Shown here one piece after another: positions 1 through 64,000 of a stretch of 64,000 nt of DNA. This DNA comes from Bacillus shivajii (GTDB lineage Bacteria > Bacillota > Bacilli > Bacillales > Salisediminibacteriaceae), in the NCBI RefSeq assembly GCF_020519665.1, contig NZ_CP084703.1, forward strand, positions 62,001 through 126,000, read 5' to 3'. Below the pieces are notes generated by a model. That model saw only the letters and a list, made by a program, of their open reading frames with translations. It was not told where the DNA came from and made no database searches. A program made the translations under genes and the position numbers. The stretch's first letter is position 1, and each line of letters starts with the position of its first letter.

Positions 1-1
1 T

Positions 2-1447
<1,446 letters not shown>

Positions 1448-1456
1448 TAACGTTAT

Positions 1457-1556
1457 AAAAGAAGCTGTCTCGTTTTTTTGGCTAATTATTTCATACAAAG
1501 AAAGGTTTTGGAAAGAGTATGAAAAGTAGGCTTAACCGAGGCAGCTTTCTTTATTT
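1457..1556 (+). terminator. Long-loop inverted repeat after metS, probable terminator
   Basis: Bases 1457-1472 (AAAAGAAGCTGTCTCG) are nearly complementary to 1537-1552 (CGAGGCAGCTTTCTTT), with one bulge and one wobble pair, enclosing about 64 bases. A T-rich tract (TTATTTATTTTT) follows. It could end the metS transcript, but the loop is unusually long for an intrinsic terminator. Confidence 0.45.
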
Positions 1557-1570
1557 ATTTTTCGTGTAAC

Positions 1571-1831
1571 GGAACTCTTTAAAATAAGGTTTTGTTCTAT
1601 TTTTAGTTGATAAAAGAAATGAAATGTTGGTGTAGATAGGTTGGGACGAGCGATAGGCGGCAACTCTAGCACAAGCACCAACTTCACGAGTAAGCTACGC
1701 GCTACCTCGACGCAGCTACAAAGAAGACACCGTGAATGAGAACGAAGTGTTGCATGAACGGATGTCGCACATGTGCCTAGAGGCGAAAGTGTCCGCCGAT
1801 AGCGGAGATACATAATCAACAATAACAGAGC
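1571..1831 (+). repeat. Dispersed intergenic repeat, copy A
   Basis: About 260 bp in the metS-tatD gap with higher GC than its surroundings. It shares with the copies at 44765-45047 and 45143-45486 the core CAAAGAAGACACCGTGAA (1719-1736), then a block with GTCGCACATGTGCCTAGAGG, and a right end AATCAACAATAACAGAGC (1814-1831). The left end (GGAACTCTTTAAA) is a degenerate form of GGCTCTGTTAAA seen in copies C and D. An open frame on the minus strand (1532-1822) has no recognisable protein and is probably a by-product. No clear target duplication is left. Confidence 0.75.
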
Positions 1832-1924
1832 GTTAGCCTATTTTAATTAACAGCTTATATAGAAGAAATTGGTACAAGACTGAAAATTTACAAATGATTC
1901 GAATGATAATTAGGAGGCATTACG

Positions 1925-2692
1925 ATGTTATTTGATACACATGTTCATTTAAATGCAGATCAGTACGAAGAAGATGTTGAAGAAGTCATTGAACGAGCGA
2001 AAGAGGCAGGCGTAGAAAATATGGTCGTTGTCGGATTTGATGAAAAAACGATCCTTAAAGCGATGGACCTTGTAGAAAAGTACGACTTCTTATATGCAGC
2101 AGTTGGTTGGCATCCAGTTGATGCAATTGATTTAGAAGATCGTCATCTTCAATGGATTGAAGAGTTGTCTGCTCATCCAAAAGTTGTCGCTATCGGTGAA
2201 ACAGGGTTAGATTATCATTGGGATAAATCACCAAAGGATGTGCAAAAGGAAGTATTTAGAAAACAAATCCATTTAGCGAAGAAAGTAAATTTACCAATTA
2301 TTATTCATGACCGTGAAGCTCACGCAGACATCGTTGAAGTTTTAAAAGAGGAAAATGCACAAGAGGTTGGTGGGGTTATGCATTGTTTTGGTGGTGATGC
2401 GGAGATTGCAAAAGAATGTCTTGATATGAACTTTTACATTTCATTTGGAGGTCTTGTTACGTTTAAAAATGCAAAGCTGCCAAAGGCAGTAGCAAAAGAA
2501 GTCCCACTAGATCGTTTATTGATCGAGACTGATGCACCATTTCTTGCACCACACCCTTATCGTGGTAAACGAAATGAACCTGCCTATGTCAAACTAGTAG
2601 CTGAACAAATAGCAGAGCTTCGTGAGATGAGTTATGAAGATTTTGCAAACGAAACAACGAAAAATGCGCAAAAACTTTTCGGGTTAATTTGA
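1925..2692 (+). CDS. tatD: TatD-family metal-dependent DNase
   Basis: A 255-residue TIM-barrel hydrolase of the TatD family (YabD in B. subtilis), a cytoplasmic 3'-5' exonuclease or deoxyribonuclease. Metal ligands of the family are all visible: HxH at residues 6 and 8 (DTHVHLN), Glu92 (GETGLDYH), His128 (IIHDREAH), His153 (MHCFGG) and Asp203 (IETDAPFLAP). Length is normal for the family. The ATG is preceded by AGGAGG at suitable distance. The gene follows metS across a 477-base gap that holds a repeat element, so it may have its own transcript rather than sharing the metS one. The physiological substrate in Bacillus is not settled. Confidence 0.95.
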   Translation: MLFDTHVHLNADQYEEDVEEVIERAKEAGVENMVVVGFDEKTILKAMDLVEKYDFLYAAVGWHPVDAIDLEDRHLQWIEELSAHPKVVAIGETGLDYHWDKSPKDVQKEVFRKQIHLAKKVNLPIIIHDREAHADIVEVLKEENAQEVGGVMHCFGGDAEIAKECLDMNFYISFGGLVTFKNAKLPKAVAKEVPLDRLLIETDAPFLAPHPYRGKRNEPAYVKLVAEQIAELREMSYEDFANETTKNAQKLFGLI

Positions 2693-2856
2693 TACAAGAT
2701 TTCCTCGAAATGTGAATAAACATGTCCGATTAAAGTCTTATTTTCTCTCGTTCTACAATGTCCTAACGGTGCATATAGTAGTGTTGTCGATAGTTTTTCC
2801 TTTCCTATTCTCTCTCTTTATATCATAATATCTAGGAAAGTGTCCTCATACTTTCA

Positions 2857-2885
2857 TTGACAAGGTGGTGAGTTAAGGGTATAAT
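2857..2885 (+). promoter_or_regulatory. SigA-type promoter of yabE
   Basis: TTGACA at 2857-2862, a 17-base spacer, then TATAAT at 2880-2885: a full consensus housekeeping promoter about 25 bases before the yabE start codon. Confidence 0.8.
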
Positions 2886-2911
2886 TCGGTTTCTGAGGGA
2901 GGGGTTCAACC

Positions 2912-4114
2912 ATGAATCAATGGATGAAGCAGTTTCTTTCCAGTTTTTCTTGGAGGAAAATTGCCATATCCAGCGTAGGTCTCTTAGTAATCATGAGTAT
3001 GGTAGGATTTGCGATATACGAAGTAACAAAGACATCAGTTACCGTTAAAGCAGAAGAGAAAGAAGAAACAATTTATACTCATGCATCTACTGTAGGCGAA
3101 GTTTTAAAGAAACAAGGAATAGACGTTGGAGAACATGATTATATCGAACCAACTTTAGACACAGCAATCACAGAAGCTATGAAAATTGTATATATACCTG
3201 CACAGCAAATTGTCGTAAACCTAGAAGGCGATATGAGAACAGTTTGGACGATCGCTTCGACTGTTCAAGAGTTAATGGTCGAAATAGGCGTTGAAGTGAA
3301 GGAACATGATGTTATTGAACCTTCACTGAATGATGAATTAACAGCAAATACAAAGGTTAAATATGAGGAAGCTTTTCTTGTTACTTTAACAAGTGATGGA
3401 GAAGAACAAGAAGTCTGGACGACTTCGACAACGGTCGCTGATCTTTTAGAAAGAGAAGAGATTACTCTCGATGAATTAGACCGTGTTGAACCTGCAACTG
3501 ATAAGGCTCTTAATAAAGAGGCGGAGGTTCAAGTGGTTCGTGTGGAAAAGGTCACCGATGTTGTTGAGGAAACCATTGATTATGCAACAGTAACCCGAAA
3601 CGACTCTTCGTTAAATCGAGGTTCAGAAAAAGTTGTTCAAGGCGGACAAGAAGGTAAAGTTGAAAAGCATTATGAAGTTATTTTTGAAGATGGAGAAGAA
3701 GTATCTAGAGAACTTATAAAAGAAGAGGTCGTAAAAGAAAGTGAAGACCGAGTTGTTGCAGTCGGTACTCGAAACCCGACGCCTACTGTTTCTCGTGATA
3801 ACTCATCATCTTCTTCAAGTGACGGAAGTTGGCAAACATTTAATGCAACTGCATATACAGCATATTGTAACGGGTGCTCTGGGATTACTGCCACAGGCAT
3901 TAACTTAAGGGAAAACCCCAATGCAAATGTCATAGCAGTTGATCCGAATGTCATTCCGCTTGGAACGCGAGTAGAAGTGAAAGGGTACGGGACGTTCCTT
4001 GCTGCAGATACTGGTGGAGCGATCCGAGGAAATAAAATTGATATTTTTATGCCAAACCGTAGTGATGCCACTGCTTTTGGTAGGAGATCTGTCCAAATTA
4101 GAATAGTAGATTAG
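2912..4114 (+). CDS. yabE: YabE: cell-wall protein with DUF348, G5 and 3D domains
   Basis: A 400-residue exported or membrane-anchored cell-wall protein. One hydrophobic segment near residues 15-38 acts as signal or anchor, followed by three DUF348 repeats (about 45-215, each with a TVxELL-type motif), a G5 domain (about 205-285), a Ser-rich linker and a C-terminal 3D domain (about 305-400) with its three conserved Asp residues in VDPNVIPLG, AADTGG and KIDIFMP. The 3D domain is the lytic-transglycosylase-like fold also found in Rpf2 and Sps-type resuscitation factors, so a role in peptidoglycan turnover is likely. Start supported by GGGAGGGG upstream. B. subtilis YabE is slightly longer (437 residues) but has the same architecture and the same place before rnmV. 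Confidence 0.93.
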   Translation: MNQWMKQFLSSFSWRKIAISSVGLLVIMSMVGFAIYEVTKTSVTVKAEEKEETIYTHASTVGEVLKKQGIDVGEHDYIEPTLDTAITEAMKIVYIPAQQIVVNLEGDMRTVWTIASTVQELMVEIGVEVKEHDVIEPSLNDELTANTKVKYEEAFLVTLTSDGEEQEVWTTSTTVADLLEREEITLDELDRVEPATDKALNKEAEVQVVRVEKVTDVVEETIDYATVTRNDSSLNRGSEKVVQGGQEGKVEKHYEVIFEDGEEVSRELIKEEVVKESEDRVVAVGTRNPTPTVSRDNSSSSSSDGSWQTFNATAYTAYCNGCSGITATGINLRENPNANVIAVDPNVIPLGTRVEVKGYGTFLAADTGGAIRGNKIDIFMPNRSDATAFGRRSVQIRIVD

Positions 4115-4119
4115 TATAA

Positions 4120-4148
4120 ACACAGAGGCTTTCTCTGTGTTTTTTCTT
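4120..4148 (+). terminator. Intrinsic terminator after yabE
   Basis: ACACAGAG, a five-base loop, CTCTGTGT, then a T run: a perfect 8-bp stem just after the yabE stop codon. Confidence 0.9.
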
Positions 4149-4307
4149 TTGTCTTATTAAAGGGTATCTTTGCTTTATTCGTACGTGTTGTTTATCGGCT
4201 TCTTATGGTATCATCTTCTATATATTAGACGTATGAAACAGAATAAAGTTTCAAACTCTCTAAAAATAAACATAAATGAATTGGAAGCATAAGAGAAAGG
4301 ATTAAGT

Positions 4308-5748
<1,441 letters not shown>

Positions 5749-5796
5749 CATTCGACGGCCTTCTCGCATAAGTTATCGTGTGAGGAGGCGTTTGTC

Positions 5797-6684
5797 ATGT
5801 CAGATATAAAGGAAGGTACTATTGTAGGGCGGTCTTCTTATAACTGTGACCTCGTCTTTCGTGTCAAAAGAATAGAAGGTGAGACGGCAATTTTATATGG
5901 GGAAGATATGCGGCTAATTGCAGATGCTCCTCTAAGTGACTTAGTATTCATTGAGGAAGCTGAAAGAAAGAAGCGCGCCGAGCATGAAAAACAAAAGGAA
6001 GAAAGCTGTTATCAGCTTTTTCGCCAAGAACGAAAGCTTATCCGTGAAAAAAGTGAGTTCGAAGTAACGTCAGGCTATACGAAAAAAAACGATTATTTTG
6101 AAGTGCCAGGAAGAGTACTTCATATAGATGGTGATTCTCTTTACTTAAAAAAGTGTACCCAAGTCTATGATAAGTTAGGAGTTCCCGTATACGGGGTACA
6201 TCTTCAAGAAAAAGAGATGCCTCTACAAATTGGCTCTTTAATTGAAATGATCCGCCCTGACATCCTAGTTATTACAGGGCACGATGCATATATGAAAAAT
6301 AAAGGTACTAAACAAGATATGAAAGCATATCGAAACTCTAAACATTTTGTTGAGGCTGTAAAGGAAGCGAGAAAGGTCGTTCCGTATATGGATCATTTAG
6401 TTATATTTGCAGGCGCCTGCCAATCACATTTTCAATCGATTTTAAAGGCAGGAGCAAACTTTGCTAGCTCACCTGATCGAATCAATATTCATGCCCTTGA
6501 CCCAGTTTACGTTGTATCAAAAGTGAGCTTAACTCCTTTTATGGAACGTGTAGGAGTGTGGGATGTATTAAAAGTATCACTGACGGGTGAAAAAGGACTT
6601 GGTGGTATTGAAACAACTGGATCACTTAGGAGAGGGATGCCTCATTTTCATTTTAAAGAAGAAGAAGATGATGATGAAGAGTGA
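5797..6684 (+). CDS. yabG: Sporulation-specific cysteine protease YabG
   Basis: Processes spore coat proteins (such as SpoIVA and YeeK in B. subtilis) before transglutaminase cross-linking and is made in the mother cell. The 295 residues align throughout with B. subtilis YabG (290). His162 in VITGHDAY and Cys208 in FAGACQSHF have the same spacing as the His/Cys pair reported as essential in B. subtilis. The C-terminus ends in an unusual Glu/Asp run (KEEEDDDEE). The ATG has AGGAGG upstream. CATAAGTTA at 5767-5775 looks like a SigK/SigE -10 element, but no matching -35 was seen and it is very close to the start, so I do not call it as a promoter. Confidence 0.95.
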   Translation: MSDIKEGTIVGRSSYNCDLVFRVKRIEGETAILYGEDMRLIADAPLSDLVFIEEAERKKRAEHEKQKEESCYQLFRQERKLIREKSEFEVTSGYTKKNDYFEVPGRVLHIDGDSLYLKKCTQVYDKLGVPVYGVHLQEKEMPLQIGSLIEMIRPDILVITGHDAYMKNKGTKQDMKAYRNSKHFVEAVKEARKVVPYMDHLVIFAGACQSHFQSILKAGANFASSPDRINIHALDPVYVVSKVSLTPFMERVGVWDVLKVSLTGEKGLGGIETTGSLRRGMPHFHFKEEEDDDEE

Positions 6685-6707
6685 TTTTGTAAAAGAGAAT
6701 TTCGTTT

Positions 6708-6740
6708 AGCGATCATATGATGGTCGCTCTTTTTTTGTTT
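6708..6740 (+). terminator. Intrinsic terminator after yabG
   Basis: AGCGATC, seven-base loop, GGTCGCT (one G-T pair), then a run of seven T. Confidence 0.88.
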
Positions 6741-6829
6741 TTTTAATCAATAATTACTCTTTTTATAAGACTTCATACATAATTCGCAAATATTGTCACA
6801 TTCTATATGATGTGGATCAGAAAAAGTAG

Positions 6830-6859
6830 TTGACACACAGTGTTTATCATTGTTATAAT
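6830..6859 (+). promoter_or_regulatory. SigA-type promoter of veg
   Basis: TTGACA at 6830-6835, 18-base spacer, TATAAT at 6854-6859. veg is known in B. subtilis for an exceptionally strong vegetative promoter; both hexamers here are perfect consensus. Confidence 0.85.
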
Positions 6860-6921
6860 TTTAATTTTATTTGACAAAATAAATGTTGTGTGGTAAGCTA
6901 TTGAATAGTGAGGTGTAGTCA

Positions 6922-7182
6922 ATGGCGAAAACATTAATCGAGATTAAACGTTCGCTTGATGAAAATGTCGGAAAGCGAATTATGATTCAAGCAAACGGCG
7001 GAAGAAAGAAGATGATTGAACGCTCAGGTCTTTTAGAAGGCACTTACCCATCAGTATTTACGATTAAGTTAGATGAAGATCAAAATACAGTGGAGCGTGT
7101 CTCTTACAGCTACACAGACATTCTTACAGAAACAGTCAAGCTGAGCCTCTGTGATGAAGCAAAAGCGACTGAACAAGTATAA
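6922..7182 (+). CDS. veg: Veg protein, biofilm-associated regulator
   Basis: An 86-residue protein, the same length as B. subtilis Veg, beginning [20 protein letters not shown]. Veg belongs to the Veg/DUF1021 family of small proteins with an SH3-like barrel; in B. subtilis it stimulates biofilm matrix genes by affecting the SinR pathway and also influences spore germination. The gene is monocistronic: its own strong promoter lies before it and a compound terminator after it. GAGGTG precedes the ATG. Family assignment is firm; the molecular mechanism is not known from sequence. Confidence 0.94.
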
Positions 7183-7218
7183 TTTGATGTTCTAAATGTA
7201 CGGAACATCACCATCGGG

Positions 7219-7290
7219 AACAATTGCTTAAGAAATGATCTTCAAAACCATTTATGGTTTTGGATCGTTTTTTGGGCAATTGTTTTTTTT
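7219..7290 (+). terminator. Nested double terminator after veg
   Basis: An inner hairpin (TTCAAAACC at 7241-7249 with GGTTTTGGA at 7256-7264, extended by GATC on both sides) is followed by a T run at 7268-7273. A second, outer inverted repeat (CAATTGC around 7221, GCAATTG around 7276) is followed by a longer run of T. Either can terminate. The rest of the 7183-7490 gap shows no gene. Confidence 0.8.
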
Positions 7291-7490
7291 TATCCCCAAA
7301 AAATAAGCTCTTAATTTGGAAGCGCATTGTTGTTTCCGATGATTTCTGGCTCGCCCTGTTCCCGTGCTTGTAGATGAAGAAGCAACAAACTTCAACACAA
7401 CCTAAAAGAAAGGTAAACATTCACTTCTTTATTTTTTCCTTCTTAAGGGAACAATAAAGTTGTCACAGTTACTGGAAGGGGTTGTTTCTC

Positions 7491-7670
7491 ATGGCCAGAA
7501 GAAGAGGTGTCATGTCAGATCATCTGAAAGAAGAGCTGGCAAAGGAGTTAGGCTTTTATGATACTGTTCAGCGAGAAGGTTGGGGCGGTATTAAAGCACG
7601 AGACGCTGGGAACATGGTGAAACGAGCTGTTGAAATAGCAGAAAGACAGCTAACCGAACAAAAACATTAA
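7491..7670 (+). CDS. sspF: Small acid-soluble spore protein SspF, alpha/beta type
   Basis: A DNA-binding spore protein made in the forespore. The 59-residue sequence [20 protein letters not shown]...[31 protein letters not shown] carries the two alpha/beta SASP signatures, including the GPR-cleavage-like segment and the GWGGI motif. I chose the ATG at 7491 because it gives the family N-terminus and is preceded by AAGGGG; an in-frame TTG at 7482 would add three residues. Same neighbour order (veg-sspF-ispE) as in B. subtilis. Confidence 0.94.
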
Positions 7671-7687
7671 AAAACTGTGACATATAA

Positions 7688-7724
7688 GAGGCTGTCTTTT
7701 TACAAGGCAGCCTCATTTAATTTC
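7688..7724 (+). terminator. Probable terminator after sspF
   Basis: GAGGCTG, loop, CAGCCTC (perfect 7-bp stem) followed by a weak AT-rich tail, ATTTAATTT. Confidence 0.65.
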
Positions 7725-7904
7725 ACATAACGTAAGTATAAAACATCGATAATCAAGCAATGCTTGTTGGTAAATACTAGCTTGAAAAGTAAAAGTGTTA
7801 ATGTACTTGTTTTTTATAAAACTTCATATTAATAGGCTAGTCTCACCTCATAACAAATGGTAAAATAACGAAAGTACTGTGACGGAGAAAAAGTAGGTGA
7901 TGAC

Positions 7905-8768
7905 ATGCAAACCATTGTAAAGGCTCCAGCTAAAATTAATTTAACATTAGATGTTGTCCGAAAAAGGGATGATGGATTCCATGATGTCGAAATGGTCATG
8001 ACGACGATTGACTTAGCAGATAGAATTCATCTAAAAACTTTAGAGACGGATCAAATTATTATTGATGTAACAAAAGGGTATGTTCCAAGTGATGAAAAGA
8101 ATTTAGCTTACCAAGCAGCACATCTTTTAAAAGAACGATTAGGGATCAAAAAAGGAGTTTCGATCTTTATTGATAAGCAAATTCCTGTTTCTGCTGGTCT
8201 CGCTGGTGGAAGTTCAGATGCGGCTGCAGTACTTCGAGGATTAAATGATATATGGGAATTAGGTTTAACGTTAGATGAACTAGCTGAAATCGGACTACAA
8301 ATTGGTTCAGACGTTCCGTTTTGTGTGTATGGAGGGACAGCCATAGCTAGAGGGCGTGGAGAGAAATTAGAGTTTATATCCGCACCTCCACCCTGTTGGG
8401 TTATATTAGCTAAACCGCCGATTGGTGTTTCCACTAAAGAGGTATATCAACGAATAAAAGTGGATGAGGTCGACCATCCGCAAACAGCTTTAATGGTTAA
8501 AGCAATTGAATCGAATAACTTTGAACAAGTGTGTAGTAATTTAAGCAACGTCATGGAAGATGTTACTTTTAATATGCATCCTGCTGTGAAAAAAATAAAA
8601 GATCGAATGAAGCAATTTGGCTCTGAAGGCACTGTCATGAGCGGTAGTGGACCGACGGTGTTTTCATTAACGCAAAATGATTCAAAAGCTGAGCGTTTGT
8701 ATAATGGGTTAAAAGGCTTTGTCGAGCAAGTGTATACTGTACGCCTTTTAGGGCAAAGACACAAGTAG
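7905..8768 (+). CDS. ispE: 4-diphosphocytidyl-2-C-methyl-D-erythritol kinase
   Basis: Phosphorylates the 2-hydroxyl of CDP-methylerythritol with ATP in the non-mevalonate (MEP) route to isoprenoids. The 287-residue GHMP kinase starts [17 protein letters not shown] (Lys10 is the conserved active-site Lys), carries the phosphate-binding loop [15 protein letters not shown] (94-108) with the catalytic Asp136 in IGSDVPF, and ends with the third GHMP motif [11 protein letters not shown]. Start has a GTAGGTGATG context that is weak as ribosome-binding site but matches family length. It lies 75 bases before purR, a linkage kept in Bacillus. Confidence 0.96.
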
Positions 8769-8843
8769 AGACACGCCTACTTGTGGAATCCGTACAAAAG
8801 TGGTATATTACACTTAGAATATTCGGATTTTACGGAGGTACTC

Positions 8844-9680
8844 ATGAAATATCGACGAAGTGGCCGTTTAGTTGACATGACCAATTATTTTTTAGCGCAT
8901 CCTCACCATCAAATCCCTTTAACGTATTTTTCGGAAAAATACGAGTCAGCAAAATCATCGATTAGTGAGGATATAGGCATAATTAAAGAAGTGTTTGAAT
9001 CAAAAAATATCGGTACGATTGAAACTGCAGCAGGAGCAACTGGTGGTGTGACATACATACCCACTGTTGACCGTTTGCAGACAGAAGAGCAAGTTGACTC
9101 ATTGTGTGAACGCCTAGAAGACCCTAATCGCCTTCTTCCAGGAGGGTACTTATATATGATGGATGTAATTGGTGATCCATCATTAATCCAAGGGTTAGGA
9201 CGTATCTTTGCGTCCTCTTTCCGTAACTCTGAAGTTGATGCTGTTATGACGATGGCGACGAAGGGCATACCACTAGCCTATGCTGTAGCAAGTCATTTAA
9301 ATGTTCCAGTCAGTATTGTTCGCCATGAGCACCGTATTACGGAAGGTTCAATTGTTAGTATCAACTATGTATCAGGATCTAAAAAGCGCATTCAAACGAT
9401 GTCACTTGCAAGACGTAGTTTAAAGCCGTATTCAAATGTACTAATAATTGATGATTTCATGAAAGCTGGTGGGACTATCCGAGGCATGATGGACTTGGTT
9501 TCAGAGTTCCAATCAACTGTTGCCGGTGTAGGTGTGTTAACTGAGGCGGTCCATGAAGAAGAGAAGTTAGTTTCTGATTATGTTTCTTTAACGAGGTTGT
9601 CTCAAGTTGATGAAAGAGAAAGAACGATAAAAGTGGAACGTGGAAATCTATTTCAAGGTAAATATTATTTCGAGAGTTGA
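8844..9680 (+). CDS. purR: Purine operon repressor PurR
   Basis: PRPP-responsive DNA-binding repressor of purine synthesis and transport genes. 278 residues: an N-terminal winged helix (about 1-74, MKYRRSGRLVDMTNYFLAHPH) followed by a phosphoribosyltransferase-like domain with the PRPP loop VLIIDDFMKAGGT (about 199-211). The frame is open 63 bases further upstream, but the ATG at 8844 has GGAGGT seven bases before it and gives the family N-terminus. In B. subtilis purR is followed by yabJ (ridA); here nothing codes for it between purR and spoVG. Confidence 0.96.
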   Translation: MKYRRSGRLVDMTNYFLAHPHHQIPLTYFSEKYESAKSSISEDIGIIKEVFESKNIGTIETAAGATGGVTYIPTVDRLQTEEQVDSLCERLEDPNRLLPGGYLYMMDVIGDPSLIQGLGRIFASSFRNSEVDAVMTMATKGIPLAYAVASHLNVPVSIVRHEHRITEGSIVSINYVSGSKKRIQTMSLARRSLKPYSNVLIIDDFMKAGGTIRGMMDLVSEFQSTVAGVGVLTEAVHEEEKLVSDYVSLTRLSQVDERERTIKVERGNLFQGKYYFES

Positions 9681-9708
9681 GGTCACATCAATTGGTGTGA
9701 TCTTTTTT
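9681..9708 (+). terminator. Intrinsic terminator after purR
   Basis: GGTCACA, loop TCAATTGG, TGTGATC followed by a T run, starting directly after the purR stop codon. Confidence 0.85.
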
Positions 9709-9868
9709 GCACTTTAAGAACGTCAACTAGGCCTATACCTTCACCTGATAGGATCAAAATTCCACAGCTTTTCTTAATAGTCCCAATCGTTTCCCCCGTC
9801 CATTACTTGCTGGAAAATTGACAGTAAATTTTTAATGATAAATTTATTCCATATTTTTTCACAAAAAA

Positions 9869-9897
9869 GAAGGTTTTTTTATTTGCTTGTAGAATTT
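9869..9897 (+). promoter_or_regulatory. SigH-like promoter of spoVG
   Basis: GAAGGTTTT (9869-9877), 11 bases, GTAGAATTT (9889-9897). The SigH consensus is RNAGGAWWW then RNNGAATWW; the -35 has one mismatch and the -10 none. The B. subtilis spoVG P1 promoter, recalled from memory, has the same 11-base spacing. Confidence 0.7.
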
Positions 9898-9903
9898 GAT
9901 TAA

Positions 9904-10227
<324 letters not shown>

Positions 10228-10238
10228 ATGAAAAAAGG

Positions 10239-10269
10239 ACCTAGTCGATACGACTAGGTTATTTTTTTT
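10239..10269 (+). terminator. Intrinsic terminator after spoVG
   Basis: ACCTAGTCG, ATA loop, CGACTAGGT (perfect 9-bp stem) followed by a T run. Confidence 0.93.
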
Positions 10270-10603
10270 CACTAAAATTGAATGAAGCTTATAAATCTGA
10301 GACTTTGCGGTTCAATACTTATTAAAACAGCATTTGAATAAGGGTAGCGCAGCTTAAAAATGAAAACTATTATAATAGATGCTTTCTTTTGATACAAATG
10401 AAAAAGATATTAGCTACTGCGGTCCAAATAAAAAGTCTACGTTATAAAAACTTTGATGTGAATGAATCTTCAATTTCACATTTTCTATATGTAAAAACTG
10501 TTATAATAGCATTAGAGTGAAAGCAGAGATTCTTTGTACCTTGAAAAGAAGGGAAATATAAGATATATTCGTAATGGAAAATTGAGCCCTTGGAGGTTGC
10601 TAT
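10270..10603 (+). promoter_or_regulatory. Gene-free leader region of glmU with duplicated TATAATAG motif
   Basis: A 334-base AT-rich gap. The 16-mer AAAACTRTTATAATAG occurs twice (about 10362-10377 and 10495-10510), each containing a consensus TATAAT. These look like alternative -10 elements for the glmU-prs transcript, but no well-spaced consensus -35 could be assigned to either. No riboswitch or small gene was recognised. Confidence 0.4.
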
Positions 10604-11968
10604 ATGAATAAAAGATTTGCAGTAATTCTCGCTGCTGGAAAAGGAACGAGGATGAAATCAGACTTATATAAAGTGCTTCATCCTGTTTGTGAAAAGCCGA
10701 TGGTTCAACATATCGTTGATCAATTGAAAGGTTGCAACGTAGAAAAAACAATTGCAATTGTAGGTCACGGAGCAGATACAGTAAAAGATCAATTAGGAAA
10801 TGACATTGAGTATGCTCTTCAAGAGGAGCAGCTTGGAACAGGTCACGCTGTGATGCAAGCAGAAAACGTTTTAAACGATAAAGACGGAACAACCGTCGTT
10901 TTATGTGGAGATACCCCCTTATTAACGAAAGAAACGATAGATGCGCTTATTGAAGAACATGAAAGTAAGGGAGCGAAAGCAACTGTTCTTACTGCTTCAG
11001 CCGAAGACCCGACTGGCTATGGACGAATCATTCGTAGTAATGACGGTTCGGTGAAGAAAATTGTTGAGCATAAAGATGCATCTGATGAGGAACGATTAGT
11101 TGAAGAGATAAATACTGGGACGTATTGCTTCGATAACCGTACGTTATTTGAAGCCTTAAAACACGTAAATAACGATAATGTCCAAGGAGAATACTATTTA
11201 CCGGATGTTATTGAGATTTTGCAAAAGCAAGATGAAATCATCGCGGCGTATTTAACCGATGATTTTAATGAAACTATGGGGGTAAATGACAGAGTTGCAT
11301 TAAGTCGCGCTGAGCAAATAATGAAGAAACGCACGAATGAACAATTGATGCGTGATGGTGTAACAATTATAGACCCAGACCATACATATGTTTCGGTTGA
11401 TGCAAAAGTAGGCAAAGACACGGTTTTATACCCTGGAACAATGATTAAAGGCGATGTAACAATCGGGGAACAATGTACAATTGGCCCACATTCTGAGATC
11501 GAAAATAGTATGATAGGAAATGAGACAACGGTTAAGCAATCTGTTGTTCATCATAGTGAAGTAGGTAATCGTGTTTCAATAGGTCCTTTCTCTCACCTAC
11601 GACCTCAGACAAAACTAGGTAATGACGTTAGAGTGGGTAACTTTGTTGAACTGAAGAAAATGTCTATGGAAAATGGCAGTAAAGCTTCACACTTGAGCTA
11701 TCTCGGTGATGCTGAGATTGGTGAAGGAGTTAATGTCGGTTGTGGTTCGATTACTGTGAATTACGATGGCAAAAATAAATATTTAACGAAAATTGAGGAC
11801 GGGGCATTTATTGGTTGTAATTCAAACTTAATTGCACCAGTAACTGTTGGCAAAGAAGCTTATGTAGCTGCTGGATCTACCATTACTGATGATGTTCCTG
11901 GAGAGTCATTAGCGATTGCCCGTGAGCGCCAAACGAACAAGGATGGTTATGTTAAAAAAAATAAATAA
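10604..11968 (+). CDS. glmU: Bifunctional UDP-GlcNAc pyrophosphorylase / glucosamine-1-P acetyltransferase
   Basis: Makes UDP-N-acetylglucosamine, the precursor of peptidoglycan and teichoic acid linkage units. The 454 residues comprise an N-terminal nucleotidyltransferase domain with [11 protein letters not shown] (about 9-19) and CGDTPLL, and a C-terminal left-handed beta-helix of hexapeptide repeats (about 250-440: [15 protein letters not shown] and similar) carrying the acetyltransferase site ([24 protein letters not shown]). Length is that of the B. subtilis enzyme. TTGGAGGT precedes the ATG. Only 47 bases separate it from prs, so the two are probably one transcript. Confidence 0.97.
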
Positions 11969-12015
11969 TAAGTACTACTTATGAAATTTAATGATTAATG
12001 GAGGTATTCACAGCC

Positions 12016-12969
12016 ATGGCACAGCAATATGGAGACGACAATCTAAAGGTATTTACGTTAAATTCAAATCGGGACTTAGCGCAAGAAATCACGGATGAAA
12101 TCGGGGTTGAAATGGGGAAAACTTCCGTTACTCGATTTAGTGACGGTGAAATTCAAATTAACATTGAAGAAAGTATTCGCGGGTGCGATATTTTCGTTAT
12201 TCAATCAACGAGCTCTCCGGCAAATGAACATATTATGGAACTACTTATTATGATTGATGCTTTAAAGCGAGCATCTGCTAAAACAATAAACGTAGTGATG
12301 CCTTACTACGGGTATGCCCGCCAGGATCGTAAAGCACGTTCAAGAGAACCGATTACAGCAAAACTAGTTGCAAACTTATTGGAAACTGCAGGAGCGACAC
12401 GTGTCATTACTCTTGACCTCCACGCTTCACAAATTCAAGGATTCTTTGATATTCCAGTAGATCAGTTAGTTGGTGTTCCGATTTTAGCAGATTATTTTGA
12501 GGAGAAGAATTTAGATGATGTTGTCATTGTGTCACCAGACCATGGTGGAGTTGTACGAGCAAGAAAAATGGCAGATCGTTTGAAAGCTCCAATTGCAATT
12601 ATTGATAAACGTCGTCCAAAACCGAACATGGCAGAGGTCATGAATATCGTAGGTAACATCGAAGGAAAAACAGCTATCATTATTGATGATATTATTGATA
12701 CAGCAGGTACGATGACTTTAGCAGCCAATGCCATGATTGAAAATGGTGCCAAAGAAGTGTATGCTTGTAGTACACACCCAGTTCTTTCAGGACCAGCAAT
12801 CGAAAGAATACAAAACTCTAAAATTAAAGAGCTTGTAGTAACGAACACGATTCCATTACCTGAAGAAAAGATGATTGATAAAGTTACTCAATTATCTGTA
12901 GGGTCTTTATTAGCAAAAGCGATTATTCACGTTCATGAACAACGTTCAGTAAGTCGCTTATTTGATTAA
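12016..12969 (+). CDS. prs: Ribose-phosphate pyrophosphokinase
   Basis: Makes PRPP from ribose 5-phosphate and ATP for purine, pyrimidine, histidine and tryptophan synthesis. With the ATG at 12016 the protein is 317 residues, the same as B. subtilis Prs, and begins [13 protein letters not shown]; the frame is open to an ATG at 11998, but that one lies within the GGAGG ribosome-binding region. Motifs: the pyrophosphate loop [32 protein letters not shown] and the PRPP-binding [13 protein letters not shown] (about 219-231). Its product is the co-effector of PurR encoded a few kilobases upstream. Confidence 0.97.
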
Positions 12970-13059
12970 GCAAAAAGTCAATTCTTTTTTCTAGTGACAC
13001 CACGAACAACAAAAATTACGTTATATTTAGTTACTATGAATCAACTTCTTAAAGTCTAG

Positions 13060-13085
13060 GTTTCAAACCATTGTATTTTGGATAA
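13060..13085 (+). promoter_or_regulatory. SigB-like general-stress promoter of ctc
   Basis: GTTTCA (13060-13065), 14 bases, GGATAA (13080-13085), compared with the SigB consensus GTTTAA-N13/15-GGGWAW. The B. subtilis ctc promoter is the classical SigB promoter and has, as I recall it, the same 14-base spacing. The -10 is imperfect. Confidence 0.55.
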
Positions 13086-13125
13086 ACAAATAAAAGGACC
13101 AAAAAAATTAATGAGGTGAACAGAC

Positions 13126-13764
13126 ATGGCTACAGTTTTACAAGCAGCTAAACGAGAAGATCGAAGAGGTTCAAGACTTAACAAAATTCGTAATCACGGT
13201 GGAGTTCCAGGTGTTATTTATGGAAAGGCATTCGGTAATGAACCTGTAACAGTCGACCAAATTTCATTTATTAAAACGCTTCGACAAGAAGGGAAAACAG
13301 GTGTTTTTAAGCTTGAGTTAGATGGTAAAAAGACCGATGTCATGATTTATGACCTTCAGTACGATACGATTAAAAATGAAATTATTCATGTTGATTTTTG
13401 CGCAGTCGATATGAAGAGTAAAATGAGTGCAGATGTTCCTGTACAAGTTGTTGGTGAAGCAGAAGGTGTTAAAAATGGCGGTGTGCTTCAGCAAGCGGTC
13501 TATGAACTATCTGTAGAGGCTCTTCCAGCAGATTTACCAGAGTCAATCGAAGTTGATGTGACGAATTTAAATTTCAATGATTCGATTCAAGTAAAAGACT
13601 TGCAGTCGGGTGCAAAATTTGAATTTAACAATGATCCAGAAGAAGTTGTTCTCTCTGTACTTCCTCCAACAGAGCAACCAGAAGAGCCTGGAGTTGGCGG
13701 TCAATCTGAAGGTCAGGAGCCAGAGTTAGTTGGACAAGCAGAGGGTGAAAACGATCAAGAATAA
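13126..13764 (+). CDS. ctc: Ribosomal protein bL25 / general stress protein Ctc
   Basis: Binds 5S rRNA in the 50S subunit, especially under stress. 212 residues: N-terminal L25 5S-binding domain (about 1-95, RRGSRLNKIRNHGGVPGVIYGKAFGNEPV) and the C-terminal TL5-type beta domain (about 95-180), followed by an acidic Gly/Glu/Gln-rich tail (about 182-212) somewhat longer than in B. subtilis (204 residues). GAGGTG precedes the ATG. A SigB-like promoter lies upstream and an intrinsic terminator downstream, so it is likely a single-gene stress unit. Confidence 0.95.
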   Translation: MATVLQAAKREDRRGSRLNKIRNHGGVPGVIYGKAFGNEPVTVDQISFIKTLRQEGKTGVFKLELDGKKTDVMIYDLQYDTIKNEIIHVDFCAVDMKSKMSADVPVQVVGEAEGVKNGGVLQQAVYELSVEALPADLPESIEVDVTNLNFNDSIQVKDLQSGAKFEFNNDPEEVVLSVLPPTEQPEEPGVGGQSEGQEPELVGQAEGENDQE

Positions 13765-13778
13765 ATAAGTCAGGACAC

Positions 13779-13809
13779 GAGGTATAACCGTCCAGGTTAT
13801 GCCTCTTTT
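13779..13809 (+). terminator. Intrinsic terminator after ctc
   Basis: GAGGTATAACC, loop GTCCA, GGTTATGCCTC (11-bp stem with one wobble) and TTTT. A flanking CACGA/TCGTG pair extends the stem. Confidence 0.85.
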
Positions 13810-13930
13810 CATCGTGTTTCATATAAATGAGTTTGCCTTTCAAAAGAATCATGAATGAATTGGGAGCGGTCACATGTTTTTGAAAAATTTATTCTCAAAA
13901 AAGCAGGAATTAGAAAGAGAGGACGGACCA

Positions 13931-14491
13931 ATGAAGTTGATCGTTGGACTAGGGAACCCAGGAAAAAAATATGATGGGACACGTCATAATATTGGATTTG
14001 AAGTGATAGACCAATGTCAAGAATCATTATCTATTTCATTAGATCAATCTAAGTTTAAAGGGACGTTTGGTTATCGACAAATTGGAGAGGAAAAGATATT
14101 TCTACTTAAGCCATTAACATATATGAATTTATCGGGTGAATCAATTGTACCTTTAATGAACTTTTACAAAATGGATGTAGAAGATTTATTGGTTATTTAC
14201 GATGACCTTGATTTGCCTCCTGGGTCTATTCGTTTACGTCAAAAAGGTGGGCATGGTGGCCATAATGGAATAAGATCGATTATTTCTCAATTAGGCACTG
14301 ATAAATTTAAGCGTATTCGTGTCGGTATTGGGCGTCCTCCAGAAGGTCAAGCAGTACCAAATTATGTATTAGGTGGATTCCAACAAGATGAACGTATAGA
14401 AGTTGATCGTGCAGTTGAAAAGTCTGTAAAAGCTATTGAAGCTTGGACAACAACATCCTTTGCCAATGTGATGAATGAATATAATAAATAA
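13931..14491 (+). CDS. pth: Peptidyl-tRNA hydrolase
   Basis: Also called SpoVC. Recycles peptidyl-tRNA that drops off ribosomes. With the ATG at 13931 it has 186 residues and the family N-terminus MKLIVGLGNPGKKYDGTRHNIGF, including Asn9 and the catalytic His19; DDLDLPPGSIRLRQKGGHGGHNGIRSII follows. An in-frame ATG at 13874, itself preceded by GGGAGCGG, would add MFLKNLFSKKQELEREDGP; this extension is not family-like, so I prefer the internal start, although both sites have ribosome-binding sequences. It sits between ctc and fin, as in B. subtilis. Confidence 0.94.
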   Translation: MKLIVGLGNPGKKYDGTRHNIGFEVIDQCQESLSISLDQSKFKGTFGYRQIGEEKIFLLKPLTYMNLSGESIVPLMNFYKMDVEDLLVIYDDLDLPPGSIRLRQKGGHGGHNGIRSIISQLGTDKFKRIRVGIGRPPEGQAVPNYVLGGFQQDERIEVDRAVEKSVKAIEAWTTTSFANVMNEYNK

Positions 14492-14503
14492 AAGTTACTG
14501 TAT

Positions 14504-14533
14504 GCATAGTGCTTTGACCATCTGTTTATACTA
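14504..14533 (+). promoter_or_regulatory. SigF/SigG-like forespore promoter of fin
   Basis: GCATA (14504-14508), 15 bases, GTTTATACTA (14524-14533). SigF consensus is roughly GYWTA-N15/16-GGYRANAMTW; the -35 fits fully and the -10 in eight of ten positions. fin is SigF-dependent in B. subtilis. Confidence 0.5.
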
Positions 14534-14576
14534 CTGAATAAGTAACGTATTGCATAGGATGGTAAGGAGGATGCAT

Positions 14577-14807
14577 ATGGCAATTCATTATTATTGTCGG
14601 CATTGTAGTCAAAAGGTTGGGACGCTCAGCGATTGGTCCGCTGATGAAGAACAGTTAGGGTTTCAGCAATTGACCGACGAAGAACGAAAGGAAATGATTG
14701 AGTATGATTCTAAAGGACATATTCAAGTAAAAACAATTTGTGAGGATTGTGAAGATACGCTCCGAACAAATCCGGATTATCATGCCTATGACTCCTTTCT
14801 TCATTAA
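14577..14807 (+). CDS. fin: Fin, anti-SigF factor of the forespore
   Basis: Formerly YabK. In B. subtilis this small protein inhibits SigF and promotes the SigF to SigG switch in the forespore. The 76-residue protein MAIHYYCRHCSQKVG...CEDCEDTL carries two CxxC pairs (CRHC, CEDC), consistent with a zinc-binding fold. The ATG at 14577 follows AAGGAGG; an upstream in-frame ATG at 14550 would add nine residues and has no good ribosome-binding site. The adjacent forespore-type promoter agrees with the role. Confidence 0.92.
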   Translation: MAIHYYCRHCSQKVGTLSDWSADEEQLGFQQLTDEERKEMIEYDSKGHIQVKTICEDCEDTLRTNPDYHAYDSFLH

Positions 14808-14823
14808 GACAACGACGTTCGAC

Positions 14824-14855
14824 AAGCTTTGGTGCTCTGTGCCAAAGCGTTTTTC
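14824..14855 (+). terminator. Intrinsic terminator after fin
   Basis: GCTTTGG, loop, CCAAAGC followed by GTTTTT. Confidence 0.85.
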
Positions 14856-15013
14856 TAGTGTGAATAGCGGTTTGTCTAAATATTAAAGAATTTAAAAGTA
14901 TTAACTTTTTATATTAAGTAGTTTTAAAGCATAAATTTAATAGATTGTCTTCTAATAAGGGAGATCGTATACACGATAAAAGTGAATCCCTACAATTTAC
15001 AAGGAGGAGAAGG

Positions 15014-18000
15014 ATGGAAGGATTACTGCAATCCATTAAACAAGGGGATGATGTTGGTAGCATCATTGATGGCATCGAAGTAAATATGTCCGAGCAAATG
15101 ATATCTGGTTTGAGTGGGTCAGCCAGATCTATTGTTATTGCTTCGGTTTTTCACGAAACAAAGCGTTCTCAATTAGTTGTAACTCACAACCTTTTTCAAG
15201 CCCAAAAAATATATGATGATCTTGCCTCTCTCGTAGGGGAAGAGTATGTTTTCTTATATCCAGTAAATGAATTAATTGCATCGGAGATAGCTGTAGCTAG
15301 TCCAGAAATGAAAGGACAAAGAATTGAAGTTTTAAATCGTCTAGCTACAGGAAAAGAGTCCATTATCATTTCACCGATGGCAGGAGTAAGAAGGTTATTA
15401 CCGCCCAAAACACTTTGGAAATCCTATCAAGTTCAGTTTGTCTTAGGAGAAGAGATAGACCTTGAGTCTACATTAAATCAACTAGTAGAAATGGGATTCC
15501 AACGTACTGATATGGTATCTGCACCAGGTGAATTCAGTTTACGAGGTGGGATTGTTGATATCTACCCATTAACAGAAGAGATGCCCATAAGAATTGAACT
15601 ATTTGATACAGAGGTAGATTCAATAAGATATTTTAATGTTGAATCCCAACGTTCAATGAATCAAATAAACGAAGTGAAAATCGGCCCTGCGAAGGAAGTA
15701 TTACTTACAGAGGAACATTTTCAATATGGAGCTCATCAACTAGAGTCTAAACTAGCAGAAAGTTTAGCTAAAGTTAAAGATAAAACGACAAAGGAAAAGA
15801 TGGCTGAACAAGTTAGTCAAGAAATAGATTGGCTGAAGCAACGTGTGACATTTGAGTCTATTTATAAATATATGTCATTGTTTTATAACGACCGATACAC
15901 CTTGCTAGATTACTTTCCTGATAATGGTGTTATATCCATCGATGAAGTTAGTCGTGCTCAAGAGATGGAACAAAGCCTAGAAAAAGAAGAAGCGGAATGG
16001 TATACAACAATGCTCTCTCAAGGAGCAACAGTGACAGAATTAAGCCTTTCAAAGAACTGGGATGAACTCTTTTTGAAAGCGAATCGGCCGATTATTTATT
16101 TGAGTTTGTTTTTACGTCATGTACCAAATACAAATCCAAAAAATATCGTCAATATTCAAAGTAAATCTATGCAAAACTTCCACGGTCAACTTCATTTATT
16201 AAAGTCTGAGATTGACCGTTGGAAGGAAGCGAATTATTCCATTACATTGATGGCTACTGACAAAGAACGTGCAGAGCGATTAAAACAAGTACTTGCTGAT
16301 TATGAAATAGATGGGGCGATCGTTAGCTCTGAGCAGCTACCGGTAAGTGGACAAACGCAGATTATGATCGGACACTTCACGACAGGGTTTGAACTTCCAT
16401 TGCAGCGAACGATTGTCATTACAGAAGAAGAAGTGTTTAAACAACAGATAAAAAAGCCAAAGCGAAGACAAAAGCTTTCAAATGCTGAACGTATTAAAAG
16501 CTATTCTGAATTAAAAGTTGGAGATTGGGTTGTTCATACGAACCACGGAATTGGTAAGTATTTGGGGATTAAAACGCTAGAAGTCGGCGGAATTCATAAA
16601 GATTATATGCATATTTCCTATGCAGGGAATGACAAGTTATATGTTCCTGTTGAGCAAATCGACCAAGTGCAAAAGTACGTTGGTTCAGAAGATAAAGAGC
16701 CTAAAATGTATGCGTTAGGCGGAAACGATTGGAAAAAGGTGAAAACAAAAGTTCGCTCATCTGTTGAAGATATTGCTGATGATTTAATCAAATTGTATGC
16801 AGAGCGCGAAGCAAGCAAAGGACACGCCTTTTCTCAAGATGGACCTGAACAACAAGAATTTGAATCTTCGTTTCCATATCAAGAAACGGAAGATCAAATC
16901 CGAGCAATTGAAGAGATTAAAAAGGATATGGAGCGAGAGCGTCCGATGGATCGCTTACTTTGTGGTGATGTTGGATACGGAAAAACAGAAGTCGCTCTTC
17001 GCGCTGCTTTTAAAGCAATTATGGATGGAAAACAAGTGGCCTTTCTCGTACCAACGACAATTTTGGCGCAACAGCACTATGAAACCATTCGTGAAAGGTT
17101 TCAAGATTTTGCAATTAACGTTGGATTGTTAAGCCGTTTTAAGTCAAGGAAAGAACAAAAGGAAACCATTGATGGGCTAAATAGAGGTACGACAGACATT
17201 GTTGTAGGAACTCACCGGTTGCTCTCTAAAGATATTACATTTAAAGATTTAGGTTTGTTAATTGTTGATGAAGAACAACGCTTTGGCGTTACTCATAAAG
17301 AGAAGATAAAAAGGCTAAAAGCAAACGTTGATGTTCTTACGTTAACAGCTACACCAATTCCAAGGACTTTGCATATGTCAATGCTTGGTGTTCGTGACTT
17401 ATCAGTGATCGAAACGCCACCAGAAAATCGTTTTCCTGTACAGACGTACGTCGTAGAGCATAATGAACCATTAATAAGAGAAGCGATAGAGCGTGAGTTA
17501 GCTCGAGGAGGGCAAGTATATTACTTATATAATCGAGTTGAAGACATTGAAACGATGGCAGATAAAATCTCTATGCTCGTTCCTGATGCCAATGTGCGAT
17601 ATGCTCATGGGAAAATGTCAGAGTCAGAATTAGAGTCTGTCATGCTCGATTTTCTCGAAGGAAGTGCTGAAGTATTAGTGACGACAACGATTATTGAGAC
17701 GGGCGTTGATATTCCGAATGTAAATACGCTCATTATTCATGATGCTGACCGAATGGGGCTATCTCAACTTTATCAATTGAGAGGGCGTGTCGGAAGGTCC
17801 AACAGAGTGGCATATGCTTACTTTACACATCAGCGAGATAAAGTCTTAACAGAAGTCGCTGAGAAACGGTTACAGTCCATTAAAGAATTTACCGAGCTAG
17901 GTTCTGGATTTAAGATTGCAATGAGAGACTTATCGATTCGCGGTGCTGGGAATTTGTTAGGGGCAGAACAGCATGGATTTATCGCTTCTGTTGGATTTGA

Positions 18001-18559
18001 TTTGTATTCTCAAATGTTAAAAGAAGCAATTGACGAACGAAAAGACCATTCAACGAATGAAAAACCAAAAGTAGAAACGCCTGATATAGAACTTGATATT
18101 CAAGTCGATGCTTATATACCAGAGAATTATATTTCAGACTCCAAGCAAAAAATTGATATGTATAAGCGATTTAAAGGGCTAGAGACAGAGCAAGATATTC
18201 AAGACTTACAAACAGAAATGATTGACCGGTTTGGGGAGTACCCAGAAGAAGTTGATTATTTATTCCAAGTGTCACGCATTAAGCAGTACGCAAATCAATA
18301 TGGCCTTGATACGATCGTTGAGAAAAATAATGAATGTAAGGTGCTATTGAGTGAAGAGGAGACGAACAATATAGACGGTTCAAAGTTATTCTCGGTTGTA
18401 AATAAAATTTCACGTAAACTAAATTTATCAATGACAGGTAATCAGATCACGATCCACTTAAAAACAAAGTCCTTAACCGATAAAGAGTATTTAACCACTC
18501 TAGAAAACGTGTTATCAAAATTAAAGGAAGTAAGGAAGGAAGCGACATCGGCCAATTAG
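15014..18559 (+). CDS. mfd: Transcription-repair coupling factor
   Basis: A 1181-residue DNA translocase that removes stalled RNA polymerase and recruits UvrA. Domains: UvrB-like N-terminal region (about 1-340, with SAPGEFSLRGGIVDIYP), RNA-polymerase-interacting CarD-like domain (about 490-560, KVGDWVVHTNHGIGKYLGIK), RecG-like helicase with Walker A CGDVGYGKTEVA (about 648-659), DEEQ box (about 749), TATPIPRT and QLRGRVGRSNR, and the C-terminal TRCF domain. The frame opens 69 bases further upstream, but the ATG at 15014 has AAGGAGGAG six bases before it and matches the B. subtilis start (1177 residues). A short hairpin with T run follows the gene. Confidence 0.97.
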   Translation: MEGLLQSIKQGDDVGSIIDGIEVNMSEQMISGLSGSARSIVIASVFHETKRSQLVVTHNLFQAQKIYDDLASLVGEEYVFLYPVNELIASEIAVASPEMKGQRIEVLNRLATGKESIIISPMAGVRRLLPPKTLWKSYQVQFVLGEEIDLESTLNQLVEMGFQRTDMVSAPGEFSLRGGIVDIYPLTEEMPIRIELFDTEVDSIRYFNVESQRSMNQINEVKIGPAKEVLLTEEHFQYGAHQLESKLAESLAKVKDKTTKEKMAEQVSQEIDWLKQRVTFESIYKYMSLFYNDRYTLLDYFPDNGVISIDEVSRAQEMEQSLEKEEAEWYTTMLSQGATVTELSLSKNWDELFLKANRPIIYLSLFLRHVPNTNPKNIVNIQSKSMQNFHGQLHLLKSEIDRWKEANYSITLMATDKERAERLKQVLADYEIDGAIVSSEQLPVSGQTQIMIGHFTTGFELPLQRTIVITEEEVFKQQIKKPKRRQKLSNAERIKSYSELKVGDWVVHTNHGIGKYLGIKTLEVGGIHKDYMHISYAGNDKLYVPVEQIDQVQKYVGSEDKEPKMYALGGNDWKKVKTKVRSSVEDIADDLIKLYAEREASKGHAFSQDGPEQQEFESSFPYQETEDQIRAIEEIKKDMERERPMDRLLCGDVGYGKTEVALRAAFKAIMDGKQVAFLVPTTILAQQHYETIRERFQDFAINVGLLSRFKSRKEQKETIDGLNRGTTDIVVGTHRLLSKDITFKDLGLLIVDEEQRFGVTHKEKIKRLKANVDVLTLTATPIPRTLHMSMLGVRDLSVIETPPENRFPVQTYVVEHNEPLIREAIERELARGGQVYYLYNRVEDIETMADKISMLVPDANVRYAHGKMSESELESVMLDFLEGSAEVLVTTTIIETGVDIPNVNTLIIHDADRMGLSQLYQLRGRVGRSNRVAYAYFTHQRDKVLTEVAEKRLQSIKEFTELGSGFKIAMRDLSIRGAGNLLGAEQHGFIASVGFDLYSQMLKEAIDERKDHSTNEKPKVETPDIELDIQVDAYIPENYISDSKQKIDMYKRFKGLETEQDIQDLQTEMIDRFGEYPEEVDYLFQVSRIKQYANQYGLDTIVEKNNECKVLLSEEETNNIDGSKLFSVVNKISRKLNLSMTGNQITIHLKTKSLTDKEYLTTLENVLSKLKEVRKEATSAN

Positions 18560-18564
18560 TAATG

Positions 18565-18585
18565 AAGGATTTATCATCCTTTTTA
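18565..18585 (+). terminator. Short terminator after mfd
   Basis: AAGGAT, TTATC loop, ATCCTT then TTTT: a 6-bp stem six bases after the stop codon. Confidence 0.65.
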
Positions 18586-18770
18586 CGTTTCATCTAGATA
18601 TCGAGCAAATTTCTTGTACAAATGGTGAATAGTTCTTTTTATTCGATGGATAATAAGGACAAGATTTCGTTTTAACGTATGATGCAAGGCGAAAGCCAAG
18701 TTTACTTCATTAATACTTGCATGCAAAAACACCAATGTGAATTCAACAAGGAAAGTGAGGCAACGTGAGT

Positions 18771-19310
18771 ATGAAAGCAACAGGTATTGTCCGTCGAATC
18801 GATGATTTAGGCCGTGTCGTTATTCCGAAAGAAATTCGCCGTACACTGCGTATCCGTGAAGGTGATCCTTTAGAAATCTTCGTTGATCGTGATGGAGAAG
18901 TGATTTTAAAGAAATATTCTCCGATCTCAGAACTCGGCGATTTTGCAAAAGAATATGCAGAGGCTTTGTACGACAGTTTAAATCATACTGTTCTTATAGC
19001 AGACCGTGATACATATATTGCGGTGGCTGGAGGATCAAAAAAAGATTATTATAATAAGAGCATCAGCCAGCTAGTCGAGTCTGCAATGAGCGATCGAAAA
19101 ACGGTCCTTGAAGCACAATCTGGTGAATATGAATTAGCCGGGGACACACAAGAGACAATTAATGGATTTTGCATCGCTCCGATCATAGCAAGTGGTGATC
19201 CTATCGGTGCAGTTGTTCTAGTCTCAAAAGAATCAGATACGTTTGGTGAAGTTGAGCGAAAATTAGCGGAAACGGCTGCTGGATTTTTAGCAAGACAAAT
19301 GGAACAATAA
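18771..19310 (+). CDS. spoVT: Stage V sporulation protein T, AbrB-type regulator
   Basis: Forespore transcriptional regulator that modulates SigG-dependent genes and spore germination properties. The 178 residues contain an N-terminal AbrB-type swapped-hairpin DNA-binding domain (MKATGIVRRIDDLGRVVIPKEIRRTLRIREGDPLEIFVDRDGEVILKKY has been identical in many Bacilli; the first ~50 residues here fit that) and a C-terminal GAF domain (about 60-178) that probably binds an unknown ligand. I prefer ATG 18771 to GTG 18765 because it gives the exact B. subtilis length. An intrinsic terminator follows. Confidence 0.96.
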   Translation: MKATGIVRRIDDLGRVVIPKEIRRTLRIREGDPLEIFVDRDGEVILKKYSPISELGDFAKEYAEALYDSLNHTVLIADRDTYIAVAGGSKKDYYNKSISQLVESAMSDRKTVLEAQSGEYELAGDTQETINGFCIAPIIASGDPIGAVVLVSKESDTFGEVERKLAETAAGFLARQMEQ

Positions 19311-19332
19311 GATCGATACGAAATTAAGAAGG

Positions 19333-19361
19333 GAAGAGACATCTGTCTCTTCTCTTTTTTT
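19333..19361 (+). terminator. Intrinsic terminator after spoVT
   Basis: GAAGAGACA, TC loop, TGTCTCTTC followed by a run of T (with CTC between). Confidence 0.9.
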
Positions 19362-19368
19362 ATACTTT

Positions 19369-19485
19369 GGCTCTGTTAAAGTTTAGTGTTGTTAATAGTA
19401 ATAAGATGCTGATTTGTTTTTTTATATCGAGCGATAGAGGTGACTCCTGCGCAGCTTCGCGCTTGCTCGTCGCAGGTAAAGGGTG
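19369..19485 (+). repeat. Dispersed intergenic repeat, copy C (left part only)
   Basis: Starts GGCTCTGTTAAAGTTTAGTG (19369-19388), matching the terminal sequence of copy D, then GAGCGATAGAGGTGACT and a hairpin CCTGCG...CGCAGG that resembles the 32-bp tandem unit of copy B. The core with GAAGACACCG and the right terminus are missing, so this is a truncated copy. Confidence 0.65.
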
Positions 19486-19597
19486 TTTTCGCTTATTGTA
19501 GGTAGATTGTTCATGTTGCGTATAAGCCTTGTGCTATAATAGCACGAGGTAGAACCATGTATGAGAAGGAAATACGCGATTAAGGGTTGAATATACA

Positions 19598-21211
19598 TTG
19601 AAACAATCAAATTCTTGGATGAAAGGCGCACTTTACTTATCGTTAGCTGCATTTATTGCGAAAGGGTTAAGTGCTTTATATAAAGTTCCGTATCAAAATT
19701 TAACAGGTGATTTAGGCTTTTATGTGTACCAGCAAGTATATCCTATTTATGGAGTGGCCTTCATACTAGGCAGTTATGGAATACCTGTTGTCGTGGCGCG
19801 AATGATTGCAGAAGTAGAAATGAATGAAAGTTCAAAAGGGGAAACGAGTGGACGGTTGATTACCCTGTTCATCTTTCTTCTTTTTATTTATTCAACGATC
19901 GGATCAAGCCTTCTTCTTTATTCAGAGCATCTTGCAAATATGATGGGGGATAACGAATTAAAGACCGCCATTAAGTGGCTAGGGCTCCCATTTTTTATAC
20001 TGCCATTTTTGGCAGTCGGACGAGGTTATTTTCAAGGAAGGAATAACATGCTGCCGACTGCAGTTTCACAAGTTGGAGAACAGTTCGTTCGAGTTATTGT
20101 CATCATATGTATTGCTGCAGTTGTGATGCAGTCTAGCGGAGATCCTTATATGGCAGGAATATCTGCTGGAGCGGGGGCCTTTATTGGAGGTCTTGCTGGA
20201 GTTTTCATATTGGGGCATTATGGAAATCATACGATATCTTTTAAAGATTTAATTAAAAACCGACCTCGTCTTTTTTACCATCAATGGAAAAGTGACCTTC
20301 GGGTTTTGATTATCTCTGGATTCTTTCTTTCGTTGAGTGCGATGGCTTTTGTTATTTATCAATTAGTTGATGCATTTATGATATATAGGATTTTATTGCA
20401 GTCTGGTGTTCATGAAACTACGGCTGCTACGCTTAAAGGTATATACGATCGAAGTTGGCCTTTAGTTCAATTTGGTGCAGTAGTAACAACAGTTTTCTCT
20501 TATGCTGCACTTCCTTATGTGACAAAGGCACATATGAAAAATGATCGAACAGCCATTCAACACTTTGTTGGGCAGTCTTTGAAAGTTTGTTTTGTTTTCG
20601 GTGGTGCAGCAGCTGCTGGATTAGTTACGATCATGCCGTCGGTGAACTCAATGCTTTTTACTAATAATGAAGGGCAAGGTGCTTTGCAATTATTAGCTGT
20701 TACGATTTTGTTTGGGTCATTGTTTATGACTTGTGCTGCACTGTTGCATGCTGTTTACGAGCCGAGTGTTGCAGCCATTGTCTTAGCGGTTGGTATATTT
20801 ATAAAAATGGTTGGAAATGTTGTACTTATTCCACATTTTGATATTTACGGTGCAGCTACGGCTTCTTCGATAAGCTTTATCATGATTTCTACATATCTGC
20901 TGGCCTTTATGAAAAGAAGAGGAGTTTTTCGAGGGTTTAAGCAAGAATTTTGGAAAAAGTGGGCAATAGCCATTGGTACAATGATGGTCGTTGTTTTTGT
21001 CATTCAGTTGGTTGTTGAGTTTATCCTAATTACATATTTACAAATTCCTATGAGGATAGCTTACACTTTCAACGCACTATTTAGCTCGGGTGTTGGAGCG
21101 GTTCTTTTCTTAATTATCATTTGGAGGAATTGTATATTTGAACAAGATGAATGGGAAAGCTTACCGAAATTGCCACGTCTTTTACCATATAAAAAAAGGA
21201 TACAGGAGTGA
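19598..21211 (+). CDS. yabM: YabM, MurJ/SpoVB-like polysaccharide or lipid flippase
   Basis: An integral membrane protein of the MOP exporter superfamily (polysaccharide biosynthesis / SpoVB branch), about 537 residues with roughly 14 hydrophobic segments from residue 10 onward (GALYLSLAAFIAKGLSALYKVPYQNLTGDLG). Members flip undecaprenyl-linked cell-wall or cortex precursors; the exact substrate of YabM is not known. The start is uncertain: the TTG at 19598 (AAGGG upstream) is the first in frame and an ATG at 19619 is an alternative. The perfect palindrome GTGCTATAATAGCAC (19531-19545) upstream contains a TATAAT that may be its -10. The 3' end overlaps yabN by four bases. Confidence 0.85.
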   Translation: MKQSNSWMKGALYLSLAAFIAKGLSALYKVPYQNLTGDLGFYVYQQVYPIYGVAFILGSYGIPVVVARMIAEVEMNESSKGETSGRLITLFIFLLFIYSTIGSSLLLYSEHLANMMGDNELKTAIKWLGLPFFILPFLAVGRGYFQGRNNMLPTAVSQVGEQFVRVIVIICIAAVVMQSSGDPYMAGISAGAGAFIGGLAGVFILGHYGNHTISFKDLIKNRPRLFYHQWKSDLRVLIISGFFLSLSAMAFVIYQLVDAFMIYRILLQSGVHETTAATLKGIYDRSWPLVQFGAVVTTVFSYAALPYVTKAHMKNDRTAIQHFVGQSLKVCFVFGGAAAAGLVTIMPSVNSMLFTNNEGQGALQLLAVTILFGSLFMTCAALLHAVYEPSVAAIVLAVGIFIKMVGNVVLIPHFDIYGAATASSISFIMISTYLLAFMKRRGVFRGFKQEFWKKWAIAIGTMMVVVFVIQLVVEFILITYLQIPMRIAYTFNALFSSGVGAVLFLIIIWRNCIFEQDEWESLPKLPRLLPYKKRIQE

Positions 21212-22683
21212 CTAAAGAGATGAAAAATAAAATCGTTGTCTTAGGCCTTGGAGCAGGGAACATTGATCAGCTCCCACTAGGAATTTATCGGAATTTAAAA
21301 GATAATGAAAGACTTTTTGTTCGTACACAAGAACACCCTGTTTTACAAGATTTAATGGAGGAAGGCTTATCATTTACAAGTTTTGATCATATTTATGAAT
21401 CGCATGATCAGTTTCATGAGGTGTACGACAACATTGTTAAAACGTTAATTGAAGAAGCAAAGCAACAAGAGTTGACGTATGCAGTCCCGGGCCACCCATT
21501 TGTAGCAGAGGAGACGGTGCAACGATTATTAGAAAGGGCTCGAGAAAATGAAGTTGAACTTGAATTTATTGGTGGGCAAAGCTTTTTAGATGCGATGTTT
21601 AATGCTTTACATATTGATCCAGTAGACGGTTTTCAATTAGTCGATGGGACGATGATGAAAAAAGGAGAGCTACAGCTTAGACATCATATCGTTATTTCAC
21701 AAGTTTACGATGCATTTATAGCTTCTGAAGTAAAACTTACGTTGATGGATATACTGCCAGATGATTACGAAGTAAAAGTAGTCACGGCTGCAGGCAATGA
21801 AGATGAGAGAATTCTCGAAGTTCCTTTATACGAGTTAGACCGAGTGACAACGTTGAATAATTTAACAGCGGTCTATGTTCCCCCTATCGAAGAGGAACGC
21901 TTATTATATCATGACTTTCAAAAGCTTCGTGAAGTCATTGCTACATTAAGGGGTCCTGGTGGTTGTCCATGGGATCAGGAGCAAACGCATGAATCGTTAA
22001 AAAAATATTTAATTGAAGAAGCTTATGAAGTTTTAAGTGCGATTGATGAAGGAGATGAAGACCATTTAGCCGAAGAATTAGGAGATGTGTTATTACAAGT
22101 CATGCTTCATGCGCAGATTGGTGAAGATGATGGTTATTTTACGGTTGATCATGTGATTTCTCATGTAACAGAGAAAATGATTCGTCGCCATCCTCATGTG
22201 TTCAGTGACGTAAATGTAGAAGGGGCTGAAGATGTCGTAACGAATTGGGAAGAAATAAAGAAGCTAGAAAAAGAAGACGAAGGATTAAGTCATTCATTAT
22301 TAGCTGATATTCCAAATGAGTTCCCAAGTTTATTGAAAGCTTATAAAGTACAGAAAAAAGCCGCAAAAGTTGGCTTTGATTGGGGAGAAGAAGCTCCTAT
22401 ATGGATGAAGATACAAGAGGAAATTGCAGAATGGATATATGAGCTTCGCAACGGCACTGAAGACACTAAGATGAAAGAGTTAGGAGATGTCTTTTTTGCT
22501 CTCGTAAACTTAGCGAGGTTCTATAAGATCGATCCTGAAGAAGCGTTGCGACAAACAAATGCGAAGTTTATACGACGCTTTCAATATATTGAGCAAAAGA
22601 TGGATGAAAAAGGCTTAAATATTGATGAACAGCCCCTTGAGGAATTAGACCGTTACTGGGAACAGGCAAAAAAACAAGGTTAA
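21208..22683 (+). CDS. yabN: YabN: tetrapyrrole methylase-like / MazG NTP pyrophosphohydrolase fusion
   Basis: A 491-residue two-domain protein. The N-terminal half (about 1-230) is a tetrapyrrole (corrin/porphyrin) methylase-type SAM-binding fold (VVLGLGAGNIDQLPLGIY, AVPGHPFVAEETVQ). The C-terminal half (about 240-490) is MazG, with two repeats; the first carries the metal site EEAYEVLSAIDEGDEDHLAEELGDVLLQV. MazG removes aberrant nucleoside triphosphates. The fusion is standard in Bacillus; the methylase-like part has no demonstrated activity known to me. GTG 21208 overlaps the yabM stop; ATG 21220 is an alternative start. Confidence 0.93.
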   Translation: MTKEMKNKIVVLGLGAGNIDQLPLGIYRNLKDNERLFVRTQEHPVLQDLMEEGLSFTSFDHIYESHDQFHEVYDNIVKTLIEEAKQQELTYAVPGHPFVAEETVQRLLERARENEVELEFIGGQSFLDAMFNALHIDPVDGFQLVDGTMMKKGELQLRHHIVISQVYDAFIASEVKLTLMDILPDDYEVKVVTAAGNEDERILEVPLYELDRVTTLNNLTAVYVPPIEEERLLYHDFQKLREVIATLRGPGGCPWDQEQTHESLKKYLIEEAYEVLSAIDEGDEDHLAEELGDVLLQVMLHAQIGEDDGYFTVDHVISHVTEKMIRRHPHVFSDVNVEGAEDVVTNWEEIKKLEKEDEGLSHSLLADIPNEFPSLLKAYKVQKKAAKVGFDWGEEAPIWMKIQEEIAEWIYELRNGTEDTKMKELGDVFFALVNLARFYKIDPEEALRQTNAKFIRRFQYIEQKMDEKGLNIDEQPLEELDRYWEQAKKQG

Positions 22684-22697
22684 GGAGAGGGTTATAA

Positions 22698-22958
22698 ATG
22701 AGAATAGATAAATTTTTAAAAGTATCACGCTTAATTAAGCGCCGTACAATGGCTAAGGAAGTAGCTGAACAAGGAAGGGTTTTAATTAATGGCCAAAAGG
22801 CAAAAGCAGGGGCTAATGTAAAGATTGGGGACGAGCTTTCCATTCAATTTGGCCAGAAAAAGGTTGTTGTAAAAGTAGAGCGACTAGAAGGCGCAGCGAA
22901 AAAAGATGAAGCGAATACGTTATACTCACTCATTAAAGAAGAACGAACAACAGAATAA
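22698..22958 (+). CDS. rqcP: RqcP, S4-domain ribosome quality control factor
   Basis: Formerly YabO, an Hsp15 homologue. The 86-residue protein is essentially an S4 RNA-binding domain (MRIDKFLKVSRLIKRRTMAKEVAEQGRVLINGQ). In B. subtilis RqcP binds the 50S subunit and works with RqcH in adding C-terminal alanine tails to nascent chains on obstructed ribosomes. GGAGAGGG precedes the ATG, and the gene starts 14 bases after yabN, so it is in the same transcript. Confidence 0.94.
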   Translation: MRIDKFLKVSRLIKRRTMAKEVAEQGRVLINGQKAKAGANVKIGDELSIQFGQKKVVVKVERLEGAAKKDEANTLYSLIKEERTTE

Positions 22959-23066
22959 TTGTTACGGACAATCTTGATAAAAAGACGATATGAAAATGTA
23001 TAGGCTTGTTCTATTCCTCTGTTCTTGTACATAGATATGATACAAAGTGCGGAGGAGGTAAAGGCA

Positions 23067-23375
23067 ATGGAACATTCGTTTGATTATACAAATATGGGAC
23101 AAGGGCGTATTCAAAAGGATCACAGTGTCACGTTACACGGGAGGAAAACTTTAGAAATTACTGGTGTGAAACAAGTGGAAAGCTTTGATAATGAAGAGTT
23201 CCTGCTTGAAACAGTAATGGGGTTTTTATCGATACGAGGCAACCACCTTCAAATGAAAAACTTAGATGTTGATGAAGGTCACGTATCGATTTCAGGGAGA
23301 ATTGATGATCTTGTTTATTTAGACGATCATCATGGTGAAAAAACTAAAGGCTTGTTCGGGAAGTTGTTCAAGTGA
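23067..23375 (+). CDS. yabP: Sporulation protein YabP
   Basis: A 102-residue YabP/YqfC-family protein (RKTLEITGVKQVESFDNEEFLLETVMGFLSIRG), mother-cell-expressed and involved in spore cortex formation in B. subtilis together with YabQ. The ATG at 23067 follows GGAGGAGG; the frame is open from 23025, but that stretch includes the ribosome-binding site. Its stop overlaps the GTG of yabQ, indicating coupling. Confidence 0.93.
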   Translation: MEHSFDYTNMGQGRIQKDHSVTLHGRKTLEITGVKQVESFDNEEFLLETVMGFLSIRGNHLQMKNLDVDEGHVSISGRIDDLVYLDDHHGEKTKGLFGKLFK

Positions 23376-23959
23376 CACTCGAAGTTCAGTTTTTATCGAT
23401 GCTGGCAAGTGTTGGGGCAGGAATTTGGCTTGGGGCTTCCTTTGATACGTATAAGCGTTTAGCGGGAAAGAAAATTTTTTTCCGCTGGACGCTCATCGTC
23501 AATGACCTTCTATTTTGGATTTTGCAAGCAATTATTTTTTTCTATATTTTATTGACAGTAAATGAAGGTGAAGTTCGGTTTTACCTATTCATTGCTCTCT
23601 TACTCGGTTACTCTATATACCGAGCCATGCTAGAAAATATTTATCGTAACATGTTAGAGTGGATGATCTCCTTTACAATAGGTGTATTTCGGTTTACAAC
23701 CCGATTAGTAAAAGTCCTAATTATTAATCCTATAAAATGGTTATTGAATGTTGTACTAACTTTAGGTATATTATTATTATCCACATTTTGGAGGATTGTA
23801 CACTTTTTATTGAAAGTTGTTTTATTCCCGTTTCGCTGGGTAATTAATTTATATATAAAAAAATATGGTATTCCATTTCATTCATTTTTCGTCCGGGTTA
23901 AATCAAAGTCACTTCAACTTTTTGACTGGGTAAGCAAATGGATAAAAAAAAGAGAGTAA
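23372..23959 (+). CDS. yabQ: Spore cortex biosynthesis membrane protein YabQ
   Basis: A 195-residue membrane protein with at least four hydrophobic segments (about 5-22, 42-66, 70-88, 120-150). YabQ localises to the outer forespore membrane in B. subtilis and is needed for cortex synthesis. It starts with GTG overlapping the yabP TGA; MTLEVQFLSMLASVGAGIWLGASFDTY is a family N-terminus. A basic Lys/Arg-rich tail ends the protein. Downstream, divIC follows after only 15 bases. Confidence 0.92.
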   Translation: MTLEVQFLSMLASVGAGIWLGASFDTYKRLAGKKIFFRWTLIVNDLLFWILQAIIFFYILLTVNEGEVRFYLFIALLLGYSIYRAMLENIYRNMLEWMISFTIGVFRFTTRLVKVLIINPIKWLLNVVLTLGILLLSTFWRIVHFLLKVVLFPFRWVINLYIKKYGIPFHSFFVRVKSKSLQLFDWVSKWIKKRE

Positions 23960-23974
23960 ATTGAGGTGAAGCAC

Positions 23975-24358
23975 ATGCGAGAAGAGCAAAAGCAAAACAT
24001 TCGTAAAATATCATCTGAATACGTAGATCAACAGGCTCTTCTTCATGAGCAAAAGCTTCGTCGGCGAAAAGGTGTGATTCGCCGGCTCACAGTCTTTAGC
24101 TTTGCTATGTTTATCATCGCAATTTTTACGGGAGTTACATTATATAACCAGCATGTTACTCTTCAAGAACAAAAGTATGAGCACCAGCAATTAGAAAAAG
24201 AACTTATGGCTATGAAACAGGAAGAAGCTGCTTTATTAGAAGAGATTGATCTTCTGCATGACCCCGAATACATAGCTGAAATTGCACGGAGAGATTTCTT
24301 TTTAACAAAGCCTGGGGAAACGTTATTTCAGTTGCCACGCTCATCTTCATCAGATTGA
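23975..24358 (+). CDS. divIC: Cell-division protein DivIC
   Basis: A bitopic membrane protein of the divisome, forming a complex with FtsL and DivIB (the FtsB equivalent). The 127 residues show a basic cytoplasmic N-terminus (1-35), one membrane segment (about 36-58, LTVFSFAMFIIAIFTGVTLY) and an extracytoplasmic coiled coil (about 62-95), followed by the conserved HDPEYIAEIARRDFFLTKPGE. GAGGTG stands eight bases before ATG 23975; a GTG at 23966 is too close to it. Confidence 0.95.
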   Translation: MREEQKQNIRKISSEYVDQQALLHEQKLRRRKGVIRRLTVFSFAMFIIAIFTGVTLYNQHVTLQEQKYEHQQLEKELMAMKQEEAALLEEIDLLHDPEYIAEIARRDFFLTKPGETLFQLPRSSSSD

Positions 24359-24527
24359 CAGGAATAATTTAAGCTAGTTATAATAAAAAAAATAACTTTT
24401 GGCTTCAGTTCCCTTTCACTTTTAGAAAAGACTGAAGTATAATACAAGTAAAGAGATCTCATGTTGAGGATATTATAACTTGAGATTATCACAGTTATTG
24501 ATTTTCTAAGGAGGAGCAGTTTTTAAC

Positions 24528-24959
24528 ATGTCCATTGAAGTAGGCAGCAAGTATCAAGGAAAGGTCACAGGAATTACGAATTTCGGAGCTTTTGTTGAAC
24601 TCCCAGGTGGAAAAACAGGATTAGTACACATCAGTGAAGTAGCTGATAACTACGTGAAAGATATTAATGAATTCTTAAGCGTGGGAGACGAAGTGAAAGT
24701 AAAAGTATTAAATGTTGAAGGTGATGGGAAGATTGGGTTATCCATTCGTAAAGCGGATGAATCGGCACAGTCACAAACAAAATCAAAGCCTCAATCAGAC
24801 CGTCGTCCACAAAAGAAAGGATCTCGACCTCCCAAACAGCGTACGATGTCTTTTGAAGATAAGATGAACCGCTTCCTAAAGGATAGTGAAGAACGATTAA
24901 CTTCATTGAAGAGAAATACAGAGTCGAAACGCGGGGGTCGAAATTCAAAGCGAGGATAA
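24528..24959 (+). CDS. yabR: YabR, S1 RNA-binding domain protein
   Basis: A 143-residue protein: an S1/OB-fold domain at residues 2-72 (VGSKYQGKVTGITNFGAFVELPGGKTGLVHISEVA) followed by a basic, low-complexity tail rich in Lys, Arg, Gln and Ser. Similar to general stress protein 13 and B. subtilis YabR; RNA binding, probably ribosome-associated, is inferred from the domain. The tail is longer than in B. subtilis (128 residues in total). AAGGAGGAG precedes the ATG. Confidence 0.92.
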   Translation: MSIEVGSKYQGKVTGITNFGAFVELPGGKTGLVHISEVADNYVKDINEFLSVGDEVKVKVLNVEGDGKIGLSIRKADESAQSQTKSKPQSDRRPQKKGSRPPKQRTMSFEDKMNRFLKDSEERLTSLKRNTESKRGGRNSKRG

Positions 24960-24996
24960 TCTTGCTGCTGTAAAAATATAAGTTAGGCACGAAATA

Positions 24997-25030
24997 AAAC
25001 GCTTATCTAAATAAGATAAGCGTTTTTTCT
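24997..25030 (+). terminator. Intrinsic terminator after yabR
   Basis: AACGCTTATCT, short loop, AGATAAGCGTT followed by T run: perfect stem of at least 11 bp. Confidence 0.92.
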
Positions 25031-25256
25031 TTGTCTTTGATTGAACAGTGTGAAGGATATTCAAAGTTTCGTTCGTCATATTTAAGCAAAGATTTCTAAA
25101 TCGTCGGATTGACGCAAAGCTTGTATAAAAGGCTACAAAAAGCTCTACATAAGGATTTACAAGTACAAAAATGTTAAAAAATCCCTTCAGAACACCAGTT
25201 CTTATACCGCGAAGTGACGCAAAATTAAGGGGAATAGGTACGTTATGACGAGATTT

Positions 25257-25324
25257 ACGTCGAAGAGTTTTTATATATATGTATGTTGTTTTGACATAAT
25301 CTTCAGTTAATTCATGTTTATAAT
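25257..25324 (+). promoter_or_regulatory. Spo0A-type promoter of spoIIE (long spacer)
   Basis: TTGACA (25291-25296) and TATAAT (25319-25324) are both perfect but 22 bases apart, too far for ordinary SigA use. Upstream, ACGTCGAA (25257-25264) is one base off the 0A box TGTCGAA. In B. subtilis spoIIE and spoIIG have SigA promoters with the same long spacing, activated by Spo0A-P. The rest of the 25031-25361 gap shows no gene; the tRNA genes found in this gap in B. subtilis are absent. Confidence 0.75.
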
Positions 25325-25361
25325 GTTAGCACGAATTATCTGAATAGGTGGTGTGAAGAGA

Positions 25362-27836
25362 ATGCAAAGAATTTCTATTCGCGCAATAGGAGGACAAGCT
25401 TCCGCGATCGTAAATAGTGCGAAACCTTTTATGTTTTCAGGTGAGAAAGAAGAAACAGAAAAGAGAAGTGCTGTAAAGAAAGATACGTCTTGGCGAACAA
25501 CACTTATTATTATTGGGTTAGGTGTTTTACTTGGACGAGCGGTTATTTTATTAGAGATGTTACCATTTGTTATTCCATTTCTAGCGGTCATCTTTTATTG
25601 GCAAAGGAGGTATACACTAGTCACAGCCTTAGCACTAATTGCAGGATCAATCACAGTATCGATTCCTTTTGCTGGATACACAACGATGGCTGTTTGTCTT
25701 TACTTAGTTTTTCAAGCCTTATTTCAAAAGCACGCATCTAAACAACAAGTTATTCCATTTATCGTATTTATGACGGTATTAACTGCAAGCTATAGTACAT
25801 CGATTTTGATGCACGGGCATACGGTATACCATTTCGTAACAGCATTAATCGAAGCAGGATTAGCACTTGTTGTAACAATGATATTCTTTCAAAGCATCCC
25901 GCTTGTGATGGAGAAAAGAAAGAAACTTTCACTAAAGCATGAGGAGATTGTTTGTTTAGTGATCCTGCTAGCCTCATTAATGACCGGTACAGTAGGGTGG
26001 CTCATTTATCAACTATCTGTAGAACATATACTTGCAAGATACATCGTCCTTGTATTTGCCTTTGTAGGTGGAGCAGCTATTGGTACGACGGTTGGAGTAG
26101 TTGTAGGTTTAATATTAAGTTTAGCGAATGTGGCTAATTTGTTTTACATGAGCCTACTTGCCTTTTCAGGACTATTAGGGGGGCTTTTAAAAGAAGGTAA
26201 GAAAGTATCAGTAGCTTTTGGTTTAATTGTAGCCACGCTACTCATGGGCATGTATGGGGATAATCAAGTTCCACTTGAATTGTCTATGTACGAGAGTCTT
26301 GCCGCTATTGCTTTGTTCATATTTACACCGAAAAAGTGGACGGCAACGTTATCAAAATATATTCCTGGAACCGTTGAGCACTCTCAAGAGCAACAACAAT
26401 ATTTAAGGAAAATTCGCGATGTCACAGCTGGGAAGGTTGAGCAGTTCTCAAGTTTATTTTTAAGCCTTTCTAAAAGTTTTTCATTAATGGAAGCAAATAG
26501 TGAAAAGACTGATCGTGAACATGAAGTAGACTTATTTTTAAGTAAAGTAACAGAGAAAACATGCCAAACGTGTATGAGAAAACATCAATGTTGGACAAGA
26601 AAGTTTTCAGAAACACACTCTATGATGGAACAAATTATGGAAGAATGTGAATCAGAAGGGGACGTAAAAAATCGCCATTTACTAACAAAATGGAACCGTC
26701 ATTGTATGATTGATGATCGAGTTATAGAAGTGATAAAAAAAGAATTAAGCCATTATAAAGCAAGCAAACAGTTAAAAAGACAGCTTTTAGAAAGTCGTCG
26801 TCTAGTAGCTGATCAATTAAAAGGTGTTTCGCAAGTTATGGAGGACTTTGCTAAAGATATTCAACGAGAGAAAAAGGCTCATGAACATCAAGAAGAGGAG
26901 ATTACGCAAACGATTCAGCGGGCTGGACTTGATGTTGAATTAGTTGAAGTGTATCGTCTTGACCCTGGGAATGTAGATATCGAAATTGTTTTAAGTAGTA
27001 ATTCCTATAATGAAAGTGAAAAAATCGTGGCACCATTGTTATCAGATATTCTACAAGAAACAATAACCGTTAAACATACAGAGCCAGCCTCGATGTCAGG
27101 CAATGAAGTAAGAGTAACATTTGGTTCTACAAAAAGATTTGTTATGGAGGATGGAGTTGCGCATGCAGCAAAAGGAGGCAGATGGGTATCGGGTGACAGC
27201 TTTTCAACGATGGAACTAGGAGCAGGAAAGTATGCAATGGCCATTAGTGATGGAATGGGCAATGGTGAAAGGGCACATATGGAAAGCCAAGAAACAATTA
27301 ACCTTTTAAAAAATATTCTCCGTTCAGGGATTGAGGAAACCGTAGCAATAAAATCTATTAATTCTGTTCTGTCACTTAGATCAGATGAAGAAGTATTTTC
27401 TACTTTAGATTTAGCGATGGTAGATTTACAAGATGCCTCGGTTAAGTTTTTAAAGGTAGGATCTATCCCTAGCTTTATTAAGCGGGGAGACCGGGTGAAG
27501 TCAGTGGAATCTAGTAATTTACCTATAGGAATTATTCGCGAACTTGACGTTGATGTTGTCACGGAAGAGCTTAAAGCAGGAGATTTATTAATTATGATGA
27601 GTGATGGCATTTATGAAGCCCCAAATAATATTGAAAATAAAGATGTATGGTTAAAACGTGTGATTAAAGAAATTGAAACGAAAAATCCTCAAGAGGTTGC
27701 TGATTTATTAATGGAGAGAGTTATTCGTGAAAGTGGAGGAGTCATACATGATGATATGACTATTATTGTCTCGAAAATGGAACATCATACACCGCAGTGG
27801 GCGACTATATCGGTTCCACAAAAAGAATATGCATAA
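25362..27836 (+). CDS. spoIIE: Stage II sporulation protein E, PP2C phosphatase
   Basis: A 824-residue membrane phosphatase that dephosphorylates SpoIIAA to release SigF in the forespore, and takes part in polar septation with FtsZ. The N-terminal third has about ten membrane segments (about 45-325), the middle region (about 330-590) has a Cys-containing CQTCMRKHQCW segment, and the C-terminal PPM/PP2C domain (about 590-820) has the metal-binding Asp residues in AISDGMGNGERA, MMSDGIYEAP and HDDMTIIV. ATG 25362 is preferred to GTG 25353 because of AGGTGG upstream. Length is nearly that of B. subtilis (827). Confidence 0.96.
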   Translation: MQRISIRAIGGQASAIVNSAKPFMFSGEKEETEKRSAVKKDTSWRTTLIIIGLGVLLGRAVILLEMLPFVIPFLAVIFYWQRRYTLVTALALIAGSITVSIPFAGYTTMAVCLYLVFQALFQKHASKQQVIPFIVFMTVLTASYSTSILMHGHTVYHFVTALIEAGLALVVTMIFFQSIPLVMEKRKKLSLKHEEIVCLVILLASLMTGTVGWLIYQLSVEHILARYIVLVFAFVGGAAIGTTVGVVVGLILSLANVANLFYMSLLAFSGLLGGLLKEGKKVSVAFGLIVATLLMGMYGDNQVPLELSMYESLAAIALFIFTPKKWTATLSKYIPGTVEHSQEQQQYLRKIRDVTAGKVEQFSSLFLSLSKSFSLMEANSEKTDREHEVDLFLSKVTEKTCQTCMRKHQCWTRKFSETHSMMEQIMEECESEGDVKNRHLLTKWNRHCMIDDRVIEVIKKELSHYKASKQLKRQLLESRRLVADQLKGVSQVMEDFAKDIQREKKAHEHQEEEITQTIQRAGLDVELVEVYRLDPGNVDIEIVLSSNSYNESEKIVAPLLSDILQETITVKHTEPASMSGNEVRVTFGSTKRFVMEDGVAHAAKGGRWVSGDSFSTMELGAGKYAMAISDGMGNGERAHMESQETINLLKNILRSGIEETVAIKSINSVLSLRSDEEVFSTLDLAMVDLQDASVKFLKVGSIPSFIKRGDRVKSVESSNLPIGIIRELDVDVVTEELKAGDLLIMMSDGIYEAPNNIENKDVWLKRVIKEIETKNPQEVADLLMERVIRESGGVIHDDMTIIVSKMEHHTPQWATISVPQKEYA

Positions 27837-27962
27837 CTAATGTGCATAAAGGAAGGGATGTTTTTGAGGTAACGTTTATATGAATCAAGCGTTGATTTGA
27901 TAGTATATTTTCTCTCAATCTTGTAAATGATGTTAGTAATTACGAGAAATGGAGGAGAGAAT

Positions 27963-28697
27963 ATGCACAAAGGGACGTTACGCCAAATTCTTTTACTGAC
28001 AGATGGATGCTCAAATAGCGGGGAAGATCCTGTTGCAATTGCAGCGTTAGCAAAAGAACAAGGGATGACCGTTAATGTCATTGGTGTTGTTGAACGTAAC
28101 GAGATGAGTGAACGAGGAGTAACAGAAATAGAAAACATTGCAGAGGCCGGAGGTGGTATTAGTCAAGTAGTATACGCTCAACAACTATCACAAACTGTTC
28201 AAATGGTTACTAGAAAAGCAATGACACAAACGATTCAAGGTGTTGTGACAAAGGAATTACAACAACTACTCGGAGAAGAAAAAGAAATAGAGGATTTAGA
28301 GCCTGACAAAAGAGGAGAATTGATGGAAGTCGTTGATGACTTAGGGGAAACGGTTAATTTAGAGGTATTTATATTAGTTGATACAAGTGCGAGTATGAAA
28401 AATAAATTACCGATGGTCCAAGAGGCATTGATTGATTTATCGGTTAGTTTACGATCACGGTCTGGGGATAATGAATTTACACTTTATTCCTTCCCAGGGA
28501 AACGCAAAGATGTTGAGAAACTTATTAATTGGACACCTCATTTTGATTCCTTATCAAATGCTTTTAAAAAGCTTTCAACTTCAGGGATTACTCCAACAGG
28601 CCCTGCATTGCAAGAAGCGACACGGCTTATGTTGAAAAGGATGAAGAAACGAGGGTCAGACGATGAAGGAATTGAGTTCGAAGAAACAGGGATGTAA
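27963..28697 (+). CDS. yabS: YabS, VWA-domain protein
   Basis: A 244-residue protein with a von Willebrand factor A-like domain; DTSASM (about 140-145) is the MIDAS metal site and an earlier TDGCSN resembles a second half-site. Function is not established; in B. subtilis yabS and yabT lie together after spoIIE and are sporulation-associated. ATG 27963 follows GGAGGAG. Its 3' end overlaps the start of yabT by 35 bases, so they are co-translated. Confidence 0.9.
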   Translation: MHKGTLRQILLLTDGCSNSGEDPVAIAALAKEQGMTVNVIGVVERNEMSERGVTEIENIAEAGGGISQVVYAQQLSQTVQMVTRKAMTQTIQGVVTKELQQLLGEEKEIEDLEPDKRGELMEVVDDLGETVNLEVFILVDTSASMKNKLPMVQEALIDLSVSLRSRSGDNEFTLYSFPGKRKDVEKLINWTPHFDSLSNAFKKLSTSGITPTGPALQEATRLMLKRMKKRGSDDEGIEFEETGM

Positions 28698-29661
28698 ATT
28701 ACACGTTAATCAGCACATCACTGGAAAGTGGCATAATAAGACGTACCGTGTGATTAGAGAATTAGGATATGGAGCAACAGGAACAGTTTACTTGGTCGAC
28801 TCTGAGCACGGACCCTTAGCTTTAAAGATTGCAAGTGAAGCGATGTCCATTTCTTCAGAAGTGAATGTCCTCCGCCACTTTTCTAAGGTTCAAGGGCCCT
28901 CTCTTGGACCTTCTTTTTTTGATGTGGATGATTATGTATTTCAAAATCAAGTATACCCTTTTTATACAATGGAATATATAAAGGGGCAACCATTTTTACC
29001 ATATATAAAAACAAAAGGGCCTGAATGGATTGGAGTACTTGTTATACAGCTACTTAATGATTTGCATCGACTACATGAAATTGGATGGATCTTTGGTGAT
29101 TTGAAACCGGAAAACCTGCTTGTTTCAGAGAGTCCGACACGTGTTAGGTGGCTCGATGTTGGTGGAATGACAAGGTCAGGGCGAAGCATTAAAGAGTTTA
29201 CAGAGTTTTTTGATCGAGGGTATTGGGGGCTCGGTAGCAGGAAAGCAGAACCTAGCTACGACTTGTTCTCTGTTTCAATGCTTCTCATTAATTGTGCATA
29301 CCCGTCTCGCTTTGAGAAAAAAGGGATGGAAGGGGCCTCTTTTTTAATGGAGAAAGCCAAAAAAAGAGTAGAACTACACCCTTATCTTCCAATTATTCAA
29401 AAAGGGTTGGAAGGTAAATATAGCGATTCTCAATCGATGAAAAGAGATCTGCTGCATATCGTCAATACATCCTCATCGAATAAAAGAGGATATAAACAGC
29501 AAGTAGTAAAAAAACAACGATATCAACCGATAAAGGAAAAAAAAGAACCGAAAGTAGTTGTAAAAGAAAAGCGGATGTGGGTAGGTATTTTTGAATCGAT
29601 GCTCGTTGCCTCTTTTCTTCTGATTCTATATATTCTATACTTATTTGGACAAAACGTGTGA
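28663..29661 (+). CDS. yabT: Membrane-bound Hanks-type Ser/Thr kinase YabT
   Basis: A 332-residue kinase. Visible: Gly loop LGYGATGTVY (34-43), ATP-binding Lys55, catalytic loop FGDLKPENLL (145-153) with Asp146 and Asn151 and no HRD triad, and DVGG (165-168) in place of DFG, as in B. subtilis YabT. A basic linker (about 270-304) precedes one C-terminal membrane helix (about 306-328). In B. subtilis YabT is activated by DNA and phosphorylates RecA, AbrB and others during spore development. The overlap with yabS supports an operon. No PASTA domains. Confidence 0.94.
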   Translation: MKELSSKKQGCKLHVNQHITGKWHNKTYRVIRELGYGATGTVYLVDSEHGPLALKIASEAMSISSEVNVLRHFSKVQGPSLGPSFFDVDDYVFQNQVYPFYTMEYIKGQPFLPYIKTKGPEWIGVLVIQLLNDLHRLHEIGWIFGDLKPENLLVSESPTRVRWLDVGGMTRSGRSIKEFTEFFDRGYWGLGSRKAEPSYDLFSVSMLLINCAYPSRFEKKGMEGASFLMEKAKKRVELHPYLPIIQKGLEGKYSDSQSMKRDLLHIVNTSSSNKRGYKQQVVKKQRYQPIKEKKEPKVVVKEKRMWVGIFESMLVASFLLILYILYLFGQNV

Positions 29662-29693
29662 CAGAGTAAGCTTTGTCAGGAGAGGGTGTATCG

Positions 29694-30452
29694 ATGGCCA
29701 AAGCTGATGAAGTAATGGACGTTTGCTTACTAGCAGGAGAAATCATGTTAAAGTATGGCGCAGAAACTTACCGGGTAGAGGAGACGCTCGAGCGAATGGC
29801 TAGAGCGGCCTCTTTTAAAAATGTTCATTGTTTTGCGACGACAACAGGGATCTTTATGTCTTTTGAAGAGGTGAAAGGCAAAGGAGACCTTATGCAAATG
29901 GTTCGTATTGATGACAGAATGCAAGATTTAAATAAAGTAACAGAAGTAAACCAAGTATCAAGGGAATTCGTTGCAGGTCAAATTACTGTTGAACAAGCAC
30001 ATAATAAGTTAGTAGACGTTGAAAAAGCCCCTTTGCAATATCCTCTTTGGCTTATACATTTTAGTGCTGGTGTAGCTGGAAGTGGGTTTTCTTACTTATT
30101 TGGAGGTGGCTGGTTTGACCTCATTCCTGCTTTTTTTGCCGCACTTATTTCAAGTTTAGTTGTTGTAGAGTTTGAGCGGTATTTCAGAGTACGCTTTGCA
30201 GCAGAGTTTGCAGCTGCTTTTAGCGGAGGCACGGCAGCAATTGTCCTTGTGTACTTTGGATTTGGATATAACCTTGACCAAATTATTATTGGCTCACTTA
30301 TGCCACTCGTCCCGGGGGTGCCACTGACGAACGCTGTGCGCGACTTGATGTCAGGAGATTTACTTGCTGGTGTAAGTCGGGGAGCCGAGGCGCTTTTGAC
30401 TTCATTATCAATTGCAAGTGGAATTGCCTTAACGATATCATTATTTTTATAA
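29694..30452 (+). CDS. ThrE-family exporter, large subunit (YjjP-like)
   Basis: A 252-residue protein with an N-terminal soluble ThrE domain (about 1-110, LLAGEIMLKYGAETYRVEETL; FATTTGIFMSF) and about five membrane segments after residue 117 ending ALLTSLSIASGIALTISLFL. The ThrE/YjjP family exports amino acids or dicarboxylates (threonine, serine; succinate for YjjPB in E. coli). Here the family is split: this gene gives the DUF1212-type half and the next gene the small half. ATG 29694 has AGGAGAGG seven bases upstream. The pair stands between yabT and tilS, which are adjacent in B. subtilis. Substrate unknown. Confidence 0.85.
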   Translation: MAKADEVMDVCLLAGEIMLKYGAETYRVEETLERMARAASFKNVHCFATTTGIFMSFEEVKGKGDLMQMVRIDDRMQDLNKVTEVNQVSREFVAGQITVEQAHNKLVDVEKAPLQYPLWLIHFSAGVAGSGFSYLFGGGWFDLIPAFFAALISSLVVVEFERYFRVRFAAEFAAAFSGGTAAIVLVYFGFGYNLDQIIIGSLMPLVPGVPLTNAVRDLMSGDLLAGVSRGAEALLTSLSIASGIALTISLFL

Positions 30453-30528
30453 AAGACTTGCAAGGTTTTAAGTTCGTTATATGTTGCGGTGGCGTTCATT
30501 GGCAACAATCTGATATAAAAGGTGGTTT

Positions 30529-30981
30529 ATGATGCAACTTGTCATAGAGCTAGTGCTTACTTTCTTTGCAATTGTAGCATTTGGAGTTATTTTTAGTGTT
30601 CCTAAGCGAGCGCTGCTCCTTGGTGGAGGGATTGGGATGGTCACTTGGGCAGTTTTACAAACAGGGATTTCCTTTGGAGCCTCCTCGGTGTTTGCAACAG
30701 CTGTAGCGTCATTTATTGCAGCAACAATTTCTCATATATTTGCACGAAAGGTGAAAATACCCGTAACAACTTTAGCAATTCCAGGGATTTTACCTCTTGT
30801 TCCCGGGAGTCGAGCTTACTTCACAATGTTATCTTTTGTTGAAGGCGATTACTTACAAGGGCTAGAGTTTGGAGTCGAAACAATGCTTCAAGCGGGAGCA
30901 ATTGCTGCAGGTCTTGTATTTGCATTATCGATTTTCTCGTTAGGGAAAGGAATTGGACATCGTTATGAACCAAATCGTTAA
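30529..30981 (+). CDS. ThrE-family exporter, small subunit (YjjB-like)
   Basis: A 150-residue hydrophobic protein with four or five membrane segments (MQLVIELVLTFFAIVAFGVIF; GMVTWAVLQTGI; TTLAIPGILPLVPGSRAYFTML), matching the ThrE_2 / DUF3815 half of split threonine/serine exporters. It must work with the preceding gene; the LVPG motif (IPGILPLVPGSRAY) occurs in a related form in that partner (MPLVPGVPLTNAV). Two adjacent ATGs (30529, 30532) follow AAAGGTGG. The last bases overlap the start of tilS. Confidence 0.85.
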   Translation: MMQLVIELVLTFFAIVAFGVIFSVPKRALLLGGGIGMVTWAVLQTGISFGASSVFATAVASFIAATISHIFARKVKIPVTTLAIPGILPLVPGSRAYFTMLSFVEGDYLQGLEFGVETMLQAGAIAAGLVFALSIFSLGKGIGHRYEPNR

Positions 30982-32362
30982 AGCATTTATCTTAAAACAC
31001 CAACTTATTCAAGAAGGTGATCATTTATTTGTTGCTGTTTCTGGTGGACCAGATAGTGTTGCATTAATCCATTATTTATGGAAGCATTATAAAAGTCGTT
31101 GCGAGTTGAGTGTTGGACATGTTGAACATGGTCTTCGAAGTGAAGAGTCAAAAGCTGATTTAGAATTCGTGAGAACACTAAGTGAAAAGCTAAATTTGCC
31201 TTTCTATTGTTTAGAGGCAGACGTAGTGAAAGTGAAAGAAGAACAACGGTTATCCACTCAGGCAGCAGCCCGCAAGGTGAGGTACGAATGGTTTGCTGAA
31301 AAAATGAATGAAATACAGGCACAAAAACTTGTTTTTGCTCACCATGGCGATGATCAAATTGAAACAATGCTGATGCGTCAAGTAAGAGGTAGTTATGATG
31401 GGTTAAAGGGAATGCCGGTAAAACGTGAGTTTGCAAAAAGAGAACTTATTCGTCCATTTTTATGTATTAATAAAGAAGATATCTATCAATATTGCCAACG
31501 AAATAACCTTACATATCGTATTGACTCCTCAAATGAAGAAGAGGAGTACCAGCGTAATCGGTATAGAAAAAATGTTTTACCATTTCTGCAATCTGAAAAC
31601 CCCAATGTTCATGTTGTCTTCCAAAGGCAAAGTGAATGGCTAAACGATGATCATCGGTATTTAAATGAATTAGCTAAACAAAAGTTAACAACCATTGTGC
31701 AAAAAAAAGACGTTGATGAAATTGTTTTATCAATCGAGCGCTTTCAAACAGTCCCCATCACTTTACAAAGAAGGGGACTTCATCTAATATTAAACTATCT
31801 TTCTGTAAATATTGAACGTGATATTTCAAGTGATCATATTGAAAGCTTAATAAAATTCATGAATAGTAAAACCCCTTCTGGCTCCCTCGACTTACCTAAG
31901 GGACTGTGTGTGGTAAAATCTTATGACGATTGTATTTTTTCTACAAAGGATCAGAACAATAATGAGAAAATATTACCAGAAAAGTTGATTGCAGTGCCAG
32001 GGATGATCAAACTAGATGAGGGGAAAATAACAGCAGAAATCCTTGATAAAAAGAATGGCTTATCGAAGGACCGCTCCGTTTTTTTTGCTGATTATCATAA
32101 ACTAACCTTTCCATTATCAGTTCGATCGAGGCAAACAGGGGATCGAATGACTCCTGTAGGTATGAAAGGGTCAAAAAAATTGAAGGATATATTTATGGAT
32201 TTTAAAGTTCCTCGCTTTAAAAGAGATGATTGGCCAGTTGTTGTTGATGCAAATGGTGAAATTGTGTGGCTACCAATGCTAAAACGGTCAAACCTTGCGT
32301 TAGTTAGTGAGGAAACGAAAAAAGTATTCGTTCTTCGATATGAGGTTGATGATATTCCGTGA
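30965..32362 (+). CDS. tilS: tRNA(Ile)-lysidine synthase
   Basis: Converts C34 of the tRNA-Ile with anticodon CAU to lysidine, using ATP and lysine, so that it reads AUA. The 465 residues have the PP-loop SGGPDS (26-31), the N-type ATP pyrophosphatase domain to about residue 220, the central TilS substrate-binding domain and the C-terminal domain with GDRMTPVGMKGSKKLKDIF. Start is uncertain: ATG 30965 is chosen; TTG 30953 lies too near the AAAGGA. Overlaps the exporter gene upstream by 17 bases. Followed by hpt, as in B. subtilis. Confidence 0.94.
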   Translation: MNQIVKAFILKHQLIQEGDHLFVAVSGGPDSVALIHYLWKHYKSRCELSVGHVEHGLRSEESKADLEFVRTLSEKLNLPFYCLEADVVKVKEEQRLSTQAAARKVRYEWFAEKMNEIQAQKLVFAHHGDDQIETMLMRQVRGSYDGLKGMPVKREFAKRELIRPFLCINKEDIYQYCQRNNLTYRIDSSNEEEEYQRNRYRKNVLPFLQSENPNVHVVFQRQSEWLNDDHRYLNELAKQKLTTIVQKKDVDEIVLSIERFQTVPITLQRRGLHLILNYLSVNIERDISSDHIESLIKFMNSKTPSGSLDLPKGLCVVKSYDDCIFSTKDQNNNEKILPEKLIAVPGMIKLDEGKITAEILDKKNGLSKDRSVFFADYHKLTFPLSVRSRQTGDRMTPVGMKGSKKLKDIFMDFKVPRFKRDDWPVVVDANGEIVWLPMLKRSNLALVSEETKKVFVLRYEVDDIP

Positions 32363-32419
32363 GAATATACATAGAAAATCGTTCAAAGAGATTTTAATTA
32401 GGAGGTTTATGGAAACGTT

Positions 32420-32959
32420 ATGAGAGATGATATTAAAGAAGTGTTGATCTCAGAGGAAGAAATTCAACAAAAAGTTGATGAATTAGGGAAGCAATTAACG
32501 GAAGAATATGAAGGAAGGTTCCCGCTCGTAATCGGTGTATTAAAAGGGTCACTTCCATTCATGGGAGATTTAATCCAAAAGATCGATACTCACGTTGAAC
32601 TGGACTTAATGGATGTATCAAGTTATGGGCATGAATTGGTTTCTTCAGGTGAAGTAAAGATTGTCAAAGACCTTAACACGTCTGTTGAAGGTCGTGACGT
32701 GCTTATAATTGAAGATATTATCGACAGTGGATTAACGTTAAGTTACCTTGTGAAACTTTTCCACTATCGTAAAGCAAAATCGGTAAAAGTGGTTACACTA
32801 TTAGATAAACCAGAAGGACGTAAAGTCGACTTAGTTCCAGATATGGCTGGTTTTATAGTTCCAGATGAATTTGTTGTTGGGTATGGACTCGATTATATTG
32901 AACGATATCGAAACCTCCCATATATCGGTATTTTAAAGCCGGAGATTTATCAAAGTTAA
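32420..32959 (+). CDS. hpt: Hypoxanthine-guanine phosphoribosyltransferase
   Basis: Salvages hypoxanthine and guanine to IMP and GMP with PRPP (hprT in B. subtilis). The 179 residues hold the PRPP loop [17 protein letters not shown] (about 93-109) and the N-terminal SGG-like [12 protein letters not shown]. In B. subtilis this enzyme binds FtsH and TilS in transcription control of ftsH; both neighbours are the same here. The GGAGG at 32401 stands 14 bases before the ATG; a four-codon frame ATG GAA ACG TTA TGA (32409-32423) lies between and overlaps the start. Confidence 0.95.
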
Positions 32960-33029
32960 TTTATTGTAGTGCAAGACAATTATATGGTAAGATTATCTAA
33001 GTGTATTTAGCCGTGGGAGGAGGTAAAGA

Positions 33030-35045
33030 ATGAATCGAATATTTCGAAATACGATATTTTACTTATTGATTTTCTTAGTCATTGTTGGGGTAGTTAGTAT
33101 TTTCCAAAGCCCACAAGAAGAGACTCAGGAAATTACTTTCGATACATTTCAAGAATACCTAGAAACAGGACAAATTGATTCATTAAATATTCAACCAAAA
33201 AATGATGTCTATGTTGTGCAAGGACAAGAGGTCGGTGCTGAGGAAGACCAGTTCTTTATTGTAAACATCCCAGACCTTCCATCCTTCTTAGAAGTGGTCA
33301 TCCAGGCAACAGATGGTGGACAAGGAATTAATGACCTTGTTTTTGAACAAGCTGATGAGCCTAGTGGTTGGTTAAACTTCTTTACTATGTTGATTCCGTT
33401 TGTGATTATTTTCATCCTCTTCTTCTTCTTACTGAGCCAAGCTCAAGGTGGCGGAAGCCGAGTGATGAACTTTGGTAAGAGTAAAGCGAAACTCGTTAGT
33501 GAGGATAAGAAGAAAGCACGCTTTAAAGATGTAGCAGGTGCTGATGAAGAGAAACAAGAACTAGTTGAGGTTGTTGATTTCTTAAAAGATCCTCGTAAAT
33601 TCTCAGATATTGGTGCACGTATTCCTAAAGGTGTGCTTTTAGTAGGACCTCCAGGTACTGGTAAGACACTTCTTGCTCGTGCCGTTGCAGGTGAAGCAGG
33701 CGTACCATTCTTCTCAATCAGTGGTTCAGACTTCGTTGAGATGTTTGTTGGTGTCGGTGCTTCTCGTGTACGTGATCTCTTTGAAAATGCAAAGAAAAAT
33801 TCACCATGTATTATCTTTATTGATGAGATTGATGCAGTGGGTCGTCGCCGTGGTGCCGGTCTTGGTGGAGGACATGACGAAGGTGAACAAACATTAAACC
33901 AATTATTAGTTGAAATGGACGGTTTTGGTGTCAATGAAGGAATTATCTTAATTGCAGCGACAAACCGTGCGGATATTCTAGACCCTGCATTATTACGTCC
34001 GGGACGTTTTGACCGTCAAATTATGGTTGGTCGTCCAGATGTAAATGGTCGTGAACAAGTGCTACACGTTCATGCGAAAAATAAACCATTAGCAGATGAT
34101 GTTGATCTTAAAACGATTGCACAGCGTACACCAGGTTTCTCTGGTGCAGACTTAGAGAACCTCTTAAACGAGGCGGCATTAGTCTCAGCTCGTGCCAATA
34201 AACAGAAGATCGATATGGAAGCAGTTGAAGAAGCGATTGATCGTACAATTGCTGGTCCGTCTAAGAAGAGCCGTGTCATCTCTGAAAAAGAGAAGAATAT
34301 CGTTGCCCACCATGAAGCGGGACATACTGTCGTCGGCGTAAAGCTTGAAAGTGCAGACATGGTTCATAAAGTTACCATTGTTCCAAGGGGGCAAGCTGGC
34401 GGATATGCAATGATGCTTCCGAAAGAGGACCGTTACTTCATGACAAAACCTGAACTGATCGATAAGATTATCGGCTTGTTAGGTGGACGTGTCGCTGAGG
34501 AAATTATCTTTGGTGAAGTGAGTACGGGTGCTCATAATGACTTTCAACGTGCAACAGGTATTGCTCGTAAGATGGTCATGGAATATGGTATGAGTGATAA
34601 ACTTGGACCAATCCAATTTGGTAGCTCTCAAGGTGAAGTATTCCTTGGAAGAGATATCAACAATGAGCAAAACTACAGTGATGCTATTGCACATGAAATT
34701 GATTTAGAAGTTCAACGTATCTTAAAAGAATCTTATGAGCGTTGTAAGCAAATTCTAGAGGAGAACGTTGAAAGCTTAAAACTTGTTGCTGATACATTAA
34801 TGGAACACGAAACTCTTGATGCACAGCAAATTAAGTCGTTAATTGAGGATGGGAAATTGCCTGATGAACACCATATGACGAAAAAGCTAAATGGTGGCCC
34901 TGGCGACGATAGTGATGTGAAAGTGAACATTCAACGTAAAGAGACTGACGCTGATGTTCAATCATCTGAGTCGGGTGAATCTGATAGTGACGAACGTCTA
35001 GAAGACGGTAACACTGAAAATAACGACAATAAAAAGGACGAATGA
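33030..35045 (+). CDS. ftsH: ATP-dependent zinc metalloprotease FtsH
   Basis: Membrane-anchored AAA+ protease for quality control and for turnover of regulators such as Spo0E and SpoVM in Bacillus. The 671 residues have two membrane helices (about 7-25 and 117-138) with an extracytoplasmic domain between, an AAA module with Walker A GPPGTGKT (about 207-214), Walker [12 protein letters not shown] and the second region of homology, and the zinc protease site HEAGH (about 428-432). The C-terminal tail is strongly acidic ([20 protein letters not shown]). AGGAGG precedes the ATG. Confidence 0.98.
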
Positions 35046-35046
35046 T

Positions 35047-35077
35047 TAAAGGGGTGTCTACATCAGGCACCCTTTTC
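35047..35077 (+). terminator. Intrinsic terminator after ftsH
   Basis: AAAGGGGTGTC, loop TACATCA, GGCACCCTTTT: a stem with one bulge, three bases after the ftsH stop. Confidence 0.7.
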
Positions 35078-35118
35078 ATATGAAAAAATTACTATTAGCC
35101 TTCTTAGGAGGTGGGAAT

Positions 35119-35889
35119 ATGGTTTTAGTCATGGATGTTGGGAATACAAATATTGCTTTAGGGGTATATGAAAAAGAAGAGTTAAAATACCATTGGCGAA
35201 TTGGAACAGATGCAACGAAATCTGAAGATGAATATACGATGCTGTTAAAAAATTTATTTGAACATGAAGGTCTTCGCTTTAGTGATATTGATGGCGTAAT
35301 GATCTCCTCTGTTGTTCCACCGATTATGTATACGTTAGAATCAATGTGTAAGAAATACTTCCGCATTTCACCAAAGGTTATTGGTCCAGGGATCAAGACA
35401 GGTTTGAATATAAAATATGATAACCCTAAAGAAGTTGGTGCAGACCGAATTGTTAATGCAGTTGCAGCGATCCAATTATATGGTCCACCGCTTATTATTG
35501 TTGATTTTGGGACTGCTACGACGTATTGTTACATAGATGATAAAGGACAATATATAGGAGGAGCAATTGCACCAGGAATCCGGATATCATCTGAAGCATT
35601 GTATAATCGTGCTTCTAAATTACCGCGTATTGAAATTGCCCAAGGGAAAGATATTATTGGGAAAAATACAGTCGATGCGATGCAGGCCGGTCTTTTATAT
35701 GGTTATGTAGGACAAGTTGAAGGAATCGTCGAACGGATGAAGCAAAAAGCATACAAATCTCCTACTGTTATTGCTACTGGTGGATTGGCAAAATTGATAT
35801 CTTCTGAAACTGAAATGATTGACATTGTAGATCCCTTATTAACTGTAAAAGGTTTAAAGGTCATTTACGATAAAAATAATCGTAAATGA
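35119..35889 (+). CDS. coaX: Type III pantothenate kinase
   Basis: First step of coenzyme A synthesis: phosphorylates pantothenate; the type III enzyme belongs to the ASKHA fold and is not feedback-inhibited by CoA. With the ATG at 35119 it has 256 residues and begins [17 protein letters not shown] (phosphate 1 motif), then [26 protein letters not shown] and GGAIAPGI. The frame is open from 35080, but AGGAGGTGG just before 35119 fixes the start. Lies between ftsH and hslO, as in B. subtilis. Confidence 0.95.
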
Positions 35890-35970
35890 TAACTCTGTTT
35901 AAAGAGAAGGCGCAAAAAAGTTGCATATGAATATCGTTTATTTAAGGAATGAATAAAGGAGTGTTGATTG

Positions 35971-36858
35971 TTGAGTGATTACTTAGTAAAAGCATTAGCA
36001 TTTGATGGAACAGTTAGGGCGTATGCCATTAAATCAACGGAAATGGTACAAGAGGCTGCAAGAAGGCATGATACATGGCGGACTGTAACTTCGGCATTAG
36101 GTAGAGCTCTCTCTGCTGGTACGATGATGGGAGCGATGCTTAAAGGTGAAGAAAAGTTAACAATTAAAATTGAGGGGAACGGTCCTGCAGGTCCAATCAT
36201 CATTGATGCAAATGCAAACGGTGAAGCAAGAGGTTATGTGAAAAACCCTCATGTAGATCCAGAACGCAAAGATAATGGGAAACTAAATGTATCTGCTGCT
36301 GTAGGAAATGAAGGGGCATTATCAGTTGTCAAAGACCTCGGAATGAAAGACCACTTTACAGGAAGTGTACCGCTTGTATCAGGGGAATTAGCTGAAGATT
36401 TCACTTACTATTTTGCCTCCTCAGAGCAAACGCCATCATCTGTCGCACTAGGTGTTATTATTGATAAAGATGAAGTCGTTACATCAGCTGGTGGATTTAT
36501 TATTCAAATGATGCCAGGCGTTACAGATGAGACAATAAACGAAGTTGAAAAAAGGCTAAATGGGTTACCACCGATTTCGCAACTCATTCTAGATGGTCTC
36601 ACACCAGAAGATGTTTTAAGTAAGTTACTAGGGGAAGAAAATATTCGTATATTAGATAAGATGGGTGTAGCATTTCAATGTCAATGTTCAAAAGAGCGCA
36701 TTGGAAATGCAATCATCGGTATAGACGAGAGTGAAATTAAACTAATGATTGAAGAAGATGAAGGGGCAGAGACACACTGTCATTTCTGTAACGAAACATA
36801 TACGTTTACAAAGGTAGAACTAGAAGGACTTCTTGAGGAAAAGCGAAAACAAGAATAG
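35971..36858 (+). CDS. hslO: Redox-regulated chaperone Hsp33
   Basis: Holdase activated by oxidation and unfolding. About 295 residues with the conserved N-terminal domain (YLVKALAFDGTVRAYAIKST) and a C-terminal zinc-binding switch with four Cys: CQC (VAFQCQCSKERI) and CHFC (ETHCHFCNETY). The start codon is a TTG: two successive TTGs at 35968 and 35971 follow AAAGGAG; the second has the better spacing, and no ATG is available upstream. In B. subtilis prsA-like yacD and cysK lie between hslO and pabB; both are missing here. Confidence 0.93.
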   Translation: MSDYLVKALAFDGTVRAYAIKSTEMVQEAARRHDTWRTVTSALGRALSAGTMMGAMLKGEEKLTIKIEGNGPAGPIIIDANANGEARGYVKNPHVDPERKDNGKLNVSAAVGNEGALSVVKDLGMKDHFTGSVPLVSGELAEDFTYYFASSEQTPSSVALGVIIDKDEVVTSAGGFIIQMMPGVTDETINEVEKRLNGLPPISQLILDGLTPEDVLSKLLGEENIRILDKMGVAFQCQCSKERIGNAIIGIDESEIKLMIEEDEGAETHCHFCNETYTFTKVELEGLLEEKRKQE

Positions 36859-36870
36859 AGGAACGTAAAT

Positions 36871-36915
36871 GAGCACTCCAAGACAAAAATAGTCACTGGA
36901 GTGCTCTTGTTGTTT
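36871..36915 (+). terminator. Intrinsic terminator after hslO
   Basis: GAGCACTCCA (36871-36880) and TGGAGTGCTC (36897-36906) form a perfect 10-bp stem with a 16-base loop, followed by TTGTTGTTT. Confidence 0.85.
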
Positions 36916-37063
36916 AGAATGGTCTCAGTTAAGATTATTGTAATGTTCATGCTAAGGCAATATAGGTAAGTGAATGCCCGTATTAACGTTTGCGCCTTTG
37001 TTTTTTCAATCGTATAATGATTGGAGATGCAAAGTGTCTGACTTATACACCTAGAGGTGGGAT

Positions 37064-38521
37064 ATGATTATGAATACTAGAAAAGTTATTGGCCGACAAA
37101 AGCCGTTGCAACAAATAACAACCGATTGGTTTCAAACATATACATCGTTAACAAAGGACAAGTCTCACCACGTATTACTTGAAAGTGGTCGTGGTGGTCG
37201 TTACTCAATTATTGGTTTAGAACCTTGGGCAACACTAAAAGGAAAAGGTGAGAAGCTGATTATTGAAATGGATGGCAGTGAAGAAATAATTGAAGGCCCA
37301 CTTTTACCATCTTTGAATAAATGGTTGAATCAGTATGAAGTAGAAAAAGATGAGGGTCTGCCTGATTTTCAAAGTGGAATTGTTGGGCAGTTTAGTTATG
37401 ACTTAATTAGGCAAATTGAGGAGATTCCTGAACAGTCAAGTGATGATTTACAAACAGAGGACTTGTTTTTTCTAGCATTCGATGAAGTTGTCGTTATTGA
37501 TCATAAAGAAGATGTAATCTGGTTTATTGCAATTATTGATGCTGAGAATAATGAGAACGATGCTATTCTTGAGGAAATGGAACAACAGTGGCAGGGAGTT
37601 CCGTCTAATGAACATTGGTATAAGCATAAGAGTTATAATAAGAAGAACATTGAGGAAATTACTCGCTCTTTTTCAGAAGAACGCTTTTCTGATGCTGTTG
37701 AAAGAACAAAGGAATACATTGCAGCAGGGGACGTTTTCCAAGTCAATTTATCAGTTAGGGAAACGAGACCTGTAACGACACACCCACTGCATATCTATGG
37801 TTGTTTAAGAAACCTTAACCCATCACCATATATGGGGTATTTCCATACTCCAGATTTGCAGTATGTCAGTGCATCGCCAGAGCTTTTAGTGAAAGTGAAA
37901 GGTGAAGAAGTTAGTACTAGACCTATTGCTGGTACCCGTTCTCGCGGGAAAGATGATGAAGAAGACCGAGAGCTTGCAGATACACTTATTAATAATGAGA
38001 AAGAGCGTGCTGAGCATGTCATGCTTGTCGACCTTGAGCGAAACGACCTTGGCCGAGTCTGTGAATATGGTACGGTTGAAGTCGATGAACTGATGGTTAT
38101 TGAGAAGTATTCACATGTCATGCATATTGTTTCGAATGTTCGTGGGGTTAAAGCAAAACAACATAATACGTTAGATGTTGTAGCGGCAACGTTTCCTGGA
38201 GGGACGATTACCGGCGCTCCAAAGATCCGCACGATGGAAATAATTGAAGAGTTAGAGCCCGTTCGCCGAGGGGCGTATACTGGCTCTTTAGGGTGGATTG
38301 GTTATAATGGTGATATGGAATTAAATATAACGATTCGTACGATGGTTGTAAAAGATAACCTTGTTCACGTCCAAGCTGGAGCAGGGATTGTCATTGATTC
38401 TAATCCGCGTGCCGAGTATAAAGAGTCATTGAAAAAAGCGAGGGCATTATGGAAGGCGAAAGAGCTGAGTGAAGAAGAGATTGGGTCTAAAATGAGCATG
38501 AGCAGAGAGGGAGAAGTGTAA
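37064..38521 (+). CDS. pabB: Aminodeoxychorismate synthase component I
   Basis: Converts chorismate, with ammonia from PabA, to 4-amino-4-deoxychorismate for folate. 485 residues: N-terminal anthranilate-synthase-I-type domain ([25 protein letters not shown]) and C-terminal chorismate-binding domain (about 205-470) with [35 protein letters not shown] and [17 protein letters not shown]. The order pabB-pabA-pabC and the following folate genes support PabB over TrpE. ATG 37064 or 37070 is possible; AGAGGTGG precedes them. First gene of the folate operon. Confidence 0.95.
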
Positions 38522-38523
38522 AT

Positions 38524-39120
38524 ATGATTTTAATGATTGATAACTATGATTCATTCACGTATAACCTTGTGCAATATCTAGGAGAGATGGGACAAGAACT
38601 CATTGTCAAAAGAAACGATGAAATTACGATTGAAGAGATCGAGGAGATGCACCCAGACTATTTAATGATTTCACCAGGTCCGTGTACACCAAATGAAGCG
38701 GGGATTAGTCTAGAAGCGATACGTTATTTTGCAGGAAAAATCCCAGTATTCGGTGTTTGTTTAGGTCACCAATCCATTGCACAAGTTTTTGGAGGGAAAG
38801 TAATTCGAGCTGAGCGTCTGATGCATGGAAAAACATCGGAAATGAAACATACGGATCAAACGATTTTTAAAGGTATTGCGAATCCTTTTACCGCAACAAG
38901 ATACCACTCATTAATTGTAGAACGTGAAACGTTGCCAAACTGTTTTGAAATCACCTCTGAAACTGGTGCTGGAGAAATCATGGCTATTCGCCACCGTGAA
39001 TTACCGGTTGAAGGTGTGCAGTTTCACCCAGAATCGATTATGACAGGTCAAGGTAAGCAACTGTTACGCAATTTTTTAGAGCAATATAAGGAGTTTAACA
39101 AGACATGTACCTCTATATGA
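38524..39120 (+). CDS. pabA: Aminodeoxychorismate / anthranilate synthase glutamine amidotransferase
   Basis: Class I glutamine amidotransferase subunit supplying ammonia to PabB. 198 residues, with nucleophile Cys79 in [12 protein letters not shown] and the His/Glu pair in VQFHPESI (about 168-172); the N-terminus is [21 protein letters not shown]. In B. subtilis the same protein also serves TrpE; no trp genes are seen in this window, so the dual role is only possible. Starts two bases after the pabB stop and overlaps pabC by 16 bases. Confidence 0.95.
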
Positions 39121-39974
39121 ATGGAGATTTTGTGAAGGCAAATGAAGCGAAAGTCTCTCCTTTTGACCATGGCTTTTTATATGGGGTTGGTTTGTTTGAA
39201 ACGTTTCGTACTTATGAGGGTCATCCTTTTTTATTGGATGACCATTTTCGTCGTTTACATGAAAGCGCATCCGAGATAAGTATTAAGCTCAAACCTTATG
39301 ATCGCAACGAAGTAGTAGAAATTGTTCATGAATTGTTAGGACGAAATGACTTAAAGGATGGTTATTTTCGCTGGAATGTCTCTGGAGGAGAGAGTCCGGT
39401 TGGATTAAAGACCGATCCATATGACCATCCTAATACAATTGTTTTCGTAAAACCTTTACCACCATCGTTTTCGGTTAAGAAAAAGGGGAAGATATTAGAA
39501 CAAAGACGCAACACTCCAGAAACAAGTAGACGGTTAAAATCACACCACTTTTTAAATAACATTGTTGGAAAACGTGAAGCAGGTGCGGATCCGAAAGTGG
39601 AAGGGATCTTTTTAACAGAAGAAGGTTATATATCTGAAGGTGTGGTCTCCAATATATTTTGGGTAAAGGGGAAAACTCTCTTCACACCTGATTTAACGTG
39701 TGGTGGGTTAAATGGTATTACGCGTATGTTTATTATGTCATTAGCTGCAAAATTAGGCTTTAAAGTTTGTGAAGGGAGATATTCATTATCTGACATTCTA
39801 AATGCAGACGAAGCCTTTGTGACTAACTCTATTCAAGAAATTATCTCCCTATCTTCGATTGATGGCCATCCACTTCCAAGTAAAATGGGAGATGTCTTTC
39901 AAATGTTTCAATGTGAATACAGAAAGTATACGACTACATTATGGAGCAGAGAAGAAATAACGAAAGGGTCGTGA
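39105..39974 (+). CDS. pabC: Aminodeoxychorismate lyase
   Basis: PLP enzyme of fold type IV that removes pyruvate from aminodeoxychorismate, leaving p-aminobenzoate. 289 residues with [32 protein letters not shown] near the N-terminus, the catalytic Lys region [19 protein letters not shown] (Lys about 145) and [15 protein letters not shown]-amino acid transaminases share the fold, but the context of pabA and folP decides. The start overlaps pabA and the end the possible upstream start of folP. Confidence 0.93.
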
Positions 39975-39979
39975 ATATC

Positions 39980-40828
39980 ATGTTAAAAGCCAATAAACAT
40001 CATGAAAAAATAACATGGGATGGGTTTGAACTAGATTTTTCTAAAAAGACGTATGTTATGGGAATATTAAATGTTACCCCAGACTCATTTTCTGATGGAG
40101 GACGTTACCATCATTCAAATAAAGCAGTCAATCATGCGATTTCTATGGTGGAAGATGGAGTAGATATTATAGATTTAGGTGGGGAATCAACGAGACCAGG
40201 GGCAAAAAAGGTTGGAGAAGAAGAAGAACTTGCAAGAATCATTGAGCCACTAACGGCTGTCAGAGAAAAAGTCAATATCCCAATCTCCATTGACACTTAT
40301 AAAGCGAATGTTGCCCGCCATGCGCTAGAAGCTGGGGCAAATATCATTAATGATGTTTGGGGAACGAAGGCCGATCCAGAGATGGCTGATGTCGCAGCAA
40401 GCTTTGATGTGCCAATCATTTTAATGCATAACCGAGAAGAGCCAAATTACAATCATTTAATGGACGATCTAATACGTGATATTCATGAATGTATTGAAAA
40501 CTGTTTAAAGGCAGGGGTGAAAGATGAAAAGATCATTCTTGATCCAGGTATCGGCTTTGGGAAAACGTATGAACATAATGTACTGGTGATGAGACACCTT
40601 GAGGAGTTTACGAAACTAGGTTATCCAGTTCTTCTAGGAACTTCACGAAAGTCGTTAATTGCAAAAACATTAAACCTTCCAGTTGATGAAAGGATGGAAG
40701 GGACTGGAGCTACCGTTTGTTATGGTATCGATAAAGGTTCAGACATTGTACGTGTGCACGATGTAAAAGAAATGGCAAGAATGGTGAAAATGATGGACGT
40801 AATGATTGGAAAAGATCGAACGGTTTAA
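39980..40828 (+). CDS. folP: Dihydropteroate synthase
   Basis: Also called sul. Joins p-aminobenzoate with hydroxymethyl-dihydropterin diphosphate; the target of sulfonamides. With the ATG at 39980, 282 residues (B. subtilis 285). TIM-barrel with the family motifs MGILNVTPDSFSDGGRY and DIIDLGGESTRPGA and the C-terminal GTSRKSLIAKTL. The frame is open to an ATG at 39941 inside pabC, but GAAAGGG favours 39980. It uses products of pabC and folK, its operon neighbours. Confidence 0.95.
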   Translation: MLKANKHHEKITWDGFELDFSKKTYVMGILNVTPDSFSDGGRYHHSNKAVNHAISMVEDGVDIIDLGGESTRPGAKKVGEEEELARIIEPLTAVREKVNIPISIDTYKANVARHALEAGANIINDVWGTKADPEMADVAASFDVPIILMHNREEPNYNHLMDDLIRDIHECIENCLKAGVKDEKIILDPGIGFGKTYEHNVLVMRHLEEFTKLGYPVLLGTSRKSLIAKTLNLPVDERMEGTGATVCYGIDKGSDIVRVHDVKEMARMVKMMDVMIGKDRTV

Positions 40829-40852
40829 TCTTAATTTATGAGGAGGGGTAAA

Positions 40853-41215
40853 GTGGATAAAATTTATGTGAACGGAATGGCATTTTACGCGTATCACGGT
40901 GTATTTCCTGAAGAGAATAAACTAGGGCAACGCTTTTTTGCTGATGTTATCCTCGAGATGGATACAAAAGGTGCTGGGGAAACTGATCGTTTAGATAAGA
41001 CTGTCAACTACGCTGAAGTGTATAACAAAGTGAAGGAAGTAATGGAAGGTGAACCTGTCAACCTTGTTGAAACTCTGACAGAGAGGATTGCAAACAGCTT
41101 ATTAGATACTTTTGAAAAGGTTGACGCTGTGACGATAAAGGTAATAAAACCAGACCCACCGATTCCGGGCCATTATGATTCAGTTGCAGTAGAAATTAGA
41201 AGGGAAAGATCATAA
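40853..41215 (+). CDS. folB: Dihydroneopterin aldolase
   Basis: Cleaves dihydroneopterin to hydroxymethyl-dihydropterin and glycolaldehyde. The 120-residue protein begins at GTG 40853 (MDKIYVNGMAFYAYHGVFPEENKLGQRF), right after GAGGAGGGG; the ATG at 40838 lies before this ribosome-binding site. The conserved Glu (PEENKLGQ), the active-site Lys (VIKPDPPIPGHYDSV) and the tetrameric T-fold pattern are visible. The stop codon overlaps folK (TAATG). Confidence 0.95.
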   Translation: MDKIYVNGMAFYAYHGVFPEENKLGQRFFADVILEMDTKGAGETDRLDKTVNYAEVYNKVKEVMEGEPVNLVETLTERIANSLLDTFEKVDAVTIKVIKPDPPIPGHYDSVAVEIRRERS

Positions 41216-41769
41216 TGTTCAGTAATAACATGCATGCAAATGCATTTTCAAATGTTTCATATCTCTCATTAGGGTCAAATATAGAAGATAGGTATGACCA
41301 TTTAATGGAAGCAGTATCATTGTTAAAAACAGATGAAAATATGAAGGTGGTTTCAACTTCATCGATTTATGAAACAGCCCCAGTTGGCTATACAGATCAA
41401 GCCTCTTTTCTGAATATGGTTATTAAAATCATAACTACATACACACCGGAGCAACTGCTAGATAAGTTGGAAGAAGTTGAGCGTCAAGGTGGAAGAAAAA
41501 GGGTGATGAAGTGGGGGCCACGTACAATAGACCTTGACATTTTACTCTATAATAAAGAAAATATAAACTTGGAACACTTGCAAATTCCGCACCCAAGAAT
41601 GTTTTCAAGAGGTTTCGTACTTATACCTCTAAAAGAGATAGAAAATGACATAACATTTTCAACAGGCAAAACAATTGACGATTATATAGATGAATTACCA
41701 GACAAAGAGGGTGTACACGTATGGAAGAGCTTATCTGGGGGAGAAGAATCCGGGCCTATCGAAAACTAA
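41215..41769 (+). CDS. folK: Hydroxymethyl-dihydropteridine pyrophosphokinase
   Basis: HPPK: transfers pyrophosphate from ATP to hydroxymethyl-dihydropterin. 184 residues: YLSLGSNIEDRYDHLMEAV, then SSIYETAPVGYTDQASFLNMV and the signature KWGPRTIDLDILLYNKE, IPHPRMFSRGFVLIPL. The N-terminus has about 14 extra residues (MFSNNMHANAFSNV) before the fold. Starts at the folB stop codon; its last 49 bases overlap yazB in another frame. Confidence 0.94.
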   Translation: MFSNNMHANAFSNVSYLSLGSNIEDRYDHLMEAVSLLKTDENMKVVSTSSIYETAPVGYTDQASFLNMVIKIITTYTPEQLLDKLEEVERQGGRKRVMKWGPRTIDLDILLYNKENINLEHLQIPHPRMFSRGFVLIPLKEIENDITFSTGKTIDDYIDELPDKEGVHVWKSLSGGEESGPIEN

Positions 41770-41927
41770 AAGGCTTTACACAAGAGGAACTAGCGAAAAA
41801 CTTAGAAATCTCTGTTTCTGTACTCGGAGAAATAGAGCGGGGAAACCGGAAGCCTTCTGATGAAATGATCGAGCAAATAACAGTCGTATTAAATATTACG
41901 CTCGAAGAACTAACATCAATAAAATAA
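41721..41927 (+). CDS. yazB: YazB, small Cro/CI-type HTH regulator
   Basis: A 68-residue protein that is almost only an XRE helix-turn-helix (RIRAYRKLKGFTQEELAKNLEISVSVLGEIERGNRKPSDEMIEQI). It lies between folK and dusB, as in B. subtilis, and overlaps folK by 49 bases. Its targets are unknown. The ribosome-binding site is weak (GAGGGTG), so its translation probably depends on folK. Confidence 0.9.
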   Translation: MEELIWGRRIRAYRKLKGFTQEELAKNLEISVSVLGEIERGNRKPSDEMIEQITVVLNITLEELTSIK

Positions 41928-41945
41928 CAAAAAGAGGTGAATGAG

Positions 41946-42956
41946 ATGCTTAAGATCGGTGATATCGAAATGAAAAACCAAGTCGTTTTAGCTCCGATGG
42001 CTGGTGTATGTAACCCAGCATTCCGCCTTATTGCTAAAGACTTTGGTGCAGGGCTTGTATGTGCTGAAATGGTTAGTGATAAAGCGATTCTCCATGAAAA
42101 TGAACGTTCAATGAAGATGCTTTATGTAGATGAAAGAGAGAAACCTTTATCATTGCAAATTTTTGGCGGAGATAAAGATACATTAGTAGAAGCTGCAAAG
42201 ATCGTTGATAAAAAGACGAATGCTGATATTATTGATATAAATATGGGCTGCCCGGTCCCTAAAATCACAAAATGTGATGCCGGTGCGAGATGGCTCTTAG
42301 ATCCGAATAAGATTTATGAGATGGTTTCGTACGTCGTAGAAGCAGTTGATAAACCAGTAACAGTGAAAATGCGTATGGGATGGGATGAAGATCACATCTA
42401 TGCAGTTGACAATGCTAGGGCAATAGAAAGAGCCGGAGGAAAAGCAGTAGCACTTCATGGGCGAACTCGCGTACAAATGTATGAAGGCGAGGCTGACTGG
42501 AATATTCTTAAAGAAGTAAAAGACGCAGTGAATATTCCTGTTATCGGAAATGGTGATGTAAAAACTCCAGAAGATGCAAGAAGAATGCTTGATACGACCG
42601 GCGTTGATGGCGTAATGATTGGTAGGGCGGCACTTGGAAACCCTTGGATGCTATACCGTACAATTCATTACCTTGAAACGGGAGAAAATATTCCGGAGCC
42701 TCCAGCTAGAGAAAAGATGGATGTATGTGTTTTACACATGGACCGACTTATTGATTTAAAAGGCGAAGACGTCGCTGTAAGGGAAATGCGTAAACATGCT
42801 GCTTGGTATATTAAGGGCATGCGAGGTTCATCTAAGCTACGTAATCAAATTAACGCAATTACAAAGCGCGATGAATTAGCTGGTGTATTATATGAATTTG
42901 TCGACCTTGTAGAAGCAAAGGAAAAGGAAAAGGAAATTGCTGTAGCAGGTCGCTAA
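41946..42956 (+). CDS. dusB: tRNA-dihydrouridine synthase
   Basis: FMN-dependent reductase making dihydrouridine in the tRNA D loop. 336 residues from ATG 41946 (AGAGGTG upstream): MLKIGDIEMKNQVVLAPMAGVCNPAFRLIAKDFGAGLVCAEMVSDKAI, then DINMGCPVPKITKCDAGARWL with the catalytic Cys, KMRMGWDEDH and GNGDVKTPEDARRML. TIM barrel to about residue 250, followed by a helical tRNA-binding domain. Bacillus DusB proteins of this locus (YacF) have the same length. Confidence 0.95.
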   Translation: MLKIGDIEMKNQVVLAPMAGVCNPAFRLIAKDFGAGLVCAEMVSDKAILHENERSMKMLYVDEREKPLSLQIFGGDKDTLVEAAKIVDKKTNADIIDINMGCPVPKITKCDAGARWLLDPNKIYEMVSYVVEAVDKPVTVKMRMGWDEDHIYAVDNARAIERAGGKAVALHGRTRVQMYEGEADWNILKEVKDAVNIPVIGNGDVKTPEDARRMLDTTGVDGVMIGRAALGNPWMLYRTIHYLETGENIPEPPAREKMDVCVLHMDRLIDLKGEDVAVREMRKHAAWYIKGMRGSSKLRNQINAITKRDELAGVLYEFVDLVEAKEKEKEIAVAGR

Positions 42957-43004
42957 TTTGACATGCTGTGTGAAAACTTCTATAATACCTCTGAGATATG
43001 ACAG

Positions 43005-43036
43005 AACTGCCAGTGAATTGCTGGCAGTTTTCTTCT
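43005..43036 (+). terminator. Intrinsic terminator after dusB
   Basis: AACTGCCAG, seven-base loop, CTGGCAGTT followed by TTCTTCTT: a perfect 9-bp stem. Confidence 0.85.
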
Positions 43037-43114
43037 TCATAGAAAAGTTTATTTATACTTAATGATAGATGTTCGTTATTGATTACTTAAACATATTTTT
43101 AGGAGATGGTATGA

Positions 43115-44617
<1,503 letters not shown>

Positions 44618-44623
44618 TACACT

Positions 44624-44655
44624 AAAAGGAACACGATTATCGTGTTCCTTTTTTT
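44624..44655 (+). terminator. Intrinsic terminator after lysS
   Basis: AAAGGAACACGA, TTA loop, TCGTGTTCCTTT followed by T: perfect 12-bp stem. Confidence 0.95.
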
Positions 44656-44764
44656 AAAAGATAAAAAGGATAAATAACCGTCGAGGAAGCTGATTATATT
44701 TTTATGTTTGAGCGGTTATATCAGTAGTAAGCATTGGACAGCCTCAATGAATGCTTTTATTTAT

Positions 44765-45047
44765 AGCTCTGTTAAAGCTTATTGTTGATTTTGTGACTCG
44801 CTTTTGGTGAACGCTTGCACCTATAGGCACAAGTGCGACATCCATTCTAGCTTCACTACGTTCGCTTTCACGGTGTCTTCTTTGCCGCGGGCACGGCCTC
44901 AACTTCGCAAAACTCACATGGCTTCGTTTTGGGTGATTTTCCGCTCGTGCTGTTCTCGCTGGCGTCGTCACCTTTGCTCATCAAAAATTATTGTATTTTA
45001 ATATTTATCTCCACTTTTTAATATCAACACTCAATTTTAACAGAGCC
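44765..45047 (-). mobile_element. MITE-like dispersed repeat, copy D (intact ends)
   Basis: 283 bp with terminal inverted repeats: AGCTCTGTTAAAGC at the left and GCCTCTGTT-type GGCTCTGTTAAAAT read inward from the right; 22 of the outer 28 positions match. Both sides are flanked by the 8-bp direct repeat TTATTTAT (44757-44764 and 45048-45055), the mark of insertion. On the minus strand it holds the family core CAAAGAAGACACCGTGAA (44867-44884). It encodes no recognisable protein, so it would need a transposase in trans. The parent element is not known; 8-bp duplications are typical of the IS6 and ISL3 families, among others. Confidence 0.8.
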
Positions 45048-45142
45048 TTATTTATAACGTTCATTTTTTGTGCGTATGCTTCTTCAATATTTTTAAAGAC
45101 AAAGGGAAGCGAAGTATATAGGTAAATAGAGATTTAGTTAAT

Positions 45143-45486
45143 GGCTCTTTTTTTAAAAAAATTGCTTCTGCGGTTACTCGTCGCAAGTGAAGAGTGCTCC
45201 TGCGGTTACTCGTCGCAAGTGAAGAGTGCTCCTGCGGTTACTCGTCGCAAGTGAAGAGTGCTCCTGCGGTTACTCGTCGCAAGTGAAGAGTGCTCCTGCG
45301 GTTACTCGTCGAAAGTAAAGAGTGTTGCTTTTTATGAATAAAAAAGATTTGACTGAATAGGTTGCGACACCCACAGCAAAGAAGACACCGTGAATGCAAG
45401 CCAAGCATGAAACGGAAGTCACAATTGTGCATAGAGGTGTAAGCTGTCCGTCGTTAGCGAACACAACTAAAAAACAACAGTGTTTA
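45143..45486 (+). repeat. Dispersed repeat, copy B, with internal tandem repeats
   Basis: Begins GGCTCTTTTTTTAAA, a degenerate left terminus; contains the five 32-bp tandem units (45164-45323), the family core CAAAGAAGACACCGTGAA (45377-45394) and the block with CAATTGTGCATAGAGGTG, and fades out near CAACAGTGTTTAC. Same orientation as copy A. Ends and boundaries are approximate. Confidence 0.7.
45164..45323 (+). repeat. Five tandem copies of a 32-bp repeat
   Basis: Five head-to-tail units beginning GCTCCTGCGGTTACTCGTCG and ending CAAGTGAAGAGT, with no spacer between them. Units 2-4 are identical; the first has one change and the last two changes. Each unit contains a short TGCG...CGCA inverted repeat. 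A single related unit is seen in copy C (about 19447-19485), so the array arose by local amplification. Confidence 0.95.
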
Positions 45487-45747
45487 CGTAAACAATCTAG
45501 TTAGAAGGAAAAATAGATAGGATATATATAAATAAGTATGGTTATTTTATATAAAGGCCTTATTTAAGATTTGATTCGCCTGTGGTTCGCTCTTAACGCC
45601 TATTCAAAGCAGTAGAGATAATCTTGTTGAAACAAAAAATATAAAAATTTATTTTAGGGGGTTGCAGACTAAAGTGTTATCGTGATATATTATTTCTTGT
45701 CGCCGAAAACGGCAGACGCAAACAAAAAATATCTTTCGAAAAAAATG

Positions 45748-45776
45748 TTGACACCATATCGGTGAAATGATATGAT
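45748..45776 (+). promoter_or_regulatory. rrn promoter P1
   Basis: TTGACA (45748-45753), 17 bases, TATGAT (45771-45776): near-consensus SigA promoter about 210 bases before the 16S gene. Confidence 0.88.
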
Positions 45777-45827
45777 GTTCAAGTCGCTGTCAAAGAGCAG
45801 TTACAAAAAAACATTTCAAAAAAGATG

Positions 45828-45856
45828 TTGACAATGACATCGCAAGGTGTTATGAT
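45828..45856 (+). promoter_or_regulatory. rrn promoter P2
   Basis: TTGACA (45828-45833), 17 bases, TATGAT (45851-45856), 80 bases after P1. The two promoters have similar surroundings (ATGTTGACA; ATCAAGTCG / TTCAAGTCG after the -10), suggesting a tandem duplication, as in rrn operons of B. subtilis. Confidence 0.88.
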
Positions 45857-45986
45857 AATCAAGTCGTCACCGAACGACAAGATGTGAGTATGACCTTTGA
45901 AAACTAAACAAAAAGCCAAGCGAAATGGGATATGAAAATATCCCGTCAATGAAATTTTCTTATGATGTCAGAGACATCAAACTCAC

Positions 45987-47544
<1,558 letters not shown>

Positions 47545-47651
47545 AAGGAGCTATTAGCTCATTACTTTATCGATCGTTTGCGCTTTTTGTTTAGTTTTGA
47601 GAGATTACACTCTCAAAATATGCAAGTAATATGGAATCCCCTTAATTAAGG

Positions 47652-47728
<77 letters not shown>

Positions 47729-47745
47729 TATATCCTCAAATTAAC

Positions 47746-47821
47746 GGGGCCTTAGCTCAGCTGGGAGAGCGCCTGCTTTGCACGCAGGAGGTCAGCGGTT
47801 CGATCCCGCTAGGCTCCACCA
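47746..47821 (+). tRNA. tRNA-Ala (TGC), spacer copy
   Basis: 76 nt, acceptor GGGGCCT/AGGCTCC, anticodon TGC in TTTGCAC, encoded CCA. Same sequence as the tRNA-Ala at 52053. Confidence 0.98.
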
Positions 47822-48109
47822 TACTTTTATTTCTTTTTGTTCTTTGAAAACTAGATAACAGATATAGACTGATTGATCTTCACCGGTTGTTTGAAACGAA
47901 TTCAGTAATGGATTCGACAGAGTACAACCGAGTGTCTTAGAAGGTTAATATGACGCCATACGTGGTAAAACCAATTATGATATTGGTTTGCAAAGAGAAC
48001 CGAGGAGTTCAAGGAAGCAAGTGATGAGAGGCCACAGCGTACAACATGTACGTGAGGATCTCGAAGATCGCAGCTGACGCAGAAATCCGATGGTTATCTG
48101 CCGCAAAGT

Positions 48110-51045
<2,936 letters not shown>

Positions 51046-51127
51046 AGTATTACATTAACCTTCAGACCGAAGGTCATCAGTCAAATGTTATCTAGTTTTG
51101 AGAGTACAATACTTCTCAATTTCATAA

Positions 51128-51245
<118 letters not shown>

Positions 51246-51255
51246 GATTAAAAAT

Positions 51256-51331
51256 GGAGGATTAGCTCAGTTGGGAGAGCACTTGCCTTACAAGCAAGGG
51301 GTCGGTGGTTCGAGCCCGCCATCCTCCACCA
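51256..51331 (+). tRNA. tRNA-Val (TAC)
   Basis: 76 nt, acceptor GGAGGAT/ATCCTCC, anticodon TAC in CTTACAA, encoded CCA. First of nine tRNA genes in the order of the B. subtilis trnJ cluster. Confidence 0.98.
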
Positions 51332-51339
51332 TATATTAT

Positions 51340-51415
<76 letters not shown>

Positions 51416-51428
51416 CTTTAAAATTTAA

Positions 51429-51504
51429 GAGCCATTAGCTCAGTTGGTAGAGCATCTGACTTTTAATCAGAGGGTCGAAGGTTCGAGTCCTTCATGGCTC
51501 ACCA
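51429..51504 (+). tRNA. tRNA-Lys (TTT)
   Basis: 76 nt, acceptor GAGCCAT/ATGGCTC, anticodon TTT in CTTTTAA, encoded CCA. Confidence 0.98.
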
Positions 51505-51509
51505 TTTAT

Positions 51510-51594
51510 GCGGGTGTGGCGGAATTGGCAGACGCGCTAGACTTAGGATCTAGTGTCTTATGACGTGGGGGTTCGACTCCCTCCACCCGCACCA
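51510..51594 (+). tRNA. tRNA-Leu (TAG)
   Basis: 85 nt with a long variable arm, acceptor GCGGGTG/CACCCGC, anticodon TAG in CTTAGGA, encoded CCA. Confidence 0.97.
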
Positions 51595-51598
51595 ATTC

Positions 51599-51673
51599 GC
51601 GGAAGTAGTTCAGTGGTAGAACACCACCTTGCCAAGGTGGGGGTCGCGAGTTCGAATCTCGTCTTCCGCTCCA
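51599..51673 (+). tRNA. tRNA-Gly (GCC)
   Basis: 75 nt, acceptor GCGGAAG/CTTCCGC, anticodon GCC in TTGCCAA, encoded CCA. Confidence 0.98.
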
Positions 51674-51709
51674 TAATTTCTTTTAGTAAAATATAGTTTT
51701 CAAAGTCCT

Positions 51710-51798
51710 GCCGGGGTGGTGGAATTGGCAGACACACAGGACTTAAAATCCTGCGGTAGGTGACTACCGTGCCGGTTCAAGTCCGGCCCTCGGCACCA
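51710..51798 (+). tRNA. tRNA-Leu (TAA)
   Basis: 89 nt with a long variable arm (GGTAGGTGACTACC), acceptor GCCGGGG/CCTCGGC, anticodon TAA in CTTAAAA, encoded CCA. Confidence 0.97.
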
Positions 51799-51817
51799 TT
51801 TTTATTTTTGAAAGCTA

Positions 51818-51846
51818 TTGACAAATTGATTTGTCCTTGATAACAT
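51818..51846 (+). promoter_or_regulatory. Possible internal promoter in the tRNA cluster
   Basis: TTGACA (51818-51823), 17 bases, TAACAT (51841-51846), in the 69-base gap between tRNA-Leu(TAA) and tRNA-Arg. It could drive the last three tRNAs and rRNA operon 2, which has no promoter just before its 16S gene. The inverted repeat GACAAAT-TG-ATTTGTC overlaps the -35. Confidence 0.45.
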
Positions 51847-51867
51847 ATCAAATGCTGCTAAAAAAAT

Positions 51868-51944
51868 GCGCCCGTAGCTCAATTGGATAGAGCGTTTGAC
51901 TACGGATCAAAAGGTTAGGGGTTCGACTCCTCTCGGGCGCGCCA
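51868..51944 (+). tRNA. tRNA-Arg (ACG)
   Basis: 77 nt, acceptor GCGCCCG/CGGGCGC, anticodon ACG in CTACGGA, terminal GCCA with the discriminator G. Confidence 0.98.
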
Positions 51945-51967
51945 ATTTATAATTTGCATAAATAAAA

Positions 51968-52044
51968 CGGGAAGTAGCTCAGCTTGGCAGAGCACTTGGT
52001 TTGGGACCAAGGGGTCGCAGGTTCAAATCCTGTCTTCCCGACCA
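51968..52044 (+). tRNA. tRNA-Pro (TGG)
   Basis: 77 nt, acceptor CGGGAAG/CTTCCCG, anticodon TGG in TTTGGGA, encoded CCA. Confidence 0.98.
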
Positions 52045-52052
52045 TCTTAAAT

Positions 52053-52128
52053 GGGGCCTTAGCTCAGCTGGGAGAGCGCCTGCTTTGCACGCAGGAGGTC
52101 AGCGGTTCGATCCCGCTAGGCTCCACCA
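52053..52128 (+). tRNA. tRNA-Ala (TGC), cluster copy
   Basis: 76 nt, identical to the spacer tRNA-Ala of operon 1. Last gene before the second 16S leader. Confidence 0.98.
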
Positions 52129-52229
52129 AGTATTGACCTTTGAAAACTAAACAAAAAGCCAAGCGAAATGGGATATGAAAATATCCCGTCAATGAAATTT
52201 TCTTATGATGTCAGAGACATCAAACTCAC

Positions 52230-53787
<1,558 letters not shown>

Positions 53788-53879
53788 AAGGAGCTATTAG
53801 CTCATTACTTTATCGATCGTTTGCGCTTTTTGTTTAGTTTTGAGAGGTTATTTTTTATCTCTCAAGACGTAAGGATTTT

Positions 53880-53943
53880 AAGGAACTTCGGCTAAAGACA
53901 TCGCGTCCTGCGATAACGCCGAAGCTAGCACATCCTGTGCGTC
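53880..53943 (+). repeat. Palindrome cluster in the 16S-23S spacer of operon 2
   Basis: CTTCGGC (53886-53892) pairs with GCCGAAG (53918-53924); within it ATCGC-GTCCT-GCGAT (53900-53914) forms a second stem; directly after lies GCACA-TCC-TGTGC (53928-53940). None of this occurs in the spacer of operon 1, which instead holds two tRNA genes. Confidence 0.8.
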
Positions 53944-54217
53944 GTTGTTCTTTGAAAACTAGATAACAGATATAGACTGATTGATCTTCACCGGTTGTTT
54001 GAAACGAATTCAGTAATGGATTCGACAGAGTACAACCGAGTGTCTTAGAAGGTTAATATGACGCCATACGTGGTAAAACCAATTATGATATTGGTTTGCA
54101 AAGAGAACCGAGGAGTTCAAGGAAGCAAGTGATGAGAGGCCACAGCGTACAACATGTACGTGAGGATCTCGAAGATCGCAGCTGACGCAGAAATCCGATG
54201 GTTATCTGCCGCAAAGT

Positions 54218-57153
<2,936 letters not shown>

Positions 57154-57235
57154 AGTATTACATTAACCTTCAGACCGAAGGTCATCAGTCAAATGTTATC
57201 TAGTTTTGAGAGTACAATACTTCTCAATTTCATAA

Positions 57236-57353
<118 letters not shown>

Positions 57354-57357
57354 AATC

Positions 57358-57388
57358 AAAGGCACCTTCAAAAGAGGGTGTCTTTTTT
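57358..57388 (+). terminator. Terminator of the rRNA region
   Basis: AGGCACCTT, short loop, AGGGTGTCT followed by TTTTTT: 9-bp stem with two wobble pairs right after the last 5S gene. Confidence 0.88.
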
Positions 57389-57594
57389 GTATTGCGAATG
57401 AGAAGGACCATGCGTCTAATAATTGTTATTTGGAAAAAGGGTATCTGAGTAAGGAAAGAACCTGTGCAACAACCGTCAGAGTGAAGGGGCTTCATAAGTG
57501 ATGTAGGTGTGTTGGTTCTATACTGAATGTTGTGGTCACCCTTATCGGATCAATGTTTCTCTTTGATCTAAAAAAAGACAAAAAAATAGCACCC

Positions 57595-57651
57595 AATTCT
57601 CTCTTTTTGTTAACCTTGAGTTACCACACAAAAAGAAACAAGGAGAGAATT
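57595..57651 (+). promoter_or_regulatory. Hairpin that can hide the transposase ribosome-binding site
   Basis: AATTCTCTC (57595-57603) is perfectly complementary to GAGAGAATT (57643-57651), which includes most of the Shine-Dalgarno sequence of the transposase (GTG at 57655). A few further pairs are possible (CTTTTTGT with ACAAAAAG). Confidence 0.6.
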
Positions 57652-57654
57652 AAG

Positions 57655-58848
57655 GTGCAACTAGATTTTATCACAAAGTTATTAGGGATTAAAGACAAGC
57701 ATGTATTCGTATTTGATTCAGGAGAAGAAGAACAGTGCTTTTGGTTTGAACTTCATAGCGAAGTCCGAAAACAAAAGTGCCCAAAATGTAAAGAGAAGAC
57801 AAAGCGAATCCATGGATATAGAATGCAATCGATTCAAGGAGCTCAGATAGCAGAGAAAAAGGTTTACTTACAATTAAGGAAACGCAGATATCGTTGTATG
57901 AACTGTGGCCATGCATTTTTTGAGAAGTTATCTTTTCTAGATAAATACCAACGACATACATCAATGCTTGCTCAAGAAGCGTTATCCTTATGTTCTGAAA
58001 TGAGTTTTACACACGCAGCTAGAATCTCAGGAATGAGTACGAATCGTTACCTCCGCCTATTTGACAAACGGAAGATAACTGTAAACAAAGTCCTTCCAAG
58101 AGCGATTGCGATTGATGAGTTTAAGGGAGATGCAGGTAAAGAAAAGTACCAAACTGTGATCGTTGATGTAGAAAATCGACATATCATTGATATATTACCG
58201 GATCGAAAAGTGAAAACGATTGAAAATTACTTTAAAGAATGCGACACCGGTAAGGTAGAGATCGTTGTTATAGACTTATCCAAAGCATTTAAAGAAGCAG
58301 TACGTAGACAATTAGGGAGTCCACTAATCATAGCTGATCGGTTTCATTTCATGCGTCACGGGTACTGGGCATTTGATGAAGTGCGACGTGAACTACAGAA
58401 TGAGTTACAAAAAGACCCTCGTATTAAGCTTAAACGATGTAAAGAACTCTTATGGAAGTCACCTGAAAAGCTTGATGAGAAAGGCAAAGCGAAGGTAGAA
58501 AAGCTATTACAAGCACACCCACAGTTAAGACAGGCATATGAAGTGAAAAATGCGCTAGACCAATGGTTTAAACAGAGTACACCAGAGAATGCGAAAGTTG
58601 GTTTAGAAGCATGGTATACCTTTGTGGAAGAGTCCGGCATTCCTTCATTTCAAAGGGTAGTAAAAATGTTTAAGAGATGGCAAACAGAGATCCTCCAATC
58701 GTTTATGTATCCTTATAACAATGGCTACATTGAAGGTGTGAATAATACAACGAAAGTAACGAAGAGGATGTCATATGGAATTAAAAGCTTTGAGAGATTA
58801 CGAATGAAGATTTTGTGGAGACAAATGGTTAGATCCCATGCGGTTTAA
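57655..58848 (+). CDS. ISL3-family transposase
   Basis: A 397-residue DDE-type transposase. N-terminal zinc finger with CPKC (42-45) and CMNC (81-84), helix-turn-helix region (about 105-135, AQEALSLCSEMSFTHAARISGMS), then the catalytic triad: Asp154 (AIDEFKG), Asp207 (VIDLSKAFKEAV) and Glu360 (NNGYIEGVNNTTKVTKRMSYG), as usual in ISL3. Starts with GTG at 57655 behind AAGGAGAG; the frame is open up to 57532, but the start there lacks a ribosome-binding site. No frameshift or stop is seen. The stop codon lies within a perfect 24-bp palindrome (58835-58858). Confidence 0.94.
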   Translation: MQLDFITKLLGIKDKHVFVFDSGEEEQCFWFELHSEVRKQKCPKCKEKTKRIHGYRMQSIQGAQIAEKKVYLQLRKRRYRCMNCGHAFFEKLSFLDKYQRHTSMLAQEALSLCSEMSFTHAARISGMSTNRYLRLFDKRKITVNKVLPRAIAIDEFKGDAGKEKYQTVIVDVENRHIIDILPDRKVKTIENYFKECDTGKVEIVVIDLSKAFKEAVRRQLGSPLIIADRFHFMRHGYWAFDEVRRELQNELQKDPRIKLKRCKELLWKSPEKLDEKGKAKVEKLLQAHPQLRQAYEVKNALDQWFKQSTPENAKVGLEAWYTFVEESGIPSFQRVVKMFKRWQTEILQSFMYPYNNGYIEGVNNTTKVTKRMSYGIKSFERLRMKILWRQMVRSHAV

Positions 58849-58858
58849 ACCGCATGGG
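58835..58858 (+). repeat. Perfect 24-bp palindrome at the transposase stop codon
   Basis: CCCATGCGGTTT followed by its exact reverse complement; TAA at 58846-58848 is the stop codon. It has no T run, so it may limit transcription or protect the mRNA end rather than act as ordinary terminator. Confidence 0.85.
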
Positions 58859-58912
58859 TAGAGAGAATTGGGAATTTCTGCACCACAACAATTGACAGAG
58901 AGCCGGTGTGTT

Positions 58913-59516
58913 TACCTTTAAATGAAAGGTTTCTTTTTTGCGTGCAAAAAAGGCAAATCAAGAAAGTGGTGAACAAATCATAGAAGTCGCAAGTAAACGG
59001 GGAAAGTCTTAACCGATCATATGTAAGGTAAGGGCATTTTTCATAAAAAATGAGTAAAAAAATCAAAAATTAACACTTAACACTTTAGACTTCTAATTTT
59101 CTAAAAAATAAATTTAACTACATATATAAGTGATCGACTTAATAACAAGATTATTCAAAAACATATTCTTAAACGATTCTTCGTATATTATTAGTCATTA
59201 GTCTTGTACTTTGTCGATGTTATATCAACTTTCTCTTGCTCCCTTTAACTTAGACGGCTAATTATTAAAAGATTTTAGATAATAAGAGAGTTTGATAGAG
59301 GCATAGTGATATAGTAAGTAACTTTCAATTTAAAGTTGCAATAAAGGAAATAAGAGTTAAACGTCGAAGTATTACCAATTACAATGTCAAACAATTTTGG
59401 AATTTGATTCGTGAATTATTTACCCCCTATAGCTTGTTTAAAAAGTTTATTAACAAGAAGGGTTAGGAAAAGTAAAAGGTAACCAATCAAAATTAGTATA
59501 GGGTAGGTGAAGTTAG
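58913..59516 (+). other. Gene-free stretch between the IS and the mgtC-like gene
   Basis: About 600 AT-rich bases. At 58914-58939 there is a short hairpin with T run (ACCTTT-AAATG-AAAGGT), probably the original terminator or flanking DNA into which the IS went. I see no gene, no M-box magnesium riboswitch and no clear promoter; the beginning shows no similarity to B. subtilis, where rrn is followed directly by ctsR. Confidence 0.5.
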
Positions 59517-60230
59517 ATGGGATGGGATTGGTTTGTTACAGATGATATTGGAATAATGACTATTAGATTGGTATTAGCAGCATTATTAGGGGGATTAGTA
59601 GGAGTTGAAAGAGAATTTCATCATCACCCCGCTGGTTTTCGAACACACATGTTGGTAAGTGTGGGGTCTTGTTTAATTATGTTATTGTCATTTTATGGAT
59701 TTGAAACATATATGAGTGAAAATCCAGAGGTTGTTACATTTGACCCATCACGTTTAGCTGCATATGTTGTAAGTGGAATCGGCTTTCTTGGTGCAGGAAC
59801 AATTCTTGTTCAGGGTTATACAGTAAGAGGACTAACAACAGCCGCTTCGATATGGGTAGTAGCTGGAATTGGTTTAACAGTGGGAGCAGGGTTATATACT
59901 GCTGGAATCTTGACGACCGTTATTGTGATTTTAAGTTTATTTTTCCTTGGGAAAATTAATTTTAGTTTCTTATCAAAAAATAATAAGAAACAAGTAATTA
60001 TGCTTGTTGAAGAAGATATTAGCGAATTAAACCTTGTTGTAAAAGCATTCGAGGACAAAAAATTGTCAGTGAGTAGCATCAAAGGTGAGAAACAAAAAAT
60101 TTATAATGACAAACAAATGATTGAATATCGCTTATTGGTGGAATATCAAAAAGAGGAAGTCATGTTTAATGTAGTAGATCAAGTACAACGTTTCCCGTTT
60201 GTTCGTGAAATATACTTAGATTCTCGTTAG
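59517..60230 (+). CDS. MgtC/SapB-family membrane protein
   Basis: A 237-residue protein with about five membrane segments in the first 150 residues (TIRLVLAALLGGLVGVEREFHHHPAGFRTHMLVSVGSCLIMLLSFYG; SGIGFLGAGTILVQGYTVRGLTTAASIWVVAGIGLTVGAG), the MgtC signature including the conserved ER(E/D) and GAG(T/I), and a C-terminal cytoplasmic ACT-like domain (about 160-237). MgtC proteins affect growth at low magnesium and inhibit the F-type ATPase in pathogens; in Bacillus the role is unknown. AGGTGA precedes the ATG. Not present at this place in B. subtilis. Confidence 0.88.
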   Translation: MGWDWFVTDDIGIMTIRLVLAALLGGLVGVEREFHHHPAGFRTHMLVSVGSCLIMLLSFYGFETYMSENPEVVTFDPSRLAAYVVSGIGFLGAGTILVQGYTVRGLTTAASIWVVAGIGLTVGAGLYTAGILTTVIVILSLFFLGKINFSFLSKNNKKQVIMLVEEDISELNLVVKAFEDKKLSVSSIKGEKQKIYNDKQMIEYRLLVEYQKEEVMFNVVDQVQRFPFVREIYLDSR

Positions 60231-60294
60231 AATTAACCAACAAATTCATGGCTATACTATATAAAGATACAGATATTTCCTCTAAGCAAAATGG

Positions 60295-60347
60295 TTGCAG
60301 ATTATGTGAATATGATTATAATAAAAGTATAGTCAAAGATAGTCAAA
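60295..60347 (+). promoter_or_regulatory. ctsR promoter with CtsR operator
   Basis: TTGCAG (60295-60300), 16 bases, TATAAT (60317-60322), then AGTCAAA-GAT-AGTCAAA (60331-60347), a full match to the CtsR heptad repeat RGTCAAA-NAN-RGTCAAA, followed by a third GTCAAA. The operator overlaps the expected transcription start, so CtsR would repress its own operon. Confidence 0.9.
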
Positions 60348-60446
60348 GTCAAAAATAACAAACAATTTTATAATAAGTATGCCCAAGAGGTATTGAAATC
60401 ATGAGTAAAAGAATTAACCTGTTCATTACTCGCAGGAGGGGTTGTG

Positions 60447-60917
60447 ATGGGGAATATATCGGATGTGATCGAACAGTATTTAAAGCGTATTATTGATGAT
60501 AGTAAGCAAGAAGGAATTGAAATAAAACGAAGTGAGTTGGCTGAAAAGTTTGATTGTGTTCCTTCCCAAATTAATTATGTTATCAGTACGCGCTTTACTG
60601 TCGAAAAGGGATATTTAGTAGAAAGTAAGCGCGGAGGTGGCGGGTATATCCGTATTATTAAGGTACGCCCTGATGATCAGTTGGCATTATTCGATCAAAT
60701 TATTGAAATGATTGGTCAGGAAATTCCTCAAGCTTCTGCAACGAATATTGTACTGAGACTTCTTGAAGAAGAAGCTGTATCAAAACGTGAAGCAAATTTA
60801 ATGTTAAGTGCGATCGAAAGATCTACCCTTAACTTAAAACTCCCATATAGGGATGAAGTTAGGGCTAGGTTATTAAAGGCAATGGTATCAACATTAAAGT
60901 ATAAAGAATTAGATTAA
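60447..60917 (+). CDS. ctsR: Class III stress repressor CtsR
   Basis: Represses clp genes at low temperature; inactivated by heat through a Gly-rich thermosensing loop and by McsB. The 156-residue protein has a winged helix (MGNISDVIEQYLKRIIDDSK, SELAEKFDCVPSQINYVISTRF), the glycine-rich wing KRGGGGYIRI (about 61-70) and a C-terminal four-helix dimerisation domain. ATG 60447 is chosen; a GTG just upstream (60444) is too near the AGGAGGGG. First gene of the four-gene operon. Confidence 0.96.
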   Translation: MGNISDVIEQYLKRIIDDSKQEGIEIKRSELAEKFDCVPSQINYVISTRFTVEKGYLVESKRGGGGYIRIIKVRPDDQLALFDQIIEMIGQEIPQASATNIVLRLLEEEAVSKREANLMLSAIERSTLNLKLPYRDEVRARLLKAMVSTLKYKELD

Positions 60918-60942
60918 TTAGTGAAAGAAGGAGGGGTAAGGC

Positions 60943-61479
60943 ATGCTCTGTCAAGAATGTAATCAAAGAGAAGCTTCTTTGCACTTTACAAAAATCATAA
61001 ATGGCAAGAAAACTGAGTTTCACATTTGTGATCAATGTGCAAAGGAAAAGGGAGATTATATTCCAGGGTCAAATAGTTACTCAATTCATCAATTGTTATC
61101 AGGACTACTCGACTTTGAGCAGCCAATGACTTCGTCAGATTCAAGTATTTCAAAGAATGGGCACGAACTATCTTGTAAAGTATGCAAAATGACGTACCCT
61201 CAATTTGCTGAGATTGGTAGGTTTGGCTGCGCAGAATGTTATAAAACCTTTGGTGAGAAGTTAACCCCAATCTTTAAACGTATTCATAGTGGAAATGCTG
61301 TTCATGGAGGTAAAATACCTAAAAGGCTAGGGGAGGACCTCCATATTCATAAGGAGATTGAGCAGTTAAAGTCACAAATGCAAGGTTTGATCCAAAAAGA
61401 AGAATTTGAGAAAGCAGCTGAAGTGCGAGATCAAATTCGCTCCTTAGAAAAGAGCTTAGATGAGAAGAAGGAGGGGTGA
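60943..61479 (+). CDS. mcsA: McsA, activator of arginine kinase McsB
   Basis: Zinc-binding adaptor that activates McsB. 178 residues with CxxC pairs: CQEC and CDQC near the N-terminus (3-6, about 29-32), CKVC and CAEC (about 78-110), and a C-terminal UVR motif (about 135-170, LKSQMQGLIQKEEFEKAAEVRDQIRSLEKSL). GGAGGGG precedes the ATG. Starts 25 bases after ctsR and ends three bases before mcsB. Confidence 0.95.
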   Translation: MLCQECNQREASLHFTKIINGKKTEFHICDQCAKEKGDYIPGSNSYSIHQLLSGLLDFEQPMTSSDSSISKNGHELSCKVCKMTYPQFAEIGRFGCAECYKTFGEKLTPIFKRIHSGNAVHGGKIPKRLGEDLHIHKEIEQLKSQMQGLIQKEEFEKAAEVRDQIRSLEKSLDEKKEG

Positions 61480-61482
61480 GGG

Positions 61483-62574
61483 ATGTCTCTACAAAACTTT
61501 ATCAATAAAGCGATTAGTCCTTGGATGAATAATCAAGGTCCTGAAGCAGATATTGTATTAAGCAGTAGGGTTCGATATGCAAGAAACTTAGCTGATAAAC
61601 CTTTTCCAATAACTGCTTCAAAAGAGGAACTAAATCAAATCGTAGAAAATGTTAAAGAAAAATTTGCGGGTCATTCCCACCGAAAGTTTGGGGAACTAGA
61701 ACTCATTCATATGGATGAGTTAAAGCAAAATGAAAAAAGAGTACTCGTTGAGAAGCATTTAATTAGCCCTAACCTTTCAGATGAATCTAAAGCAGGTGCG
61801 GTTTTGTTAAGTGAAGATGAGTCATTAAGCGTCATGGTGAATGAGGAAGATCATTTTCGCATTCAAGTGTTATTGTCAGGTTTTCAACTGAACCAAGGTT
61901 TGAAATATGCCAATGAGTTAGATGATTGGATGGAAGACAAAGTAGATTTTGCATTCACAGAGAAACACGGTTACTTAACGAGCTGTCCAACCAATGTAGG
62001 CACTGGACTGAGAGCTTCTGTTATGATGCATCTTCCTGCATTAGTCATAACACAACAAATGAAACGAATTCTTCCTGCAATTAACCAATTAGGCCTTGTT
62101 GTTAGAGGAATTTACGGGGAAGGAAGCGAAGCATTAGGTAACTTGTTTCAAATTTCCAATCAGATGACGCTTGGAAAGTCAGAACAAGACATTATTGATG
62201 ACTTACGTAGTGTCGTGTTGCAGCTTGTTCAACAAGAGCGATCAGCAAGAGAGCTTCTTTTAGAACAGTCAAAAATACAAATAGAGGATCGTGTATATCG
62301 TTCTTACGGGACTCTCTCATACTGTCGAAACATTGAATCTAAAGAAGCGACACAACGATTGTCAGATGTACGGCTTGGTATTGACATGGGGTTAATTAGG
62401 GATGTAAGAGGTAACATTTTAAATGAATTAATGATATTAACACAACCAGGATTTTTACAACAATATGCAGGTGAAATATTATCACCCGACCAAAGAGATC
62501 AAAGAAGAGCAGCACTTATTAGAGAACGACTAAAATTAGAGGATGAATTTCAAAGCGGAGGTGGAGAAACATGA
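61483..62574 (+). CDS. mcsB: Protein arginine kinase McsB
   Basis: Phosphorylates arginine residues of misfolded proteins, which marks them for ClpCP, and of CtsR. 363 residues of the guanidino (phosphagen) kinase family catalytic domain: [19 protein letters not shown], then [24 protein letters not shown] (the phosphagen-kinase CPTNxGT motif, with the catalytic Cys), and [24 protein letters not shown]. Ends in ATGA overlap with clpC, so translation is coupled. GAGGGGTGAGG precedes the ATG. Confidence 0.97.
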
Positions 62575-64000
62575 TGTTTGGACGTTTTACAGAAAGAGCA
62601 CAAAAAGTCTTAGCTTTAGCACAAGAAGAAGCCGTACGATTAGGTCATAACAATATTGGTACTGAGCACATTCTTCTTGGCTTAGTTCGCGAAGGAGAAG
62701 GAATTGCTGCAAAGGCACTGAGTGCCCTTGGATTAAGCTCTGATAAAATTCAAACTGAAGTTGAAAATTTAATTGGACGTGGGGAAGAGAAAACAAAGCA
62801 AGTGCACTATACGCCACGCGCGAAAAAAGTCATTGAACTTTCTATGGATGAGGCTAGAAAACTAGGACACTCCTATGTTGGAACTGAACATGTGCTTCTT
62901 GGTTTAATCCGTGAAGGAGAAGGGGTTGCAGCACGAGTCTTAAATAACTTAGGAGTCAGCTTAAATAAAGCTAGGCAGCAAGTATTACAGCTGTTAGGAA
63001 GCAGCGAATCTTCAAATAGTCAGCAGCAGTCGGCTAATGGAGGTGGAAGTAATGTGAATACACCGACATTAGATAGTTTAGCGCGAGACCTAACAGCGAT
63101 TGCAAAAGAAGACCAAATCGATCCTGTTATTGGTCGTTCAAAAGAAATTGAACGTGTCATTCAAGTGTTAAGCCGTCGTACTAAAAACAACCCAGTTCTA
63201 ATTGGAGAACCCGGCGTTGGTAAAACCGCCATTGCAGAAGGACTTGCGCAACAAATTATAAACAATGAGGTTCCTGAAACATTACGAAATAAACGTGTAA
63301 TGACATTAGATATGGGAACAGTTGTTGCAGGAACGAAATACCGTGGTGAGTTTGAGGATCGCTTGAAAAAAGTGATGGAAGAAATTCGTCAAGCAGCTAA
63401 TGTCATTTTATTCATCGATGAGCTTCACACATTAATTGGTGCAGGGGGTGCTGAAGGTGCAATTGATGCGTCGAATATTTTAAAACCATCCCTTGCACGC
63501 GGAGAGTTGCAATGTATTGGTGCAACCACTTTAGATGAATATCGTAAATATATTGAAAAGGATGCAGCATTAGAACGAAGATTCCAGCCAATTCAAGTTG
63601 ATGAACCAACACTAGAAGAGTCAACACAAATATTAAAAGGACTGCGTGATCGTTATGAAGCGCACCATCGTGTAACAATTACTGATGATGCTATTGAGGC
63701 GGCTGTAAAACTATCAGATCGTTACATTTCTGATCGATTTTTACCGGATAAAGCGATTGACTTAATTGATGAAGCAGCATCAAAAGTTCGTCTAAGGTCT
63801 TACACAGCACCGCCGAACTTAAAAGAGATGGAGCAAAAACTTGAAGAAACACGCAAAGAGAAGGATGCAGCTGTACAAAGTCAAGAATTTGAAAAAGCAG
63901 CATCGTTAAGAGATAGCGAGCAACGAATTCGCGAAGAATTAGATGACTTGAAAAAGCAATGGAAAGAAAAACAAGGTCAAGAGAATTCCGAAGTTGTCAC
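62571..64000 (+). CDS. clpC: ATP-dependent Clp protease ATPase ClpC (5' part)
   Basis: AAA+ unfoldase that feeds ClpP and degrades stress-damaged and arginine-phosphorylated proteins, as well as regulators such as ComK and MurAA. Only about 476 codons lie in the window; the frame is open to the end. Visible: [21 protein letters not shown] with the double Clp N-domain (about 1-145), a Ser/Gln/Gly linker, the first AAA domain with Walker A GEPGVGKT (about 212-219) and Walker [16 protein letters not shown], and the start of the UVR-containing middle domain (about 410 onward). Starts by ATGA overlap with mcsB. Confidence 0.97.

Follow-up and report, generated by a model that had tools for sequence, protein, structure and literature searches.

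A probable non-autonomous IS1595-family element with a folded core between lysS and an rRNA operon of Bacillus shivajii

The interval between lysS and the promoters of a ribosomal RNA operon in Bacillus shivajii holds a short unit with matching ends, which raised the question of what this unit is, by what transposase it could have been moved and what it carries. The window, i.e. the whole stretch of DNA that was analysed, comprised 64,000 nucleotides (NCBI RefSeq assembly GCF_020519665.1, contig NZ_CP084703.1, positions 62,001 to 126,000), and the coordinates listed below refer to it. A sequence-only reading had described the unit as a non-coding, non-autonomous mobile element with ends matching at 22 of 28 positions and flanked by an 8-bp direct repeat.

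Both the ends and the repeat were found again, and the open frames crossing positions 44765-45047 were short and spurious only. The terminal inverted repeats (TIRs) matched at 22 of the 28 outer positions, being identical at positions 2-12 and mismatched (A/G) at the outermost base, and the motif TGTTGAT recurred farther inside the ends of the 283-bp element. The target-site duplication (TSD) was a perfect 8 bp. The following features were recorded in the window:

1693..1793, + strand, partial copy of the core (64.6 bits)
19369..19396, + strand, solo TIR-like end GGCTCTGTTAAAGTTTAGTGTTGTTAAT, without a partner and without a core
44757..44764, no strand, left 8-bp target-site duplication TTATTTAT
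44765..45047, no strand, whole non-autonomous element (MITE), 283 bp, without a transposase gene
44765..44792, + strand, left terminal inverted repeat AGCTCTGTTAAAGCTTATTGTTGATTTT, the same motif as in IS1595-family elements
44810..44960, - strand, structured core module in its putative RNA-like sense (model R1, 149.4 bits)
45020..45047, - strand, right terminal inverted repeat, inward reading GGCTCTGTTAAAATTGAGTGTTGATATT
45048..45055, no strand, right 8-bp target-site duplication TTATTTAT
45350..45447, + strand, partial copy of the core, inverted relative to the core of the window element, no TIRs found (45.1 bits)

The element was located between the lysS stop codon at 44617 and the rrn promoters at 45748-45776 and 45828-45856, with the 16S gene at 45988. 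This lysS was 89% identical to that of Litchfieldia alkalitelluris, which places the host near Litchfieldia. A promoter scan returned 9 sites, including the two rrn promoters, where shuffled sequences gave 3.6; one weak site (9/12) was situated at 45027-45000 on the minus strand, in the TIR, reading toward the core. Upstream of the rrn promoters, at 45158-45329, a 32-bp unit (CTCCTGCGGTTACTCGTCGCAAGTGAAGAGTG) was repeated in tandem about five times, and the lysS-rrn interval of a genome of the same genus (G001) contained tandem repeats of about 110 bp having GCTCCTGCGGTTACTCGTCGCA in common with it. The Bacillaceae-1 RNA (RF01690) was located at 53876-53941, between the 16S and 23S genes of the second rrn operon.

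Three further occurrences of the core within the window had been claimed. Two of these were recovered as partial cores, at 1693-1793 and 45350-45447, while the third, at 19369, was a solo TIR without a core. The absence of copies outside the window had been named as an argument against a mobile element; many were found in the host genome of the window (G000, 4.44 Mb). A blastn search with the element returned 53 matches, and the end pattern GGCTNTGTTAAANNTNNNTGTTGAT, at up to 3 mismatches, matched 91 places, compared with 3 when the pattern was reversed, thus the ends were not a product of chance. Pairing of the ends yielded about 29 elements of 115-504 bp. Perfect 8-bp TSDs were observed in 16 of 24 TIR-only pairs, and in 20 of 24 when one mismatch was tolerated, whereas permuted partners (20,000 shuffles) gave means of 0.75 and 1.2, respectively, with a maximum of 6 in each case. 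The duplicated sites were 93% A+T. At least 14 of the 29 TIR elements carried the core, a lower bound from the part of the elements that was scanned with R1. No match was obtained in the plasmid and phage collections searched, and the viral contigs gave a single solo end in a prophage-like contig.

An empty site was recovered for a sister copy of 394 bp (G000:4249366-4249759), inserted where a yojF-like gene has its stop codon and directly before a bshB2-like gene; we assign both gene names from a reading of the sequence. The copy had AAGAAATA on both sides, and its joined flanks matched G001 without interruption, the junction there being CCTTTTAAGAAATAAGT with one AAGAAATA, an exact empty site. 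Element ends were present at this junction in none of the nine relatives examined. Occupation of the lysS-16S interval in all relatives had also been named as an argument against mobility, and the ends were absent from this interval in all relatives searched. A base-exact empty allele with one TTATTTAT was not seen at the window locus because the intergenic DNA of the relatives was too diverged. Hence, the expectation of an empty site was borne out for the sister copy, and the window locus showed only the absence of ends in relatives. The TIRs, the 8-bp TSDs, the roughly 29 copies and the empty site of the sister copy agree with one another, and the MITE reading is well supported.

A family that would move such ends was found in other Bacillales. 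An element of 1603 bp in genome G172 had the same ends as the window family (GGCTGTGTTAAATTTTAATGTTGATTTT and GGCTCTGTTAAAGGTAAATGTTGATATT) and the TSD TAAAAAAT, and its transposase was assigned to IS1595 (NF033547, E 8.8e-64; PF12762 and PF12760). The features of this family include an 8-bp TSD and zinc-ribbon and DDE domains (PMC8101967). Relatives of the G172 transposase were detected by a protein search in 78 of 199 Bacillales genomes. The ends matched, with mismatches adding up to 0-5 for the two together, and the 8-bp TSD was perfect at 16 of 30 transposase loci (L224, L225, L227, L231, L232, L235-L238, L240, L242-L246 and L248). The end motif was present in 106 of the 199 genomes, and the reversed control in 0. 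The window family thus resembles IS1595 (NF033547; PF12762 and PF12760) in its GGCTNTGTTAAA...TGTTGAT ends and AT-rich 8-bp TSDs. It differs from the IS1595 elements, which are about 1.1-2.2 kb long and carry a transposase, in its length of 115-504 bp, the lack of a transposase gene and an interior that is not IS-derived. IS1595 provides the name for the dispersed repeat that could not be placed earlier. The G172 element also contained a small, passenger-like TPR-repeat ORF downstream of the transposase (L204:645-1052, minus strand).

The same genome had been predicted to contain an autonomous IS that has GGCTCTGTTAAA ends and duplicates 8 bp of its target. Such elements exist in other Bacillales as members of IS1595, but none was found in the host genome, where neither a PF12762 match nor, at E <= 1e-10, any relative of P0001 was obtained; the copies there therefore appear to be orphans. 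No IS1595 transposase was found in G001 either, and three further genomes (G004, G008 and G038) had many ends, yet no IS1595 match. An autonomous partner in the same genome is usual for a MITE and is not strictly required.

The PF01609 (IS4-family) elements of the host genome, represented by five full-frame copies and one weaker match, were ruled out as a partner by their different ends, CACTAGTGTTGCAT. One of them (L169:2949-4358; G000:C1, about 1718948-1720357) had CACTAGTGTTGCAT ends with ACAGGAATC on both sides, and a truncated MITE copy directly adjoined it.

Two other origins of the frame were weighed against these data. The unit could be an intergenic sequence that is inherited vertically and has a regulatory or structural role, e.g. 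as an rrn leader or a boundary element, its repeat ends being coincidental. The location between lysS and the rrn promoters would suit such a role, as would the conserved, structured core, but the ends are missing between lysS and 16S in the relatives searched, about 29 copies with 8-bp TSDs occupy unrelated loci, and an exact empty site was recovered for the sister copy; the empty site together with the TSD statistics refutes this account, to which we assign next to no probability. It was also considered that the frame was moved by another transposase family producing 8-bp duplications, such as ISL3, IS6 or IS256. The lack of a detected IS1595 gene in the host genome and the end-rich genomes G004, G008 and G038 speak for this; it is made very improbable by the complete IS1595 elements of other Bacillales, whose ends are the same and whose TSDs are 8 bp long, and by the different ends of the PF01609 elements of the host.

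The interior of the element was analysed with covariance model R1, the E-values of which are rough. On the minus strand, the highly conserved core of about 150 bp was predicted to form GCGGG/CCCGC, an inner stem and a variable terminal hairpin, followed by GGCAAAG/CTTGTGCC and GACACCGT/ACGGaTGTC. Two apical helices, with GA/GA internal loops between them, complete the predicted fold. In a structure-blind alignment of 18 sequences, two-sided changes were observed in 21 of 39 pairs against 12.6 expected, a value as high being reached in 0 of 500 shuffles, and sliding of the partners destroyed the pairing. When 82 copies from many genera were aligned by fitting to the model, two-sided changes were found in 33 of 39 pairs (493 cells). 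A recount without three pairs that the variable hairpin had caused to misfit gave 93 G-U against 38 A-C cells, a figure that is partly model-dependent, and a recount of the three best-aligned apical helices gave 24 against 4. The hairpin arms differed wholesale between subfamilies. The core was co-directional with the neighbouring gene by 15 to 5 in the host genome and by 26 to 12 in the pooled set (p ~0.03), a weak bias; in the window element it was oriented opposite to lysS and rrn. None of the Rfam covariance models matched the core at its gathering score. We concluded that the core is predicted to fold as a branched, covarying structure, which is better explained as a minus-strand RNA than as a DNA cruciform, since G-U exceeds A-C on that strand, although this excess is not decisive.

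The earlier account had missed that the core is a separate module. R1 detected the core in 98 of the 199 Bacillales genomes, distributed over 52 of 96 genera, including genomes without any IS1595-type end (G139, G190, G126 and G118). In G190, it was enclosed in short elements with GAGTCTGGGACAAAA TIR pairs, and an IS1182 transposase (NF033551, E 3.6e-117) was encoded near ends of this kind in that genome. These GAGTCTGGGACAAAA-ended elements hold the same structured core as the window element but have a different TIR and no consistent 8-bp duplication in the pairs listed, so the IS1182-type frame is not that of the window element. Core copies at four loci of the host genome (L004, L009, L013 and L030) belonged to a third frame, marked by direct repeats resembling CTACCCTGAAAATAA together with an internal inverted repeat, TTTGACAGCTTRTGTG. 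The core model gave no match at the 30 IS1595-transposase loci, which, together with the occurrence in IS1182-type frames, indicates that the interior is not left-over IS sequence. The core forms a structured module of its own and occurs independently of IS1595-type ends.

Bacterial MITEs are usually seen as internally deleted IS elements of which only the ends are conserved. A simple internal-deletion derivative was rejected here, the core being absent from the 30 IS1595 loci and present in IS1182-type frames. About half of the Bacillales genomes examined retain the interior fold, and the frames of two IS families have it in common, which raises the question of the benefit that a folded cargo brings to a non-autonomous transposon or to its host.

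Taken together, the ends, TSDs, copy number, sister empty site, same-ended IS1595 elements, core covariation and second frame make it highly probable that the unit is a non-autonomous IS1595-family MITE with a captured folded core of about 150 bp, shared with IS1182-type frames in another genus. It was proposed that an IS1595-type transposase would recognise the ends of about 28 bp and mobilise the element in trans, and that insertion into the AT-rich TTATTTAT would create the 8-bp duplication. The transposase gene may since have been lost from the lineage or may never have been resident, leaving orphan copies. The core would have been captured as a module between the ends, its RNA sense probably being the minus strand.

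The nature of the core itself can be stated less firmly. We tentatively proposed, at somewhat under even confidence, that it represents a structured RNA family of Bacillales not described before, a portable cargo of unrelated MITE frames (IS1595-type, IS1182-type in G190 and at least one more), in which selection may act to keep the folded module and not the ends. Alternatively, the core may be a DNA-level inverted repeat (cruciform) without RNA function, maintained by gene conversion or recombination between copies. The wholesale differences of the hairpin arms and the numerous, recombinogenic copies, with inverted core pairs in G126, fit this reading, but it does not predict the one-strand preference for GU over AC in the three apical helices, the GA/GA internal loops repeated on the minus strand or the weak co-directional bias with genes; we regard it as doubtful, though still a serious candidate. 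It is rather unlikely that the core was the original mobile element and that nested insertions placed it, by chance recombination, between different transposon ends. Its presence in the IS1595-type and IS1182-type frames and in one or more others (CTACCCTGAAAATAA direct repeats, G000) would be accounted for, but no ends or TSDs of its own were noticed immediately around the core on unsystematic inspection, and its spacing between the ends is similar within frame subfamilies.

An exact-string literature search with the ends and the core returned nothing relevant, and no description of the dispersed repeat was found in the literature searched. Among known systems, bcr1 of the Bacillus cereus group, Bhal-1 and Bhal-2 are likewise dispersed intergenic stem-loop repeats of Bacillus-type genomes, but in the available part of their description they are set apart by the absence of a reported IS1595 link or order-wide shared core (PMC2267715). 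The TIMEs, miniature elements giving rise to mosaic non-autonomous transposons, are similar in being short, with ends able to frame unrelated DNA; as far as the part of the source consulted extends, they are Tn3-derived, whereas here IS1595-type and IS1182-type frames have one folded cargo in common (PMC4133298).

Two other arrangements of the core were recorded. In G126, cores were arranged in inverted pairs with a spacing of about 280 bp (L355, L356, L357, L358, L360, L361 and L362). At two loci of the host genome (L020 and L021), a part of the core was present as tandem duplications of about 67 bp (CACCTCTAGGCACAAG...TCTTCTTTG), with up to four in a row.
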